Notes: generated by a model not told the origin, from the letters alone. DNA of 64,000 bases from Anaerolineae bacterium (GCA_028285185.1 JANQQD010000325.1:1-64000), one strand, 5' to 3'. Positions 1 to 64,000 are shown, numbered from the stretch's first letter. Translations and numbers: made by a program.

Positions 1-1295
1 CCTCGGCACTGGAGCGTCAGATCATCGCGGTGCAGTTGGAGGTCGCCACGGCATTGACGAGCCTGCAGAACAGCACGGCCACTTTTTCCGCCGGCGTTGA
101 GGCGGAGCTGACCTCGATGCGGGCGACCCTCAGCCAGCTTGTCGCCGCCGGCACGACCACGCAGGCGCTGCTGCTGGCGGTGGGCCAACTGCGCGACACG
201 ATGGAGCGCGGCCAGGAGTATGCGGCCGCCCTCAGCACGGTCCAGTCGCTCGCCGCGAACGATCCGGACTTCACGCAGGAACTGACCCTGCTGGAAGAGC
301 ATGCCGGCGTTGGCATCCCCACCCGAAGGCAGCTGGAGGCAGAGTTCCTGCCCATGGCCGAGGCGGTGCGGCGGGCCGACGCCGTGCCCCCGGACGCCGA
401 CTGGCTGGAGCGGACCGGCGCCGCGATCGAAGGTCTTGTCTCGATCCGGCCCGTGGCAGGGGAAGTCAGTGGCGACAGCGTCCCTGCAATTCTGGCTCGC
501 GCGGAGGGACGTCTCAGCCGCGGCGACCTGGCAGGCACGATCGAGGCCATGCAGGCCCTGAGCGGACCACCGGCGGAAGCCGCCTCGCAATGGCTCACAT
601 CGGCCAGGGCCCGCGTCGCGGCAGAAACGGCGTTGCAAGCGCTCACAGACCGCGCCGTCAGCCGCCTCACGGGTGTCGAGCCGGCGCTCCCGGCTGAGGA
701 GCAGACGTCTGCACGGGGTGCGGATGAGGCGTCCGCCCCGCGCGACAGTGATAATGCCGATGCCACCCGGGAATCCGCGCCGGAAGGGACTGATGTGTCT
801 CCCGATGCCGCGGGGCATGAAGCGGAGACATCGGAGACCGATGAGGCCGCAACGGATTCCGCCGGACCTGAGGCCGGCGAGGTTCCTGAAGGCGAGGCGG
901 CGGACGCTGAACCGGAAGCACCCGAGGCCGGCGAGGCCGATGCTGGCAACGCCGAGACCGGCGAAGCCCAGCCCGGCGAAGCCGACACTGAGACGGAGAC
1001 ACCGTCTGTCGACGACGCTGAGGCGGAAGCGCCGGATGACGGCGGAACCGACACGCAGGACGAGACGGCAGGCTCCGAGGATACTGAGGCGGAGGAGACA
1101 CCTTCTGTCGACGACACTGAGACGGAGACGCCGCCTGTTGACGACGCTGAGGCGGAAGCGCCGGATGACGGCGGAACCGACACGCAGGACGAGACGGCAG
1201 GCTCCGAGGATGACGCCGAGGAAGCTTCCCCCCCTGCGGAGGACGGCGAACAACCGACCGAGCCAACGACTGAAGACGCAGGTGACCCGTCATGA
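1..1295 (+). CDS. Mitofilin-like inner-membrane protein, 5' end cut by the window
   Basis: The frame is open from the first bases, so the start and the expected N-terminal membrane anchor lie outside the window. The visible part is helical and alanine/leucine-rich up to about codon 215 after the GTG at 30. It contains the mitofilin-type C-terminal stretch (AMQALSGPPAEAASQW, about residues 173-188). After that comes about 200 residues of Glu/Asp/Ala/Thr-rich low complexity with an exact internal repeat. Proteins of this family sit between hemC/hemD and hemY in Alphaproteobacteria, and the next gene here is hemY, overlapping by ATGA at 1292. They are thought to act in envelope membrane organisation. 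The acidic tail is at the C-terminus, which I find unusual. The family call rests on context plus the helical core. Confidence 0.7.
   Translation, partial: SALERQIIAVQLEVATALTSLQNSTATFSAGVEAELTSMRATLSQLVAAGTTTQALLLAVGQLRDTMERGQEYAAALSTVQSLAANDPDFTQELTLLEEHAGVGIPTRRQLEAEFLPMAEAVRRADAVPPDADWLERTGAAIEGLVSIRPVAGEVSGDSVPAILARAEGRLSRGDLAGTIEAMQALSGPPAEAASQWLTSARARVAAETALQALTDRAVSRLTGVEPALPAEEQTSARGADEASAPRDSDNADATRESAPEGTDVSPDAAGHEAETSETDEAATDSAGPEAGEVPEGEAADAEPEAPEAGEADAGNAETGEAQPGEADTETETPSVDDAEAEAPDDGGTDTQDETAGSEDTEAEETPSVDDTETETPPVDDAEAEAPDDGGTDTQDETAGSEDDAEEASPPAEDGEQPTEPTTEDAGDPS
984..1211 (+). repeat. Tandem coding repeat, 129-bp period
   Basis: Within the acidic tail, the unit starting at 984 recurs at 1113. 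The segment 1011-1082 is identical, base for base, to 1140-1211 (72 bp). The two copies are in frame, so each adds 43 residues of acidic sequence. Perfect identity at the nucleotide level suggests a recent duplication by slippage or recombination. Confidence 0.9.
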
Positions 1296-2653
1296 GAGCC
1301 ACGCTTCTGCTTCTTCTCTACCTGGCCATCCTTGTTGCGTTCGCCGTCTGGCTGACGGACCGCCCGGGGACCGTGGAGATCGTCTGGCAAGGCTATGTGA
1401 TCGAGTTCGAGTTCGGCATTCTGGTGCTGGGCGTCGGCTTACTGATGGCCGTGTCGGCCGTGAGCTATCGGCTTTGGCGCGCGCTGGTGCATGCGCCGGC
1501 CGGATTCCGCAAGAACCGGTCGGTGTCGCGGCGCGAGCGCGGGTATCAGGCGCTCACCGGCGGCATGGTCGCCATTGCCGCGGGCGATGCGGAGGCCGCC
1601 AAGCGTGCCGCACGCAAGGCCGACACCCTCTTGGAGGACACGGCCCTGCCCCTGCTGCTGTCGGCCCAAGCGGCCCAGCTTTCCGGCAACGATACGGAAG
1701 CCCATCGCCACTTCGAAGCCATGACCGAGCGCCCGGACCCGTTCACCGAATTCCTGGGTCTGCGCGGGCTGCTGACCGAAGCGATGCGCGCGGAGGACTG
1801 GCTGGGCGCCCACACGCTGGCGTCCCGCGCCCGCGCGCTGAGGCCCGAGACACCATGGCTCATTCGCACCTGCTTTGAGCTTGAAGTGCGGCTGCGCAAA
1901 TGGGTCGAAGCACAGACCACGCTGGCTCAAGCTGTGCGCACCGATGTGATTCCCAAGACAGACGCCGGCTATTACGGGGCGGCCATCCGCGTGGAGCGCA
2001 GCCGCGAGGCCGAGGCGGCCGGCGATCTCGCCGTCGCCATCGAACTCGCCCGCGAAGCCCTGAAGCTGCAGCCTTCCATGATCCCTGCCGTGGCGCGCGA
2101 GGCGGCGCTCTTTGGCAGAGACGGCAAGGCCAGGCAAGGCGCGAAGCTGGTCGAGAGGGCATGGGCGACCAACCCTCACTCGGATCTTGCCGCCGTCTAC
2201 CGCGGCCTTGGGCCGGAGGAGGAAGATCCCATCGCCCTGGTCAAGCGCATGGAGAAACTGCACAAGCTCAACCCCGATCACCCCGAAAGCCTGCTGGCCC
2301 TGGCCGAGGTGGAGCTGGAGGCTCAGCTCTGGGGTGCCGCGCGGTCACATCTGATGCGTGTGGAAGCAGGGTCGGAAGGGCGACCGGCGACGCGGCGGGT
2401 GTATCACCTGCTGGCGCGCCTGGAGGCTGCGGAGAACGACGATTCGGGCGCGGCCCGAGACTGGCTGCAGCGGGCGGCATCGGCGCCGGAGGATCCCGCC
2501 TGGGTCTGCGACGTCTGCGGAACCGTGTCGCCGATGTGGACTGCCCTTTGCGACAACTGCGGCAGCTTCGCCACGCTCAGATGGCGGACGCCAAGCCGAG
2601 CGGCGCATCTGCCCAATCCGGCAGCGCAGGCACTGTTGCCCGAAATGGCATAG
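1292..2653 (+). CDS. hemY: HemY-type heme biosynthesis-associated membrane TPR protein
   Basis: A 453-residue protein with two N-terminal membrane helices (about 3-22 and 39-60) bearing the HemY_N hallmark (RPGTVEIVWQGY, then RRERGYQALTGGM). A cytoplasmic helical/TPR domain follows to about 395. The C-terminus carries a rubredoxin-like zinc knuckle with Cys406, Cys409, Cys420 and Cys423 (CDVCG and CDNCG), usual for alphaproteobacterial members. This is the E. coli HemY type, a protein associated with late heme synthesis, and not the protoporphyrinogen oxidase given the same name in Gram-positives. The start codon overlaps the stop of the upstream gene, so the two are translationally coupled. 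Confidence 0.9.
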   Translation: MRATLLLLLYLAILVAFAVWLTDRPGTVEIVWQGYVIEFEFGILVLGVGLLMAVSAVSYRLWRALVHAPAGFRKNRSVSRRERGYQALTGGMVAIAAGDAEAAKRAARKADTLLEDTALPLLLSAQAAQLSGNDTEAHRHFEAMTERPDPFTEFLGLRGLLTEAMRAEDWLGAHTLASRARALRPETPWLIRTCFELEVRLRKWVEAQTTLAQAVRTDVIPKTDAGYYGAAIRVERSREAEAAGDLAVAIELAREALKLQPSMIPAVAREAALFGRDGKARQGAKLVERAWATNPHSDLAAVYRGLGPEEEDPIALVKRMEKLHKLNPDHPESLLALAEVELEAQLWGAARSHLMRVEAGSEGRPATRRVYHLLARLEAAENDDSGAARDWLQRAASAPEDPAWVCDVCGTVSPMWTALCDNCGSFATLRWRTPSRAAHLPNPAAQALLPEMA

Positions 2654-2684
2654 CGGCCGGAGATCGAGGGCCGACACGTTCACC

Positions 2685-3698
2685 ATGCCGGCACAGCCCT
2701 GGGTTCTTTTGGCGCTGTTCGCGACCTGCGCGCTGGCGGCAGGCGTCCTGACCTGGCTGGTGCTGCGCCTGCTGCACCGCCATGCGATTCTCGATCACCC
2801 CAACGCGCGCAGCAGCCACGACCGGCCTGTGCCGCGCGGGGGGGGATGGGGCGTCGTGCTCACGGTGCTGCCGGCTTGGGCCCTCATCGCGCTGGTGGCC
2901 GGAGAGGACAGGTTCATTCCCCTGATGGCCGGTGCGGTGCTGCTGATTGCCGTGTCGTGGCGCGATGACCTGGTCCATCTGCCGGCAGGGCTCCGGTTGG
3001 CGGCCCACGCCGTCGCGGTCTGCTTCGGTCTTTATGCATTGCCGGGCGATGCTGCCGTCTTTCAGGGTCTGCTGCCGATCTGGGCGGACCGGCTGGTGGC
3101 CGGCCTCTGCTGGATCTGGTTCATCAACCTGTTCAACTTCATGGACGGCATCGACGGGCTGAGCGGCGTAGAGGCCACGTCGATCGCCTTGGGGGTCGCA
3201 GCGGTGGCAGCCGTTGCCGGCTTTGGCGACCGGGTTTCTGCTCCTGCCGTGGCCATGGCAGGCGCTATCCTCGGCTTCATCATCTGGAACTGGCATCCGG
3301 CGCGCATCTTCCTGGGCGACGTCGGCAGTGTACCCGTAGGCTACCTTGCGGGCTGGCTGCTCTTGACCCTCGCGGCGGCCGGCGCCTGGGCCGCGGCCCT
3401 CTTGCTGCCAGCGTATTACTTGGCAGACGCAACGCTGACGCTGGCGCGCCGGCTGCTGCGCGGAGCCAAGGTCTGGGAAGCGCATCGCGAACACGCCTAT
3501 CAGCGGGCCGTGCAGGCCGGGCGAAGCCACGCATCCGTCTCGCTGCTGGTCCTTGCCGTCAACGTCGTGCTGCTGGCACTGGCGGTTGCCGCGACGCTGC
3601 TGGGCGGCGGCGGTGCCGCCGTCCTCGTGCTGGTCGGGGCAGCCATCACGCTGGGCTTCCTGAAGCTTCTCTCGTTTCAAACCGTAACTGAGGCGTGA
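2685..3698 (+). CDS. WecA/MraY-family undecaprenyl-phosphate glycosyltransferase (GT4-type)
   Basis: A 337-residue polytopic membrane protein of the family that moves a sugar-1-phosphate from a UDP-sugar onto undecaprenyl phosphate, the first step of O-antigen or exopolysaccharide synthesis. Diagnostic motifs are RSSHDRPVPRGGGWG (42-56), the metal-binding DD at 94-95, NLFNFMDGIDGLSG (148-161), the GDVGS loop and the cytoplasmic His-containing AHREHAYQR segment. The ATG at 2685 is chosen because it begins a hydrophobic helix just after the end of hemY; the frame is open further upstream, but that part overlaps hemY. It runs straight into an epimerase and a CapD-type gene, forming a polysaccharide cluster. 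Confidence 0.88.
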   Translation: MPAQPWVLLALFATCALAAGVLTWLVLRLLHRHAILDHPNARSSHDRPVPRGGGWGVVLTVLPAWALIALVAGEDRFIPLMAGAVLLIAVSWRDDLVHLPAGLRLAAHAVAVCFGLYALPGDAAVFQGLLPIWADRLVAGLCWIWFINLFNFMDGIDGLSGVEATSIALGVAAVAAVAGFGDRVSAPAVAMAGAILGFIIWNWHPARIFLGDVGSVPVGYLAGWLLLTLAAAGAWAAALLLPAYYLADATLTLARRLLRGAKVWEAHREHAYQRAVQAGRSHASVSLLVLAVNVVLLALAVAATLLGGGGAAVLVLVGAAITLGFLKLLSFQTVTEA

Positions 3699-3701
3699 GG
3701 C

Positions 3702-4625
3702 ATGCGCGTGCTCGTCACCGGACCGACCGGTTTCGTCGGCCGCGCCGCAATGGCGCGGCTCGGCCGGGACGGCCACGAGGTGATCCCGGGCGGACGACGG
3801 GACATCGGCAATCTGGGCCCCGACGCCAATATGGTGGACCGCTTGGCGGGGGTGGAGGCGATCGTCCATCTGGCGGCCAGGGCCCATGTCATGCGCGAGA
3901 CGTATCCGGAGCCCAATGAGGACTATGACTGGGTCAACGCCGAAGGCACCTTCAAGCTGGCGGAAGATGCCACCGCCGCCGGTGTCAGGCGCTTTGTCTA
4001 TCTGAGCACGGCGAAGGTCATGGGCCCTGTGGGCCGTGCCAAACCGTTCACCGAGACGGACGCGCCGGATCCTGCGGATGCCTATGCCGCATCGAAGCTG
4101 CGGGCGGAGCTGCATCTGGCGGAAGTCGCTTTCCTGACCGGCCTGGAGGTGGTGGTGCTGCGGGCGCCGCTGGTCTATGGCCCCGGCGTGAAGGGCAATT
4201 TCCTGTCCCTGATGCACCATGCTCTCAGTCGCCGGCCGCTGCCGCTGGCGAGTATCGCCAACCGGCGCAGCCTGATATCGCTCGACAATCTGACCGACGC
4301 GCTTGCCGTCGCCGTCACGCATCCCGCTGCGGCCGGGTTGACGGCGTTCGTCAGTGATGGAGAGGACGTATCGACCCCTGCCCTGATCCGCCGGATCGCC
4401 ACAGCAGCCGGGCGAACGCCGAAGCTGGTGGCCTTGCCGCCATGGTTGTTGAGAGGTGGTGCGCGTCTGACCGGCAAAGGCGCGGTGGCAGACCGACTAT
4501 TGGGGTCGTACGCCGTGTCGAATGCGAAATTCCGCTCGGCAACGGGATGGGATCCGCCACAAAGCCTCGATGGTGGGCTCGCAGAAACCGTCAGTTGGTT
4601 CCTCAGCACACAGGCCAATGACTGA
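3702..4625 (+). CDS. NAD-dependent epimerase/dehydratase (extended SDR)
   Basis: A 307-residue extended short-chain dehydrogenase. The NAD-binding GPTGFVG motif is at residues 7-13, and the catalytic set is Ser102 (LSTAK), Tyr128 and Lys132 (YAASK). It starts 3 bases after the preceding glycosyltransferase stop. Such enzymes reduce or epimerise nucleotide sugars in WecA-type clusters, for instance the 4-keto sugar made by a CapD/WbpM-type dehydratase, which is the next gene. The exact sugar cannot be told from sequence. The assignment to the family is firm and the substrate is inferred from neighbours. Confidence 0.88.
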   Translation: MRVLVTGPTGFVGRAAMARLGRDGHEVIPGGRRDIGNLGPDANMVDRLAGVEAIVHLAARAHVMRETYPEPNEDYDWVNAEGTFKLAEDATAAGVRRFVYLSTAKVMGPVGRAKPFTETDAPDPADAYAASKLRAELHLAEVAFLTGLEVVVLRAPLVYGPGVKGNFLSLMHHALSRRPLPLASIANRRSLISLDNLTDALAVAVTHPAAAGLTAFVSDGEDVSTPALIRRIATAAGRTPKLVALPPWLLRGGARLTGKGAVADRLLGSYAVSNAKFRSATGWDPPQSLDGGLAETVSWFLSTQAND

Positions 4626-4678
4626 AGTCGTCGACCTGTGACGGCCAATCCGCTATAGATCCTGCCAATGCATCTGGA

Positions 4679-6670
4679 TTGATACCGTTGAGCTCTTACT
4701 TCCGCATCAGCCGGTCACGACTCGCCCTCATTCACGACACGCTGGTCGCCACCTTGGCGTTCTTCGTGGCGCTGGTGCTGAGTGGGGCGTACGAGCCGCT
4801 GCGCGCCGAGCCGGCGCGCCTCGCTTCCGCGGCAGCGCTGTTCGTGCTGACCTGCGTGGTGTCGTTCCGCACCTTCGGTCTCTACCGCGGCGTCTGGCGC
4901 TATGCGTCGATGCGGGATCTGCTCGCCATCGGGGCTGCCGTCACCGCGGCGATCCTGTTCTACCTGCCGATGATGGCCCTGGTGCAGCCGTTGCAAACGG
5001 TTCCGTGGGCCTTGCCGCATGTCGCCTGGTATGTGCTGGTCGTATTCCTCGGCGCGCCGCGTTTCGTCTATCGCGGCTGGAAGGACAGGCGCATGCGCGC
5101 CCCGGCTCAGGCCGCCCCGCACAGGGTCGAAAAGGTCCTGCTGGTCGGTGCCGGGGACGAGGCGGAGAGCTTCATCCGTGCCGTGGCCTCCGACCCCCGC
5201 CCCACCTATCGCATTGTCGGCCTGCTGGACGAGAAAGAGCATCGCGTGGGCCTCTTGATCCATGGTCTGCCCGTGTTGGGCGGGATTGACGACATGGAGA
5301 CGGTCAGCGAACGGCTGGCGCGGCGTGGCAAACGGCCGGACCGGCTGATCCTGACCAAGGGCCGGGACCGCATTCACGGTGAGATGGTGCGCCGCCTGGT
5401 CAGCCGCGCCGAAAACCTGGGCCTGTCGGTGTCGCGCATGCCGCTGGAGCCTGGCGAAGTTCCGCGCGTCGGCCGTGGGCTGCTCAACCTCCGCCCGATC
5501 GAGATCGACGACCTGCTGGGTCGACCGCAGGCGGATTTCGATCGCACGGCCGTCGACTCACTGCTGCAAGGCCGCCGCGTTCTGGTGACCGGTGCCGGCG
5601 GGACCATCGGCTCTGAGCTGTGCCGTCAGATCGCGCAGCTCGAGCCCGCGCGGCTGGTGATGGTCGATCATTCGGAGTTCAACCTCTATTCGATCGATCT
5701 GGCGCTGCGCGAAAGCCATCCCGGGCTCGATACGGTCGGCGCCATCCAGGACGTGCGCGACCGCGACTCCCTGTTCCGGCTGTTCGAAACGGAACGACCT
5801 GAACTGGTGTTCCATGCCGCAGCGCTGAAGCACGTTCCGATCGTCGAGACCAACCCGTGCCAGGGCGTGCAGACCAACGTGATCGGCTCGCGCAATGTCG
5901 CCGATGCATGCCTGACGGCCGAAGTCCAGGCCATGGTGCTGATCTCCACCGACAAGGCGGTCAATCCCTCCAACGTGATGGGCGCGACGAAGCGCATTGC
6001 TGAGCGCTATTGCCAGGCCTTGGATGTGGCGACGCCCCAAGGCGGCGTGGCGGCAGCGGCGCGGCGCACCCGCTACATGACGGTACGCTTCGGCAACGTG
6101 CTCGGGTCGACCGGGTCCGTGGTCCCGCTGTTCCAGCGGCAGATTGCCCGCGGCGGCCCGGTGACGGTCACGCATCCGGATGTCGAACGCTATTTCATGA
6201 CGGTGCCCGAGGCGGTGGAGCTCGTGCTACAGGCCTCCGCCCATGGTGGCAGCAGCGAGGCGCAGCGCGGCAAGATCATGGTGCTGGACATGGGCCGGCC
6301 GGTGCGCATCGTCGATCTCGCCACGCAGATGATCAAGCTGAACGGGCTGGAGCCGGAACGGGATATCCGCATCGAGTTCACCGGCCTGCGTCCCGGCGAG
6401 AAGCTGACCGAGGAGCTGTTCAGCCAGGCCGAACCGTTGACCCCCAGCCCTGTGTCCGGCGTCATGATCGCCTCGCCGCGCCCGACGGACCGTATGATCC
6501 TGGCGCGCAGCCTGAGCGAACTGTCCGCTGCGGCCCAACGCGGCGATGACGAGCGTGTGCGCGATCTCATCCGTCACCTGGTTCCCGAATGGGCAACGGA
6601 GACGGAAGCGCTTCCCGATCGGCTCGGCCCGGACCTGCCGAGGGACGAAGCCGCGCCGGACCGGCCCTGA
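4679..6670 (+). CDS. CapD/FlaA1-type membrane nucleotide-sugar dehydratase
   Basis: A 663-residue protein with about four N-terminal membrane helices (to about 120), a first Rossmann-like domain (KVLLVGAGDEAES, about 152-164) and a second complete SDR domain (VLVTGAGGTIGSE, about 300-312). The active-site segment is STDKAVNPSNVMGATK (about 423-438), where Met replaces the usual catalytic Tyr, as in WbpM-type 4,6-dehydratases. It should convert UDP-GlcNAc to the 4-keto-6-deoxy sugar for surface polysaccharide. No ATG fits the N-terminus. TTG at 4679 or TTG at 4688 must be used, and 4679 is given. It closes the cluster begun at 2685. Confidence 0.87.
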   Translation: MIPLSSYFRISRSRLALIHDTLVATLAFFVALVLSGAYEPLRAEPARLASAAALFVLTCVVSFRTFGLYRGVWRYASMRDLLAIGAAVTAAILFYLPMMALVQPLQTVPWALPHVAWYVLVVFLGAPRFVYRGWKDRRMRAPAQAAPHRVEKVLLVGAGDEAESFIRAVASDPRPTYRIVGLLDEKEHRVGLLIHGLPVLGGIDDMETVSERLARRGKRPDRLILTKGRDRIHGEMVRRLVSRAENLGLSVSRMPLEPGEVPRVGRGLLNLRPIEIDDLLGRPQADFDRTAVDSLLQGRRVLVTGAGGTIGSELCRQIAQLEPARLVMVDHSEFNLYSIDLALRESHPGLDTVGAIQDVRDRDSLFRLFETERPELVFHAAALKHVPIVETNPCQGVQTNVIGSRNVADACLTAEVQAMVLISTDKAVNPSNVMGATKRIAERYCQALDVATPQGGVAAAARRTRYMTVRFGNVLGSTGSVVPLFQRQIARGGPVTVTHPDVERYFMTVPEAVELVLQASAHGGSSEAQRGKIMVLDMGRPVRIVDLATQMIKLNGLEPERDIRIEFTGLRPGEKLTEELFSQAEPLTPSPVSGVMIASPRPTDRMILARSLSELSAAAQRGDDERVRDLIRHLVPEWATETEALPDRLGPDLPRDEAAPDRP

Positions 6671-6745
6671 TCGGGTTTTCGGCAGCCGCCGGCCCCTGAG
6701 CGGGCAACCGCCGGCAGCTCTCCCAGATAGCCCACAAGACATACG

Positions 6746-7396
6746 ATGACGGTCGAACTGCTGGGGTACCGGTACAGCGTCTATTCGTGGGTGGCGCGCC
6801 TTGCCTTGCACGAGAAGGGCGTGGACTATACCTGGTCGGAAGTCGACCCCTTCTCCAGCGTTGTCCCCCAGCATTACACGGACCTGCACCCGTTCAACCG
6901 GGTGCCCACACTCGTGCATGACGGCTTCGCTGTATACGAGACGGGGGCAATCACACGGTATGTGGACGAGGCTTTTCCGGGCCCGCGCCTGCAGCCCGAT
7001 GCGCCTCAGGCGCGGGCCAGGCAGAACCAGATCCTGTCGATCGTCGACAACTACGGCTACTGGCCATTGGTCCGGCAAGTCTTCTCCCATGGCGTCTTTC
7101 GGCCGCGTGTCGGGGATACCGTAGATCCGGCGGAACTGCGGGCCGGCCTCGAGACGTCCAAAACGGTCTTGTCGGCCGTGGACAGGCTTGCAGATGAGAG
7201 CGGGTTTCTGGTCGGCGACGGGCTGTCTCTGGCGGATGTCCACCTCTTTCCCATGGTCGCCTATTTCGCGATGGTGCCGGACGCCTCGACGATTCTGCGC
7301 CAGCGGGAGAAGCTGATGGGCTGGTACGATCACATGAGTGCCCGCGCGGCGGTCGCAGCGACGCGCCCCGGTCTGCCTGACAGCTCAGAAAGCTGA
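6746..7396 (+). CDS. Glutathione S-transferase family protein
   Basis: A 216-residue cytosolic protein with the GST layout: an N-terminal thioredoxin-like domain (to about 80) containing the cis-Pro and gamma-glutamyl-binding motif NRVPTLVHDGFAVYETGAI, and an all-helical C-terminal domain with GDGLSLADVHLFP. The likely activating position near the N-terminus lies in YRYSVYSWVAR, with Ser or Tyr rather than Cys. It starts 75 bases after the CapD-type gene and has no obvious functional link to it. The substrate is unknown. Confidence 0.85.
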   Translation: MTVELLGYRYSVYSWVARLALHEKGVDYTWSEVDPFSSVVPQHYTDLHPFNRVPTLVHDGFAVYETGAITRYVDEAFPGPRLQPDAPQARARQNQILSIVDNYGYWPLVRQVFSHGVFRPRVGDTVDPAELRAGLETSKTVLSAVDRLADESGFLVGDGLSLADVHLFPMVAYFAMVPDASTILRQREKLMGWYDHMSARAAVAATRPGLPDSSES

Positions 7397-7464
7397 CGCG
7401 ACGGCACTGCCGGCGCCTCGGATGCCGGGTGCAAACGTTGACGGGCCAAGTAGCGAGACTATCT

Positions 7465-7593
7465 GTGCGAGGATCGCAAAGGACGACGATATCGAGAGGC
7501 GCCCATGACTTCCGGTTTCCCGCGTCTCCGGAGATTGGCGTCGACGGCGAAACCGTGGCATTCGATCCGGAGAAGATCGTAGCGATCCTCTAA
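7465..7593 (+). other. Short open frame of doubtful status between GST and M20 genes
   Basis: The gap between the two genes holds an open frame with a GTG at 7465 and TAA at 7591 (42 codons). Its C-terminal half (FRFPASPEIGVDGETVAFDP) looks more protein-like than a random read, and the frame stays open upstream of the GTG. I do not recognise it. It may be a small gene, the remnant of a larger one, or chance. Confidence 0.2.
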
Positions 7594-7654
7594 CCATCCC
7601 CCGCGGTCCGGGTCACCGGACCGCGCAATCCGCAACACTGGAGGCAGCATACCG

Positions 7655-9064
7655 ATGACCGGCACGCTGAACGCCGTTCTGGACGCAGTCGACGGCGGAC
7701 TGACTGACAGCCACAGCCGGCTGTTCGACCTGCTGCGCATTCCTAGCATCTCCACCGATCCCGACCATGACGGGGATTGCCGCCGGGCCGCGGACTGGCT
7801 GGCGGACATGTTGAGCGAACTGGGCTTCGAGGCCTCGGTGCGGCCGACCCAGGGCAAGCCGATGGTGCTGGCGCACTGGCCGGCGGCGAAGGCGGATGCC
7901 TCCGGACCATCCGTCCTGTTCTACGGCCACTACGATGTGCAGCCGCCCGACCCATTGGATCTGTGGGAATCGCCGCCGTTTGAGCCGACCCTGAGGGTAG
8001 TCGGCGAAGGTCGCGAACAGATCGTCGCCCGCGGTGCGGCCGACGACAAGGGTCAGCTGATGACCTTCCTTGAGGCCTGCCGCGCCTGGATCGGCCACAC
8101 CGGGAGCCTGCCCGTACCGGTGACCATCCTCTTGGAAGGGGAAGAAGAAAGCGGCAGCAAGAGCCTGCCGGACTTCCTCGACAGCCATCGCGACGCGTTG
8201 CGGGCGGATGTGGCGCTGATCTGCGATACCATGTTGTGGCAGGACGGAACGCCGGCCATCACCGTCATGCTGCGTGGCATGGTGGCCGAAGAGGTGATCG
8301 TCGAGGCCCCCTCTCGCGATCTTCATTCGGGGATGTACGGTGGGGCGGCGCGCAACCCCAACCGCGTGCTAGCCCGCATCGTCGCCGATCTGCACGACGA
8401 CGATGGTTCGATCGCCATTCCCGGGTTCTATGACGGCATCGTCGATCCGCCGCCCCGCCTGCGCTACCATTGGGCGGGTCTGCAGTTCGATCCGGAGGCG
8501 TTTCTGGGTGCTGTCGGCCTTTCGCTGCCGGCCGGCGAGGCAGACCGCCCGGTGCTGCAGCAGATCTGGTCGCGGCCGACCTGCGATGTCACTGGCCTGA
8601 ACGGCGGTTACACCGGTGCCGGGTTCAAGACGGTGATCCCTTCCGAAGCCATGGCAAAGGTCTCGTTCCGCCTGGTCCCCGGTCAGGATCCGCAGCGCAT
8701 CCGCGATGCGTTTCGCAACTTCGTTCGCCAGCGTCTGCCCGAAGACTGCACGGTGCGCTTCACCTCACACGGGCTGTCGCCGGGCATGGCGATCGACACA
8801 GGCAGCCGTTTCGTCACGATGGCAGAGGCGGCGCTGCGGGCGGAGTTCGGCCAGTCGCCTGCGCTGGTGGGGTCCGGCGGCTCGATCCCCATCGTGGAGG
8901 CCTTCAAGCGGACCCTCGGTATCGACAGCCTGCTGCTGGGCTTTGCCCGCGAGGACAGCTGCATGCACAGCCCTAACGAGATCTATGACACGGCCAGCTT
9001 CCGGCATGGGACGCGCACCTGGGCCCGTCTGTTGGGCACCCTGGGCGGAAACGGGGCCGGCTGA
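7655..9064 (+). CDS. M20 family metallo-dipeptidase
   Basis: A 469-residue di-zinc peptidase of the CNDP-like M20 group. The first metal ligand and general motif are in YGHYDVQP (His92, Asp94). The bridging aspartate lies in ADDKG (130-131), the catalytic glutamate pair in EGEEES (163-164), and the distal His in CMHSPNE near the C-terminus. A lid/dimerisation domain fills the middle. The length is typical. It should cleave dipeptides or related amides in the cytoplasm. The start at 7655 follows a GGAGG site at 7640-7644. It is convergent with the AEC transporter gene. Confidence 0.92.
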   Translation: MTGTLNAVLDAVDGGLTDSHSRLFDLLRIPSISTDPDHDGDCRRAADWLADMLSELGFEASVRPTQGKPMVLAHWPAAKADASGPSVLFYGHYDVQPPDPLDLWESPPFEPTLRVVGEGREQIVARGAADDKGQLMTFLEACRAWIGHTGSLPVPVTILLEGEEESGSKSLPDFLDSHRDALRADVALICDTMLWQDGTPAITVMLRGMVAEEVIVEAPSRDLHSGMYGGAARNPNRVLARIVADLHDDDGSIAIPGFYDGIVDPPPRLRYHWAGLQFDPEAFLGAVGLSLPAGEADRPVLQQIWSRPTCDVTGLNGGYTGAGFKTVIPSEAMAKVSFRLVPGQDPQRIRDAFRNFVRQRLPEDCTVRFTSHGLSPGMAIDTGSRFVTMAEAALRAEFGQSPALVGSGGSIPIVEAFKRTLGIDSLLLGFAREDSCMHSPNEIYDTASFRHGTRTWARLLGTLGGNGAG

Positions 9065-9073
9065 CCGCACGGA

Positions 9074-10018
9074 TCAGACCGGCTGCGGCGCCAAAAGACC
9101 GATCAGCACGCCCACGGTGACGATCGCGATCGCCGTCGACACCAGGATGGCGGTGGTGGTGCGGGCGACATAGGTGTCGTAGCTGCTGGACAGCAGATAG
9201 ACGTTCACACCCGTCGGCATGGCCGCGCACACGGTGGCAACCGCCGACCATAGGGGGTCTATGCCGAAGACATAGCGGGTGGAGATCCAGACCAGCACGG
9301 GCAGCGCAATCAGCTTCAGCCCCACGGTAGCAAAGGCGTGCTTCAGGTTGCCGGCGATCTTGAAGGTCGTCATCGTGGCGCCCACGGCGAACAGCGCCGC
9401 CGGTGTTGCCGCCCCGCGCAGCATGTCGATGAAGGTCTCCACCGGCCCCCACAGACCCAGCCCGGCGGCCCGCCAGAACAATCCCGCCAGCATGCCGAGA
9501 ATCACCGGATTGTGGGTCAGCGCCTTGGCCGCCGACCAGAGAATCTGGCCGACCTTGTCCCGCTGCCCGCGCGCCAGTTCGATCACCAGGGTCGGGAGGG
9601 TGATGAGGATCAGCGGGTGGAAGCTGATGATGAAGAGGGCCGCCACCAGCCCCTCTTCGCCGAAGGCCAGCAGGATAAGAGGCATGCCGAGCAGCACCAG
9701 ATTGCCGAAGACGCCGCCCATGCCGAACAGGGCCGCCTGGTCCAACGGCAAGGCCATGGCCTTGCGCCCCACCGCAATAGCCGTGCAGAAGACGATGAAA
9801 ACCGCGCTGAAATAGGCCGGGATGATCAGCGGGTCGACGGTGTCGGGCACCGTCAGCGTGCCCATCGCCCGGAACAACAGAGCCGGAATGGCCACCCAGA
9901 AGACGAAATTGTTGATGCCGCGAATGCCCTCATGCGTCAGCAGCGGCGTCTTGCCGACCACCCAGCCGCACAAGATCAGGCCGAACACCGGCAAGACGAC
10001 ATCGAGAACCGCCTGCAT
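9074..10018 (-). CDS. AEC family (auxin efflux carrier-type) transporter
   Basis: A 314-residue, almost wholly hydrophobic protein with about ten membrane helices. The AEC-typical N-terminus reads LPVFGLILCGWVVGK and is followed by a conserved FVFWVAIPALLFR segment. A central hydrophilic loop separates two halves. Members move organic anions such as malate, or amino acids. It ends 9 bases from the convergent M20 gene and is divergent from the L,D-transpeptidase gene. The substrate cannot be predicted. Confidence 0.87.
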   Translation of the reverse strand: MQAVLDVVLPVFGLILCGWVVGKTPLLTHEGIRGINNFVFWVAIPALLFRAMGTLTVPDTVDPLIIPAYFSAVFIVFCTAIAVGRKAMALPLDQAALFGMGGVFGNLVLLGMPLILLAFGEEGLVAALFIISFHPLILITLPTLVIELARGQRDKVGQILWSAAKALTHNPVILGMLAGLFWRAAGLGLWGPVETFIDMLRGAATPAALFAVGATMTTFKIAGNLKHAFATVGLKLIALPVLVWISTRYVFGIDPLWSAVATVCAAMPTGVNVYLLSSSYDTYVARTTTAILVSTAIAIVTVGVLIGLLAPQPV

Positions 10019-10109
10019 GGCATCGGCTCCAATTCACCACAGTTCGGGCCCAGGATGGCATGGGCGCGCGGGGGGTCGCGCAGCCGCAATCGGACTCACG
10101 TCATACAGG

Positions 10110-10868
10110 ATGGGAACGGCAAGCGTGAAGCGGCGGACAGTCATTCTTGGAGCGATCATGGGCATCGGCGTCGCCGGTGCTGCCCTCTGGCAGCCGGCAC
10201 CCCTGCAGGGGCTGATCAATACGGTCCGTGGCCGGCTGCGGAGCACGCGGACGGTCGATCAGGTGGTGGCGGAGTACGGCCCCGCCGTTCGGGCACGGAT
10301 TGTGCCGGCGTTCCAGACGGCCGGCGTCGCGCATCCGCCACCGTCGCTGACGCTGATCGGCCTGAAGGCGGAACGCCGGCTTGAGGTCTGGGCACCCGAC
10401 GCGTCCGGTCAGCCGACCAGGGTACTGCGCTACCCCGTCATGGCCGCCAGCGGCGAACCGGGGCCGAAGCTACGCGAGGGCGACAGACAGGTGCCCGAAG
10501 GGCTCTACCCGATCACCTTCTTGAACGCCAACAGCCGGTTCCACCTGTCGCTGCGCATCGGCTACCCCAGCGCGGAGGACCGCGAACACGCAGCAGCCGA
10601 GGGCCGCACAGATCTGGGCGGCAACATCATGATCCATGGCGCCGGCGGGTCCATCGGCTGCCTGGCGCTGACGAACGAGGCGATCGAAGAGGTGTTCGTG
10701 CTGGCCGCCGAGGTCGGCATCCAGTCCGTCCAGGTGATCCTGGCGCCGCACGACCTCCGCGGCCGCCCCGTTCCGCCGGTGCCCGACGGCGCGCCGGAGT
10801 GGATGGCCGACCGCTACCGCGACCTGCGTGCAGCCATGGCCGCGTACATCTCACCCGCGACGTCCTGA
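10110..10868 (+). CDS. YafK/ErfK-type L,D-transpeptidase
   Basis: A 252-residue exported protein. The first 20 or so residues form a basic, hydrophobic signal or anchor (KRRTVILGAIMGIGVAGA). The YkuD catalytic core reads IMIHGAGGSIGCLAL, with His176 and the nucleophile Cys184. The surrounding pattern resembles the YafK (COG3034) branch, whose known members act on peptidoglycan tetrapeptide stems, either forming or breaking the link with Braun lipoprotein. The frame is open further upstream, but ATG at 10110, or GTG at 10125, gives a sensible signal sequence. It is divergent from the AEC gene. Confidence 0.85.
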   Translation: MGTASVKRRTVILGAIMGIGVAGAALWQPAPLQGLINTVRGRLRSTRTVDQVVAEYGPAVRARIVPAFQTAGVAHPPPSLTLIGLKAERRLEVWAPDASGQPTRVLRYPVMAASGEPGPKLREGDRQVPEGLYPITFLNANSRFHLSLRIGYPSAEDREHAAAEGRTDLGGNIMIHGAGGSIGCLALTNEAIEEVFVLAAEVGIQSVQVILAPHDLRGRPVPPVPDGAPEWMADRYRDLRAAMAAYISPATS

Positions 10869-10995
10869 AGGGAACGGTTTTCGTCGCGTCGGGTCTTCAG
10901 ACCTCCCCCGGATATGTGGAACAAGGAAGGTTTGACCACCGCGGATTCCGCAAATGGAAGCCCCGGCGTGAGTGATGTGCGGAAGGACGTTGGAG

Positions 10996-12042
10996 ATGAC
11001 CGAACCAAGAAAGGGCCTGTTGGAGCGGCTGGCCGAAGGCCCGGTGATCGTGGCCGAAGGGTATTTGTTCGAGCTTGAGCGGCGGGGCTATCTGCAGGCC
11101 GGGCCGTTCGTGCCGGAGGTGGTGCTTGAGCATCCCGAGGTGGTCACACGGCTGCACGAGGATTTCGTGCATGCCGGCAGTGAAGTCGTCGAGGCGTTCA
11201 CCTACTACGCCCACCGCGAGAAGCTGCGGGTGATCGGGCGCGAGGACGACCTGGAGCGGATGAACCGGCAGGCGCTGCGCATCGCCAAGGATGTGGCGGA
11301 TCGGCATGGCTGCCTGATGGCCGGCAATATCTGCAATACCAACGTCTACGAAGCCGGCGACCCGGCAACGCACAAGGCCGTCCGCGCCATGTTCGAGGAG
11401 CAGATTGGCTGGGCCGTTGAGGAAGGGGCTGATTTCCTGATCGCCGAGACCCTCGACTGGCAGGGTGAGGCAGAGCTGGCGCTGGAGGTGATGAAGGCGA
11501 CCGGATTGCCCAGCGTCATCACCTTCTCCGTGCACCGGGACGAGGTCCTGTTCGACGGGGTCGACATCGTCGAGGCGTGCCGGCGCCTGGCGGATGCCGG
11601 CGCGGATGTCGTCGGCCTGAACTGCCAGCGCGGGCCGGAGACGCTGATGCCGGTGATCCGGCGCGTGCGCGAGGCCGTGTCGTGCCATGTCGCCGCCCTG
11701 CCCGTGCCCTACCGCACGACGGCAGCGGAACCGACCTTCCAGTCGCTGACGGACAGGGGCTGCGCCTGCATCCCCGACGACCGCCCGTTCCCGACGGCGC
11801 TCGACCCGTTCACCTGCAACCGCTACGAATGCGCCGAGTTCGCGCGCGCGTGCCTGGCGCTGGACGTGCGCTACATCGGCCTCTGCTGTGGGGCGGCACC
11901 GCACCACATCCGCGCGGTCGCAGAGGCGGTCGGCAAGACAGCACCCGGCAGCCGCTATGCCCCCGACATGTCCAAGCACGCGTTCTTCGGCACCGATGCG
12001 GCGATTCCGGAGCGCTACAAGGGCCGGCGCGCGGAGATCTGA
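10996..12042 (+). CDS. Homocysteine S-methyltransferase family protein (BHMT-like)
   Basis: A 348-residue TIM-barrel zinc enzyme of the homocysteine/betaine-homocysteine methyltransferase family. The zinc thiolates are Cys210 (GLNCQ) and the pair Cys297-Cys298 (LCCGAAP). The length matches stand-alone BHMT-like proteins and not MetH. It should move a methyl group from betaine, dimethylglycine-type donors, S-methylmethionine or SAM to homocysteine. The start at 10996 is preferred over the upstream GTG (10972) and ATG (10975) because GGAAGGA at 10981-10987 is well spaced for it. I see no SAM or SAH riboswitch in the upstream gap. Confidence 0.88.
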   Translation: MTEPRKGLLERLAEGPVIVAEGYLFELERRGYLQAGPFVPEVVLEHPEVVTRLHEDFVHAGSEVVEAFTYYAHREKLRVIGREDDLERMNRQALRIAKDVADRHGCLMAGNICNTNVYEAGDPATHKAVRAMFEEQIGWAVEEGADFLIAETLDWQGEAELALEVMKATGLPSVITFSVHRDEVLFDGVDIVEACRRLADAGADVVGLNCQRGPETLMPVIRRVREAVSCHVAALPVPYRTTAAEPTFQSLTDRGCACIPDDRPFPTALDPFTCNRYECAEFARACLALDVRYIGLCCGAAPHHIRAVAEAVGKTAPGSRYAPDMSKHAFFGTDAAIPERYKGRRAEI

Positions 12043-12067
12043 GCCGCAGCAGGCCCGCGGCCCAGCG

Positions 12068-12997
12068 CTACTCGGCCGACGGTTGCGGCCGTCGGGCGCG
12101 GGCGATCTCTTGGCGGGCGACCAAAAGCGCGCCGAGCACGACGAGCGTGGCCGCACCAGCAAAGACCGGCTGCGGCCAGCCGCCGAACAGCAGTACATCG
12201 CTTGAAACGGCCCACAGCACGGTCACGTATTCGAACGGCGCCAGCGCGGATGCCGGTGCATAGCGGAAGCTGACCGTCATGGCGATGTGGGCGGCACCGC
12301 CGAACAGTCCGGCGCCCACCAGCAGCGCGGCCTCGCCCGCCGTCGGCAGAACCCAGCCGAAGGGTGCGGTGGCGAGGCCGGCCAGCGTGCACACCAGGGC
12401 GAAATAGAACGCGATCGCACCCGGCGATTCCGATTGGGCCAGGCGGCGAAGCTGCATCAGCGCACCGGCAGTCAGCAGCGCGGTGAGGACGCCCAGGCCA
12501 AGGCCGATCAAGCGCCCATCGCCGGCGCCCGGCGCCGCCACTTCGGGCACCAGCAGGATCGCGACGCCGGAAAGCCCCAACAGGACGCCTGCCCACCGCA
12601 CCGGCGAGACGTGTTCCGCCAGCAGCGGCCCCGCCAGGATCACGACGAACAGCGGCGACAGGTAGGTCAGCAAGGTCGCTTCAGCGACCGGCAGAAATCC
12701 CAGCGTGGCAAAAGAGGCGAACATTGCCAGGCAGCCCAGCACACAGCGCACCAGATGCCCCATCGGCCGTTCGGTCGCCAAGCCCTGCGGCCATTCCCGG
12801 CACCACACCAGGAACAGGACGAGCGGCACCATGGCCACGGCACTGCGGAAGAAGACGATCTGCCCGACCGGCACATCCGCCGACAGGCCCTTCACGCAGC
12901 ACGCCATCGCGACGAACAGCACGCCCGACAGGACCCTGAGGCCGATGCCGACGGGCACCGTGCCGCGGCTCTCGCCCGGAAGCCGCGATGCGCTCAT
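12068..12997 (-). CDS. DMT-superfamily transporter (EamA domains), last gene of the ABC operon
   Basis: A 309-residue protein of about ten membrane helices with two EamA repeats (about 18-150 and 160-290). The first contains the family-typical VGQIVFFRSAVAMVP stretch. Its ATG at 12997 overlaps the stop of the upstream ABC permease gene by four bases (12994-12997), so it is translationally coupled to the importer operon. DMT proteins are mostly exporters of amino acids or other small metabolites. Here it may handle the same substrate as the importer or a related metabolite. That role is inference from linkage only. Confidence 0.85.
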   Translation of the reverse strand: MSASRLPGESRGTVPVGIGLRVLSGVLFVAMACCVKGLSADVPVGQIVFFRSAVAMVPLVLFLVWCREWPQGLATERPMGHLVRCVLGCLAMFASFATLGFLPVAEATLLTYLSPLFVVILAGPLLAEHVSPVRWAGVLLGLSGVAILLVPEVAAPGAGDGRLIGLGLGVLTALLTAGALMQLRRLAQSESPGAIAFYFALVCTLAGLATAPFGWVLPTAGEAALLVGAGLFGGAAHIAMTVSFRYAPASALAPFEYVTVLWAVSSDVLLFGGWPQPVFAGAATLVVLGALLVARQEIARARRPQPSAE

Positions 12998-13884
12998 GAC
13001 GTGGCCGCGGCGTAGCGGTCGCGGAGGCTGTCCCCGATCAGGTTGAAGGCGAGCGCCGACAGCATGATCGGCACGCCGGGCAGGATCGCATAGTGCCAGG
13101 CGGACAGGATGTAGCTGCGCCCTTCCAGCAGGATCGTGCCCCATTCCGGGTTCGGGGGCTGGACGCCGAACCCCAGGAAACCGAGGCCGGAGATGGCAAG
13201 CACCGAGCGCGAGACATGCGCCGTCATCATCACGATCACCGCCCCGGTGCTGGCCGGCAGCAGGTGATGCCGCACGATGCGCAGCCATCCGACACCGTTG
13301 AGGCGCGCCAGCTGGACATGCTCCCGGTCCCGCGCCGCCAGCGTGATGCCGCGGACCAGACGCGCATACCGCATCCAGCCGACCACGCCCAGCGCCAGCA
13401 GCAGATGGCCACCGCCACCCCCTAGCACGCCGGCCACCGCCAGCGCCGCCACCATTTCCGGGAACGCGAAGAAGATATCGGTCAGCCGCATCACCGCATC
13501 GTCCAGCCACCCGCCGCAGGCGCCTGCGACGAGGCCGATCACGATGCCGACGGCGGCGGAAACCAGGACGACGGCGATCGCCATGCCGATCGAGACCTGC
13601 GCACCGGCAAGCGTGCGCGACAGGAGATCCCGGCCTAGATGGTCGCCGCCCATGGGATGGTCCCAGCTGGGCGGCGCCAACCGCAACCCGGCCAGGGGCT
13701 CAAGCGGATCGTAGGGCGCGATCACCGGCCCGATAGCGGCGATTACCAGTGCTACCGCAGCTACTGCCCAGGCTGCCACGGTGATCGGGTTCCCGAAGGT
13801 TCGCGCGCGTCCGCGGCCGTTCACCGGGGGCTCCGGCACCGGACGGTAGGGGCTTCCGATCGGCGTGACCGGGCCGCTGGTCAT
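12994..13884 (-). CDS. Peptide/nickel-type ABC transporter permease (DppC/NikC class)
   Basis: A 296-residue membrane protein with an N-terminal cytoplasmic tail, a first helix at about 30-55, the DppC-class periplasmic motif HPMGGDHLGRDLLSR, and five further helices. The EAA-type loop for ATPase contact is in the C-terminal half (ARLNGVGWLRIVRHHLLP). It overlaps the DppB-type gene by four bases (13881-13884) and the EamA gene likewise, so this is one tightly coupled operon. It forms the channel with the DppB-class subunit. Confidence 0.9.
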   Translation of the reverse strand: MTSGPVTPIGSPYRPVPEPPVNGRGRARTFGNPITVAAWAVAAVALVIAAIGPVIAPYDPLEPLAGLRLAPPSWDHPMGGDHLGRDLLSRTLAGAQVSIGMAIAVVLVSAAVGIVIGLVAGACGGWLDDAVMRLTDIFFAFPEMVAALAVAGVLGGGGGHLLLALGVVGWMRYARLVRGITLAARDREHVQLARLNGVGWLRIVRHHLLPASTGAVIVMMTAHVSRSVLAISGLGFLGFGVQPPNPEWGTILLEGRSYILSAWHYAILPGVPIMLSALAFNLIGDSLRDRYAAATS

Positions 13885-14825
13885 CGCATGCCCTCGCGCG
13901 TCCTCGGATCCAGCCACCAATAGAGCAGGTCCACCAGCAGGTTGAGCGTGACGAACACGATGGCGCTCAAGAGCACGATCGCCTGGATCACGGGATAGTC
14001 GCGCGCATCCACCGAATGCACGAACAGCTGGCCGATGCCGTTCCAGGCAAAGACGTATTCCACGGCCACGGCGCCTTCGAGCAGGAACCCGATCTCCAAC
14101 GCAAAGATGGTGATCACCGGGATCAATGCGTTGCGCAACGCGTGCCGGCCGATCACGCTGCGTTCCGCGATGCCGCGCCCGCGCGTCGCCTGCAGGTGAG
14201 CCGCACTCAGGATGTCGATGACGGAGGCACGCAAAAGGCGGGCCGTGTAGACGGTGATGCCGGTGCCCAGCGTGACCGCCGGCAAGATCAGGTGCTCCCA
14301 CCCGCCGCGGCCGAAGGCCGGCAGCCAGCCCAGTTGAACCGCGAACACGAAGATCAGCAGCACGCCGAGCCAGAAATTGGGCATCGCCGCCCCAAGCGAG
14401 GCCAGGGCCACGCATATCGAGTCGAACCAGGTTCCCCGATAGACGCCGGCCATCAGACCGAGCGGGATCGACAGTACGACGGCCACCGCAAGCGCTGCCG
14501 CCGCCAGCTGCAAAGTTCGGGCGAACCGCTCGGCCAGAAGCTCGCCGACCGGGCGACCATCCACGAGCGAGCGCCCGAGATCCAGGGCAAGGACATGGCG
14601 CGACCAACGCCAGAACTGGACCACGAAGGGCTGGTCCAGCCCTTCCGCCTCGCGGATCCGGTCCAGGGTCTCATGGTCCAGGGCCGCGTCCGAGCCGTAG
14701 CGCGCTTCGGCGATGGCCATGGCCGCGTCGCCCGGTGCCAGGGACAACAGGCAGAAGGTCAGGAAGGTGGCGCCGGCGAGCACGACCCCGGCGCCTAACA
14801 CGCGCCTGACGGCAAAGGCGATCAT
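13881..14825 (-). CDS. Peptide/nickel-type ABC transporter permease (DppB/NikB class)
   Basis: A 314-residue membrane protein with six predicted helices. It has the DppB-type N-terminus (helix at 10-30, then SLAPGDAA) and a C-terminal EAA loop (ATRGRGIAERSVIGRHALRNALIP). The start ATG at 14825 overlaps the upstream ATPase stop by four bases. The frame is open further upstream, but that portion lies inside the ATPase gene. It pairs with the DppC-class subunit to form the translocation pore. Confidence 0.9.
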   Translation of the reverse strand: MIAFAVRRVLGAGVVLAGATFLTFCLLSLAPGDAAMAIAEARYGSDAALDHETLDRIREAEGLDQPFVVQFWRWSRHVLALDLGRSLVDGRPVGELLAERFARTLQLAAAALAVAVVLSIPLGLMAGVYRGTWFDSICVALASLGAAMPNFWLGVLLIFVFAVQLGWLPAFGRGGWEHLILPAVTLGTGITVYTARLLRASVIDILSAAHLQATRGRGIAERSVIGRHALRNALIPVITIFALEIGFLLEGAVAVEYVFAWNGIGQLFVHSVDARDYPVIQAIVLLSAIVFVTLNLLVDLLYWWLDPRTREGMR

Positions 14826-15700
14826 CCCACGACCTTCGCAGCCACGTCGGATGGCGCGCGCATCAGCGCTGTTCGCCGTGCCTCGCGACTGTGGAAGCTT
14901 TCCACCAGCCGGCGCGCCTCGGGATGGTGCGGAGTGGTGAAGAACCGATCCACATCGCAAAGCTCCACGATGCGGCCCTTGTCGACAACGGCCACCTGCG
15001 TGCCCAGCCGGCGCACCAGACGCAGATCATGGCTGACCAACACCAGGGTTGCAGCGGTCTCTCGGTGGATCCGCTCCAGCAAATCCGCCACCTGCTTCTG
15101 TACGATGGCATCCAAAGCACTCAGCGGTTCATCAAGGAACAACAGCCTCGGTTCCGTTGTCAGGGCGCGTGCGAGGCACGCCCTCTGACACTGACCGACG
15201 GAGATCTGAGACGGTCTGCGGCTCAGGATCTCCGCTGGCAATCCCATGCGGCCGGCGAGATCGACGCAGCGGGCCCGCCATTCGGATGCGGGCATGCCGC
15301 GCGCGGCCAAGGGTTCCGCGATACCGTCCAGCACCGACATGTGCGGGTTGAGCGCCGCCACCGGATTCTGGAACACCGCCTGCGCGGCGCGCCGCAGCCG
15401 CCTGTGCGCCCGATCGAGCGGCCGCGTCACCGTCTGCCCGTCGAAGCTCAGTTTGCCCGAGGTGAAGCGGGAGAGCCCCAGCACCGCCTTGATCAGCGTC
15501 GATTTGCCGCCGCCGCTAGGGCCGACGATGCAGAGCACATCGCCACTGCGGATGGAAAACGTGGCGCCGTCGACGAGCATTGTCCGCCGCCGCCGCGCGT
15601 TGCGAACCGCCACGGAAAGGCCGCGCACCTCCAGCAGCGCATCGGATGCGCCGGCCGCGCTACCAGGCGGCGCTGGCGACAAGGCTGCGGGTGTAGTCAT
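14822..15700 (-). CDS. ABC transporter ATPase (DppF/NikE class)
   Basis: A 292-residue ATPase with Walker A GPSGGGKST, the Q-loop in QAVFQNPVAALNPH, and Walker B LLFLDEPLSALD followed by the H-loop in LVSHDL. The ABC signature reads ISVGQCQR, with Val where LSGGQ has its first Gly. I have the impression that SVGQ variants occur in this family. The ATG at 15700 overlaps the end of the upstream ATPase by 41 bases; a later start cannot be excluded. It should drive transport together with the DppD-class subunit. Confidence 0.88.
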   Translation of the reverse strand: MTTPAALSPAPPGSAAGASDALLEVRGLSVAVRNARRRRTMLVDGATFSIRSGDVLCIVGPSGGGKSTLIKAVLGLSRFTSGKLSFDGQTVTRPLDRAHRRLRRAAQAVFQNPVAALNPHMSVLDGIAEPLAARGMPASEWRARCVDLAGRMGLPAEILSRRPSQISVGQCQRACLARALTTEPRLLFLDEPLSALDAIVQKQVADLLERIHRETAATLVLVSHDLRLVRRLGTQVAVVDKGRIVELCDVDRFFTTPHHPEARRLVESFHSREARRTALMRAPSDVAAKVVG

Positions 15701-16508
15701 GGCTGGGCGACGACAGGACGGTGCGGGCGGGGCCGGAGTCCACGAGGCACCCTTGATGAAGCACGGCGATGCGGTGACAGACCTGCGCCGCCGTCGACAG
15801 ATCATGGGTAATCAACAGCACAGCCAGATCGTGCCGTGCGACAAGGGCGGAGAGGTCTTCAAGCAGACGATCGGCGATCGGCAGGTCCAGCGCCGCCGTC
15901 GGTTCGTCGAGCACCAAGAGCCCGGGGGCCGGCCACGCCGCCATGGCGAACAGCACCCGCTGCAGCATGCCCCGGCTCCACTGGTGGGGGAACTGCCGAT
16001 GGCGCCGTGCCGGCCGGTCGATCCCGACCCTGCCAAGCACGGTATCGATGGCTGCCTCCATGACCTTGCCGTTGCCGCCTGCAGTCCCGTTCGGCTGTGG
16101 GTCGCGCAGAGCGGGGCGATGGGTGTCGGCGAACTCCCGCAACTGGCTGCCGAGCGTGAAGACCGGATCGAGAGCGCCGATCGGGTCCTGCTGCACCAGC
16201 GCGATCTCGCGTCCGCGCAGGCGCCGCATCTCGCGTTGCGACACCCGCACCAGATCGCGGCCGCGGAAGCTCAGCCTACCGGACCGGATGGCCAACGGTG
16301 CCTCCAGCCGCATCAGGCAGCGGGCAATGGTGCTCTTGCCCGATCCGGACTCACCGACCAGACCCACGATCTCGCCCGCGCCCACGGACAGCGACACACG
16401 ATTCAGGATCGGTGTCGCGCGCCCGTCGGGCGGCGCCACAGTCAGGCCTTCGATCTCCAGCATCGCAGGCGCCGGATCGGGCCCTTGGGCCTGGTCGGCG
16501 ATGGACAT
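15660..16508 (-). CDS. ABC transporter ATPase (DppD/NikD class)
   Basis: A 282-residue ATPase with Walker A GESGSGKST, Q-loop IALVQQDPIGALDP and Walker B LLVLDEPTAALD followed by LLITHDL. The signature is WSRGMLQR, so the first Gly of the usual FSGGMRQR-type motif is Arg. Both ATPases of this importer therefore deviate at the same signature position. It is shorter than many OppD/DppD proteins and lacks most of the C-terminal oligopeptide extension. It begins one base after the stop of the solute-binding protein gene. Confidence 0.88.
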   Translation of the reverse strand: MSIADQAQGPDPAPAMLEIEGLTVAPPDGRATPILNRVSLSVGAGEIVGLVGESGSGKSTIARCLMRLEAPLAIRSGRLSFRGRDLVRVSQREMRRLRGREIALVQQDPIGALDPVFTLGSQLREFADTHRPALRDPQPNGTAGGNGKVMEAAIDTVLGRVGIDRPARRHRQFPHQWSRGMLQRVLFAMAAWPAPGLLVLDEPTAALDLPIADRLLEDLSALVARHDLAVLLITHDLSTAAQVCHRIAVLHQGCLVDSGPARTVLSSPSHDYTRSLVASAAW

Positions 16509-16509
16509 G

Positions 16510-18063
16510 TCAGTGGGCGACCGACATGGTGTTGTTCACCAGATAGATGCCGGCCGGATGCAGCGAGAAACCCTGAACGTGGGTGTGCCATACGGCCAGC
16601 CGGTTCTTGTAGAAGGCAGCCGCGACGGGCAGCTCTTCATGGAGGATCTCCTGCATGCGGTCGAAGATCGGGGCGCGTTCGTCCGCATCGAAGGTGCTGA
16701 TGCCGTGGTCCAGCAAGGTATCGAACTCTGCATTCGACCAGGCCCCGAAATTCTCCAGCGCGCCGGTGCGGAAGGTGAAATTGGGGAAGTAGGCGGGATT
16801 GCCGGTCGGGGCGGAATTGCTGCTGAACATCAGCATATCGGCGCGCCCTTCGCGGAAATCGTCGACGGCAACGGTCCAGTCGCGCAAAACCTGAAGATCG
16901 CTGTCGATACCATGCTCGCGAAGACGCGCGAGATAGAGCTCCGCCGCCGGCTGCATGGACGGACGGCCGACGTAGGATCGCACGACCAGACGGAACGGCT
17001 CTCCGTTCTGGTCCAACAGGCCGTCGCCGTCACTGTCTTCGATGCCGGCTTCGGCCAGGAGGGCGAGCGCGCCGGCGGGGTCATAGGGCGTCGGCTCCAG
17101 CGCCTGGTTGGCCCAGGGTGCAGTCGGCGGGAAGATGCCGACCCCAGGCGTGCCACCCAGGTCGTTCAGCACCGTTTCCACAATCTCTTCGCGCGGCATC
17201 ATCAGGCTCAGCGCCTGACGGACGCGCAGATCGGCCAAGGGGCCCGTGTTGACCTGCAGGAAGAAGAACATCAAGCGCCCGGTGGACACCGCCTCCATGG
17301 CCAAGTCGTCGCGGCCCTCAACGCGATCGAGATCCGTATCCGGAAAGTTGGCCGCGATGTCGATGTCGCCCGCTTCCAGCGCCAGCATGACGGTCGCCGG
17401 GTCGGTGATCGTCAGCAATTCCAGCCGATCGACGGCAGCCGCACCGCCCCAATAGTCGTCGAAGCGGACGGACACGATGCTTTCGCCGGGCGTGACGGTG
17501 TCGAGCACGAACGGCCCCGTGCCGTAGAACCGGTCGGCTGTCGTTCCAGGAGAGAGGATAGCAAGGCCCGGATCGACGAGATCGTTCAGGAAGGCGGCGT
17601 TAGGCTCAGCGGTCTCGATCCGAACGGTCAACTCATCGACGACCTCAATGTCCTCGATCCCGATCAGCGAGGCGATCCGCTCGTTGTGAACCGGGCTTTC
17701 GGGGTCGATCACCCGGTTCAAGCTGAATTCCACGGCTTCGGCCGTCATCGGCATGCCATCATGGAACACCACGCCGTCCTTCAGCTCGATCTCCCACACC
17801 GTGGGCTCGACGGCAGTCGCACTCTCCGCCAGTCGCGGTTCGAGCTCCAGGTCCCGGTTCAGCCAGAACAGCGTTTCCGTGATGCCGGCATCGCTGGTGC
17901 GCCAGCCGTTCCACCCCGACGCCGGGTCAGGGTTCGGATGATCGAACCCAAAGGGAATGGCGATCCTGATAGTGGTCTCGTCAGCCAATGAGTGGCCGCT
18001 GACAGCGGCGACACAGAGCGAAGAGGCCAGGATGGCGGCCGTCCGTCGAAGAGTAGTGTGCAT
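16510..18063 (-). CDS. Periplasmic solute-binding protein, SBP_bac_5 family (peptide/nickel type)
   Basis: A 517-residue precursor with an N-terminal signal peptide (about 1-28, cleavage near SLADE) and the family-5 core, including LELKDGVVFHDG-like sequence (here IELKDGVVFHDGMPM) and the TGPFVLD motif. It is first in a six-gene minus-strand operon. Family 5 binds peptides, nickel or cobalt metallophore complexes, and other solutes. A cobalamin riboswitch lies upstream on the same strand, so a cobalt-linked or B12-related substrate is the most economical guess. Known B12-riboswitch targets include cobalt importers, but no metal ligand can be read from this sequence. Confidence 0.85.
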   Translation of the reverse strand: MHTTLRRTAAILASSLCVAAVSGHSLADETTIRIAIPFGFDHPNPDPASGWNGWRTSDAGITETLFWLNRDLELEPRLAESATAVEPTVWEIELKDGVVFHDGMPMTAEAVEFSLNRVIDPESPVHNERIASLIGIEDIEVVDELTVRIETAEPNAAFLNDLVDPGLAILSPGTTADRFYGTGPFVLDTVTPGESIVSVRFDDYWGGAAAVDRLELLTITDPATVMLALEAGDIDIAANFPDTDLDRVEGRDDLAMEAVSTGRLMFFFLQVNTGPLADLRVRQALSLMMPREEIVETVLNDLGGTPGVGIFPPTAPWANQALEPTPYDPAGALALLAEAGIEDSDGDGLLDQNGEPFRLVVRSYVGRPSMQPAAELYLARLREHGIDSDLQVLRDWTVAVDDFREGRADMLMFSSNSAPTGNPAYFPNFTFRTGALENFGAWSNAEFDTLLDHGISTFDADERAPIFDRMQEILHEELPVAAAFYKNRLAVWHTHVQGFSLHPAGIYLVNNTMSVAH

Positions 18064-18138
18064 TGGAGGCTTTCCGGTGCTGCGGCTTTAGGACTCGGTG
18101 CCGGGTCGTGGGCAGGCTGCGATGCCGAGGGGTGAGGG

Positions 18139-18161
18139 TATATGTAACGTTATATCATTTC
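18139..18161 (-). promoter_or_regulatory. A/T-rich dyad upstream of the importer, possible operator
   Basis: An A/T-rich island in GC-rich surroundings contains the 8-bp palindrome TAACGTTA (18145-18152). On the minus strand the island runs GAAATGATATAACG and onward. It lies 80-100 bases upstream of the solute-binding protein start, where a promoter or operator would be expected. It bears a loose resemblance to A/T-rich metalloregulator boxes, but the outer arms are imperfect. I make no firm regulator call. Confidence 0.3.
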
Positions 18162-18400
18162 TTTTCTCGCATTGCCGTCAAGCCCTGGTTGACCGTGCCG
18201 ACTGCCTCTCTGCCCAGCGTCCGAAGGACGCAAAGGAAGGGGACTAGTGTGACATCGCCGGCTGACGCAGCAGGCAGAACCACCCGTCCCACTGCGAGGC
18301 TCGCGCCTCCGCAGCACCGGTCGAACGCTGCTGTCTTTTGATTGTGCGAGCATGCGCACGCGCGCGACGGCGCGGACGCAAGGTCCAGACCTGTGTGCAT
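18155..18400 (-). CDS. Possible leader ORF directly after the riboswitch
   Basis: An 81-codon open frame with ATG at 18398-18400 is preceded by a GGGGA stretch about 7 bases upstream. It stops 92 bases before the importer gene. The product is Cys/Ala-rich (SRACACSHN, then FDRCCGGAS) and I recognise no family. Its value is positional: it begins about 40 nt after the cobalamin aptamer, and its ribosome site sits next to a 7-base element complementary to the aptamer end. It may be a regulatory leader or simply untranslated mRNA. Confidence 0.22.
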   Translation of the reverse strand: MHTGLDLASAPSRACACSHNQKTAAFDRCCGGASLAVGRVVLPAASAGDVTLVPFLCVLRTLGREAVGTVNQGLTAMREKK

Positions 18401-18439
18401 GTCGTCATCCCCGGTTCACCCCGCCCGGTTGCGGATCCC

Positions 18440-18640
18440 ATCGGTGACGACGGCAGGTCTCCTGGCTTGCGGGTCGTTGCGTTGGCCCCAGCCTTCCCGG
18501 TTTCCCAGTGGCATTCTCGGGGTACGCTCGCCGCTCACAGTTGCGGGGGCAGCCGCGGACTTGACTCCCGACTTGGGTCGGTCGCACCGCGTTCCCTTTT
18601 CATCCGAGGGTCTTAGGACCCCGGCGGAACCGTCGAGTAC
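18440..18640 (-). ncRNA. Cobalamin (B12) riboswitch
   Basis: Read on the minus strand, the conserved aptamer elements appear in order. They are AAAAGGGAACGCGGTG, then CCGCGGCTGCCCCCGCAACTG (the B12 box core), GAGCGGCGAG, GCCACTGGGAAACCGGGAAGGC and AGCCAGGAGACCTGCCGTC. P1 can form between CGACGGT (18629-18635) and GCCGTCG (18448-18454). The only minus-strand gene set downstream is the ABC importer whose first start is at 18063. The class is certain from the core. The leader of about 380 nt is long, and the gap 18064-18821 holds no other gene that I can support besides the doubtful leader ORF. The divergent DUF1289 gene starts at 18822. Confidence 0.95.
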
Positions 18641-18821
18641 CAAGGTACATCGCACCAAGCGCTGCCGCCGTCAAGCGATGCCGCCTATGGCATCGGCTTG
18701 CGACGTCTGGACACGTTGTCGCTCTGGTCCGGTGATCCGACGGTTGCGGAGAGCGCAAGTCGCAAGCCCTCAGGATCGAGACCGGATCTGCATTGCCGAT
18801 CGCTCGGGAGGACACCGCATC

Positions 18822-19739
18822 ATGATCTCACCGCCTGCACCAGCGACCCCAAACCAGGTGGCAAGTCCCTGCGTCGGCCTCTGCCGGCTGGACGATCAGA
18901 CGGGGTTTTGCCTTGGATGCGGTCGTACGGGCGGCGAAATCGCCGAATGGAGCAGGGCTCCGGAGGAACGGCGAAGGACGATCTGGCTTTCCCTGCCGCA
19001 GCGGTTTCAAGCACTGGGCATCTCGACCCGGCGGCTGCCTTGGACGGATGCCGAGGTTGCCGATTTCGTTGAGCACAGCATCCGGGACGCGTCGGGAACC
19101 TGGGTGATGGGCGTCTACGGCGCCATCGGCGAGTTCACGCGCGACGCCGACGAGGCGGTGTCAGTGACACGGACCTCCGATGTCGTGGAGGCCGTGACGG
19201 ATCGTGCGGCACTTCGCCTGACCCTCGGGAACGGACTGCGCGCTCTTGAGGCCGAGGCGGAAACCGGGTTGCCCGCCGATCGCCGCATCGTGCTTGCCAT
19301 TCTGAAAGAGAACCTGCACCTGCCCGTTGCGACAGTTTTCACATCGCTCGGTCCCGACACGCGGGCAATCCGTGCCGGCGACCGTTCGTCACGCCTGTAT
19401 GATTTCGGCCTCGGGCGAGCCGCGGCACGCTTCTGTGTGCGCACCGCCGATGCATCGCTGGCGCCGGCCCTGGCGGCGGCTGTCGGGCAGCCATGGCCCG
19501 GCTATCTGGGCACCTTGGCGCGGGCGCTGATCGCGGCAGGCCCGACACGGGTTATCGAGACGGGATTGGGCCGAGTCGAGATCGACGCCCCGATCCCGCC
19601 GCCCGGAGGGTCTTCGCCACCCGGTCCGCACACGCATCTGCTGCCGGACCACCTCGCCCTGTACCGTGAGGCGCCGCCAGCGATCGGTATCCCCGCCGCC
19701 TATTCCGTCGGCGCAATCTTCTATCCCAACCGACGGTGA
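18822..19739 (+). CDS. DUF1289 protein with a long C-terminal extension
   Basis: A 305-residue protein. The DUF1289 motif occupies about residues 16-55, with Cys17, Cys21, Cys30 and Cys33 (CVGLC and CLGCG) followed by EIAEW, and probably binds a metal or Fe-S centre. DUF1289 proteins are often under 100 residues; here about 240 extra residues follow, with no family I recognise. The start at 18822 has a GGGAGGA site about 10 bases upstream, although the frame is open far beyond it through the riboswitch region. The gene is divergent from the B12-riboswitch operon, so a shared promoter region is possible. Confidence 0.75.
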   Translation: MISPPAPATPNQVASPCVGLCRLDDQTGFCLGCGRTGGEIAEWSRAPEERRRTIWLSLPQRFQALGISTRRLPWTDAEVADFVEHSIRDASGTWVMGVYGAIGEFTRDADEAVSVTRTSDVVEAVTDRAALRLTLGNGLRALEAEAETGLPADRRIVLAILKENLHLPVATVFTSLGPDTRAIRAGDRSSRLYDFGLGRAAARFCVRTADASLAPALAAAVGQPWPGYLGTLARALIAAGPTRVIETGLGRVEIDAPIPPPGGSSPPGPHTHLLPDHLALYREAPPAIGIPAAYSVGAIFYPNRR

Positions 19740-19754
19740 CGACGGCGTCCAGGC

Positions 19755-21335
19755 TCAGGACGCATCGAAGCTGAACGGGACATAGTGGTAGAGCCAGGTT
19801 TCCGACAGCGTCTGTTCGCCGAGGCGCAGAAAACAGCGCAGGTCCACCGGCTCCGGCCCGTCGACGGCCAAGTCGAACACCGCGCGCCAGCGCGTGGTGT
19901 CGACGATCTGTACCGCATAGGCCTGGGTCACAGCACCACGGGACGCCGTGACGATCGGCAGCACGTCGAAGCTGCGCGGCAGCGTCTCCAGCGCGCCGCC
20001 GAGGAAATCAACGACGAACTTCTTCACGTTCTCCGGCCGAGGCTGGCCGGGTACGCCGCCACGCCCCAGACGGGTAGACACCACGCGGGCGACCGATTGC
20101 GGCGGATAAGGCTCTTCGGCGACCCAGTGCAGGCGGTAGGCGAAGGCCCAGTCGCTGCCCGCCGTCACCGGTGTCTCCGGCACCCAATAGGCGCCGATAT
20201 TGTCGTGGATCTCGTCGTCGGTCGGAAGCTCCAGCAGGTGGACGGCGCCCGGCCCCCAGTCGTGCAGCGGCTCGACCCAGACCGAGGGGCGGCGGTCGTA
20301 GTAGACGCCGTCGTCTTCGTAGTTGGCGAAGGCGCGGTCGCGCTGCAGCAGGCCGAAACCGCGCGGATTGGCGTCCAGGAACGCGCTGGTGCGCGCCGCC
20401 GACGGGTTGTCCAGCGGCCGCCAAAGGCGCTCGCCCTCGCCCGTCCAGATCGCCAATCCGTCGCTGTCATGCACCTCCGGCCGCCAGTCCGTGGCCCGAT
20501 GGCGGTTGTTCTCGCCATACCAGAACATGCTGGTGAGCGGTGCTATGCCGAGCTGCGTGATGTCGGTGCGGGCGAACAGCTCCGCCCGTACATCCATGGT
20601 GATAGTGCCGTTGTTGACGACGTCGAACCGGTAGGCCCCGGCGAGGCTGGGTCCGTCCAGCAACGCATGGATCGTGACCCCCGGTACGTTGGCAGCCGGC
20701 CGCTCCAGCCAGAACTTGATGAACTGCGGGAACTCCTCTTCGACCGGCAGGCCCGTGTTCACCGCAATGCCGCGCGCGGACAGGCCGTACTGGTCCAGCG
20801 GCCCAGCGCTGCGGAAATAGGAAGCCCCCAGAAACGACAGCCAGTCGCGGCCCAGATTGCCGCCGTCCATCAGCCGGAAGCCGGCAAAGCCGAGATCGTC
20901 CGACAGCACGCCGTCCAGCCCGGTGTCGCCGAAATCGAACAGGTCGCGCGAATAGAGGATCTGCTGCGCCTGTCCTGCTTCGACCACATGGATCTCCACC
21001 GGCTCCTCAAACCAGCGTCCGGGGTGGAAGAACTGCACCGGATAGGGAGCGGTATCTTCAGCCCATAGCGTTGCCGACGAACGGAAGCGGATCTGCTGAT
21101 GGACGTCATAATCGATCGTCTCCAGGATCTCGCGCTGGCGGACGACCGGCGGCTGATGCGGGCTGGCGGCCCTTCCCCGCGCTTCGGCTCGGACGATGTC
21201 GAAATCGAACGGCGTGGCCGGGCCGAATCTGAGATCCTCCGCTCGTGTCGGCCTAGCGCGCGATCCCACGGCGCCGAAAAGGCCCGCCGCCGCGGCCGCC
21301 ACCAGCAGGTGCCGTCGTGAGTAGCCGGTATTCAT
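19755..21335 (-). CDS. Periplasmic glucan biosynthesis protein, OpgG/OpgD family
   Basis: A 526-residue precursor. The N-terminus has a twin-arginine signal (YSRRHLLVAAAAAG), as in OpgD-type proteins. The MdoG core follows with FDIVRAEARGRAASP near the mature N-terminus. It contains long all-beta stretches with aromatic motifs such as SMFWYGENNRH and AYRLHW. Family members act in the periplasm on osmoregulated glucan backbones. No OpgH-type synthase lies nearby. The ATG at 21335 is preferred over the longer frame because it places the Arg pair correctly. An A/T-rich region (21375-21560) separates it from the divergent propeller gene. Confidence 0.88.
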   Translation of the reverse strand: MNTGYSRRHLLVAAAAAGLFGAVGSRARPTRAEDLRFGPATPFDFDIVRAEARGRAASPHQPPVVRQREILETIDYDVHQQIRFRSSATLWAEDTAPYPVQFFHPGRWFEEPVEIHVVEAGQAQQILYSRDLFDFGDTGLDGVLSDDLGFAGFRLMDGGNLGRDWLSFLGASYFRSAGPLDQYGLSARGIAVNTGLPVEEEFPQFIKFWLERPAANVPGVTIHALLDGPSLAGAYRFDVVNNGTITMDVRAELFARTDITQLGIAPLTSMFWYGENNRHRATDWRPEVHDSDGLAIWTGEGERLWRPLDNPSAARTSAFLDANPRGFGLLQRDRAFANYEDDGVYYDRRPSVWVEPLHDWGPGAVHLLELPTDDEIHDNIGAYWVPETPVTAGSDWAFAYRLHWVAEEPYPPQSVARVVSTRLGRGGVPGQPRPENVKKFVVDFLGGALETLPRSFDVLPIVTASRGAVTQAYAVQIVDTTRWRAVFDLAVDGPEPVDLRCFLRLGEQTLSETWLYHYVPFSFDAS

Positions 21336-21608
21336 GATGAACTGCCCAAGTGCTTCGGGAAGATTTTGCACCAATTCTCACGCAGAAAATCTGGTGAATC
21401 CATGGCAATTCATCAATCCCTCGCAAAAGACACAACGAAACTCGAGTATGTTTCGCATATTTTCCTCAATATTGAAGTATATTCATCTTGAAAATCTTGG
21501 TTTGATCTGTGACTGCCGGATCTGCCGGCCGAAACCTTGATCGGACGACCGACCTTGCTGGCCGGCGGCATCAGGGCTAACTCATGAGTCCGAACAGTGG
21601 AGGAGGCG

Positions 21609-22838
21609 GTGATCAGGGCTCTTGCAGCTGCCGTGTCGATGCTCTGGCTGGGCGTCGCACAACCGGCGCTCGCCGTCGACCAGACGCCGGGCACACGGTT
21701 TGAAGTGCGCGTCGAAGACCTGCCGCCGCCCTTCCACAGCCAGTCTGTCTCAAACGGTCCGGAACGCGTGCAGCGGCCGGCGGGCACGACCCTGGCAGTG
21801 CCCGCCGGATTCACGGCAACGGTGTTCGCCGAGGGCCTGGCGCAGCCGCGCGAGATGGAGGTGCTGCCGAACGGCGATGTCCTGCTCTCCGAGCCTTCCG
21901 CCGGCCGCATTACGCTGCTGCGCGATGGCGACGGCGATGGACGGGCGGAAACTGTGACGGCTTTCGCCACCGACATGGCCGCCCCCTACGGCATGGCGTT
22001 CAGACCCGACGGCGTTTACGTCGCCGATCTCAGGGCCGTGTGGCGGCTCGTCTATCGCGCCGGTGCTACGGAAGCTGCCGGGCCGCCACAACCGGTCACG
22101 CCACCCGGGGCGCTGGGCAATGCCGGCGGCCATTGGACGCGCAATCTGGTGTTCCACCCCGATGGCGGGCGCTTCTATGTCGCCGTGGGTTCGCGCGGCA
22201 ATATCGAGGTAGAGGCGGAGCCGCGGGCGACGATCCAGGAATTCCGCGCCGACGGCAGCGGCCAACGCACCTTCGCCGCGGGCCTGCGCAACCCGGTGGG
22301 CATGGCGTTCTACCCGGGCACCACCGACCTCTACACCGTCGTCAACGAACGCGACGGCATGGGCGACCGGCTGGTGCCCGACTACCTGACCCGTGTGGCG
22401 GCTGACGGGTTCTACGGCTGGCCCTATGCATATCTGGGCACCAACCCGCAGCCGGGACTGGCCGACCAAAGGCCGGATCTGGTCGCCGCCACGATCGTGC
22501 CCGACCTCCTGTTCGAGAGCCATTCGGCGCCCATCGGCCTCACCTTCTATGACGCCGACCAGTTCCCGTCTGACTATCACGGTGATGCGTTCGTGGCGTT
22601 GCGCGGGTCGTGGAACCGGTCCGACCCGATCGGCTATGCGGTGGTGCGGGTGCCGTTCGAAGACGGCCGGCCGGCCGGCTGGTACGAGATCTTCGCCAGC
22701 GGCTTCCGCGTTGGCGGCACCGGCCGTGCCCAGGTCTGGGGCCGGCCCACCGGCGTCGCCGTTGCCGCCGACGGGGCGTTGCTGGTAGCGGATGATACCG
22801 GCGGGACGGTGTGGCGGATCGCATTCACGGGCCCGTGA
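21609..22838 (+). CDS. Secreted sugar dehydrogenase-like beta-propeller (sorbosone/GDH type)
   Basis: A protein of about 409 residues with a signal peptide (IRALAAAVSMLWLGVAQPALA). It is a six-bladed propeller of the PQQ-dependent glucose/sorbosone dehydrogenase fold, shown by QPREMEVLPNGDVLLSEP, GLRNPVGMAFYPGT, NERDGMGDRLVPDYL, FYGWPY and a late HGDAFVALRGSWNRS. The last pattern is typical of L-sorbosone dehydrogenase-like proteins. It probably oxidises a sugar or aldose in the periplasm, with PQQ as candidate cofactor. The start could be GTG at 21597 or GTG at 21609; the second leaves the GGAGG at 21599-21603 at a usable distance. Confidence 0.83.
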   Translation: MIRALAAAVSMLWLGVAQPALAVDQTPGTRFEVRVEDLPPPFHSQSVSNGPERVQRPAGTTLAVPAGFTATVFAEGLAQPREMEVLPNGDVLLSEPSAGRITLLRDGDGDGRAETVTAFATDMAAPYGMAFRPDGVYVADLRAVWRLVYRAGATEAAGPPQPVTPPGALGNAGGHWTRNLVFHPDGGRFYVAVGSRGNIEVEAEPRATIQEFRADGSGQRTFAAGLRNPVGMAFYPGTTDLYTVVNERDGMGDRLVPDYLTRVAADGFYGWPYAYLGTNPQPGLADQRPDLVAATIVPDLLFESHSAPIGLTFYDADQFPSDYHGDAFVALRGSWNRSDPIGYAVVRVPFEDGRPAGWYEIFASGFRVGGTGRAQVWGRPTGVAVAADGALLVADDTGGTVWRIAFTGP

Positions 22839-22909
22839 TAAGCGGATCTTAACGCCCTTGCACGTAGGATCACAGGTAAGACGCGGGTCCACCACATCAT
22901 CGGGCTTCG

Positions 22910-23149
22910 ATGCAGATCCCCACAGCGACCAACCTGCTGCACGCGCTTTCCGACTTCGGGCATGGGTTTGCCGCCCGCGCGGTCGATGCGACGACCGACA
23001 CCCGGTCGACGGCCGAACCGACGGTCGAGCCTCAGACGCGCGGTGCCGTGTTCGCGCTTGGTGCCGGCAACGAAACCGATGGCGGCTTCCAGAAACCGCC
23101 GCCGGGTCAGCCGCTCCGCCGCGGCATGTATGTCGACATGCTGGTGTAG
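22910..23149 (+). CDS. Small hypothetical protein
   Basis: A 79-codon frame starting with ATG at 22910, 71 bases after the propeller gene and convergent with the antiporter gene. The N-terminus (MQIPTATNLLHALSDFGHGF) is plausible for a soluble peptide. The rest is polar and Thr/Pro/Gly-rich. I find no family and no strong ribosome site, so it may be chance. Confidence 0.33.
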   Translation: MQIPTATNLLHALSDFGHGFAARAVDATTDTRSTAEPTVEPQTRGAVFALGAGNETDGGFQKPPPGQPLRRGMYVDMLV

Positions 23150-23168
23150 GGCGCCCTAGCCAGCGCAA

Positions 23169-24887
23169 TCAGGTCACAAGCTCTCGCTGCCCTTCAGGGT
23201 CGACGAATTCTGCCGGCGGCGGTGCGGCGCCTTCCAGCACCAGGCTCGCGGCCTGCGAGGCGGCATCGCGGAACGGCAGCAGCACCAGATCGGCGCCTGC
23301 CTGCTGCAGCAGGGCTGCGGTCGCTTCGCTGTGCGCCGCCACAGCGATGTGCCCCTGGTAGCCGGCATCGCGCAGCGACGGGATGAAGGACTGCCGCAGA
23401 TCGTCGTGGGTGACGCCGGTGTCGTGCTCGGGCACGGCCGCCACCGCCCAGCGCACGCCACCGAATGGCAGATGGGCCAGGAATTCCGGGTCCGTAGCAT
23501 CGCCGAACAACACATCGACCCCCTGCTCTCTGGCATGGCGGATCGCGTTGGGATTGAAGTCGACCCCAAGGACGCGTTGCCCCGCATCCCCCAATTCCCG
23601 CGCGATCGCCGAACCGTATCGGCCAAGACCGAAGATCACGACGTCATAGCCCGTGCCATCGGGCTGCCAGGCATCCTCTTGCCGTCCTGACGACCGGCGC
23701 TCGAACAGGCCGAGCACGGGCTCCAGCCTGGCGTAGAGCTGGTGGGAATAGGTGATCATGTAGGTCGACACGGCGATTGTGATCAGCCCGACCAGCGTGA
23801 CCAGACCCAGCGCATCCCCTGCCACATGACCGATGCTGACCCCCATGGCCATGAAGATCAGCGAGAATTCGCTGATCTGGGCGACGGTGAGGCCGGCAAG
23901 AAAACCTGTGCGCTTGCGATAGCCCATGGCCCCCATGATCGCCAGCACGATCAGCGGGTTGCCGATAAGGACGAAGAGGGAGAAGACGATCGCCGCAACG
24001 ATGCTCGCCCCCAAAACGGAGAGGTCGAGGGACGCGCCCAGCGCGATGAAGAAGAACAGCAGCAGGAAGTCCCGTAGGGAGGCCAGCCGTGCCGCAATCG
24101 CCTCCCGAAACGGTGTGGAGGCAAGCGACACGCCGGCCAGCAGCCCACCGAGTTCCTTGCCGAAGCCGAAATAGTGGCCGAGCGCCGCCAACAGCGCCGC
24201 CCAGCCGATGGCGAACGAGACCAGAAGCTCCGGCGCACGCGACAGGCGCTCGACAAGTGGGTTGGCGAGATAGCGGATGAACAGGCCCACGGCGACCAGC
24301 ATCAGCGCGCCATAGCCGAAGATCAGCAGGATCTCCGTCAATGCCGAGTCACTGGCGGTGCCGACGCCGACTGCGGACAGCACGATCATGGCCAGCACCA
24401 CCGCCAGGTCCTGCACGATCAGGAAGCCGAGCGCGATGCGGCCATGCAGCGAGTCGATCTCGCGTTTGTCGGAAAGCAGCTTCACGATGATGATGGTGGA
24501 CGAGAACGTCAGCGCCACCGCGACATAAATGCTTGTGACCGGGTCGAGCCCGAGGCCAAGGCCGATCAGGAACCCGAAAACGGTGGTGAAGGCTACCTGC
24601 CCCAGCCCGGTCATCAAGGCGACCGGCCCGAGCGTGCGCACCAGATTGAGGTCGAGCTTCAGCCCGACCAGGAACAGCAACACGGCGATGCCAAGTTCCG
24701 CCAGTAGGTCGATATGCTCGTCCGACCGCGCGATGTCGAGCACTGACGGGCCCGCCAGGACGCCGACGGCGATGAAGCTGACGATCAGGGGTTGGCGCAG
24801 CAGCAGACCGACGAAGCCGGTCGCTGCCGCCAGCACCAGCAGTGCCGCAATCTCGTAAAAGATATAGCCGCCGATTGCTTCTGCCAT
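23169..24887 (-). CDS. Monovalent cation:proton antiporter, CPA2/KefB type with TrkA-N domain
   Basis: A 572-residue protein. Residues 1 to about 385 form the Na+/H+ exchanger fold with about twelve helices, including LLLFLVGLKLDLNLV-type sequence and the FLIVQDLAVV motif with the exchange aspartate. Residues from about 415 form a Rossmann RCK/TrkA-N domain (VVIFGLGRYGSAIARELG) that binds nucleotide and gates transport. No ancillary KefF/G gene is adjacent. ATG at 24887 is chosen over a TTG 27 bases upstream, because an AGGGGC stretch precedes it. It probably performs K+ efflux or Na+/H+ exchange. Confidence 0.88.
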   Translation of the reverse strand: MAEAIGGYIFYEIAALLVLAAATGFVGLLLRQPLIVSFIAVGVLAGPSVLDIARSDEHIDLLAELGIAVLLFLVGLKLDLNLVRTLGPVALMTGLGQVAFTTVFGFLIGLGLGLDPVTSIYVAVALTFSSTIIIVKLLSDKREIDSLHGRIALGFLIVQDLAVVLAMIVLSAVGVGTASDSALTEILLIFGYGALMLVAVGLFIRYLANPLVERLSRAPELLVSFAIGWAALLAALGHYFGFGKELGGLLAGVSLASTPFREAIAARLASLRDFLLLFFFIALGASLDLSVLGASIVAAIVFSLFVLIGNPLIVLAIMGAMGYRKRTGFLAGLTVAQISEFSLIFMAMGVSIGHVAGDALGLVTLVGLITIAVSTYMITYSHQLYARLEPVLGLFERRSSGRQEDAWQPDGTGYDVVIFGLGRYGSAIARELGDAGQRVLGVDFNPNAIRHAREQGVDVLFGDATDPEFLAHLPFGGVRWAVAAVPEHDTGVTHDDLRQSFIPSLRDAGYQGHIAVAAHSEATAALLQQAGADLVLLPFRDAASQAASLVLEGAAPPPAEFVDPEGQRELVT

Positions 24888-25019
24888 TGCCCCTGCCCTC
24901 TGGATGACGCCCAAACCAGGCGACTACCATTACGTGCAAGGAATTGGCGATCCCAACGCCAGAAACCAACGGATTTCATTGGAATCTGGCGCCAGGCCGG
25001 CCCGGTCGGCCGTCAGCCG

Positions 25020-25835
25020 CTATTTCCACGCCACGGCGATATGCGTGGCCTGAGGCACGGCCAGGCCATCGGCGTCGCGATAGGCTTCGAGGTCGCGTGC
25101 GATCTCGGCGACCAGCGTCGTCTGCGTCACTATATCGAGCGCGGCGACTTGCGGCCCGACCGGCGTGCTGGCCAGCGCCTGGGGGATCGAGATCTCCGGC
25201 GGCAGCATGCGGCGCGTTATGACGGCGGCGGAAATGACGATGTCGCGGAAGCCTGCCGCGCCGAGCAGACGCCGCAATTCGCCCCTGTCCCCCAGCGCGA
25301 ACGGCGCATGCAGCCGCCTGGCCGCACCTTCGCCGACATGGCGGGCAAGCGCCGCGGCTGCGGCGGTGTTGATCGGACTGTGGTCGATCGACTGCCAGAC
25401 ACACAGCGCCACGATGCCACCGGGCACCAGGACACGAAGCATCTCCTCCAAGGCAGCGGATCGCTTGGGGAAGAACTGCAGGCCCTGCTGGCAAAGCACG
25501 ACATCGAATGCGGCATCGTCGCACGGCAGGGCCGAAGCGTCGCCCTGACGCCAGTCCGCCCTGACACCGCCGACAACCGGCTGACGTCTTGCGACCGCCA
25601 GCATGCCGTCATTGAGATCCACGCCCACGATCCGGCCCTTCGGGCCCACGATGGGCGCCGCCATCCGGCCGACGATGCCCGTCCCACAGGCAACATCCAG
25701 CACCCGGTCACCCCAGCGAAGCGGTACGGCATCCAGGAATGTGTGGGCCAGCGGCTCCAGAACGCTTGGCACCTGGAACCGCTCATAGGTTTCAGCGCCA
25801 GCCCCGCTCAGCTGCCAGCCATCGATCACGGTCAT
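25020..25835 (-). CDS. Class I SAM-dependent methyltransferase
   Basis: A 271-residue protein with the class I core: motif I VLDVACGTGIVGR (about 45-57), motif II around VGVDLNDGML, and a post-core AFDVVLCQQGLQFFP segment of the UbiE/Methyltransf_11 type. The substrate is unknown. The gene is separated from the rhodanese gene upstream by a perfect 14-bp hairpin, so it probably has its own promoter. Confidence 0.85.
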   Translation of the reverse strand: MTVIDGWQLSGAGAETYERFQVPSVLEPLAHTFLDAVPLRWGDRVLDVACGTGIVGRMAAPIVGPKGRIVGVDLNDGMLAVARRQPVVGGVRADWRQGDASALPCDDAAFDVVLCQQGLQFFPKRSAALEEMLRVLVPGGIVALCVWQSIDHSPINTAAAAALARHVGEGAARRLHAPFALGDRGELRRLLGAAGFRDIVISAAVITRRMLPPEISIPQALASTPVGPQVAALDIVTQTTLVAEIARDLEAYRDADGLAVPQATHIAVAWK

Positions 25836-25864
25836 GACACCGTTCCTTCTGCGCCCGTCGGACA

Positions 25865-25899
25865 GAACGCCCGGGCAGCGGCAGCCTGCCCGGGCGTTC
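25865..25899 (-). terminator. Strong hairpin after the rhodanese gene
   Basis: A perfect 14-bp inverted repeat (25865-25878 with 25886-25899, GAACGCCCGGGCAG and its complement) has a 7-base loop, in the 88-bp gap between the rhodanese stop and the methyltransferase start. There is no clear T-run, so it is a terminator-like or mRNA-stabilising hairpin. Confidence 0.65.
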
Positions 25900-25923
25900 C
25901 AATCCCGTCACCTTGCTCGCGGC

Positions 25924-26832
25924 TTAGCCGGCGTCCGCCGACGCCCGCGGCAGATCGTCGGCGATGCCCCATTCCGACCAGGATCGGTGGTAGGTCCGCA
26001 CCTGCGGATAGCCGAGCAGGCGAAGGGCGAAATAGGTGTGCGACGATGCCAGGCCGTTCTGGCAGTGTACGACGATGTTGCGGTCCGGCGTCACGCCAAG
26101 CGCCTCGAAATGCGCCCGCAGTGCGTCGGCCGACAGCATCGTCTTGTCCTCGTTGAGGTTCTGGCTCCACGGGATGTTGTGGGCCCACGGAATATGGCCC
26201 TGTTCGTAGAGCTGCGTCGGCCGCACATCGATCACCAGGGTGTTATCGTCGTGCTGCCGCTCCAGGATCCAGTCGGCGGTGGCGTGGCGGCGGGGCGTGA
26301 GCGCCGGGGCGAAGGTCACCGCCCCCGGCACTGCGTCATCCGCGCCGGTCTCGACCGCATGGCCCGCGGCCACCCAGCTCTGGATGCCGCCGTTCAGCAG
26401 GCTGACGTGCTGGTGGCCCATATACTCCAGCAGCCAGAACATGCGCGATGCGTGAAAGCCGCCGCGGCCGTCGTAGAGCACGACCTCGGTCTCCGGCGCG
26501 ATGCCGAGAGCGCCGATCATCGCCGCCAGTTCCGCCGCCGGCCGCAGGGCGCCCGCGATCGGGGAACTGGGGTCGGCCACGGCGTCCGGCTCGATCTGCC
26601 GGGCGCCCGGGATGTGCCCTTCCGCATAGTCGGCGGCGGGACGGACATCGATGATCACGACGTCGCTCATATCGAGTGCGCGGATGTCGGCGGGGACGGC
26701 GTCGACAATGCCCGCAAGCTCGTCGACCGACACCAGCAGATGCGGGTTGGTGTAAGTCTCGGCACCAGCGGGCAGCGCCGCCATTGAGACGGCGACGGAG
26801 AGCGCGGCCGCCGTCAGACATTTCGGCAACAT
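25924..26832 (-). CDS. Periplasmic sulfurtransferase with two rhodanese domains
   Basis: A 302-residue precursor with a signal peptide (LTAAALSVAVSMAALPAGA). Rhodanese domain 1 (about 30-155) has VVLYDGRGGFHASR, where Asp replaces the active Cys, so it is structural. Domain 2 (about 170-295) keeps the catalytic loop VVHCQNGLASSH with the persulfide Cys. This inactive-active pairing is usual for TST/SseA-type enzymes. ATG at 26832 is chosen because a GAGGAG site lies just upstream and the signal begins there. It is 58 bases downstream of the peroxiredoxin gene on the same strand and is probably co-transcribed with it in a sulfur/redox unit. Confidence 0.9.
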   Translation of the reverse strand: MLPKCLTAAALSVAVSMAALPAGAETYTNPHLLVSVDELAGIVDAVPADIRALDMSDVVIIDVRPAADYAEGHIPGARQIEPDAVADPSSPIAGALRPAAELAAMIGALGIAPETEVVLYDGRGGFHASRMFWLLEYMGHQHVSLLNGGIQSWVAAGHAVETGADDAVPGAVTFAPALTPRRHATADWILERQHDDNTLVIDVRPTQLYEQGHIPWAHNIPWSQNLNEDKTMLSADALRAHFEALGVTPDRNIVVHCQNGLASSHTYFALRLLGYPQVRTYHRSWSEWGIADDLPRASADAG

Positions 26833-26890
26833 GACGGAACTCCTCAAGGGATGGATCGGTATGGGATAGGTTGCCATTTGAGGCACCGGA

Positions 26891-27550
26891 TCAGGCTGGC
26901 TGCGGGACGATGCGCAGATAGGGCTTCGGTGCCCGCCATCCGTCCGGGAACTTCGATCGCGCGGCCTCGTCGGACACGGCGGGGACGATGATCACGTCCT
27001 CGCCCTGCTTCCAGTTGACCGGTGTGGCCACCTGGTGCGAGGCGGTGAGCTGGAGGGAATCGATGACCCGCAGGATCTCGTCGAAGTTCCGGCCGGTGCT
27101 CATCGGATAGGTGACCATCGCCTTGATCTTCTTATCCGGGCCGATGATGTAGACGTTGCGCACCGTGGCGTTGTCGGCCGCCGTCCGCCCGTCGGCCGAG
27201 CCTGCGGCGTCCGCATCCAGCATGCCGTAGAGCTGGGCGATCTCCAGTCTGGGATCGCCGATCAGCGGATAGCTCGGCCGGTGGCCCGTAACTTCCAGAA
27301 TGTCGCCCAGCCAGCGCGCGTGGTCGGCAACCGCATCGACGCTCAGGCCGATGACCTTAACGTTCCGCCCGGCGAATTCCGCTTCCAGGCGCGCCATATA
27401 GCCAAGCTCCGTGGTGCAGACCGGCGTGAAGTCCTTCGGATGAGAAAACAGAACGGCCCAACCGTTGCCGATCCACTCATGGAAGTGGATGGTGCCCTGG
27501 GTGGTCAGTGCCGTGAAGTCTGGCGCGATGTCTCCAAGTCGCAATTGCAT
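26891..27550 (-). CDS. 1-Cys peroxiredoxin (Prx6 class)
   Basis: A 219-residue peroxidase with the peroxidatic Cys45 in HPKDFTPVCTTELG, where Thr42 and Pro43 belong to the active site. The length and the C-terminal arm (VSDEAARSKFPDGWRAPKPYLR) match the Prx6 group. No resolving Cys is apparent, so reduction likely needs an external thiol. The ATG at 27550 follows a GGAG site on the minus strand. It is divergent from the TetR-regulated cluster across a 385-bp gap. Confidence 0.92.
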   Translation of the reverse strand: MQLRLGDIAPDFTALTTQGTIHFHEWIGNGWAVLFSHPKDFTPVCTTELGYMARLEAEFAGRNVKVIGLSVDAVADHARWLGDILEVTGHRPSYPLIGDPRLEIAQLYGMLDADAAGSADGRTAADNATVRNVYIIGPDKKIKAMVTYPMSTGRNFDEILRVIDSLQLTASHQVATPVNWKQGEDVIIVPAVSDEAARSKFPDGWRAPKPYLRIVPQPA

Positions 27551-27906
27551 ATTTTTTTCTCCGTAGGCAGAGGTGCCTTGGCAATGCGTTTCAAGGCGGC
27601 CAACCCGGCCGCCGCAATCCGCCTCCGGCATCGTGCCGGATGGGCGAAAGCCGCGCCGGGTGACCAGCGAGGCGCCTGATGTAGGGAAAGCCCGATCCGG
27701 AAACCTGAAGAAATCAGACTGTTTTTATGAAGGTTGCCGCTGGCGCGTCTGTCGGCGCACGACTGGGCAACCGCAAGACACGGCAGACCGCATGCGGCCG
27801 ACACGATCCCTCGTTCCCTCGCCCAAAGGCGGACACAGTCAGTTCCGGATACCGTTTGCGCCGGGATTCCGCATTACCGCTTGACGCGCGTAACATTCCT
27901 CCCCAA
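27551..27906. other. Divergent intergenic region between peroxiredoxin and tetR
   Basis: No gene is supported here. The right end holds a plausible -35 element (TTGACG, 27881-27886) for tetR, just upstream of the palindromic operator, so promoters for both directions are expected in this gap. Confidence 0.4.
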
Positions 27907-27928
27907 TTTCATATCGATCGATATGGAA
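27907..27928 (+). promoter_or_regulatory. TetR operator candidate, site 1
   Basis: The 22-bp element TTTCATATCGATCGATATGGAA has a perfect 16-bp palindromic core (27910-27925) and lies 7 bases before the tetR start. A close copy occurs at 28531-28552, before the next gene, which is the pattern expected for an autoregulated TetR repressor. Confidence 0.75.
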
Positions 27929-27935
27929 ACGACCA

Positions 27936-28517
27936 ATGGCGAGACCCAAGGAATTCGATCCCCAAGAGGCGCTCCAGAAGGCCATGGGTCTGTTCTGGGC
28001 CAAGGGGTATCACGACACGTCGATCCGCGACCTGGTTGAGCGGACGGGGGTGAACTATTATGGCCTGTACGGCGAGTTCGAGAGCAAGCATGGCCTGTTC
28101 CTGGCCGCTCTGGACCTTTATCGCGACACGATCACGACCGAGCTGCTGCGGGCGCTGCGGGGCCCGGGGCCGGTGCGTGAGGTCATCGCCAAGGCCTTCG
28201 ACCAGCTTCTAGACATGATGAAGACTGGGGACGGCAACGTCGGGTGCCTGATGTGCAACACGGCGATTGAGCTGGCGCCCTATGACGCCGACTCAGCGGC
28301 AAAGGTGCGGGCGCACAGGGCACAGCTGCAGCAAGCGTTCCACCGCCTGCTGACCGAAGGGAAAGCGGCCGGCGAATTGGACGAAACCGCTGACGCCGAC
28401 GCCCTGGCCGCATTCCTTGCAACCACAGCCTATAGCCTCGGCCTGCTGCTGCGCTCAGGCGCCAGTGATGCGGAGGCAAAGGGTCATCTGGAGACTGCCT
28501 TATCATTAGTCCGCTAA
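27936..28517 (+). CDS. TetR/AcrR family transcriptional regulator
   Basis: A 193-residue repressor. The N-terminal HTH (about 8-55) includes the recognition region TSIRDLVERTGVNYYGLYGEF. The helical ligand domain carries a GCLMCNTAIE segment with two Cys residues, as in the subgroup that includes redox- or electrophile-sensing relatives, although sensing by thiols is only a suggestion here. It is the first gene of the cluster. Operator-like sites precede both this gene and the AhpD-like gene, so it likely represses itself and the downstream genes. Confidence 0.9.
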   Translation: MARPKEFDPQEALQKAMGLFWAKGYHDTSIRDLVERTGVNYYGLYGEFESKHGLFLAALDLYRDTITTELLRALRGPGPVREVIAKAFDQLLDMMKTGDGNVGCLMCNTAIELAPYDADSAAKVRAHRAQLQQAFHRLLTEGKAAGELDETADADALAAFLATTAYSLGLLLRSGASDAEAKGHLETALSLVR

Positions 28518-28530
28518 TTTTTTTGGCCGA

Positions 28531-28552
28531 TTCCATAGCAATCGATATGGAA
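28531..28552 (+). promoter_or_regulatory. TetR operator candidate, site 2
   Basis: TTCCATAGCAATCGATATGGAA has 7-bp inverted arms (TTCCATA/TATGGAA). It matches site 1 at 14 of 16 core positions and shares the flanking GGAA. It sits 20 bases before the AhpD-like gene start, in the short gap after tetR. Confidence 0.75.
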
Positions 28553-28572
28553 CGTGGAGAAGGAGAGCAGAG

Positions 28573-29127
28573 ATGCCTTACCTGAGCCAATCCAAGGACG
28601 CGCAAGGCGTGGCTGACGTCTTCCTGCGCGACTCCGCGCGATACGCGCCGCTGCTGCAGTTCATCGAGAGCGTGATGGTGGGTGGCTCCGCCCTCACAAA
28701 GGCGGATCGCGAGATGATCGCAGCCCATGTTTCAAAACTGAACGGCTGCGATTTCTGCCGGGGCGCCCACCGATGGACGCTGATGGCGCTGGACGTCGAC
28801 GCGCGAACGGTCGAGGCCGTCGAAACCGACCCCGAGGCGGCGGAGATCGACGACCGGCTGCGGCCCATCCTGCGCTTCGCGACCAAGCTGACTGAGCGGC
28901 CCGACACGGTCCGCCAGTCGGACATCGATCAGCTGCGCGCGGCCGGCTGGTCGGATCAGGCGATCGAAGACGCCATCAACGTCATTGCGCTCTTCAACTA
29001 CGTGAACCGCCTGGTGGACGCCTTGGGCATCAAGGGCGACGAGGCGTATTTCCGCCAGGTCGGTACGGCCATCGCCGCACATGGCTATACCCCGCTGATC
29101 AAGTCCGCCCTCAGGAAAGCGAACTGA
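28573..29127 (+). CDS. AhpD-like carboxymuconolactone decarboxylase family protein (peroxidase-related)
   Basis: A 184-residue all-helical protein with the AhpD redox motif LNGCDFCRGAH (Cys59, Cys62, His66) and an upstream acidic residue (Glu48) that could complete the proton relay. The length and the middle region match the peroxidase-related CMD subgroup. It is expected to reduce a peroxide or act as a disulfide reductase partner. An AAGGAG site lies 8 bases upstream. It is the first structural gene behind operator site 2 and fits an oxidative or electrophile stress role, also suggested by the divergent peroxiredoxin. Confidence 0.88.
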   Translation: MPYLSQSKDAQGVADVFLRDSARYAPLLQFIESVMVGGSALTKADREMIAAHVSKLNGCDFCRGAHRWTLMALDVDARTVEAVETDPEAAEIDDRLRPILRFATKLTERPDTVRQSDIDQLRAAGWSDQAIEDAINVIALFNYVNRLVDALGIKGDEAYFRQVGTAIAAHGYTPLIKSALRKAN

Positions 29128-29168
29128 GGCAAAGGCGCCGAAGCGCCCAGAAAAGGAGGAGTTCGACC

Positions 29169-29585
29169 ATGACCGATACCCTGCAATGGACCGTCAGGGG
29201 CGTGAGCTTCGAAGACGGCAGCCGGCTCGCCGACTGGACCAGGATCGAGCAGAGCGGCGAGTGGCATTGGCAATACGACACGCACGAACTGACCTTTGCC
29301 ATCTACGAGCATGACGGCCAGTACTGGAAACTCTATCAGGCCCGATGGGTACCGGAAGGCGCTGACGACTACGCCTATGGCTTCGGCGGCCAGGCCTGCC
29401 GCATGGCGCTGGTGCGCTATCGCCGGCGCGCCCGGTCGCCGCACTCCGGTCGGCTGATGGAGCGCGGGGCCACCGAGTGGGTCCGCACCTACGAAGTCGA
29501 CGAAACGCTCCACGAGGTGCGCAAGGCCGGCCGCGCCGATCCGAAATACGGCGTCCCCTACGGTCCGAAACGGGCCGCGGCGTAA
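29169..29585 (+). CDS. Protein of unknown function in the TetR cluster
   Basis: A 138-residue soluble protein rich in aromatic residues (SGEWHWQYDTHELTF, DGQYWKLYQARWVPEG) and with a basic centre (YRRRAR). No signal or membrane segment is seen. A GGAGGA ribosome site lies 8 bases upstream. It is placed 41 bases after the AhpD-like gene and 16 bases before the SDR gene, so it shares their expression. The many Trp and Tyr residues suggest a beta-rich fold, but I recognise no family. Confidence 0.75.
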   Translation: MTDTLQWTVRGVSFEDGSRLADWTRIEQSGEWHWQYDTHELTFAIYEHDGQYWKLYQARWVPEGADDYAYGFGGQACRMALVRYRRRARSPHSGRLMERGATEWVRTYEVDETLHEVRKAGRADPKYGVPYGPKRAAA

Positions 29586-29601
29586 GGGCGGGATCAAGGC
29601 G

Positions 29602-30339
29602 ATGAACGATCCCGTCTGCTTGATCACAGGCGTCGGTGACGCAACCGGCGCAGCGTTGGCGCGCCGCTTCGCTGCCGGCGGCTATCGCGTCGCCATGATC
29701 GCGCGCAACGCGGAGCGTCTGACCGCCTTGGAGGCCGAAATCGAAGGGTCCCGCGCCTTCGTGTGCGACGTGGGCGACATCGGCGCCTTGACGACCACCA
29801 TCGCCCACATCCGGGAGGACATGGGGGCGCCGGCCGTGTTGGTCCACAATGCCGTAGCGCACACGTTCAACCGCTTCCTCGACGCCGATCCGGCGGATCT
29901 GGAACGGAACTTCCGGGTCAACACCACGTCGCTTCTCTACCTCGCCCGGGCGCTGGTGCCGGAAATGATCACCGCCGGCCAGGGCGCGATCATGGTGACC
30001 GGAAACACGTCGTCGCATCGCGGTGTGCCGAACTATGCCCTGTTCGCCCCGACCAAGGCGGCCCAGCGCGTTCTGGCGGAATCCATGGCCCGGGACCTTG
30101 GCCCCAATGGCATCCATGTGGGCTACATCACGATCGATGCGGCGATCGATGCCTCTTGGTTAGGCGACGAACCAAACAGACCGGGCTGGCTCGAGCCACC
30201 CGCCGACTGGCCGTGGCCGCGTGAGGACTATTACGCCAAGCCCGACGCGATCGCCGCAGAGGTGTTCCACATGGCCCATCAGGACCGGTCGACCTGGGCC
30301 TTCGACCTTGTGATCCGGCCCTTCGCCGAGCGGTGGTGA
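29602..30339 (+). CDS. Short-chain dehydrogenase/reductase family protein with altered catalytic Tyr
   Basis: A 245-residue classical-length SDR. The cofactor motif is TGVGDATG (about 9-16) and NTSS supplies the active serine. The usual YxxxK is FAPTK, so Phe stands where the catalytic Tyr should be while Lys is kept. The rest of the fold (HNAVAH, NTTSLLYLARALVPEM) is intact. It may use another residue, bind without reducing, or belong to an SDR branch with this change. It lies in the TetR-controlled cluster 16 bases after the unknown gene. Confidence 0.83.
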   Translation: MNDPVCLITGVGDATGAALARRFAAGGYRVAMIARNAERLTALEAEIEGSRAFVCDVGDIGALTTTIAHIREDMGAPAVLVHNAVAHTFNRFLDADPADLERNFRVNTTSLLYLARALVPEMITAGQGAIMVTGNTSSHRGVPNYALFAPTKAAQRVLAESMARDLGPNGIHVGYITIDAAIDASWLGDEPNRPGWLEPPADWPWPREDYYAKPDAIAAEVFHMAHQDRSTWAFDLVIRPFAERW

Positions 30340-30394
30340 CGGGCAAACAGAGCGGCTCTGCGATCGCAGAGCCACAGCCTGAGAGGAGAGAGCA

Positions 30395-30718
30395 ATGGCG
30401 CTTTACGGCATCTACGGGCATCACACGACGGAGGCCTGCCCCTGGAACAACGTCCAGTCAGCAAAGCTCTTGAAATCCCTGGCCGAGGGCGATGTGGAGG
30501 CAACTGCCAAGGGCCACGGCATCAACAAGATCCTCGGCCAATACCATTCTGCGCTGGAACACACCTTCCTCTGGGTGGTCGACGCCGACGATCCGCATGG
30601 CATCCAGGCCTTCTGCGTCGCGACCGGCGTTGCCTCGATCAACGATCTCAAGATCGTGCCGTTGATCACCTTCCAGGAAGGCGTGATCGACGGCATCAAG
30701 AAGATCCACGGTCTCTGA
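30395..30718 (+). CDS. Small protein of unknown function closing the TetR cluster
   Basis: A 107-residue protein beginning ALYGIYGHHTTEACPWNN, with a possible ferredoxin-like (dimeric alpha/beta barrel) pattern: a beta strand, helices around AKLLKSLAEGDVEA, and two strands near HTFLWVVDAD and DLKIVPLITF. It resembles in layout small stress-linked barrel proteins such as DUF3303, but I cannot confirm a family. A GAGAGGAGAG site precedes it. A strong hairpin follows at 30760. Confidence 0.75.
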   Translation: MALYGIYGHHTTEACPWNNVQSAKLLKSLAEGDVEATAKGHGINKILGQYHSALEHTFLWVVDADDPHGIQAFCVATGVASINDLKIVPLITFQEGVIDGIKKIHGL

Positions 30719-30759
30719 ACCGTCCCCGGGTCGCAGCCGATCGCACAAAGACCATGGCG

Positions 30760-30794
30760 CGCGGCACCAGACGGTTCGACCGCCTGGTGCCGCG
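30760..30794 (+). terminator. Hairpin terminator of the TetR cluster
   Basis: The stem CGCGGCACCAG (30760-30770) pairs with CTGGTGCCGCG (30784-30794). An inner CGGT/ACCG stem lies across a single A-C mismatch, giving 15 base pairs around a TCG loop. There is no T-run. It lies 42 bases after the last gene. Confidence 0.65.
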
Positions 30795-30905
30795 AGCCAC
30801 ACCCGCCCGCTGCCTCTCGTATTAATCGACATTTCATCGCAGCGTCACAGCGACTTAACAGGCTAAATCTACCGTGCCGCAATGCCGTCGTACGTCGGAT
30901 GACGC

Positions 30906-31835
30906 ATGCGAAACGCAGTTTGCGCGTCGATCTTGGCCGCAGCTCTGGCAAGTGCCACCACTCCGGCGATGGCGCAGGTCGACAACGCCCTTCATGACCG
31001 CTTCCAGTCGCTCTCTCGGTCCTCGCACTGGAGGCTGGTGGACGAAATCGCCGTCGCCTTCCCGACCTATCATCCGCAAGGAATGGCCAGGGTTGCCGAC
31101 GCGTTTTTCGTATCGTCCGTAGAGGTGAGGGAGACCAGGGCAAGCATCGGTGCACTCAGCGTCGGTCTCGGCTGGACGCGTAGCGCCGGGGTCGGTCACC
31201 TATTCAAATTCGGAGCCGATGGTACCCTGATCGACAGCATCACCCTCGGCGAAGGCAGTGCCTACCATCCGGGCGGCATAGACTTCGATGGTGAGGCGCT
31301 GTGGATCCCTGTGGCGGAATACCGCCCGGACAGTTCGTCAATCGTCTACAGAGTGGATCCCGACACTCTTGAGGCGGTCGAGGTGCTGCGGTTCGACGAC
31401 CATGTCGGCAGCGTTGTCCACGACCCGGAGACGGGCCGGTTGCATGGCGTCAGTTGGGGATCGCGCAGGTTCTATACGTGGCAGTTGGATGACGACAGGA
31501 TGCCCGTCGACCGAACGGCCGAGCCGATCGCCAACACCAGCCACTACATCGACTATCAGGACTGCCAGTATGTGGGCTCGGCGCGCATGCTGTGCGGCGG
31601 CGTCAACCGGTATGTCGTTCCGGGCGGCGGTATCTTCACGCTCGGCGGCCTCGAGCTGGTCGATCTCGAGCGCAGCCAGCCGATCCATCAGGTTCCGGTT
31701 CCGCTCTGGGCCTCGCCCGATCTGGTCATGACCTACAACCCTGTCCATTGCGAGACCGAGGCGGAGGATTTCCGCTGCTACTTCATGCCCGAAGACGACA
31801 CGTCGACGCTGTTCGTCTATGAGGTTCGGGGCTGA
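30906..31835 (+). CDS. Secreted beta-propeller-like protein of unknown function
   Basis: A 309-residue precursor with a signal peptide (NAVCASILAAALASATTPAMA). The mature part has repeated propeller-like strands (HPQGMARVADAFFVSSVEV, YHPGGIDFDGEALWIPVAEY, GRLHGVSWGSRRFYTW, DYQDCQYVGSARMLCGG). It resembles DUF6454-type proteins from memory, without a known activity. It is convergent with a LysR gene 32 bases away. A soluble periplasmic enzyme or binding role is inferred only from fold. Confidence 0.72.
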   Translation: MRNAVCASILAAALASATTPAMAQVDNALHDRFQSLSRSSHWRLVDEIAVAFPTYHPQGMARVADAFFVSSVEVRETRASIGALSVGLGWTRSAGVGHLFKFGADGTLIDSITLGEGSAYHPGGIDFDGEALWIPVAEYRPDSSSIVYRVDPDTLEAVEVLRFDDHVGSVVHDPETGRLHGVSWGSRRFYTWQLDDDRMPVDRTAEPIANTSHYIDYQDCQYVGSARMLCGGVNRYVVPGGGIFTLGGLELVDLERSQPIHQVPVPLWASPDLVMTYNPVHCETEAEDFRCYFMPEDDTSTLFVYEVRG

Positions 31836-31867
31836 CGCTTTCGCCGCAGCATGACGCCGCGTCACCG

Positions 31868-32707
31868 TCAGGGCAGTGTTCGGAAACAGTCCCTGATCCA
31901 GTCGATGACGGCCCGGGTCGGCGCGTCATTCTTCAGGTGAGACTGGACCAGCAGCCAGACGCCGCGGCAGTGCGGCAGTTTCGTGACGCGCAGCGTCGGA
32001 TCGTCCAGCAATCCCGCGCACATATAGCTCGCCAACACGCCGCTGAATCCCGCCGATTGGATCAGCTGCTTGACCAGCAACTGGTTCTTGGTCGTGCATC
32101 GAGCGCGTTGATGCAGACCGACGCTCATCAAGTACTTGGATTCCGGCGTGTCATCGAGATCTTGCGGATACGCGACCACAAGGTTGCGATCGCCGGCGTC
32201 GGTACTTTTCGGCTCGAACAGATAGAAGACCATATCGGCGAGCTTCGATATGACGAAATCGCCTTTGTCCGGTTGCTGGTACCGGACCGCGATATCCGCT
32301 TCCCAGCGCGAGAAGTTGACGTTCTCCGTCGACGCCAGAAAGTCGATCGCCAGACCCGGATGCTCGGCCAACAGAGTTCCGAGCCTGGGGGCCAGCAGTT
32401 CCGTGGCCAGGGAATCCGTCGTGGCGATACGCCGGCGGCCGACCAGGCCGACATCCTGATCCCCGATCTTGGTGATCCGCTCCGCATGATTGGCCATCGC
32501 TGCAGTCAGCGACACCAGCTCTTCACATGCGGCCGTCGGCTTGCGCACACCGTCCACTGCTTCGAACAGGGTCTGGCCCAGATCCTGCTGCAGGCGGGCC
32601 AGTCGACGAGCCACGGTCGTCTCGTTGATGCGCAACCGTGCACCGGCCGCGGCATAGCTGCCGGTCCGATAGACCTCCCGGGCGATGCGCAGGTCGTCCC
32701 AGTTCAT
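31868..32707 (-). CDS. LysR family transcriptional regulator
   Basis: A 279-residue regulator with an N-terminal winged HTH (YRTGSYAAAGARLRINETTVARRL, about 12-35) and a C-terminal periplasmic-binding-like effector domain. The HTH uses INETTVARRL where many LysR proteins have SQPAVS, as in the branch related to AmpR-distant regulators that act on sugar or phenolic genes. No divergent target is obvious: the upstream neighbour on the other side is a Cache-like gene, 185 bases away, which could be its target. Confidence 0.85.
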   Translation of the reverse strand: MNWDDLRIAREVYRTGSYAAAGARLRINETTVARRLARLQQDLGQTLFEAVDGVRKPTAACEELVSLTAAMANHAERITKIGDQDVGLVGRRRIATTDSLATELLAPRLGTLLAEHPGLAIDFLASTENVNFSRWEADIAVRYQQPDKGDFVISKLADMVFYLFEPKSTDAGDRNLVVAYPQDLDDTPESKYLMSVGLHQRARCTTKNQLLVKQLIQSAGFSGVLASYMCAGLLDDPTLRVTKLPHCRGVWLLVQSHLKNDAPTRAVIDWIRDCFRTLP

Positions 32708-32891
32708 CGCCCCATTATCCGACGGTCCTGCAAATCCGCAACCAACGGCCGCGTGATCGCTGCGTGCAAGACGGGTGCCGATTGCCTAGCTAACCCGCCA
32801 CGCGCCGGAGTGCGGGGCGGCCGCAAATAGCGGGGCCGGCGACCGGACACACGGAATGCCGGCGCCGAAGACATTTGAAAGGATGTGGATC

Positions 32892-33407
32892 ATGAGACGG
32901 AAATGGATTCCCGTATTGGCCGGTACCCTGTTGTCGGCCGGTGCCGCATGGGGTGCCGGAGAAGACGGCCGGGCCACGCCGGACGAGGTGGTCGCCATGG
33001 TGCGCGCGGCGTCGGCCCTGCTGGCCGAACAGGGCGAGGCTGGACTTGACGCCTTTCGCGGGGCGGATTCCGCGTTCGTTTGGAAAGACAGCTATGTCTT
33101 CGTCGTCAACTGCGATGCCGACCTGGTGCTGGCCAACCCGGCCTTCCCCGAACGTGAGGGCGGCGACATCCGGCAGCACGCCGATTACAGCGGGTATCAG
33201 TACGGCCAGGAGCTGTGCGAGGTGGCTGAGCGGCCGGACGGCGGCTGGGTGGAGTATGTCTGGTTGCGTCCCGGCGATGATGAGCCTCAGCGCAAGGTGA
33301 GCTACGTCATCTCGGTCAACGGCTTGCCTTACCAGGTAGGCGCCGGCCTCTATGACGACACCATCAGTGTTGGCGAACTGGCGGCCATGACGACCATGCC
33401 CATATAG
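32892..33407 (+). CDS. Periplasmic single Cache-domain-like protein
   Basis: A 171-residue precursor with a signal peptide (RRKWIPVLAGTLLSAGAAWGA). The rest reads like a stand-alone sCache_2 sensor domain: DEVVAMVRAASALLAEQGEAG (helix), FVVNCDADLVLANPAFP, then a strand-rich PDGGWVEYVWLRPGD segment. No membrane helix or signalling domain follows, so it is a soluble binding protein. ATG at 32892 is preferred because AAAGGA lies 9 bases before it. It precedes a winged-helix/TPR regulator by 46 bases. Confidence 0.78.
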   Translation: MRRKWIPVLAGTLLSAGAAWGAGEDGRATPDEVVAMVRAASALLAEQGEAGLDAFRGADSAFVWKDSYVFVVNCDADLVLANPAFPEREGGDIRQHADYSGYQYGQELCEVAERPDGGWVEYVWLRPGDDEPQRKVSYVISVNGLPYQVGAGLYDDTISVGELAAMTTMPI

Positions 33408-33453
33408 GCAGCACAGTTGCGAGGCTCACGCGGTCTCCACGGGAGGGCTGACA

Positions 33454-34635
33454 ATGTACCAATGGGGGGAGTGCCTGGTCGACCCGAAGACGCGGCGCGT
33501 GAGCCGGGGGTCGCAGTTCGTGCGGCTTTCGCCCAAGGCGATGGGTGTGCTGACCGCATTGCGCGAGGCCGGCGGTGGCGTGCTGACCCGTGGCGACCTG
33601 CTGGCGCAGGTCTGGCCCGGGGTCACCGTTGGCGAGGAAGTCCTCACACACGCTGTCGCCGAAATCCGCCGGGCATTCGGCGACAGCATCCGCCAGCCGC
33701 GCTATCTGGAAACCGTCCACAAATCCGGCTATCGGCTGTTGAACGTCCCATCGGCCGCCCCGGCGCCTTCCGGTGTGCTGGACCTGGATGCATACGCCGA
33801 CTACCTGGACGGCTGCGAGATGTTCTTTCGCGGGGGACCCCAGAATGTTCGGCTGGCGGCGGAGGCCTTCTCCACAATCCTGGAGGCGCATCCGCACCAC
33901 ACGCTGGCCCATGCCGGCCTGGCGAAGTCACTGTTTTTTCTGGACAAGTATTTCGGGATGCCCGACGGCGGGGCACAGATCGAACGGTGCGGCCAGCATG
34001 CCGTTTCCTCCGACAAGGCGTCGCCGGAAGCGCATGCGGCGTTGGGGCTGGCGCTGTCGGCATCCGGCCGATACCACGAAGCGCTCGCCAGTTTTGCCGT
34101 ATCGCTCAGGCTGAACCCCCATCTGTCGGAAACCCACTATCTGCTGGGGCGTACGGCTTTCGCCAAGGGCGATCATCGGCTGTCGGCGACGATGCTGGAG
34201 CGCGCTGCAGAGCTGCGCAACGACGACTTCCATTCCCTGCTGCTGGCCGCAAAGGCGCGCCGGGCCCTGGGGGACGAAATCGGATGCCGTGCTGACGTGG
34301 CGAGGGCCAGCCATCGGATCGATCTGCATCTGGCGATGTACCCGGACGACCGCAGGGCCCTGTGCGACAAGATCTGCTGCATGGTCGAGCTGGGCGCGGC
34401 GCCAGCAGGTGTCGACGCCGCCTTGCACGTCGTCCACGAAGCCAACTCCAGCCACTACTATCTGGTCGGCGCCTTGACCCGCGCCGGAGTGGTGGATGCT
34501 GCTCTGGACTGCCTGGCCACCGTGATGGACGCGGGTTGGGATCACCATGCCTGGCTGGCACACGACCGTGACGTCGATCCGCTGCGCCGGGAACCGAGAT
34601 TCCGGCGCCTGGCAGCAGAGATGCGGATGCCGTAG
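33454..34635 (+). CDS. CadC-like winged-helix regulator with TPR domain (cytosolic)
   Basis: A 393-residue protein. The OmpR/PhoB-type winged helix fills residues 1-100 (LSPKAMGVLTALREAGGG, then GYRLLNVPS at its end). A TPR array follows from about 115 to 390 (AHAALGLALSASGRYHEALASF and similar). There is no membrane helix, unlike CadC and ToxR, so any input must be cytosolic through the TPR. GGGAGG lies 7 bases before the start. It may act on the Cache-like gene beside it; that is a guess from position. Confidence 0.83.
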   Translation: MYQWGECLVDPKTRRVSRGSQFVRLSPKAMGVLTALREAGGGVLTRGDLLAQVWPGVTVGEEVLTHAVAEIRRAFGDSIRQPRYLETVHKSGYRLLNVPSAAPAPSGVLDLDAYADYLDGCEMFFRGGPQNVRLAAEAFSTILEAHPHHTLAHAGLAKSLFFLDKYFGMPDGGAQIERCGQHAVSSDKASPEAHAALGLALSASGRYHEALASFAVSLRLNPHLSETHYLLGRTAFAKGDHRLSATMLERAAELRNDDFHSLLLAAKARRALGDEIGCRADVARASHRIDLHLAMYPDDRRALCDKICCMVELGAAPAGVDAALHVVHEANSSHYYLVGALTRAGVVDAALDCLATVMDAGWDHHAWLAHDRDVDPLRREPRFRRLAAEMRMP

Positions 34636-34674
34636 CGGCCGGCTGCCGGCACCCGGGACTGCGCCGTCCGAGCG

Positions 34675-35451
34675 TCAGACGGACTTCATCTTGGTCGAGA
34701 GCACCGCTGCGACCTCTTCGATGTTCTCGCTCCGCAGATCTTCCACGACGTCGTCGTCGACCCAGAACAGCGATTTGATGATCGCGGCGGTCAGCGCACA
34801 GTCGCTGGTGCAGTGGTGGCGCGCCAGCACCAGGGCATGATAGTTACGGGCCTTGCCCTTGGTGCGCGTGAGCTTCTTGTAACCGGCCTTCAACCCGGCG
34901 CGCGCGGTTTCCAGGCTCACTGCGAACGGCACGGTGGAGAAGCCCTTGCGTGCACGTTTGGCGCGTTTCTTGGCGATGATATAGGGCAGAGCCGTGGCGA
35001 CGACATGGTTGTGATCGTGGCCTGCCGACTTGGAACAGGAATAGCTGCCGGCTTGCGCGGCGATCTGCTCCAGTTCCTGGATGTGCTTGTGCGTCTTGAC
35101 GGCTGACACGCCGGCTTGCACGGAAAAGCCGACGGTGAAGACCAGGCTGGCGACCAAGAGCCCGATGGGGCCCGCGCCTGCGACCGTCGCGCCGGTTGCC
35201 AAGGCGACGACGCCGGGCGCCCCGGTGGAAAGCTGCGCAATCGACACGCCATAGGATCCCACGGTGGACACGGCGTTGCCCGTCTTCGCCAGCAGATCGC
35301 TCTTGTTGACGACCTTGTTCTGCGGCGGTGGCGGGAGAGGGCCATGATGGACGTCGCCGTTTTTGAACAGTTGTTCCGGGGCATCGTTTTCATCGTCGTC
35401 GAGATGATCTTCGATGGCGTCGAGAATATCGAGCGGGTCCTGCATCGACAT
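34675..35451 (-). CDS. Orphan protein with central hydrophobic Gly/Ala segment
   Basis: A 258-residue protein without a signal peptide. It starts acidic (DHLDDDENDAPEQ), then has HHGPLPPPPQ, then a Gly/Ala/Val-rich stretch at about 72-125 that could form two membrane or hairpin helices (GVVALATGATVAGAGPIG, LLVASLVFTVGFSVQAG). The C-terminal half is basic (AKKRAKRARKG, KLTRTKGKARNY) and Cys-containing (HHCTSDCAL), and ends in an acidic helix. I recognise no family. The arrangement recalls proteins that insert into membranes, but no function is proposed. Confidence 0.7.
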   Translation of the reverse strand: MSMQDPLDILDAIEDHLDDDENDAPEQLFKNGDVHHGPLPPPPQNKVVNKSDLLAKTGNAVSTVGSYGVSIAQLSTGAPGVVALATGATVAGAGPIGLLVASLVFTVGFSVQAGVSAVKTHKHIQELEQIAAQAGSYSCSKSAGHDHNHVVATALPYIIAKKRAKRARKGFSTVPFAVSLETARAGLKAGYKKLTRTKGKARNYHALVLARHHCTSDCALTAAIIKSLFWVDDDVVEDLRSENIEEVAAVLSTKMKSV

Positions 35452-35826
35452 GGTTGGTCATCCCTGCTTGGTGTTCAATGCGACGTCGAGGCCGACCAGG
35501 CAGACCCCGTCGGCGGGTGAAATACTCTCATGCTGTGGGGAGCGCCACGATCCGCGAGCACGCGCGTGATATCAAGGCCTTTACGTGGCGTGCAGTGACG
35601 GCGCGCACACTTGGCTTGAAAAAGCGTCCTATCCGGCGTGCGCTGAGAGCATGGCTAGGATCTGGGGCGCATCACGTTTCCGGCCCGTCCTCGCGGTGTC
35701 CATCAGCCTCTTTCCCTTTCGGTTTCGAGGTGACGCGATGCCCCGCACCCCAACAATAGGCGTGCCGTCCCGCTTCTTCCCGCCCGGATGGCATCGAACG
35801 GGGGCGTCTCCTTCACAGGTTGGGTC
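35452..35826. other. Intergenic region before the orphan gene
   Basis: No gene, RNA or clear hairpin is supported here. It should contain the promoter of the minus-strand orphan gene and the 3' end of asd. Short open frames on the plus strand look like chance. Confidence 0.35.
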
Positions 35827-37423
<1,597 letters not shown>

Positions 37424-37813
37424 ATGGTTACCGCTCTCTACGCTGCAGTCTCGGGGCTGTTCCTGATCTTCCTGTCCGTCCGGGTCATTGGGCAGCGGCG
37501 TGCCCAAGATGTGTCCGTGGGCCATGCCGGCAGTCCTGATCTGGAACGCGCCATGCGGGTGCAGGCCAACTTCGCAGAATACACGCCGCTCGTTCTGGTG
37601 CTGTTGGCCTTGGCAGAGCTTCAGGGACTGCCGCCATGGGCGCTGCATGGACTGGGGCTCATCTTCCTGGCCGCGCGCATGCTGCACTTCCTCGGTTTCC
37701 GCAGCGTCGACGCACCCGGCCGCCTGCGGACCCTGGGGATGGCCCTCACGTTCGGCGTGATCGGCACACTGTCCGTTCTCTTGCCCGTCCAATGGCTGCT
37801 GTCGGCATCCTGA
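37424..37813 (+). CDS. MAPEG family membrane protein
   Basis: A 129-residue protein of four membrane helices. The MAPEG signature region reads RAMRVQANFAEYTPLVLVLL (about 39-58), followed by RMLHFLGFRS. The family includes membrane glutathione transferases and related enzymes, and bacterial members such as YecN are of unknown substrate. The frame is open upstream, but ATG at 37424 begins the first helix (VTALYAAVSGLFLIFL). No ribosome site is strong. Confidence 0.87.
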   Translation: MVTALYAAVSGLFLIFLSVRVIGQRRAQDVSVGHAGSPDLERAMRVQANFAEYTPLVLVLLALAELQGLPPWALHGLGLIFLAARMLHFLGFRSVDAPGRLRTLGMALTFGVIGTLSVLLPVQWLLSAS

Positions 37814-38159
37814 GGCGGGCGACGATGCTATGGGACCAGACAGCTAGTCCGCCTCAGCCAACGCCATGTGCCCTCGCGCCGAGGACCGCCCTGTTTCTAC
37901 AGGTGACGGCGATCTAGCCCCCGTTCAATCGGGTGCCTCTGACCTGCTCAACCTCCGGCGCGTTCCGAGGCCGGACCGCAATCGCCTCAGACAAACCAGA
38001 TAGGGCAACCCTCTCGTACCAGCCACAGTCGCGTTAGTGCCTGATTTCAAATGTAATTTCAGCATTGCCCACTGCAGGATCGTCGATTGCGCAGTGCAGC
38101 AAACAGCATCACGTGGACAGTATCCCCCTTCCGGGACGCCCAGCAGAGAGAGGTTCGTC
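37814..38159. other. Intergenic region before the MFS gene
   Basis: About 350 bases with no gene or repeat that I can support. The 3' part carries a GAGAGAGG ribosome site for the MFS gene at 38160 and probably its promoter. Confidence 0.35.
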
Positions 38160-39602
38160 ATGTTCCGACTGACCCCCGTCGACGAAGCGCGTCCGGGGGC
38201 TGCAGCCCCGCGCAGCGACACACTGCCCAACCGGTGGCTGGTCGTTCCGGGTGCAATCCTGATCCAGCTCAGCCTCGGCGCGATCTATGCGTGGTCGGTG
38301 TTCACGCCAGCGCTGGAAGCGGCCGGCTGGTCGAAGCTGGAAACGCAGATCGTCTTTGCCGTCGGGCTCGTCACCTTTGCTCTCGTGATGACGGTCGCGG
38401 GCCGGTTGCTGGAAAGCTGGGGACCGCGCAAGCTGGCCATCGCCGGCGGCCTGATCCTGGGCAGCGGCTATGCCTTGGCGGGCCTTTCCGGCGGCACCGA
38501 TTTCTGGGTCGTTTGCCTGGGCATCGGTCTAATCGGCGGCGCTGGCATCGGCCTCGGCTATGTCGTGCCTATCGCCGTCGGCATGCGCTGGTTTCCCGAC
38601 AGGAAGGGAATGATCACAGGCCTCGCCGTTGCCGGGTTCGGCTTCGGCGCCATGGGCTGGGTCAAGGCCGCCGGCGCTTGGGGCCATCTGATCGAGACAT
38701 ATTCGCTTGCCGGCACCTTTGTGCTCTACGGTCTGGCCTTCGCCGCGCTGATCATGCTCGGCAGCTTCTGGATGCGAATGCCGCCAAAGGGTTGGGCGCC
38801 TGCGGGGTTCCAGGCATCGGCCACGGCTGCGGCGAAGGGGCGGGAGAACTTCACCGTCGCCGAGATGCTGCGCACGCCGCAGTTCTACCTGGTGTTTCTC
38901 ACCTTCGCGGTCTGTGCCGGCGGCGGGTTGATGTCCATAGGCCTGATGAAGCTCTATCCTATGGAGGCGCTGCAGGCCTCCGGTTACGGCGTGGTAGAGG
39001 CAAGCGCAATCGCCGGCACGGCGATGGCCGTGTTCTTCAGCATCGCCAACGGCATCGGCCGCATTGCCTGGGGCTCGCTGAGCGACCGGATCGGACGGCG
39101 GCGGTCGGTCGTGATCATGGCCGGGACCCAGGCGGTCGTTCTGTTTACCTTCACTGCAATGGCCGGCAACGAATACCTGCTCTATCTCGGCGCCGCCCTA
39201 ATCGGCTTCAACTTCGGCGGCAACTTCGCCCTGTTCCCGACGCTGACGGCCGACTTGTTCGGCAACAAGCGGGTCGGCCAGAACTACCCATTCGTGTTCC
39301 TGGCCTATGGTGCCGGCGGCATCGCCGGCCCGGTTCTGGGCGGCATGCTTGGGGACATGGGCAACTTCCCGCAGGCTTTCGCGATCTGCGCCGTCGCCTG
39401 CCTGTTCGGCGCAGCCTGCACGGCCCTGATCCGCTATCCCGACCATGCCGAGGCGCACCGGCCGGCGAGCGTGCATGGCTTCCTGCACCAGTTGCATCTG
39501 GATCACCTGGAGGAGGTCGTGGAACACGCGCTGCATCCCGACCACTTCCGTCGTGTCGCATCCCGTCAGACGCAGGATCACGGCCATCGCGACGCCGCGT
39601 GA
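38160..39602 (+). CDS. MFS transporter, OFA (oxalate/formate antiporter-like) family, with His-rich tail
   Basis: A 480-residue protein with twelve helices. The OFA-type start (NRWLVVPGAILIQLSLGAIYAWSVF) and GRIAWGSLSDRIGRRR between halves identify the group, whose known member exchanges oxalate and formate. The last 40 or so residues are cytoplasmic and His-rich (HGFLHQLHLDHLEE, then HALHPDHF and DHGHRD). This tail could bind metal and is next to a metal ABC operon. GAGAGAGG precedes the ATG at 38160; the longer upstream frame is rejected because it lacks a start context. Confidence 0.85.
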   Translation: MFRLTPVDEARPGAAAPRSDTLPNRWLVVPGAILIQLSLGAIYAWSVFTPALEAAGWSKLETQIVFAVGLVTFALVMTVAGRLLESWGPRKLAIAGGLILGSGYALAGLSGGTDFWVVCLGIGLIGGAGIGLGYVVPIAVGMRWFPDRKGMITGLAVAGFGFGAMGWVKAAGAWGHLIETYSLAGTFVLYGLAFAALIMLGSFWMRMPPKGWAPAGFQASATAAAKGRENFTVAEMLRTPQFYLVFLTFAVCAGGGLMSIGLMKLYPMEALQASGYGVVEASAIAGTAMAVFFSIANGIGRIAWGSLSDRIGRRRSVVIMAGTQAVVLFTFTAMAGNEYLLYLGAALIGFNFGGNFALFPTLTADLFGNKRVGQNYPFVFLAYGAGGIAGPVLGGMLGDMGNFPQAFAICAVACLFGAACTALIRYPDHAEAHRPASVHGFLHQLHLDHLEEVVEHALHPDHFRRVASRQTQDHGHRDAA

Positions 39603-39613
39603 TCAGCTGCGAC

Positions 39614-39630
39614 CCGCATCGGCGATGCGG
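39614..39630 (+). terminator. Small hairpin after the MFS gene
   Basis: CCGCATC-GGC-GATGCGG forms a 7-bp stem 12 bases after the MFS stop. There is no T-run, so it is only a terminator-like hairpin. Confidence 0.45.
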
Positions 39631-39690
39631 CATGAATTGACAAACAGAGATTGAATTGCCAGCTTCCTTGGCAGGTAACCGCGCCGATTC

Positions 39691-39716
39691 TGCAAGACAT
39701 GTAGTTCATGCTTGCA
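39691..39716 (+). promoter_or_regulatory. Inverted repeat upstream of the metal ABC operon, likely operator
   Basis: TGCAAGACATG (39691-39701) and CATGCTTGCA (39707-39716) are complementary except for one extra A. They lie in a relatively A/T-rich stretch 25-50 bases before the binding-protein start. The TGCAA arms and position fit a metalloregulator site such as a Mur/Fur-family or MntR box, but no specific regulator can be assigned. Confidence 0.5.
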
Positions 39717-39740
39717 AATAAAAGCCAAGGAGCTTTCCAT

Positions 39741-40745
39741 ATGAACAGGTGTTCAATTCGTCACAATGCCGTGACCGTCCTGGCCGCGGCGATTGTACTT
39801 TCCGCACCTGCGGGCGCGGCCGCCGAAAACGCACCGATCAATGCCGTCGTCACGATAGGCATGATCGGCGACGTCGTCGCCAATGTCGGCGGGGACTGTG
39901 TCGCGGTCACACAGATCATGGGCGCTGGCGTCGACCCGCACCTCTACCAGGCCAGCGCACGCGACGTGCGGACGTTCCAAGAGGCGGACGTCATCTTCTT
40001 TTCCGGCTATTCGCTGGAGGGGCAGCTGGGCGACGTGCTGGACCGGTTTTCGGAAATCACGCCGACCGTCGCCGTCTCGCCGGCCTCGATCGATCCGGCC
40101 AACCTGATCACCGTGGCCGATGTCTACGGCATCGACCCGCATCTGTGGATGGATGTCAGCCTGTGGGCCGAGATCGCGCCAACCATCGCGAGCACGCTGA
40201 CTGAGATCAGACCGGGCTGCGCAGAGACGATCGAGGCGAATGGGGCTGCGTACGGCGAAGCCCTGGCGGCGCTGCACCCGTGGGTGGAGGGCAGCATCGC
40301 CACCATCCCGGAGGGCCAGCGCATGCTGGTGACCGCGCATGACGCCTTCGGCTATTATGGCCGCGCCTACGGCATCGAAGTGGTCGGCATCCAGGGCATC
40401 AGCACGGAATCGGAAGCCGGTGTTGCGGACATCCGGGAGATGGCCGATGTGGTGACCGACCGGGGCGTCCCGGCGGTGTTCATCGAAAGCACCATCAATC
40501 CGCGCACCGTCCAGGCCGTGATCGACGCGGCGCGCGAACGGGGGCATGAGGTGGAGATCGGCGGCGAGCTCTATTCCGACGCCATGGGCGATGACGGAAC
40601 GGCCGGCGGCACTTATATCGGCATGATTTACGAGAACACCGTCAGCATCGTCGAAGCCCTGGGGGGCACCCCGTTGCCGCTGCCCGCGGCATTGGCCGAC
40701 TGGGCGGAGCGCTGGGACGTCGCGACAGCGGTGGCAACCGAATGA
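39741..40745 (+). CDS. Metal ABC transporter solute-binding protein (cluster A-I, Mn/Fe/Zn)
   Basis: A 334-residue precursor with a signal peptide (about 1-27) and the TroA/ZnuA-like two-lobe fold. Metal ligands are visible as His in GVDPHLY and His in DPHLWMD. The third and fourth are probably the acidic residues in STESEAG and SDAMGDD. A His-His-Glu-Asp set would favour Mn or Fe over Zn. No His-rich loop typical of ZnuA is present. AAGGAG lies 8 bases before the ATG at 39741. It overlaps the ATPase gene by ATGA and starts the four-gene importer. Confidence 0.88.
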   Translation: MNRCSIRHNAVTVLAAAIVLSAPAGAAAENAPINAVVTIGMIGDVVANVGGDCVAVTQIMGAGVDPHLYQASARDVRTFQEADVIFFSGYSLEGQLGDVLDRFSEITPTVAVSPASIDPANLITVADVYGIDPHLWMDVSLWAEIAPTIASTLTEIRPGCAETIEANGAAYGEALAALHPWVEGSIATIPEGQRMLVTAHDAFGYYGRAYGIEVVGIQGISTESEAGVADIREMADVVTDRGVPAVFIESTINPRTVQAVIDAARERGHEVEIGGELYSDAMGDDGTAGGTYIGMIYENTVSIVEALGGTPLPLPAALADWAERWDVATAVATE

Positions 40746-41563
40746 CCCCACGTGGTGACATGGAGCTGCACGAGCCCGGCCTGGCCGTGCATGTGGAAGA
40801 CCTGACGGTCAGCTATCACGCCAAGCCGGTGTTATGGGATATCGATCTGGATATCCCACCCGGCGTGATGGCGGCCATCATCGGCCCCAACGGTGCGGGC
40901 AAGAGCACGCTGTTGAAGTCCATCCTGGGTATGGTGAAACCGACGGCAGGGCACATCATGCTGTTCGGCGCGCCCTATGCCAGGCAGCGCCGGCGCGTCG
41001 GCTATGTACCACAGCGCTCCAGCGTCGATTGGGACTTCCCGACAACGGCGCTGGACGTGACGGTCATGGGCCTTTACGGCCAGCTCGGCTGGCTGAAGCG
41101 GCCCCGAGCCGGCGACCGCGACAGGGCCATGGCGGCGCTCAACAAGGTCGGCATGGCGGATCTGGCCAACCGCCAGATCAGCCAGCTTTCCGGTGGCCAG
41201 CAGCAGCGCGTCTTCCTGGCCCGCGCGCTGGTGCAGGACGCCGATGTGTACTTTCTGGACGAGCCCATGGCCGGCGTCGACGCCACCACGGAGCGGTCGA
41301 TCGTGCGCCTGCTGCAGGGGTTGCGGGATGAGGGCAAGACCATCGTCGTCGTCCACCACGACCTGCAAACGGTGCGCAGCTATTTCGACTGGCTGTTCAT
41401 CCTGAACGTCCGGGCGATCGCGCAGGGGCCGGTGGCCGAGGTCTACACCGCCGCCAACCTGCACAAGGCCTACGGCGGTCAGATCGCGCTGTTGGACGCC
41501 TCCGCCCTCGCCCGGCCCGAGCCCATGACGGAAGACGCCGTTCCTTCGGCACGGCGCGCGTGA
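40742..41563 (+). CDS. Metal ABC transporter ATPase
   Basis: A 273-residue ATPase with Walker A GPNGAGKST, the metal-type Q-loop region VGYVPQRSSVDWDFP, signature LSGGQQQR, Walker B VYFLDEPMAGVD and the H-loop VVHHDL. The QRSSVDWDFP segment is characteristic of Mn/Zn/Fe (TroB/MntB-like) ATPases. The ATG overlaps the binding-protein stop by four bases, and its own stop overlaps the first permease gene. Confidence 0.92.
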   Translation: MTPRGDMELHEPGLAVHVEDLTVSYHAKPVLWDIDLDIPPGVMAAIIGPNGAGKSTLLKSILGMVKPTAGHIMLFGAPYARQRRRVGYVPQRSSVDWDFPTTALDVTVMGLYGQLGWLKRPRAGDRDRAMAALNKVGMADLANRQISQLSGGQQQRVFLARALVQDADVYFLDEPMAGVDATTERSIVRLLQGLRDEGKTIVVVHHDLQTVRSYFDWLFILNVRAIAQGPVAEVYTAANLHKAYGGQIALLDASALARPEPMTEDAVPSARRA

Positions 41564-42702
41564 TGGACGGACTGCTCGGCCTTCTGGGCGACTACACCAT
41601 CCGCAACGTCGCCGCTGGTGCCGCGCTGCTGGGGCTGATCAGCGGTGTCTTGGGCAGCTTTGCGGTGCTGCGCCGGCAGAGCCTGCTGGGCGATACGCTG
41701 TCGCACGCAGCGCTGCCGGGCATCTGCCTCGGCTTCATGATCGCGGGCACGCGCCATCTCGGCAGCATCCTGATCGGCGCGCTGGTGACGGGCGCGCTGG
41801 CGGCGCTGGCCATGCTGGCGCTGACGCGGTTGACACGGCTGAAGACCGATGCAGGCCTGGGCATCGCGCTCAGCGTGTTCTTCGCCATCGGCGTGGTGCT
41901 GCTGACCCACATCCAGGGCACCGGCAACGCTTCGCAGGGCGGGCTAGACAGCTTCCTGTTCGGTCAGGCGGCCTCGATCCTGCGCAGCGACCTGTGGGTT
42001 ATGGGCGGCATCACAGTCGTCGCCCTCACATTGGTTGCGGCCCTGTGGAAGGAGTTCAAGCTGGTCGCCTTCGACCCCGGCTTCGCCGCCTCCATCGGCC
42101 TGCCGGTTGTGGTGCTGGAGGTGGTGCTGACGGTGATGATCGCGCTCGCCGTCGTGGTCGGGCTGCAGATGGTCGGCGTGGTGCTGATGGCGGCGATGAT
42201 CATCGCGCCCGCCGTGGCGGCGCGGCAGTGGTGCCGGCGGCTGGAAAGCATGGTCGTGGTCGCGGCCGTGGTCGGCATCGCCTCGGGCGTGTTCGGCGCC
42301 GTTCTCAGCGCGCTGGCCCGCGGGCTGGCGACGGGCCCGCTGATCGTCCTCAGCGCCTCGGCGGTCGTGCTGGTCTCGCTGGCCATTGCGCCGGAGCGCG
42401 GGCTGTTGTGGGAGGCGCTGCAGCGCTGGCGCAACCGCCGGCAACTGCGCAGCCGCCAGCTCTTGACCACCATGCATGAGCTGTGCGAGCGCCACGACGA
42501 CCCCGGCTATCTGGCCGAACAGGGCATGGTCGATGCCATCTATGGCCTCAGCACGCGCCGCGCGCTGGCCGATCTTAGCCGCGACGGCCTGGTGGTGCGG
42601 ACCACGCATATGCCAGGCGAAGGCGTGCACTGGCGACTGACCGACAGCGGCCACGCCGAGGCCCGGCGTATCCTCGACCCCATGGCCCAGGGAGCGCCGT
42701 GA
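41563..42702 (+). CDS. Metal ABC transporter permease 1 with C-terminal winged-helix-like extension
   Basis: A 379-residue protein. Residues to about 285 form the ABC-3 family permease with eight or nine helices (LRRQSLLGDTLSHAALPG is the ATPase-contact motif). The remaining about 90 residues are soluble (LLTTMHELCERHDD, TRRALADLSRDGLVVRT, WRLTDSGHAEARRIL) and read as a winged helix with a helix, a recognition-like helix and a wing. Such a tail recalls the Chlamydia YtgCR permease-repressor fusion, though no DtxR metal domain is seen. TGATG overlap; GTG at 41560 is an alternative start. Confidence 0.87.
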   Translation: MDGLLGLLGDYTIRNVAAGAALLGLISGVLGSFAVLRRQSLLGDTLSHAALPGICLGFMIAGTRHLGSILIGALVTGALAALAMLALTRLTRLKTDAGLGIALSVFFAIGVVLLTHIQGTGNASQGGLDSFLFGQAASILRSDLWVMGGITVVALTLVAALWKEFKLVAFDPGFAASIGLPVVVLEVVLTVMIALAVVVGLQMVGVVLMAAMIIAPAVAARQWCRRLESMVVVAAVVGIASGVFGAVLSALARGLATGPLIVLSASAVVLVSLAIAPERGLLWEALQRWRNRRQLRSRQLLTTMHELCERHDDPGYLAEQGMVDAIYGLSTRRALADLSRDGLVVRTTHMPGEGVHWRLTDSGHAEARRILDPMAQGAP

Positions 42703-43850
42703 TGCTGGCGGCGCTGTTCGACAACATCGCGTTGATGATCATCGCCACCGGCGCGCTGGTCGGCATCGCGGCTTCGCTGGTCGGCACTTTTCTGGTGCTG
42801 CGCGGCAACAGCATGCTGACCGACGCCATCAGCCATTCCATCGTCTTCGGCATCGTCATGGTCTGGCTGTTGACGCACGAACAGGCGGGCCCGGTGCAGA
42901 TCGTGGGCGCAGCCCTGACCGGCCTCTTGACCGTGTTCCTGACCGAGCTTCTGGCCAACACAAGGCGTGTCGCGAACGACGCCGCCATCGGCCTCGTGTT
43001 CCCCGTGCTGTTCTCCATCGGCGTGCTCTTGCTGAACCTCTATGCCCGCGACGTGCATATCGACCAGCACACGGTGTTGTTGGGGGAGATCGGTTTCGTC
43101 TGGCTGGACACGGTCGATATCGGCCCCTACCGCGTGCCGCACTCGCTTGTGGTCATGGGCGCCATGACGCTGGTGAACCTCGCCTTCGTCACCCTGCTCT
43201 ACAAGGAACTGAAGCTGGCGACGTTCGACCGCGCCCTCGCCCACGCGCTGGGCTTCGCGCCGGGCCTGCTGTTCTATGCCTTGCTGGCGCTCACTAGCAG
43301 CACTGCCGTGGCCGCCTTCGATGCCGTCGGCGCCATCCTGTTCATCGCCTTCGCCATCGTGCCACCCGCGGCCGCCTATCTGTTGACCGACCGGCTGTCG
43401 CGGATGCTGGTCTATGGCTGCGTGATCGCCATCGCCTCAAGCGTCAGCGGGTGCTTCCTGGCGGTCGCCTGGGATGTGTCCATCGGCGGCATGATGGCGG
43501 TGATGACCGGCGTGTTTCTGGTGCTGGCGGTGCTGTTCGGCCCTCGCCATGGGCTGATTGCCCGCAGCCTGCGGCGCCGCGGCCAGCATGCGGCCAACGC
43601 TTGCCGCACGCTGGTGGTGCATCTCTACAATCACGAAGGCGAGCCCCGCCAGGCGGAGGAAAGCGTCACGCGCGCGCTCAGGGAGCATTTACTGTGGGAC
43701 GCCGTCGCAGTCCGGCGGGTAGTCTCCGACAGTCTCGAGCGGGGCTGGATCATGCGCGACGATGACATGCTGAGCCTGACGCCCGAGGGCCGCGCGGCAG
43801 CCCGCGAGATCCTGGAGCCATGGCGCCAGGATGTGGCCGACGCCGCGTGA
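42702..43850 (+). CDS. Metal ABC transporter permease 2 with C-terminal winged-helix-like extension
   Basis: A 382-residue ABC-3 permease, paralogous to permease 1 (LRGNSMLTDAISHSIVFG as contact motif). Helices run to about 290. Residues from about 295 to the end are a second soluble winged-helix-like tail (VTRALREHLLWDAVAVRRV, SDSLERGWIMRDDDMLSLT, PEGRAAAREIL). It is diverged from that of permease 1 but keeps the DGLV/GWIM and TPEGRAAA patterns. The start overlaps the previous stop (TGATG); GTG at 42699 is possible. With 41563 it should form a heterodimeric pore. Confidence 0.87.
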   Translation: MLAALFDNIALMIIATGALVGIAASLVGTFLVLRGNSMLTDAISHSIVFGIVMVWLLTHEQAGPVQIVGAALTGLLTVFLTELLANTRRVANDAAIGLVFPVLFSIGVLLLNLYARDVHIDQHTVLLGEIGFVWLDTVDIGPYRVPHSLVVMGAMTLVNLAFVTLLYKELKLATFDRALAHALGFAPGLLFYALLALTSSTAVAAFDAVGAILFIAFAIVPPAAAYLLTDRLSRMLVYGCVIAIASSVSGCFLAVAWDVSIGGMMAVMTGVFLVLAVLFGPRHGLIARSLRRRGQHAANACRTLVVHLYNHEGEPRQAEESVTRALREHLLWDAVAVRRVVSDSLERGWIMRDDDMLSLTPEGRAAAREILEPWRQDVADAA

Positions 43851-43883
43851 TCGATACGAAACGCCGAAGGGCAGCAGGGAACC

Positions 43884-44798
43884 ATGGGCGAGCAGGGATA
43901 CGGAGCAGTCGGCGTCATTGGCCTGGGATCGATGGGCCTGGGCATGGCGCAGTCACTGAAGCGCGCAGGCTTTGAGACAATCGGCTGCGATGTAAGCGCC
44001 GCCGCGCTGGAACGGTTCGCGGCCGAAGGCGGCGGCACGACGCAAGCCGCCGCAGAGCTGGGCCCGCAATGCGAGGCCATCGTCTCCGTCGTCATCAACG
44101 CCGCCCAGGTCGAAGCGATCCTGTTCGGCGCGGACGGCTTGGCCGCCGCCATGCGCCCCGGTGCCATCTTTCTTGCCTGCAGCACAGTCCCGCCGACCTT
44201 CGCCAAACAGACGGCCGATCGGCTGGCCGAGCGCGGCGTGCTCTATCTCGACGCCCCGATCAGCGGCGGCCAGGTGAAGGCGGCCGAAGGCGCCTTGACC
44301 ATCATGGCCTCGGGAAGCGAAGCCGCCTTCGCCAAGGCTGGCCCAGTGCTGGACGCGATGGCGGAAACGGTCTACCGCCTTGGCGACGAGGCCGGACAGG
44401 GCTCATCGGTGAAGATGATCAACCAACTCCTGGCCGGTGTGCACATCGCTGCGGCGTCAGAGGCCATGGCCTTCGGCATCAAGGTCGGCATCGACCCGGA
44501 GACCTTGTACGAGGTGATCTGCAAATCCGCCGGCTCGTCCTGGATGTTCCAGAACCGCGTGCCCCGGATCCTCACCGGCGACTATCACCGCCCGCAGAGC
44601 ACGGTGAACATCTTCACCAAAGACCTGGGCATCGTGCTGGACACCGCTCGGCAGCACAGCTTCCCCAGCCCGCTCGCCGCCACTGCCCACCAGCTCTTCA
44701 CGATGGCGGCGTCCGCCGGCATGGGCGGAGACGACGACAGCTCGGTGGCGCGGGTGTACGAGCGGCTGTCGGAGATTGAGTTGCCGGGGGACCACTAG
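43884..44798 (+). CDS. L-threonate dehydrogenase-like (3-hydroxyisobutyrate dehydrogenase family)
   Basis: A 304-residue beta-hydroxyacid dehydrogenase. The NAD motif VIGLGSMGLGMA is at about 11-22, the substrate motif DAPISGGQVKAAEGALTIMASG in the middle, and the catalytic Lys is in SVKMINQLLAG. The sequence is closest in feel to LtnD, which oxidises L-threonate or D-erythronate, with its GDDDSSVARVYE end. It starts 33 bases after the permease gene; there is no ltn kinase or aldolase nearby, so the substrate stays open. Confidence 0.85.
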   Translation: MGEQGYGAVGVIGLGSMGLGMAQSLKRAGFETIGCDVSAAALERFAAEGGGTTQAAAELGPQCEAIVSVVINAAQVEAILFGADGLAAAMRPGAIFLACSTVPPTFAKQTADRLAERGVLYLDAPISGGQVKAAEGALTIMASGSEAAFAKAGPVLDAMAETVYRLGDEAGQGSSVKMINQLLAGVHIAAASEAMAFGIKVGIDPETLYEVICKSAGSSWMFQNRVPRILTGDYHRPQSTVNIFTKDLGIVLDTARQHSFPSPLAATAHQLFTMAASAGMGGDDDSSVARVYERLSEIELPGDH

Positions 44799-45057
44799 CA
44801 GGCTGTTGAAGACATCTCGCAGGCAGCTCTGCGGATGGCTTCATCGCCGAGTTGACAGGCAAACGCGATCTCGATCGCTCCATCGCCGCTGCCGCCGTTC
44901 AACCCAAGGCTGGCCTGGCACCGGCGGCCAGGAACGTCGCCAGCGCGATCCGAACCCCAAACGATCACGAACGCGTGAACGCTGCATCCCTTTGCGGCTT
45001 GGCCTCCGTTGATCCTGGCGTGACACCGAAGTCGACCAACGCACCAGGAGACAAGAG

Positions 45058-45441
45058 ATGCCCAACAAGCTGATGTTGACCGGCAGCGCCGCCGACCTGG
45101 AGAACAGTTCCTCTGGCAACGACATGGTAGATTTTCTCGACCCCCCTCCAACAAACGCTTTGCCCACTGTTGATCAGGCCGGCAAGGAAGAGGGGGAGGT
45201 TGTCTCGTTGCTGACCGACGGTGACCTGTTCATGTTCGACGACGATGCCGAGAACACCGGCGAAAACGACGACGATGGCAGTGACGAAGAGATCGCATTC
45301 GATCTGGACACTTACCTGGACCTCGCGTTCTTCAACTCCATAGGCGCGGGCAACGTCATCGGTCACAATGACGATCTCGCCAATGAAGCCGTTGAACCCG
45401 TCTATCAGCCGGTGGATCCCGACATCCTTTTCATGATCTGA
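45058..45441 (+). CDS. Small highly acidic protein next to a glycosyltransferase
   Basis: A 127-residue protein with many Asp and Glu, few basic residues and no signal peptide (PNKLMLTGSAADLENSSSGN, then FMFDDDAENTGENDDD). It has a GAGNVIGHNDD segment and a hydrophobic end (DILFMI). A good AGGAG site lies 7 bases upstream. It is 26 bases before the GT4 gene, so the two are likely co-translated. The SGNDMVDF and GNVIGHNDD pieces are faintly like calcium-binding RTX-type repeats but do not repeat. No family is recognised. Confidence 0.72.
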   Translation: MPNKLMLTGSAADLENSSSGNDMVDFLDPPPTNALPTVDQAGKEEGEVVSLLTDGDLFMFDDDAENTGENDDDGSDEEIAFDLDTYLDLAFFNSIGAGNVIGHNDDLANEAVEPVYQPVDPDILFMI

Positions 45442-45467
45442 CGACCGCCTGCGCTGAGAGCATCACG

Positions 45468-46718
45468 ATGACCGCGCCGATTGCCGAACCGGACAGGGCA
45501 GATCGGCGCGGTCTGCGGATCGCGTTCATCGGGTCAATGTGTCTGCTGGATGATGCAAGCGGCATCGCGCATTCGATCCGCTCGATCCTCGAAGCCCTGG
45601 CGCGTCGGGGCGCAAACGCAACCAGCCTCACGGCGTCGCTGTTCGATGCGAACGCCGAAGTGGTCCTGGAGGACCGGATCGGCGGAGAGGGCCAGCAGGT
45701 CGAAACCGGCCGCGATGGTATCGTCCGCGTTTCGCGATCGGGCGTTCGCCACCACATTCTCCGGACCGCGAGCAGCCGTAAGGGTAGATTGACGCGTCCG
45801 GAGTCGGACCGCATGCACCTGGCCTGTCAGGCGTTTCTCGCGGCGAAGCGGCCCAGCATCGTGATCACCTTCGGCTCTGGATCGCATGCGCGACGCCTGC
45901 ACGACGCCATCAGATCCTCCGGCGCGCAACTGGTCTTCTATCTTGGAAATGCCGAGATCCCGGGCAGCGAATGGTTTCAGCCCGGGGACCGCGCAATCTG
46001 TCCTTCACGCTTTCTCTCCGAGCACTACAGCGCCAGGCTGGGCGCCCCGGTCGACGTGCTCTATCCAATCGTTTCGGCAGACCGTTTCGTCGGCGACGAC
46101 CCCGCTGCCGTCCGCCGGCGACCGGACCAGCAAGAGCCGGGGTTCATCACGCACCTTAACCCGGTCCCTCACAAGGGACTGACCTTGCTGATCGAGATCG
46201 CGCGGCGCGCAGCCCGGGAACGGCCGGGCATGAAGTTCCTGGTTCTCGAAGGACTGATAACCCGCGAGCTTCTGAGACAGGCGTCGGTCGATCTCACGTC
46301 GTTCCCGAATATCCAACTGCTTCCGGTTCAGCGTGACATGGCCGCGGTCTATGCAAAGACGGCAGTGCTCCTCATGCCATCCTTCTGGCGCGAAGGGTTC
46401 GGGCGTGCTGCGGTTGAGGCGCATCTCTCCGGCGTGCCTGTCCTCGCCAGCCGGCATGGCGGCTTGCCTGAAGCACTCGGCGGTGCCGGCAGTCTCTTGG
46501 ACATACCGGAGACTTGCGTCGACGAGCCGCTGACCTTTCCGGACGAGCCGACTGTCTCGCGATGGTGGGAGGCCTTGGTCACCCTATGGGACGATCCTGT
46601 CGCCTACGCCGTAGCGTCTGAACGCGCCCGGCAGGCGGGCCGTCGCTACCTCCCGGACAGGACAGCCGCAGCAATCTGTCGTCACTTTGAGGGGATGGCG
46701 GCCCTTAGAGAGTCTTAA
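45468..46718 (+). CDS. GT4-family glycosyltransferase
   Basis: A 416-residue GT-B fold enzyme. The C-terminal lobe carries NPVPHKG and the EX7E motif in REGFGRAAVEAHLSG, followed by SRHGGLPEALGGAG. The N-terminal lobe begins LRIAFIGSMCLLDDASGIAHS. It should use a nucleotide-activated sugar with retention of configuration. It is paired with the acidic protein gene upstream, and that protein is a candidate acceptor or partner by position only. No polymer cluster surrounds it. Confidence 0.87.
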   Translation: MTAPIAEPDRADRRGLRIAFIGSMCLLDDASGIAHSIRSILEALARRGANATSLTASLFDANAEVVLEDRIGGEGQQVETGRDGIVRVSRSGVRHHILRTASSRKGRLTRPESDRMHLACQAFLAAKRPSIVITFGSGSHARRLHDAIRSSGAQLVFYLGNAEIPGSEWFQPGDRAICPSRFLSEHYSARLGAPVDVLYPIVSADRFVGDDPAAVRRRPDQQEPGFITHLNPVPHKGLTLLIEIARRAARERPGMKFLVLEGLITRELLRQASVDLTSFPNIQLLPVQRDMAAVYAKTAVLLMPSFWREGFGRAAVEAHLSGVPVLASRHGGLPEALGGAGSLLDIPETCVDEPLTFPDEPTVSRWWEALVTLWDDPVAYAVASERARQAGRRYLPDRTAAAICRHFEGMAALRES

Positions 46719-46840
46719 CCGACGCCTTGGGAGGCCATCGGGCCAATTCGTTGCACCGGCATATTGGTGGAGAGGATGCGCCGAGGTGGGCGGGCGATGT
46801 GAGGGGTGCCCTCTGCGACCTCCACGCGCCCGAAGAAGAT

Positions 46841-46878
46841 AGACGGCGACCTGGGTCCTGACCGCCAACGCGCCGTCT
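46841..46878. terminator. Inverted repeat between convergent genes
   Basis: AGACGGCG (46841-46848) and CGCCGTCT (46871-46878) form an 8-bp stem with a 22-base loop between the convergent glycosyltransferase and hydrolase genes. A weak bidirectional terminator is possible. Confidence 0.35.
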
Positions 46879-46890
46879 CTCCGAGGCAGT

Positions 46891-47832
46891 TCATCGGCTT
46901 CCCGCGAAGTCGTCGATCAGGCGGACGACCTCGTCGGTGCGGGTGTGGTGGAAGGCGTGGCCGGCGCCGGGCAGGTCGATGCGCTGCGCGTGGGGAACCC
47001 GAGCGGCGACCACATCGGCATGGTTCCATGACAGCACGATCGTATCGCGCTCTCCGGTGACCAGCAGCAGCGGCACCTCGATTTCGCCGTACCGCTCGCG
47101 CTGAGCCTCAAGATACTGGCTGACATTGCGCATGTCCTCGGCATTGGCGCGGAACGCCCCCGGGCGGAGCGCAAGGACGGCACCGATGCGCGTCCGATAA
47201 TCCGGCACGGGAGCCTCCGGCGCGAAGATGCCGGCTACGACCTGATCCAGCAGCATCTGCCCTGCGGGGAAGACCACCGTCGCGGCGAACAGCCGGCCGA
47301 TGACTGGCCAGCCAGCGACCTCGGTATGCCAGCTCACACTGCCGTCCCACGCATTGGCCAAGCCGGCCAGCAGCACACCGCCACGGACCTCATCGGGATA
47401 ATCCAGAAGATAGGCGAGCACGACGGCACCGCTCCAGGAATGGCCGACCAGTAGGGGGCGGTCGATGCCGAGTTCCTGCAAGGCGCCGTGGACCAGCGCG
47501 GCCTGGCGCGCAGGGTCGGGCCAGTCACCGTTGGGCCGTTCGCTGTAGCCGTGGCCGGGCCGGTCGAAGGCGATCACGCGATGACCCTCCGAGAGCCCCG
47601 GAATAATGCTGGCGGAAAAGTCGCGAAGGGTTCCGCTGGCGCCATGCAGCAGCACGACCGCGGGCCCGTCGTCGCCCGCAGACACATAGTGCAGCCGGAC
47701 GCCCTCGACCGTCACGAAGTCGCCGATCGGCGGATAGGTGCGTTCGACCCACCAAGCCGCAGCGGCGGAATAGACGGCGAGCAGGGCCAGCATTGCCCCG
47801 AGGCCGACGACGATCTTGGCTGCTAGCCGCAT
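46891..47832 (-). CDS. Alpha/beta hydrolase, membrane-anchored
   Basis: A 313-residue protein with an N-terminal membrane helix (KIVVGLGAMLALLAVYSAAAAWW, about 5-27) and an alpha/beta hydrolase domain. It has the oxyanion segment LLHGASG, the nucleophile elbow GHSWSG, an acid near TGERDTIV and the His in GAGHAFHH. The catalytic domain is probably on the periplasmic side. ATG at 47832 follows a GGGAAC site. The substrate is unknown; the fold also covers epoxide hydrolases, haloperoxidases and esterases. Confidence 0.87.
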   Translation of the reverse strand: MRLAAKIVVGLGAMLALLAVYSAAAAWWVERTYPPIGDFVTVEGVRLHYVSAGDDGPAVVLLHGASGTLRDFSASIIPGLSEGHRVIAFDRPGHGYSERPNGDWPDPARQAALVHGALQELGIDRPLLVGHSWSGAVVLAYLLDYPDEVRGGVLLAGLANAWDGSVSWHTEVAGWPVIGRLFAATVVFPAGQMLLDQVVAGIFAPEAPVPDYRTRIGAVLALRPGAFRANAEDMRNVSQYLEAQRERYGEIEVPLLLVTGERDTIVLSWNHADVVAARVPHAQRIDLPGAGHAFHHTRTDEVVRLIDDFAGSR

Positions 47833-48030
47833 TTGTTCCCAATTGCCGTGCCTGCGCCCGGCACGAACTCCGACCGGTGTCTGTCTCGATCTACGATCGG
47901 GAACCGGAAACGGATGCAGAGCCTTTTCTGTCCCTGCTGCGCCCGTCAGCATGACTCGCTGTCCGCTCGATCAGCGCGATCCTGCCGGAGGCGTCCCAAT
48001 CGACGTAGTCTGCGCGTCACGAGAAGACCC

Positions 48031-48048
48031 GGCGGCTGGACAGCCGCC
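48031..48048 (-). terminator. Hairpin after the Sel1-repeat gene
   Basis: GGCGGCTG-GA-CAGCCGCC (6 to 8 bp stem) lies just beyond the minus-strand stop at 48054 and is followed on that strand by a short pyrimidine run (GGGTCTTCTC). Confidence 0.45.
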
Positions 48049-48053
48049 CCCCA

Positions 48054-50039
48054 TCACTCCCCCACGCACGGCCACATTGACCCGTTGATCGCATGGCGGC
48101 TTCCCCGTCCGACGAACCGGCCGCGCAGACCGTCCTCAAGTTCCACGCGGAAGCCTTGGGAGTTGTCCTGAATCATCCTCAGGAAAGCCAACGCCTCATC
48201 ATCGTCTGTCAGATGGATCAGCAGGCCATCGGCAGGATCGTCCGATCGGCCCAAAGAGACGTCTGCCAGGGCGAGCCGTCTCGTGTCTCCGTCGAAAATC
48301 GTGATGAAGGGGTCGGAAGATATCAGTATCCCGTCATCTCGGGAGGTCACGATATCTGACAGCTCGGGCGTGAGTTCGAACGATACGGACCACTGATGAT
48401 ACGAGCCCCTAGTGCTGCAACGCGCGGCCAAGACAACGAGATGGTCATCGTCGAAGACGCCAACATTGGAAGCGACACCGGAAGAGCGACCCAAATCTTC
48501 GCCTGAGTCCGTCTCAACTCTCCATACCTCTACTGTCTCCCTCACGGAGGTCGGGGTCTCCGTGATCGGTGGAAATCCCCAGTCCGGGCCCGACAAACGA
48601 CTTCTGTAATATCGTGCGATGGAATGCAGCATGCGACGCCAGTTGACGACTTCAGGCGTATCGACAGCCTCGCAATCGCTGGCGTCCGTCTCGACCGCGC
48701 AGCCTTCGGCACCAACAGGTCCGCCGCGATGGTCGCCTATGCCGGCGACCGTCTCACGATCCGCTGGAGCGTGATGCCCAAGAGCGTCCACCGCGGCGTC
48801 CACAAAGGACGAGCCGTTTTCCTGGGACATCCACCAAAGCCGATTTAAGAGATGGTCAAGGGGTTCCCACACGACACAACCGTGCACGGCCTCAACCCAC
48901 TCGAACTGGTGGACGGTCATCGGATAGCTGCGTGTCCAGTCCCAGACATGGAAATCAAACGGCGCCCAATCGTCGTCGCAGATCATGGGCGCTGTGAATC
49001 GACTCACTCGGTCGGCAGGAAAGTCAGCGCGCAACACCTCCAATTCTCCACTATCGCGCGGTGACTGCCCATGGTCATCGACCAGCGACACGATCAGCGA
49101 CGCTGACGAGTGCTGGTACGGCAGCCAAGCCGCCTGCGTATTGGCCAGCGCCGCCACCAGCCTGTCATAGGCCAGATAGGCGAAGTGCAGCGCCCGTTCC
49201 GCGTCAGCCTGGACATGATGGCCATCGCGCAGCAGTTCCGCGAACGCGTAAGCAGCCAGCGCATGCCCAGCCTCGATGGCTTGGCCATAGAGGTCGATCA
49301 ACTCTCTGTCGTGGGCGGGAACGGCGTCCCCGTCGCGCAGCCGCGTCGCCAGCGTATAGGCGGCGTCTGCGTCACCGGTGGCGGCCAAGGCGCGCCAGTG
49401 TTCAGCCGCGTCACCGAAATCGGGTGCCCCGACGCCTTCGCCCGCCTCCAGCATCTGCGCAAGGCGCTGCGTGGCGCCGAGGTATCCACCCTCCGCCGCC
49501 TGCCTGTAGAGCGCCAGGGCCTGGGCGGCGTCCGGCTCGGTGCCGACGCCATCCTGATACGCCTGCGCCAGATTGAACTGCGCGACCGGAATCCCCGCAT
49601 TGGCGGCACGCTGTAGGAGGACGACGCCTTGCCTTGGGTTCGCAGGCACGTCGCGTGTGCCGCGTTGGTAGAGGAAGCCGAGGTTGTTGAGAGCCAGGAC
49701 GAATCCAGCCTCCACTGCCTGCTGATAGAGCCTCACGGCCTCCAGTCCCTGTCCGGCCGCATGCAGCGCCCGCGCGTGCATAAAGACGATCTGGGCATGG
49801 CGGGGCGCTGTGGGGCTGACCAGCGCTGCCGCTTCGGCGCAGGCGGCGATCGCAGCCTCGGTGCTGATTGCATAGAACGGCACGCCGGTGACACCTTCCG
49901 GCAGGTCGGGATCCTCGGTAAACGCCGCCAGCCGGTAGCAATCGCCGATCGGGCCCTCGTCGAACCGCGCCTCAGCGGGCGTAGCGGCGACCAGGATGGA
50001 CAGGAGAACGGCGGCGAACGGGATCTTGCGGCGGATCAT
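48054..50039 (-). CDS. Secreted Sel1-like repeat (SLR/TPR) protein with unknown C-terminal domain
   Basis: A 661-residue precursor with a signal peptide (PFAAVLLSILVAATPAEA). Sel1-type repeats fill about 90-270 (AVRLYQQAVEAGFVLALNNLGFLYQRG, then AVAQFNLAQAYQDGVG-like units, GAAL-rich). The C-terminal half (about 290-661) is not a known repeat; it is rich in Trp, Asp and Ser and has paired Cys residues. ATG at 50039 is used because the signal begins there; upstream in-frame sequence runs through a hairpin. Sel1 proteins often mediate envelope protein contacts. The neighbour upstream is another secreted unknown. Confidence 0.78.
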   Translation of the reverse strand: MIRRKIPFAAVLLSILVAATPAEARFDEGPIGDCYRLAAFTEDPDLPEGVTGVPFYAISTEAAIAACAEAAALVSPTAPRHAQIVFMHARALHAAGQGLEAVRLYQQAVEAGFVLALNNLGFLYQRGTRDVPANPRQGVVLLQRAANAGIPVAQFNLAQAYQDGVGTEPDAAQALALYRQAAEGGYLGATQRLAQMLEAGEGVGAPDFGDAAEHWRALAATGDADAAYTLATRLRDGDAVPAHDRELIDLYGQAIEAGHALAAYAFAELLRDGHHVQADAERALHFAYLAYDRLVAALANTQAAWLPYQHSSASLIVSLVDDHGQSPRDSGELEVLRADFPADRVSRFTAPMICDDDWAPFDFHVWDWTRSYPMTVHQFEWVEAVHGCVVWEPLDHLLNRLWWMSQENGSSFVDAAVDALGHHAPADRETVAGIGDHRGGPVGAEGCAVETDASDCEAVDTPEVVNWRRMLHSIARYYRSRLSGPDWGFPPITETPTSVRETVEVWRVETDSGEDLGRSSGVASNVGVFDDDHLVVLAARCSTRGSYHQWSVSFELTPELSDIVTSRDDGILISSDPFITIFDGDTRRLALADVSLGRSDDPADGLLIHLTDDDEALAFLRMIQDNSQGFRVELEDGLRGRFVGRGSRHAINGSMWPCVGE

Positions 50040-50151
50040 CGGATGCACCCCGCGTGGCTGATGGCCCCAAAGGTGGACATCCTGCAACTTATAGACGCGG
50101 CTGGGGCGGAACAACCGGCCTGCCCATCCGCCCAGCACGCCGCCGGGTCGA

Positions 50152-50185
50152 TGCCGGCCCGCCGGAGCTTCCCGGCGGGCCGGCA
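50152..50185 (-). terminator. Strong hairpin between two secreted-protein genes
   Basis: A perfect 14-bp inverted repeat (50152-50165 and 50172-50185, TGCCGGCCCGCCGG and its complement) with a 6-base loop lies 22 bases after the stop of the gene ending at 50208. There is no T-run. Confidence 0.68.
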
Positions 50186-50207
50186 CAGGCCTTGATCGCC
50201 CGCGCGC

Positions 50208-51497
50208 CTACTCGACGATCATCAGAGGCGTCAACTCGCCCCGCCACAGGGCCCCGATCAGGAACCGGAACAGGGTGCCGCCGATTGGCTGCATGCCGTC
50301 TTCGGGTTCGTCAGTCGGGAAGACGGCGCGGTATGAGATGCGCGCGACCGCGGCTGCAAGACCGGTGGCGGCATCGGTCGACACGGCGGGCTCGATCGCC
50401 GCGTCCAGTTCGGCAAGGCGGTCACCCCAGGCCGGCGGCGCACTGGCCGGGGCGTAGGCCGCCAACCGGTCGGCCAGCACCGCGGCCGCCCGCTCAGCCG
50501 TCGCTGCGTCGGGGTAGACCAGAACCACAAGCGCCTCGTCCCGGTCGCCGGCGAACCGGTCGACCAGCGCCGCCATCAGATAGGGCGGCAGCGATCCTTC
50601 CGGTCTGAGGGGCAACCCGAAATCCGGATCGATACCGTCGCCTTCCATCAACGGCGCAATCGGGCCCGGCACCGGCATCGTGTCCGCGCCGTCGAGCAGG
50701 ACGAGTTGCAGCAGCATGCCGTCGAGGCCGGGGTCGGTGGCGGCATGGGCCGCCGTTGCAATCACCGGATCGTCGGCAAGCGAAGGCACTGTCCCTGCAG
50801 ATGCCGCGACCATCGCTTCGGCCAGTGGCCAGAGTGGGCTGCCGGCCAATCGGCCGTCGCTGATAAAGAGGCGCGACGCCAAACCCAAATCGCCGCCGAA
50901 CGGATCAGCGGGCGCGCGCCCCGCCAGGTCGACCGATCCGTCCTCTCCACGATGCCAAACGGTCTGGCCGGCGACATCGCGCCCGGCAAAGCCGCGCGCC
51001 GACAGCGCCGCGCCGATCGCCGCCCCAGGATCGACCGCGGGGTCGAGGCCCAGCACCATCCCCCAGCCGGGGGACGTCCCGAACTCCAGCTCGCGATGGA
51101 TATCGCCGACGCCGACGCCCATCAGGCCGGGCATCTCTTCAACCATCAGGCCGAAATGCTGCAGGTAGCGCTGTGCAGCGGAAAGGCGCACCAGCGCCCG
51201 CATCGCATCGCCGGCGGGCAGCGACGACAGGCCGGCCTCTGGGGCAAGATCAGCGTAACCCGCCCGAACGGCTGCTTCGAGATCGGCATAGGCCAGCAGC
51301 GGCGCGCCACCCCGCGCCGGGGGACCGTCGGGCGCCACAGCCAACAGATGGAACAGCGCCTCGCGACTGCCCGCATAGTGGTGGTCGGCAGCGGCCCCCG
51401 ACGCACTGCCGTCCTCCGCGCCGGCGGGCAGGAGCCAGGCGGCGGCCGCGAGGGCGGTCCCAGCAATCGCCGCTGCCAGTGTTCTCTTGAGATGCAT
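50208..51497 (-). CDS. Exported protein of unknown function
   Basis: A 429-residue precursor with a signal peptide (LAAAIAGTALAAAAWLLPAGA). The mature protein is alanine- and acid-rich, with predicted alternation of strands and helices (GLMVEEMPGLMGVGVGDIH, PGWGMVLGLDPAV, EALVVLVYPDAATAERAA). I recognise no family with certainty. AAGGAG precedes ATG at 51497. It is upstream of the Sel1 protein gene but separated from it by a strong hairpin. Confidence 0.75.
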   Translation of the reverse strand: MHLKRTLAAAIAGTALAAAAWLLPAGAEDGSASGAAADHHYAGSREALFHLLAVAPDGPPARGGAPLLAYADLEAAVRAGYADLAPEAGLSSLPAGDAMRALVRLSAAQRYLQHFGLMVEEMPGLMGVGVGDIHRELEFGTSPGWGMVLGLDPAVDPGAAIGAALSARGFAGRDVAGQTVWHRGEDGSVDLAGRAPADPFGGDLGLASRLFISDGRLAGSPLWPLAEAMVAASAGTVPSLADDPVIATAAHAATDPGLDGMLLQLVLLDGADTMPVPGPIAPLMEGDGIDPDFGLPLRPEGSLPPYLMAALVDRFAGDRDEALVVLVYPDAATAERAAAVLADRLAAYAPASAPPAWGDRLAELDAAIEPAVSTDAATGLAAAVARISYRAVFPTDEPEDGMQPIGGTLFRFLIGALWRGELTPLMIVE

Positions 51498-51664
51498 CGT
51501 TTTACTCCTTGTCGATCTTTTCCGTTTAGCCGCTGCTACACGACCGAAGGGCTCGCACTCGGCGGAATGCCCGACCAATCACCAACGTCGGCAAACGGGC
51601 TCGGCGTCCCCCACAGGTCCGCGGAGACGCATGGGATGTGCGAGGCACGGGCATGCGTCCGTGG

Positions 51665-51922
51665 CTATCCAATCAGGAAATCGGCCGACGGATCGGGCCA
51701 ACTGGGCACCGGGTTCACTAGAGCCCCATCGCCGAAGTCGCCTCCGCCTTGCTCGACGGGCGCGATCTCTCGGAGCGATCGGTTCGGTGTGCCGTCGTCC
51801 CACACGAAGTACCCTTCGTCCCCAGGAATGTCGCCGGCACGGTTGATCTGGTTGATCACCAGCAGCGCATCCCTCGGCTCGACGTCACGATTGAGTTCGT
51901 TGATCACCAGCAAGACATCCAT
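51665..51922 (-). CDS. Dockerin-like mini-protein or gene remnant
   Basis: An 85-codon frame starting MDVLLVINELNRD and continuing RDALLVINQINRAG. These two units are the helices of a dockerin type I-like pair (usual form SPLDALLVINxLN) with the Asp-rich calcium loops missing or shortened. The tail is Pro/Asp/Gly-rich (EGYFVWDDGTPNRS). An in-frame stop lies just upstream of the ATG, so it is not the visible end of a longer open gene. It may be a small gene or the relic of a larger secreted protein. Confidence 0.5.
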   Translation of the reverse strand: MDVLLVINELNRDVEPRDALLVINQINRAGDIPGDEGYFVWDDGTPNRSLREIAPVEQGGGDFGDGALVNPVPSWPDPSADFLIG

Positions 51923-52302
51923 CTCGTCGCATCCTCATGAAGTGAGCAATCACTCATTTAACAATGGACCGATCGCTCAAGGATGGCAGTGACACCCGTC
52001 ACATCCGTTCACCGAAGCAGCCATTTGGCCGACGGGGGGATAACAGTCGGATGCTGGCCCAGGTGCGGAGACCGGATCGCTCCCGCCTCACGCGCCTAGG
52101 ATCGCCAGGCTCACCTTGGGGTTTCCAGCCGGCAGCCCAGATTCGCGCGCGACAGACACATGCAAGAATCCGCGGATCCACAATGCATTGCCGGTGGAGC
52201 CAAACACTGACAATCTGCCAATCTAGCCGCCGGCTATGGCGTCAAAGGAGCCGTCCGCTGCCCACCGATCGGCACCACGACGATCGCCGCAACCGCGATC
52301 GC
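51923..52302. other. Intergenic region around the dockerin-like gene
   Basis: About 380 bases with no supported gene. The first 50 bases are A/T-rich and may be a promoter for the minus-strand mini-gene. No remains of an upstream coding part of the dockerin-like gene could be read on that strand. Confidence 0.35.
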
Positions 52303-52725
52303 TCAGTGGCACGCCTCCCTCACGGTCGCCGAGCCGTTATCCATATTGATGACGACAAGTCGACGGTTTTGCCCGACATCGACAAAGGCCAGGACATAGG
52401 GCCAGATCCAGGTATCGCCTTCGCCGTGACATTCGGTCTTCACGGCCCAAGTGCTGACGGGGTCGCCGATCGGCTCGACTTCGACGATCGTGCATCTGCT
52501 CTCGTAGAACAGCACCTCGGTCGAGGTGATCTCGGTCGGGACGAGATCGCCCCGGGTCGCGCAGTTGGTGCCGACCATCCCCCAGCGGCCTTCAAACCCG
52601 TAAGGCCCCGTCTCAGACGGTGCGGCCGCGGCGAACCCCTGGTGAGGTGTCCACGCGGGCCAGCCGGAAAGGGCCAGTCCGCCTGCCAAGGCACCGAAGA
52701 GAACCACCAAACAGACACGTCCCAT
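52303..52725 (-). CDS. Small exported protein of unknown function
   Basis: A 140-residue precursor: signal peptide (GRVCLVVLFGALAGGLALS), then a compact domain with three Cys (GTNCATRG, ESRCTIVEVE, KTECHGEGDTW), probably disulfide-bonded. The pattern FEGRWGMVGTNC suggests a small secreted beta-barrel-type protein of the kind often listed as hypothetical. A GGGAGGAAG site precedes ATG at 52725, which is why the 20 upstream in-frame residues are excluded. Confidence 0.72.
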   Translation of the reverse strand: MGRVCLVVLFGALAGGLALSGWPAWTPHQGFAAAAPSETGPYGFEGRWGMVGTNCATRGDLVPTEITSTEVLFYESRCTIVEVEPIGDPVSTWAVKTECHGEGDTWIWPYVLAFVDVGQNRRLVVINMDNGSATVREACH

Positions 52726-52921
52726 GACTTCCTCCCCTGTCTGAACCCTGAGAACGTCAATGGCATCAGCGCCCAATCTGGGCATTCGTCTGGAAGGCGC
52801 GTCGGGCAGTTCAGCAGACCATTGCTGCTAGGCAGCCTCCCAGATGGCGATGGTGCCCCTTCACACTGGTTCCGGCAACGGGGCCGGGCCGACCGAGCGG
52901 CATCGCCCTGAACCTATGGCG

Positions 52922-53572
52922 TTACGTCCGCCGCAACACGATCACGGCTGCCTTGAGGTCTATGCCCGGCAGGTGGTCGCCGTACTCATCGAAAACCGGC
53001 TGCGCCGTGCCGGCGGCGGCGAGGCCGTCGACGACCTCGCGATACGACGCGTCTTCCAGCGCGTGATCGTTGAGCGAGAAGACGAAGCAGCCGCCCGGTG
53101 GCAGCAGGCTGATCGCGGTTTCGATCATTGCGGCCGGGGCGTGGCTGGGGCTAAAGACGCCGACGGCGGACATGTTGGCATAGTCGCCCGGTTCGGCCGG
53201 GATCGGGGTCGTCAGGTCGCCCCGTGTCAGGCGGCGGTAGACGCCGGGCTTGGTGCGGGCGTGGGCCAGCATTGCGTCAGAGAAATCCGTGCCGTCGATG
53301 GTAGCAAAGCCGGCCGCCCGGAAAGCCTCGCCGGACAGTCCTGTGCCGCAGCCGAGATCGAGCAGGGGGGCCGCCACATCCGCAGCATGCGCCGCCAAGG
53401 CCACCGCGCACCGCGACGGCGTGACATAGCCGTTGGCCCGCACCTCCGCCTCGTAGGTCGCCGCCCAATCCGAATAGAGGGCCTGAGTGGCCTCACCGCC
53501 GTCCAGGTCATAAGCGCGCTGAAGAAAGCCGTCGGCCGGACCGGGTTCGTGCCCGTCGTCGTCATCCATCAT
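52922..53572 (-). CDS. SAM-dependent methyltransferase
   Basis: A 216-residue class I enzyme with motif I LLDLGCGTGLSGEAF (about 72-86) and the post-motif region FATIDGTDFSDAMLAHAR. The N-terminus (DGFLQRAYDLDGGEATQALYSDWAATYE) is of the Williams-Beuren/TPMT-like type. It ends before any extra domain. The start is ATG at 53572 or 53569. The substrate is not known. It follows the DQFG-repeat protein gene with a hairpin between them. Confidence 0.83.
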   Translation of the reverse strand: MMDDDDGHEPGPADGFLQRAYDLDGGEATQALYSDWAATYEAEVRANGYVTPSRCAVALAAHAADVAAPLLDLGCGTGLSGEAFRAAGFATIDGTDFSDAMLAHARTKPGVYRRLTRGDLTTPIPAEPGDYANMSAVGVFSPSHAPAAMIETAISLLPPGGCFVFSLNDHALEDASYREVVDGLAAAGTAQPVFDEYGDHLPGIDLKAAVIVLRRT

Positions 53573-53742
53573 GCCGCCCCCACCCGTTTCGCCAGCCTCC
53601 GCATCCCGACTCTGGACCGAATCTCGGCTGCTGGAAACGGCTAAAACCGTTCCAGAGCGCAACGCGGCAGCACGTCACTCTTCTGTCCGCCCAGATCATG
53701 GGCCCGATCGAAACCGTGTGCCGACGCCGTTAGGGGGCTCTG

Positions 53743-53764
53743 GGGGCGCGGCCTCCCGCGCCCC
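53743..53764 (-). terminator. Hairpin after the DQFG-repeat gene
   Basis: GGGGCGCGG-CCTC-CCGCGCCCC forms a perfect 9-bp stem with a 4-base loop, 17 bases beyond the stop at 53781 on the minus strand. Confidence 0.65.
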
Positions 53765-53780
53765 TGGGGCGAAACGGTGC

Positions 53781-54446
53781 TCAGCCCTCCACCCGCCACT
53801 CCACCTTCCTGCTGGGGGCGGCCAGCAGGGTGCCGCGGTAGACGCTGATCCGGTGGCGGCCGAACTGGTCGCGGGCCAGCGCCGATGTCTGGAGCCACCG
53901 CGGCGTGATCCGATAGAGCAGAAGATGGGCGTCTTCGTTGTTGATGCCGAAGCTGTGGCCCCCATGCTCCTTCTTGACAGGAACGGCAAAGGCGACCGGG
54001 TCGCGCACCTCAACCTCTTCGGCGCCGAACTGATCTTCCAGCTTCACCTTCCGGTCGACGGGTTCGCCGTCCAGCACCTGATAGACCTTGAAATGGTCGA
54101 GCTGGATCGGGAACGCGCTGCCGGGCTCGACCTTCTGGGCCGGCGCGAGCAGCGCGATGGTGCGTCCGGTCAGGATCTTCTGCGTGCCGAACTGGTTGTC
54201 GGCCACCACGACGCGGGTCGGGTCTGGGATCGGATCGGTGACGTTGTACCAGATGAGATGGGCGTGCTTGTCATAGATCGGCTCGCCGTTCTTGCTGACC
54301 GGGTTGGCGAACAGGTTCAGATAGACCAGTTCGAGCGCCTCGGGCTCTTCATCGAACTGGCCCTGGACCATGATGTCCCGGCTGATCCGGTCGTTGGCGA
54401 CGTCGTAGAATTTGAAGTAGTCGAGTCTGTGGTCCTTGGCCGTCAT
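53781..54446 (-). CDS. Protein with repeated DxFK-(V/C)Y...DQFG units (DUF7450-like)
   Basis: A 221-residue protein built from two or three related modules, each with DYFKFYDV or DHFKVYQV at the start, a DQFG turn (VVADNQFGTQKI, VKLEDQFGAEEVEV, LARDQFGRHRISV) and a final HLIWYNV or HLLLYRI strand. Similar repeats occur in secreted proteins of other phyla with the DHFKCYK/HLTCY pattern. Here the Cys residues are gone and there is no signal peptide. AAGGAGG precedes ATG at 54446. The role is unknown. Confidence 0.75.
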   Translation of the reverse strand: MTAKDHRLDYFKFYDVANDRISRDIMVQGQFDEEPEALELVYLNLFANPVSKNGEPIYDKHAHLIWYNVTDPIPDPTRVVVADNQFGTQKILTGRTIALLAPAQKVEPGSAFPIQLDHFKVYQVLDGEPVDRKVKLEDQFGAEEVEVRDPVAFAVPVKKEHGGHSFGINNEDAHLLLYRITPRWLQTSALARDQFGRHRISVYRGTLLAAPSRKVEWRVEG

Positions 54447-54782
54447 CCGCTGCCTCCTTGGGATCTGGTCAGTCCGGGGTCCGGGGCCTCTCTTGTCCGG
54501 CCGCGTGCGCGCCAAGCAGTTGACCGAACATGGCTCGTGACATCAGCGCCAAGCGGACTGCCCATCCGACATATGGCGAACGCAGCACAGGGGCGGCAGG
54601 TGTCATGAGGCGAAGCCCGCATCACGAAACATAACCTTAAATGAAGATCGAGAGTTACTATTTCGTTTACTTTATCGAAACGCGCATATCTCGCTGACTT
54701 TCATTGCTAATCATTTTAGAAGGGAAAAGAGATACCCTCGCATACCCGGCCAGGCAATATCTCCCGGCCTCCGCCGCCAGCC
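54447..54782. other. Intergenic A/T-rich region
   Basis: About 340 bases without a gene. From about 54620 to 54740 the sequence is clearly A/T-rich compared with the surroundings, including TTTCG...CGAAA arms (around 54661-54680). It lies upstream of the DQFG-repeat gene, so it is a plausible promoter region. Confidence 0.4.
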
Positions 54783-56015
54783 TCACAGCCCCATGCAGTT
54801 GGCGTAGTAGGTCACCGTTGCCGGCCAGTCGGAGAAGATGCCCAGCACACCCACATCCTGCGCCAGCACGTCGATCAGCTCGTACATGTCCCCGTCGTTA
54901 TCGATGGCATCGGCGATGGACTGGTAGTACCAGCCGCCGCCCGACGCCAGGGGACCCGAACGCTCGATTGTCCAGGTGATGATGTCCAGCCCGGCCTCGC
55001 GCGCCGCCAGCGCATAGTCCGACGGCACGACGCTGCCGCTGTCGTCCAGTGTCACCAGCACCCAGAGCGGCGGTGCGATCACGTTCACGCCCTGGTCGGC
55101 GAGACCCTGCATGCCCGCGATCGCGTCGGCCATGCCATTTTCCTCGTCGCTGTAGACATCGTCGTCCAGATAGACCGCCTGGGCGCCGAAGGCCGGTGCT
55201 GCCGCGATCCAGTACAGCACGTCGTCGAGGTTGAACGACTGCGGCCAGACGCGCGACGGGTCGATACCGGCTGCCACGTACTCGTCGATCAGCTGCTGGG
55301 CATAGGCCTCTTGGGTGTAGTCGCCATCGAACGGCATATCGACGCTGGGCGATTTCAACTCCGGCGTGAAGTCTGCGCCCAGGCTGTCGAACAGGGCGAT
55401 GCTCTCCGCATGGGTCATCAGCGTGCCGGTCGTGGCGTAAAGGTCCGTCCGCCAGTCGGCCGTGCCGCCCAAATACGCTTCGACCGTCGTGGCGCTAGGG
55501 TCGGACGCGTCCATCTTGCCTTCAAGCGTGCGGAATTCGGCCAGCGTGATGTCGCTGGTGCAGCAGAGCGCCGAGGCCTCCGTACCGGCTTGCGGATCGG
55601 CCGGCGTGAACGGCTCGGTGCATTTGGCCGCCAGCTCCGGGATCGCCAGGATGTTGGTCGTGGTGTGCAGGTCGCATTGGGAATGCCGGCAGACCAGTTG
55701 CCGGTCTTGCGTGAAGGTCACGTCGCATTCCTGGATGCCGGCGCCCATGCGCGCGGCGGCGATGTAGGACTCGCGCGTGTGCTCTGGGAACTGCAGCGGT
55801 GCGCCGCGATGCGCGATCGAGAATGCGGTCCGCGAGAACGGGCCAGCGGCGCATTGTTCCAGCCGCGATCGCAGCGCGCCCGCTTCCATGTCGTTGATCA
55901 GGTAGTACGGCCGGGGGCCGAGCTGGATGCTCTCGTCGGCCTTCGCCTCCGCCGCCAACACAACGAGCATTGCCAAGGCTGCGGTGAGTCGCACTGTCTG
56001 CATGGTCTTGGCCAT
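54783..56015 (-). CDS. Secreted glycerophosphodiester phosphodiesterase
   Basis: A 410-residue precursor with a signal peptide ([17 protein letters not shown]). The GDPD catalytic core is clear: [17 protein letters not shown] with the HRG and Glu, then [11 protein letters not shown] with the metal Glu and Asp, and CRHSQCDL with the second His. The domain carries an extra Cys-rich insertion ([16 protein letters not shown]), and the C-terminal TIM-barrel strands end in [10 protein letters not shown]. It should release glycerol-3-phosphate from deacylated phospholipids in the periplasm. ATG at 56015 has a GGAG site upstream. Confidence 0.9.
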
Positions 56016-56434
56016 CACGATCTCCGATGGACTGCTACTGTATCGACACCCATCAGCATCCGGCCCGCAGCGCGTCGCCGTGATGATCTATTGATGTCCC
56101 TTTGATGAAATGGTGGCGATCCGCGGGACTTACAGATCGTCCTTGATTGACCCACCCGACGACAATGACTATGGTGAGAATAGTCTTCGAAGCAGATTCT
56201 AAAAAGTGCAACAATCGATATGTTGAAGAACGAAAGAGAAATTCTCCAGAATTTTCTAGAGGAAAAGTAAAACCCACATAGCGGGAGACCCTTCCCGGAA
56301 ACCTGGGAACATTGGCGACCCTTCTTGGATACGCGGCCACCGGCAGTATGCCGACGGGATCGCGGACTGGTGTGACCGTCGGGCGCCTGGAAGAGGGTAC
56401 CCGACCTGGCAACCGCAGATTGGGGGGACTCACA
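56016..56434. other. Divergent intergenic region, partly A/T-rich
   Basis: About 420 bases between two divergent genes. The part 56150-56280 is strongly A/T-rich and includes the imperfect palindrome AGAAATTCTCCAGAATTTTCT (56237-56257). Promoters for both genes are expected here. Confidence 0.45.
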
Positions 56435-57478
56435 ATGGCAACGTTGAAGGTAGCGAACTGGAACATCGAATGGATGAACCGCTGGTTCACCAGCGATAAG
56501 GACGGCCCCCCGCAACTGAAGCCGTCGGCCGAGATCAGGGGCGTGACCGACATTTCGGCCCTAGCGACCCGGGTTGCCAATGTCGTCCGGGCCATGGGCG
56601 CGGATATCCTGACGGTTCAGGAAGGGCCCAGCCGCCGCAGCGAAATGGCGCTGTTCGTGCGGGACTTTCTGGACGATGGCTACGACATCATCGGCCCAGC
56701 GGCAAAGGGGCAGCAGAAGCTCTACATGCTGGTCGACAAACAGTCCGCCGCGGTCGCCGGGACGGTGCGGGTGGAAGAGGAGCTGGGCGTCGATTTCGAC
56801 GATGTCTGGGAAGTGGACATCGACGCCGATATGGAGGTGGACGACTATCGCTTCACGCGGCCGCCGCTTGTGGTGAAGCTCGAAACCAGCACCGGCAAGT
56901 CGATCCGCCTGATCACCATCCACACCAAGTCGAAATACGTCCACAACGGCAAATTCATGTGGGAAGACCCGCTGCGTCGGCAGGACTTCGTGACCCAGGC
57001 GCTGAAGGCCAGGCGGCGGATCTCGGCCGAAGCCATGCGCATCCGCGAATACATCGAGCGCTGCCTGCATGACGATATCTCAGCCCCTTTGATCGTCACC
57101 GGCGACTATAACGACGGACCGGGCCTGGACTATTTCGAGCGCCGATACCTGACACACAATGTCGCCGGGATGATCGCCGGCAGCCCGTTCCAGCCGCAGT
57201 TCATGCTGCGCCACGCGTTCATCGACGTAATGGCGAAAGAGCTGAACTTCACGGCGATCTTCGACGACTTCATCGACGACATCCAGAACCGCAAGATCCT
57301 GCTGGACCACATCTTCGTCTCGGCCAGCCTGTTCTGGAACGCCGACGGCAGCCGCAACGCCGAGGGCTTGATCGAGCACGACGTGTTCAACGCCGAGATC
57401 GACCACAACGCAGAGCCGGACTCGCGCCAGCATCTGCCCAGCGACCATCGCCCCCAGACGGTGACGCTGGAGGTCTGA
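56435..57478 (+). CDS. Endonuclease/exonuclease/phosphatase family protein
   Basis: A 347-residue protein of the DNase I-like fold. Core motifs are VANWNIEWMN (5-14), ILTVQEGPSRRSEM with the metal Glu, IRLITIHTKS, LIVTGDYNDGPG with the catalytic Asp and Asn, ILLDHIFVS, and SDHRPQTVTLEV at the C-terminus. All expected catalytic residues are present. There is no signal peptide from ATG at 56435. The target could be nucleic acid, a phosphoinositide-like lipid or another phosphodiester. It is divergent from the GDPD gene. Confidence 0.87.
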   Translation: MATLKVANWNIEWMNRWFTSDKDGPPQLKPSAEIRGVTDISALATRVANVVRAMGADILTVQEGPSRRSEMALFVRDFLDDGYDIIGPAAKGQQKLYMLVDKQSAAVAGTVRVEEELGVDFDDVWEVDIDADMEVDDYRFTRPPLVVKLETSTGKSIRLITIHTKSKYVHNGKFMWEDPLRRQDFVTQALKARRRISAEAMRIREYIERCLHDDISAPLIVTGDYNDGPGLDYFERRYLTHNVAGMIAGSPFQPQFMLRHAFIDVMAKELNFTAIFDDFIDDIQNRKILLDHIFVSASLFWNADGSRNAEGLIEHDVFNAEIDHNAEPDSRQHLPSDHRPQTVTLEV

Positions 57479-57496
57479 CCGGCGTCGCTATAGTCC

Positions 57497-57535
57497 GCGC
57501 TCCCCACCGCTCCGCAAAGGACCGGCGGGGAGCGC
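57497..57535. terminator. Bidirectional terminator-like hairpin
   Basis: GCGCTCCCC (57497-57505) pairs with GGGGAGCGC (57527-57535), with three further pairs inside. It lies between convergent genes, 18 bases after one stop and 3 bases from the other. Confidence 0.7.
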
Positions 57536-57538
57536 CGG

Positions 57539-58522
57539 TCACTCTACGGGGTAGAGGCCGTCGGCATACTGCCCCTGGTGATAGCCTTTGATGCCCACAA
57601 GGCGCGACAGTTCGCTGCCGATCGGACCCCCGTCTGCGATCTGCCCAAGAATGCGGCCGAAATCGTAATGCGGCCGCCAGCCCAGATCCGCTCGCGCCCG
57701 CCGGTTCACATAGACGCGATCGATGCTGGGGAACATCCTGTACCCGCAGCGGTCGTAGATCCGCGCGAAATCCGGGAAATGGTCGGCGACCACGGCCGAG
57801 GGCCGGTCACGCAGCGCGCCCAGATCGCCGGGCTCGAACGGCGTGGTGGCGCTGACGATGTAGCGGCCGTGACCGATCTCCGCGGCCCGATCCATCGCGG
57901 CGACATGCGCGGTTACGGCGTCTTCCAGATCGACACGGCGGAACAGGAACTCGTTCGCCTTGGCGTTCGCGTCGGCGAACGCGCCGCGGATGGCAGCGCT
58001 ATCATCCTCCTCAGGGAAGAAGCGCGACGTGCGCAACACGATCGTGTTCAGGCCATGCCGGCGATGGAAGAGCTCGCAGAGGTCTTCTGCCGCCGTCTTG
58101 GTGACGCCATAGATGTTCTTGGGCACCGACTGAACCGTCTCGTCGATCCAGGCAGCGGGGGCGCCAGGCGGCGGGGTGAGCGCCGCCCCGAAAGCGCTGG
58201 TGGTACTGGTGTAGAGGAATGCCGACACCCCAGCGGCCAGTGCCTCCTCCAGGAGGGTCAACGTGCCCGTGATGTTGGTGTCGACGAAATCCTGCTTCGA
58301 ATGGGTCGCCACGTGGGGCTTGTGCAGCGTGGCCGTGTGCAGCACGGCCTGCACGCCGGCGAGGCACGCGCGGACCAGCGCGCTGTCGGTGATCGAGCCG
58401 ACCCGATGCGTGTAGGCACTCGGCAGGACATCAAGGCCCACGGCCTCGTGACCGAGGTCGCCCAGCGTGCGCATCAGCCCCTCGCCGAGATGCCCGGCGC
58501 TGCCCGTCACCAGAACCTTCAT
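57539..58522 (-). CDS. NAD-dependent epimerase/dehydratase
   Basis: A 327-residue extended SDR. The NAD motif VTGSAGHLGEG begins at residue 5, the active Ser lies in TSTTSAFG, and the Tyr/Lys pair is YGVTK in NIYGVTKTAAEDL. It resembles uronate dehydrogenase or UDP-sugar epimerases; the substrate is unclear. No sugar cluster is adjacent. The downstream side is closed by the hairpin at 57497. Confidence 0.86.
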   Translation of the reverse strand: MKVLVTGSAGHLGEGLMRTLGDLGHEAVGLDVLPSAYTHRVGSITDSALVRACLAGVQAVLHTATLHKPHVATHSKQDFVDTNITGTLTLLEEALAAGVSAFLYTSTTSAFGAALTPPPGAPAAWIDETVQSVPKNIYGVTKTAAEDLCELFHRRHGLNTIVLRTSRFFPEEDDSAAIRGAFADANAKANEFLFRRVDLEDAVTAHVAAMDRAAEIGHGRYIVSATTPFEPGDLGALRDRPSAVVADHFPDFARIYDRCGYRMFPSIDRVYVNRRARADLGWRPHYDFGRILGQIADGGPIGSELSRLVGIKGYHQGQYADGLYPVE

Positions 58523-58708
58523 CGCCGTCCCCGCCCGACCGCCCCGCCGTCCTTCCGTTCAGGCCGCCCTTGTACCGCCGCAGACAGTCGCCCGTCGATG
58601 GGAGGAGGTGCGTCGCAAGGTCAGGGTTCCGGAGATCGGCTCACGCTTCCGGGGCCGTGAATTCAAGGGAAGGCGCGCCACGACATCTTCATGGTCACGT
58701 AGGCTGGG

Positions 58709-60505
58709 CTATGACGCGCGACGCACCGGTTCGCCGTCATCCGCGACTGCGGTGGTCGCTGCCTTTCGCACCTTCGGCCTCTTATCCAGCGTCTCTTCAT
58801 AGGTCTTGAGCATGGCAAGGTTGTCGCCGCTCTCGTGCTGGATCGGCGTGATCGCCAGGTCGCTATAGCCGTGCCGTGCGGGATCGCGGTCGATGCGCTT
58901 GGCGATGCGGGCATAGCGTCTGTAGAGCCCTGCCCACCGGGCAAGCCGGCCGAAAAACTCCCAGCCGCGGCGCGGATAGAAAGTCAGGGGGCTTTCGATC
59001 GGGAACCCCGGCCGCCGCTGGGTGCGGATCTTGCGTCGAAGAACGCCGCCTTCCAGCGCGTGCACGCCCTCGATCGTGTGCGAGCCGTAGAACCACACCA
59101 GCGGGAACACCATCTTGCGGGCGGGACGGCCGAAGGCGACGGCGCGGCGCATGATCGTTTCGATATGGCCGTCTTCGTAATAGCGATGCCACGCGTCGTC
59201 ATACGCGGCTTCCCACTCGGCCTTCGACATCCGGTCGTGCCCGGTGGTCACATGCACAACGTCGTACTTGTTGAGATCGGGATCCATCCACACGCCGCGA
59301 TCGTGAAGCTTCTTGTGGTCCTCCGATCCCGGCAGCGGGGTCAGAATGAAGAACTCCAGCATATCCAGCGGCAGTTCACGCTTGATGATGTCGATGTCGC
59401 GGCGGATCCCGTCCGCCGTATCGCCAGGGAAGCCGAGGATATAGCCGGCGAACGCCATGACCCCGGCGCGCTTCCAGCCCTGGATCATGTCGCGGTATTC
59501 CCAGATCCGGTTCTGGCGCTTCTTGGCGCCCGACAGCGCATCGGGGTTGATGTTCTCAAGGCCGATGAACACCCAGTTGCAGCCGGCGCGGGCGCATTTT
59601 TCGATGAAATTCGGGATCTTGTGGCACAGGGTGTCGACCTGAAGGATGAACTTGAACTTGAAGCCTTCCACCTCGCGCAAATGGATCATGCGGTCGATGA
59701 TCTCTTCCCAGTCCCTATTGCGCGCGAAGTTGTCGTCGGTGATGAAGAACCGCCGGATGTTCTGTTTGGCGTTCTCGCGGATGATGTGCTCGACATCGTC
59801 AGCGGTGCGCCGGCGCGACTTGCGCCCCTGGACGTTGATGATGGTGCAGAAGCTGCACTGGAACGGGCAGCCGCGGCCGGCATCGAAGCTGGAATACTTG
59901 CCCAGCACCCGCACGACCGTCTCGCGGGGCAGCATGGGCACGGTGGACCCGGCCATGTCGGGCAGGTCAGCCAGGTAGTTGTAGACCGGCTGCGGCGTGC
60001 CGGCGTGGATTTCCTTGATCAGGCCGGCCATGCGGTCTTCCGCCTCGCCGGCGAACAGGATGCAGCCCATCTCCGTGGCCCGCCGCGTCATCGCGTCGGC
60101 ATCGGGCAGCATGGAAAGGCAGCCGCTGACATGGAAGCCGCCGATCACGACCGGCAGCCCGGCGGCACGAAACCGGGTCGCGAGATCGAGGGCCCGCGGG
60201 AACTGGTTGGACTGCACGCCGACCAGCCCGACAAAGCCGGCGCCGGCGCTCTCGATCTCCCTGATGATCTTGGAGACGTCGACCACCGTGTTGGTCTCAT
60301 CGAGCGGCACCGCGGAGATCTCGATGTCCGGCCCAAGCACCTGGGCCTCGGCGCATTCCGTCACCAGCGCATGGACGGATGCCAGCGAGTTCGACGGGAT
60401 CATGGAGCGATGCCACTGGATGACATAACCGTCATCGTCGTAATGCGATGGCTTGATGAGAATGATCCTGAAACGGCGGCCGACAACTCTACCAATATTA
60501 TCCAT
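58709..60505 (-). CDS. Radical SAM protein with B12-binding-like N-terminal domain
   Basis: A 598-residue protein. Residues 1-170 have the cobalamin-binding fold pattern (IILIKPSHYDDDG, then VGLVGVQSNQFPRA, GGFHVSG) but lack the DxHxxG base-off His motif. The radical SAM cluster is C213-x3-C217-x2-C220 (CPFQCSFC), followed by RRFFITDDNFARN, GLENINPDALSGA and FILTPLPGSEDHKKL. The C-terminal 150 residues are unassigned. It may methylate or rearrange an unreactive carbon, using B12 in a base-off mode if at all. Confidence 0.87.
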   Translation of the reverse strand: MDNIGRVVGRRFRIILIKPSHYDDDGYVIQWHRSMIPSNSLASVHALVTECAEAQVLGPDIEISAVPLDETNTVVDVSKIIREIESAGAGFVGLVGVQSNQFPRALDLATRFRAAGLPVVIGGFHVSGCLSMLPDADAMTRRATEMGCILFAGEAEDRMAGLIKEIHAGTPQPVYNYLADLPDMAGSTVPMLPRETVVRVLGKYSSFDAGRGCPFQCSFCTIINVQGRKSRRRTADDVEHIIRENAKQNIRRFFITDDNFARNRDWEEIIDRMIHLREVEGFKFKFILQVDTLCHKIPNFIEKCARAGCNWVFIGLENINPDALSGAKKRQNRIWEYRDMIQGWKRAGVMAFAGYILGFPGDTADGIRRDIDIIKRELPLDMLEFFILTPLPGSEDHKKLHDRGVWMDPDLNKYDVVHVTTGHDRMSKAEWEAAYDDAWHRYYEDGHIETIMRRAVAFGRPARKMVFPLVWFYGSHTIEGVHALEGGVLRRKIRTQRRPGFPIESPLTFYPRRGWEFFGRLARWAGLYRRYARIAKRIDRDPARHGYSDLAITPIQHESGDNLAMLKTYEETLDKRPKVRKAATTAVADDGEPVRRAS

Positions 60506-60780
60506 TGTCCGCCCCGGTTCCTCGAAATTGATGTGGCACTGTCGCCGATATGGACAGCCGCATCAATCGATGATGGGCCGGCAGGCTTGAAATGCCGCAG
60601 CCTCGCAACAATCCATCGTCGGCTCTCCAAGCGACCTTCGGGCCGCATGCTGCACCGATCGTCACCGCCCAGGGCCACTCAGGGCGTTGAAGACCAACGT
60701 CTCGCAATCGGACGTGACCGAGCATCGCAGTTTACCACCTGCGGATCGACGGGTGCGGTCAGTAGGCGGACCGGTCCCTC

Positions 60781-61680
60781 TTACCGCCGCCGTTCGGCGC
60801 GGACGTTGAGGACGTTGCCGATCACGATCAGGGCGGCGCCGGCGAAGATGGCCGCTTCCAGCGGCTCGTCGTACAGAAGCATGCCGACGACGGCGATCAG
60901 GGGCAGGCGAAAGAAGTCCATCGGCGCCACGATGGACGCCGGGGCGGCGGTCAGCGCCGAGGCGATGCACACATGCGCCGTCAGCCCACCCAGCCCCACC
61001 GCCACGATCCAAGGCAGCTGAGCCATCGGCGGCAGGGCCATGTCGCCGTCAACCACTGCGCAGGCGAGGCCCATGATGGCCTGCAGCAGCGTCATCCAGA
61101 ACATGATCGTCCACACCGTCTCGGTGTCGGAAAGCGCCTTGGTCGACAGATAGCTGCAGGCGAAGCCGACCGCCGCCAGCAGGGCTGCGTACTGGCCGAT
61201 GCCGACCTCGGTGACGCCGGGGCGCGCCACCACTAGGATCCCGACAAAGCCCAGCACCGCCGCCAGCAGGCGAGTGCGCGTCAGCCGCTCGCCCAGCACC
61301 AGAGGGGCGAGCAGAGCCACCCAGAGCGGCGTGGTGAACTCCAGCGCGAAGACCTGCGCCAGAGGAATTATCGCCAGCGCATAAAACCAGAGATTCTGTC
61401 CGGCGAAGTGGAAGATGTTGCGCACCAGGTGCAGGCGCGGCCTATGCGTGCGGATCTCGCTGACCCGCCCGGCGACAAGCCCGAAGGTCGCGACCAGCAC
61501 CAGCCCGATCAGCGACCGGTAGGTCATGATCTCGAACGTGTCGAGATCCGACGCCATCTCCCGGCCCGCCACCGCCATCACCGAGAACGAGCCGATGGCG
61601 CCCGTCATCCAAAGCGCTGCGACCAGCGGCCCGCCGCGCGCAGGCGTATCGGCCGCGGCAGACGGCGCGTCGTCGGCCAC
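60781..61680 (-). CDS. DMT-superfamily transporter (EamA domains)
   Basis: A 299-residue protein with ten predicted helices and two EamA domains (LDTFEIMTYRSLIGLVLVA, then TPLWVALLAPLVLGERLTR). The start is GTG at 61680, immediately after the stop of the small membrane gene (61681), so the two are translationally linked. It is unrelated in detail to the first DMT gene of this window. The substrate is unknown. Confidence 0.84.
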   Translation of the reverse strand: MADDAPSAAADTPARGGPLVAALWMTGAIGSFSVMAVAGREMASDLDTFEIMTYRSLIGLVLVATFGLVAGRVSEIRTHRPRLHLVRNIFHFAGQNLWFYALAIIPLAQVFALEFTTPLWVALLAPLVLGERLTRTRLLAAVLGFVGILVVARPGVTEVGIGQYAALLAAVGFACSYLSTKALSDTETVWTIMFWMTLLQAIMGLACAVVDGDMALPPMAQLPWIVAVGLGGLTAHVCIASALTAAPASIVAPMDFFRLPLIAVVGMLLYDEPLEAAIFAGAALIVIGNVLNVRAERRR

Positions 61681-62022
61681 TTAGGGCCCGCCCGGCTGCC
61701 AGAACTGCAGCCAGCGAAAGGCGTCGCGTACGGCCGTATGCACCTGATCGAGGCCGAGCGCCATCATCCAGCCGTGCCAGGTCTGGCTGGCGAGGATGAT
61801 CCAGTCGCGCACCATGCCAAGCTCGAACGGCAGCTCGACCGCCCAGTTGGTGATCGAGCGGCTGTTCAGCATGGCGGCGATCAGTGTGGCCAGCGCCAGG
61901 ATCCAGGCGATGCGGCCGACGCGCATCGGGTGCATGCCGGCAAACAGGTCCAGCTCGGCCGCATGGCGGCGGAACGGGGCGGTGCCGCGGACGTCTTGGG
62001 TGGGCTGACCGGTGTCGCTCAT
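61681..62022 (-). CDS. Small membrane protein in the acyltransferase cluster
   Basis: A 113-residue protein with one clear membrane helix (RIAWILALATLIAAMLNSR, about 38-56) and a Trp-rich C-terminal part (TWHGWMMALGLDQVH, FRWLQFWQPGGP). No family is recognised. It lies 10 bases after the MBOAT gene and directly before the EamA gene, so it is likely a partner of the acyltransferase complex. ATG at 62022 is used. Confidence 0.75.
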   Translation of the reverse strand: MSDTGQPTQDVRGTAPFRRHAAELDLFAGMHPMRVGRIAWILALATLIAAMLNSRSITNWAVELPFELGMVRDWIILASQTWHGWMMALGLDQVHTAVRDAFRWLQFWQPGGP

Positions 62023-62032
62023 CGCCGCCTCG

Positions 62033-63457
62033 TCAGAACTGGAAATAGATGAACGGCGCCACGCCGTCCGGCCCACAGGCGTCGATCACCACGATGGCCA
62101 ACGCCAGGACCACGGCCTGGGCCGGCAGCGGCAGGCCGGCAAATGTCCGCTCGATCGCTGACGTCACCCGATGCGGGATGAAGTGCAGGGAAAACCCGAC
62201 CACCAGCAGCCCCAGGATGAAGGGGCTGAAGAACTCCGACGGGGTCTCGAAATCGGCGAACCCTGAGAGATAGTCCCAGGCGATGGTCATGTTCTCCGCC
62301 CGGAAGATGATGAAGGTCAGGCATAGGAAGTGGAACACGGCGGCAACCGCGACCACCCGCTTCCACAGGGCCCGACGCGGCTGCGACTTGTCCCACCCTA
62401 GCACATTCTCCAGGGCCATCGCCGCGCCGTGCAAGAACCCCCAGAGCACATAGTTCCAGGCCGCCCCGTGCCACAGCCCGCCCAGCACCATCGTCGCCAT
62501 CAGGTTGCGACGGGTCTTCCATACGCCGCCCCGGCCGCCGCCGATCGGGATGTAGAGATAGTCGCGCAGCCAGGTGGACAGCGAGATGTGCCAGCGCCGC
62601 CAGAATTCGCGGATCGACTCCGACCGGTAGGGCTGGTCGAAATTGCGCTGGAAGCGATAGCCCAACAGGGCCGCCACGCCGATGGCGATGTCGCTGTAGG
62701 CGCTGAAATCGCAATAGATCTGGATGGTATAGCCGTAGATCGCCAGCGTCAGGTCAAATGCCCCGTAGAAGAACGGGTCGAAGAAGACGATATCGACCAT
62801 CTCCGTGGCCAGATAGTTGGCCAGGATCACCTTCTTGAACAGGCCGATGACGATCAGCAGCAGCCCCAGGCTGGCCAGGATGCGGTCGGGCTTCGGCCCC
62901 TCGCCGTCGCGCGCCTCGATCTGCGGCAGGAAGTGGGAGGCACGGACGATCGGCCCCGCCACCAGCTGCGGGAAGAACGAGATATAGAGGAGGATGTTCA
63001 AGAGCGAACGCGTGGCCGCCACATGGCCGCGATAGACGTCGACGACGTAAGAGATGCCCTGGAAGGTAAAGAACGAGATGCCAACCGGCAGGATGATCTC
63101 CAGGAACGGCATCTCCCGTTCCAGGCCCAGGCTGAACATCAGGTCGTTCAGCGAGGTGATGAAGAAGCCGTAGTATTTGAAGAAGGCGAGGACGCCGAGA
63201 TTCATCGCCACGGCCACGGCGACGATGATCTTGCGCCGGGCGGTGTCCCTCGTGCCATCCAACAGCGCGCCGGCGGCATAGTTGACCAGCGAACTCACCA
63301 GCAGCAGGAAGCAGAACCGCCAGTCCCAATAGCCGTAGAAGAAATAGCTGGCACCGACCAGGAAGGCCTTGCGCGCCTCAGCCCGCGGCAGCAGCCACCA
63401 ACTGACGGCAAACACCAAAAGAAAGAAAACGCCGAAGTCGAAGGTAGGGAACAGCAT
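62033..63457 (-). CDS. MBOAT family O-acyltransferase (AlgI-like)
   Basis: A 474-residue protein with about ten to twelve helices. Diagnostic features are the N-terminus LFPTFDFGVFFLLVFAVSWW, PVGISFFTFQGISYVVDVYRG, PQLVAGPIVRASHFLPQ with one conserved His, and the active-site LGGLWHGAAWNYVLWGFLHG with the invariant His. AlgI-type proteins move acetyl groups onto periplasmic polysaccharide with an SGNH partner, and such a gene lies just upstream. Substrate and acyl donor are inferred. Confidence 0.92.
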   Translation of the reverse strand: MLFPTFDFGVFFLLVFAVSWWLLPRAEARKAFLVGASYFFYGYWDWRFCFLLLVSSLVNYAAGALLDGTRDTARRKIIVAVAVAMNLGVLAFFKYYGFFITSLNDLMFSLGLEREMPFLEIILPVGISFFTFQGISYVVDVYRGHVAATRSLLNILLYISFFPQLVAGPIVRASHFLPQIEARDGEGPKPDRILASLGLLLIVIGLFKKVILANYLATEMVDIVFFDPFFYGAFDLTLAIYGYTIQIYCDFSAYSDIAIGVAALLGYRFQRNFDQPYRSESIREFWRRWHISLSTWLRDYLYIPIGGGRGGVWKTRRNLMATMVLGGLWHGAAWNYVLWGFLHGAAMALENVLGWDKSQPRRALWKRVVAVAAVFHFLCLTFIIFRAENMTIAWDYLSGFADFETPSEFFSPFILGLLVVGFSLHFIPHRVTSAIERTFAGLPLPAQAVVLALAIVVIDACGPDGVAPFIYFQF

Positions 63458-63526
63458 CCGGGCGGGTCTTTGTCATTCTTAATTGTGCCGCCCGGGCACG
63501 GGTGGCGGGAGGGCCGGCTTAAGGCG

Positions 63527-64000
63527 TCAGCGCGGCACCTCGGCGATGTCGGTGGCACCTGGCAGCCGATAGGTGGCGTAGTGGCGCATGATATCCTGGA
63601 ACAGGGCGTCCGCACTCATGCGATAGCCGTCAGTGCGGAAATGGACATGGTCGTCATAGGCGAGCGACGGCTCGCCCACGGCCCAGCGATGGGTGCCGCA
63701 GGTCCCGCCCATCACCTGCGACCAGTCCCAGAAATATGCCCCCTCGGCCGCCGCCACGGACCGCTGAACCTGCCGGACCACATCGAGGTTCGGCGGCGGA
63801 TGCCAGCGGCAATAGCGGCTGTCGGTGTTGCGGCTGCGATACAGCTCCTCGTAGCTGGCGACCTCGCTGGCCTCGACCGGGCCGCAGGAATAGCTTTCGC
63901 CGTTGCAGCCGCGCGGCAACCGGTTGGCATCGGGCGGGCCGGCCACCACGATGGCGGCATTCGGGGCCGCCTGCCGAAGCGCACGGAGCCGGGTGCGGAA
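63527..64000 (-). CDS. SGNH/GDSL hydrolase-like protein, N-terminus cut by the window end
   Basis: The minus-strand frame is open to the last base, so the N-terminus lies outside. The visible 157 residues include PNAAIVVAGPPDANR and the C-terminal catalytic region DDHVHFRTDGYRMSADAL, with the Asp-x-x-His triad residues of SGNH esterases and acetyltransferases. The Ser-containing block I is not in view. It stands 69 bases upstream of the MBOAT gene. MBOAT/SGNH pairs are known in polysaccharide O-acetylation (AlgI/AlgJ-type), and this gene is likely that partner. Confidence 0.78.
   Translation of the reverse strand, partial: FRTRLRALRQAAPNAAIVVAGPPDANRLPRGCNGESYSCGPVEASEVASYEELYRSRNTDSRYCRWHPPPNLDVVRQVQRSVAAAEGAYFWDWSQVMGGTCGTHRWAVGEPSLAYDDHVHFRTDGYRMSADALFQDIMRHYATYRLPGATDIAEVPR

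Follow-up and report, generated by a model that had tools for sequence, protein, structure and literature searches.

A candidate cobalt/zinc importer operon with an EamA partner, behind a cobalamin riboswitch and a probable Zur site

Introduction

Previous studies have predicted cobalt import by NikABCDE behind a B12 riboswitch in the Clostridia C. tetani and D. hafniense (PMC2667541), and the B12 riboswitch of Sporomusa nikA has been used experimentally (PMC9600662). In P. denitrificans, the cluster-C ABC operon pden1338-1344 is bound by Zur and repressed by zinc; its boxes have sequences such as GTAACGTAATAACAT, one of them precedes the cluster-C binding-protein gene pden1341, zinc depletion induces the operon 8-16 fold, and COG0523 is a member of the Zur regulon (PMC5387054). 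In the cnt operon, which is under Zur, pseudopaline leaves the cell through an EamA protein, and the pathway also raises cobalt (PMC5719457). The EamA-type zincophore clusters surveyed so far normally use FecCD importers (PMC7438024); thus the pairing of EamA with an Opp/Nik-type importer would be unusual.

For cells that produce B12, it is an open question how cobalt is acquired without being confused with zinc, and an importer that answers to a B12 riboswitch as well as to Zur would directly show zinc and cobalt supply on one route. In this work, we analyzed a stretch of 64,000 nucleotides (hereafter the window) that carries such a candidate. The analysis favored, with a probability of about 0.6, an importer of cobalt and zinc, probably as a metal chelate, which would have a CntI-like ligand exporter of the EamA family and would be made when B12 or zinc is low.

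Results

Gene content of the operon

The source genome comprised 7.0 Mb in 402 contigs with an estimated contamination of 8.5%, and its nearest relatives were metagenome-assembled Alphaproteobacteria. The following genes were annotated, the first six forming the operon.

16510-18063, minus strand: SBP_bac_5, a family-5 solute-binding protein, NikA-like (PF00496, 273 bits; Opp5A_nikA, 253 bits)
15660-16508, minus strand: ABC ATPase 1 (PF00005)
14822-15700, minus strand: ABC ATPase 2, NikE-like (PF00005; TIGR02769, 205 bits)
13881-14825, minus strand: permease 1, NikB/Opp2B-like (PF00528; NF045470, 346.5 bits, cut-off 350)
12994-13884, minus strand: permease 2, NikC/Opp2C-like (PF00528; NF045474, 274.6 bits, cut-off 300)
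12068-12997, minus strand: EamA/DMT-family transporter, the final gene of the operon (PF00892), kept in loci L013, L014 and L016
18855-19739, plus strand: divergent DUF1289-DUF6925 gene, related to members of B12-riboswitch operons elsewhere

The genes were tightly packed, with three ATGA-type overlaps of 4 nt, a 1-nt gap after the binding-protein gene and an overlap of about 40 nt between the ATPase genes. One operon thus contained SBP_bac_5, two BPD permeases and two ATPases, the set that defines a Nik/Opp-type (cluster C) ABC importer. The scores stayed below the NikABCDE equivalog cut-offs (136 against 393 bits for TIGR02294; 253 against 600 bits for NF045468, Opp5A_nikA), and both permeases were slightly under the cut-offs of the NCBIfam profiles Opp2B and Opp2C. 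In E. coli NikA, His416 is a metal-binding residue; the window protein had no clear histidine at the aligned position, where the alignment was weak. The AlphaFold model of the binding protein had a mean pLDDT of 36 and was of no use. On the whole, the operon is likely to import a metal.

With its EamA gene, the operon pairs an ABC importer with an exporter of the EamA or MFS kind, the combination by which opine (Cnt-type) clusters are recognized. No CntL, CntM or other ligand-synthesis gene was found within the operon. A search for the opine dehydrogenase CntM (PF10100) returned no match in six genomes; its control was silent too, so this result was uninformative.

Riboswitch and expression platform

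The earlier note had placed a cobalamin aptamer upstream of the six packed genes on the same strand. The covariance-model search bore this out, and the leader contained the following elements.

18435-18649, minus strand: cobalamin riboswitch aptamer (RF00174; cmscan 124.1 bits, E 1e-30, full length)
18537-18553, minus strand: L5 region of the aptamer, GCTGCCCCCGCAACTGT, whose loop CCCCCGC is complementary to L13
18411-18428, minus strand: putative P13/L13 hairpin, CCGG-GCGGGGTGAA-CCGG, kissing partner of L5, read from the sequence
18398-18412, minus strand: regulated ribosome-binding site and start codon, GGGGATGACGACATG, the same in the window, L013 and L014
18155-18400, minus strand: leader ORF of 81 codons (32 codons in L014)

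The aptamer score was far above the gathering score of 31.5, and the match covered model positions 1-189. The P13/L13 hairpin was kept in the window, L013 and L014 and was seen again in L019, L093, L203 and L205. L13, the SD and the ATG at 18400 were conserved in the three genomes, and the sequence diverged immediately downstream. Given the complementarity of L13 and L5 next to a ribosome-binding site and the ATG at 18400, the platform in the window clade looks like a translational switch acting on the leader ORF. That start codon lies 336 nt ahead of the binding-protein gene and serves the leader ORF rather than the binding protein; the distance from the end of the aptamer to the start of the binding protein is 371 nt, and a direct translational riboswitch would need less. 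No intrinsic terminator was found in the window leader. The leader ORF was rejected as a conserved small protein, as the window and L014 versions had no similarity. Because the leader ORF begun by the riboswitch start codon is not conserved, an effect of B12 on the operon in the window clade would be indirect. In L014, the aptamer and platform were kept up to the ATG, the remaining leader had diverged, and the only same-strand genes downstream were those of the operon. With no other genes after it, the riboswitch is most likely under selection through the operon, presumably by read-through or Rho. On balance, B12 would probably affect expression of the operon.

Conservation of the linkage

Close relatives of the binding protein were few: G009 (same genus, 91-92% identity), G015 (same family, 78%) and the Rhodobacteraceae contig L019 (70%). 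Four genomes of this subfamily kept the B12 riboswitch alongside the binding protein, and three kept it with the whole operon; G009 and G015 have all six genes at 66-96% identity. The linkage of riboswitch and operon therefore goes beyond chance, being kept in G009, G015 and the Rhodobacteraceae contig. The L019 contig, which stops within the first ATPase gene, has the order riboswitch, DUF1289-DUF6925 gene, DUF1636 gene and binding protein, and the terminal TGA of its leader ORF shares bases with the ATG that begins the DUF1289 gene. The DUF1289-DUF6925 gene opens this riboswitch operon; three genomes also have it in riboswitch operons with BtuB-BtuCD. G015 has a further SBP5 operon immediately behind a B12 riboswitch. 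In the more distant G270 (locus L016), the six genes, EamA among them, are all present at 46-51% identity, with no B12 riboswitch at this operon. Distant matches of the binding protein (Trueperaceae, Chloroflexi, Clostridia and others) were read as ordinary paralogues, and no cobalamin riboswitch was found at the 14 such loci scanned.

Zur-like site and promoter

The leader also contained a promoter and a Zur-like site. The zinc side, that is the Zur box, was absent from the earlier note.

18154-18181, minus strand: sigma-70-like promoter, TTGACG-16-AATGAT, the only one within 18000-18900
18142-18161, minus strand: Zur-box-like double site, GTAACGTTATATC / GTTATATCATTTC (given on the + strand), offset 5; PWM 15.8 and 13.8 bits

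The site was first spotted by eye; the Zur PWM consisted of five published P. denitrificans boxes (PMC5387054). The double site was the top PWM match of the whole window. It lies 80-90 nt ahead of the binding-protein gene, after the aptamer, and overlaps the promoter. The chance expectation for such a site was about 1e-4 per leader, the double form with a 5-nt offset did not occur in 3.8 Mb of random sequence, and 13 of 15 positions were identical to the pden1338 box. A box-like site of 20.1 bits was found 60 nt ahead of the orthologous start in L014 (G015), and a double box of 22.3 bits about 85 nt ahead of it in L016, which has no riboswitch; the leaders of these diverged orthologues were not alignable around the site. 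The same double box, exact, precedes a FUR-family gene adjoining an ABC ATPase elsewhere in the window's genome (L148), a pair that we read as a probable zur-znuC. Genome-wide, the degenerate pattern GTWAYNNNATAWC gave 8 rows against 9 for the reversed control and was not enriched; thus the argument for Zur rests on position and recurrence. On this basis, Zur quite probably controls the operon through the predicted box. The earlier note had held that a promoter after the aptamer supplying all of the transcription would speak against B12 control; a sigma-70-like promoter is indeed present there, under the Zur box, and the objection applies only in part.

A riboswitch and a Zur box in tandem were rare, at 2 of 60 surveyed loci, so Zur boxes behind B12 riboswitches were rejected as a class-wide rule. 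In G270 (L203) a tandem arrangement preceded a FecE-type importer, and in G296 (L165) one preceded a TonB receptor.

A second binding-protein lineage and the EamA clade

The relatives of the EamA protein on plasmids led to an independently assembled locus, S. medicae pSU277_4 (L093), with the order riboswitch, DUF1636, SAM-dependent methyltransferase, SBP5, two permeases, fused ATPase and EamA. The riboswitch sits right at the start of DUF1636. In this locus and in L019, the coupling of riboswitch and operon is direct. These findings, together with G009 and G015, upheld the earlier proposal that a B12 riboswitch is linked to a family-5 importer and its DMT partner. The S. medicae binding protein is about 24% identical to that of the window (22-25% between the lineages) and clusters with proteins of G287 and G178. 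The operons of the latter two (L135 and L137) combine a COG0523 GTPase, DUF1826 and/or DUF1636, SBP5, EamA, permeases and ATPases. DUF1826 is a marker of zinc starvation. No riboswitch was found at L135 or L137, and a perfect Zur box lies upstream of the G178 operon. Both of these distantly related binding-protein lineages (about 24% identical) thus have members behind a B12 riboswitch and members in a predicted Zur or zinc context.

The EamA gene falls in a clade that recurs in operons for metal import. Of the 29 EamA proteins placed in a tree, 16 belonged to this clade, and 10 of these adjoined ABC importers, as against 0 of 13 in the other clade; the sample was gathered by similarity, so these counts are a guide and not a strict test. 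Several members of the window's clade stand alone, and in the alphaproteobacteria R. capsulatus and Shinella a close EamA relative is joined to FecCD-type importers.

Cobalamin-related loci of the genome

The genome carries five B12 riboswitches including that of the window. The other four precede cobU-cobW-cobN, a TonB protein, a TonB receptor accompanied by a FecCD/ATPase set, and an ABC set in which a ZnuA-like binding protein is followed by a NicO protein. The riboswitch-led cobU-cobW-cobN genes and TonB receptor-FecCD/ATPase set indicated that the genome makes B12 and has a separate set for B12 uptake. CbiM and CbtA had no match in the genome.

Discussion

Taken together, the riboswitch and the probable Zur site suggested that the operon most likely gathers cobalt and zinc, the two metals consistent with both signals, so an importer of a cobalt/zinc chelate is favored. 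The operon would encode an inner-membrane importer of a transition metal (cobalt and/or zinc), with a small chelate as the probable cargo. EamA would export the chelator itself or a molecule related to it, by analogy with the export of pseudopaline by CntI; for this exporter role we claim somewhat less than an even chance. Two controls in series may act on the operon. The Zur box would cover the promoter next to the binding-protein gene, and zinc scarcity would open it. Transcripts begun farther upstream would carry the B12 riboswitch; in the presence of B12, the kissing of L5 with L13 would mask the leader ORF's ribosome-binding site, which may lead to less read-through (e.g., via Rho) or less coupled translation. 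The importer would then be made if either zinc or B12 is short.

Several other explanations were weighed. The operon could encode a plain Zur-controlled zinc importer, with cobalt uninvolved and a riboswitch that is vestigial or serves the leader ORF alone. Such an explanation agrees with a predicted Zur box and promoter that both follow the aptamer, with the box in L016 where the riboswitch is lacking, and with the unconserved leader ORF. We nevertheless consider it unlikely, since aptamer and platform are kept where the flanking leader is not, the riboswitches of S. medicae and L019 directly control operons containing the binding protein, and the second SBP5 operon of G015 stands right behind a B12 riboswitch. 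Conversely, the Zur-like site might be a chance AT-rich promoter sequence before a pure, NikABCDE-like cobalt importer controlled by B12. The quality of the box, its double form and its reappearance at the corresponding position in L014 and L016 make this quite improbable, even with the riboswitch linkage, the lack of a CbiM or CbtA match and the precedent of C. tetani and D. hafniense (PMC2667541) in its favor.

Corrinoid import, which the earlier note had also considered, found nothing in support beyond B12 riboswitch control itself. An importer of a corrinoid or corrin precursor, with EamA exporting a corrin intermediate, has very little probability and was rejected, because a BtuB-BtuCD-type set (TonB receptor and FecCD/ATPase genes) has its own riboswitch, the binding protein is NikA-like, and its relatives occur in contexts of zinc starvation. 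Equally remote is an ordinary peptide importer that adjoins the riboswitch by chance: the family does include peptide importers, yet the linkage recurs in four genomes and in the independent S. medicae assembly, and the best matches are NikA-like.

The preferred reading of a cobalt/zinc chelate importer allows a broader proposal, which we regard as doubtful, namely that one Nik-type/EamA cobalt/zinc chelate module has been wired to Zur as the signal for zinc and to the B12 riboswitch as the signal for cobalt demand, at least two unrelated binding-protein lineages having each switched between these controls. If this two-signal module were true, it would imply an undescribed secreted metal ligand serving B12 synthesis. 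The EamA partner suggests a secreted cobalt metallophore, for which the window operon and its version in S. medicae, a laboratory organism that can be cultured, supply named genes.

Comparison with known systems

The earlier note had regarded cobalt import by a family-5 ABC system behind a B12 riboswitch as new; the claim was anticipated by NikABCDE of Clostridia (PMC2667541) and nikA of Sporomusa (PMC9600662), and with the Clostridia prediction the core arrangement is not new. As far as the literature was searched, what is new is the DMT partner, the double layout of Zur box and riboswitch, and the parallel exchange of controls. The window operon shares with NikABCDE of C. tetani and D. hafniense the family-5 binding protein, two permeases, two ATPases and the upstream B12 riboswitch; in those systems no DMT partner or Zur box has been reported, and the window binding protein scores under the NikA equivalog cut-offs. 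With pden1338-1344, also alphaproteobacterial, it shares the ABC family and a Zur box directly ahead of the gene for the binding protein, whereas the P. denitrificans operon begins with COG0523, has no annotated DMT gene and has no reported B12 riboswitch (PMC5387054). The ABC cobalt importer CbtJKL of S. meliloti is likewise under a B12 riboswitch but is of the BtuF/FecCD type, a different ABC family (PMC7689651). Opp1/CntABCDF of S. aureus is a Nik/Opp-type importer of Ni/Co/Zn metallophore complexes; it differs in having an MFS exporter and metallophore synthesis genes and in the absence of a riboswitch. The pseudopaline system of P. aeruginosa (cntO-cntL-cntM-cntI) has CntL and CntM, which the window operon does not have, and resembles it in placing an EamA/DMT exporter in a Zur-controlled metal operon, with a pathway that affects zinc and cobalt.

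Genes adjacent to the importer operon

The six-gene operon of the window is flanked on both sides by genes on the opposite strand:
10972-12042, plus strand, homocysteine S-methyltransferase-like gene, tail to tail with the EamA gene
18855-19739, plus strand, DUF1289-DUF6925 protein gene

Because relatives of the homocysteine S-methyltransferase-like gene (55-56% identical) lie directly 3' of B12 riboswitches in two further genomes, G314 and G225 (loci L169 and L198), it was suggested that this gene provides a methionine route independent of B12. Relatives of the DUF1289-DUF6925 gene were found in last position in B12-riboswitch BtuB-BtuCD operons of three genomes (L167, L170, and L172) and in first position in the operon of the Rhodobacteraceae contig L019. 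From its gene neighborhoods, the protein is a recurrent member of the B12 regulon.

Other loci with B12 riboswitches or related importers

In the window's own genome, the riboswitch at L011 (G000:C214, 6470-10667) is followed by an ABC ATPase, an ABC-3 permease, a ZnuA-like binding protein and then a His-rich NicO protein. This set is a candidate for a second unusual cobalt importer. A ZnuA 74% identical to the ZnuA-like protein lies behind a riboswitch in G015, of the same family (L206), and riboswitch-preceded NicO relatives occur in G225, G314 and the congeneric G009. A separate B12 riboswitch serves the TonB energy-transducer gene at L009 (G000:C175, 5872-8374); the riboswitch of the receptor lies 2.5 kb away.

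Another B12 riboswitch of G015 directly precedes an SBP5-permease-permease-ATPase-ATPase operon (L205, G015:C58:15460-22680), the binding protein of which (27% identical) belongs to a lineage other than the window's. At L181 (G373:C1:4055720-4062930), a B12 riboswitch precedes a TonB receptor gene, then another ORF of membrane-protein type and an SBP5 importer; this looks like a gene set for cobalt-chelate uptake from the outer membrane to the cytoplasm. Relatives of the window's importer that lack EamA (L083 in G265 and L082 in G285) each have a divergent regulator-like gene; in L094, an annotated relative, that gene is Rrf2. Near L083 there are genes for a Fur/Zur-family protein and for a histidine-rich protein.

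Two loci carry a strong putative Zur box 230-350 nt downstream of a B12 riboswitch, followed by a TonB receptor (L165, 1150-3703) or a FecE-type ABC importer (L203, 1150-5032). In the Sinorhizobium medicae locus L093, two divergently oriented B12 riboswitches (1379-1990) enclose a perfect inverted repeat, AATGACATAA-N8-TTATGTCATT (1610-1637), a putative regulator site.
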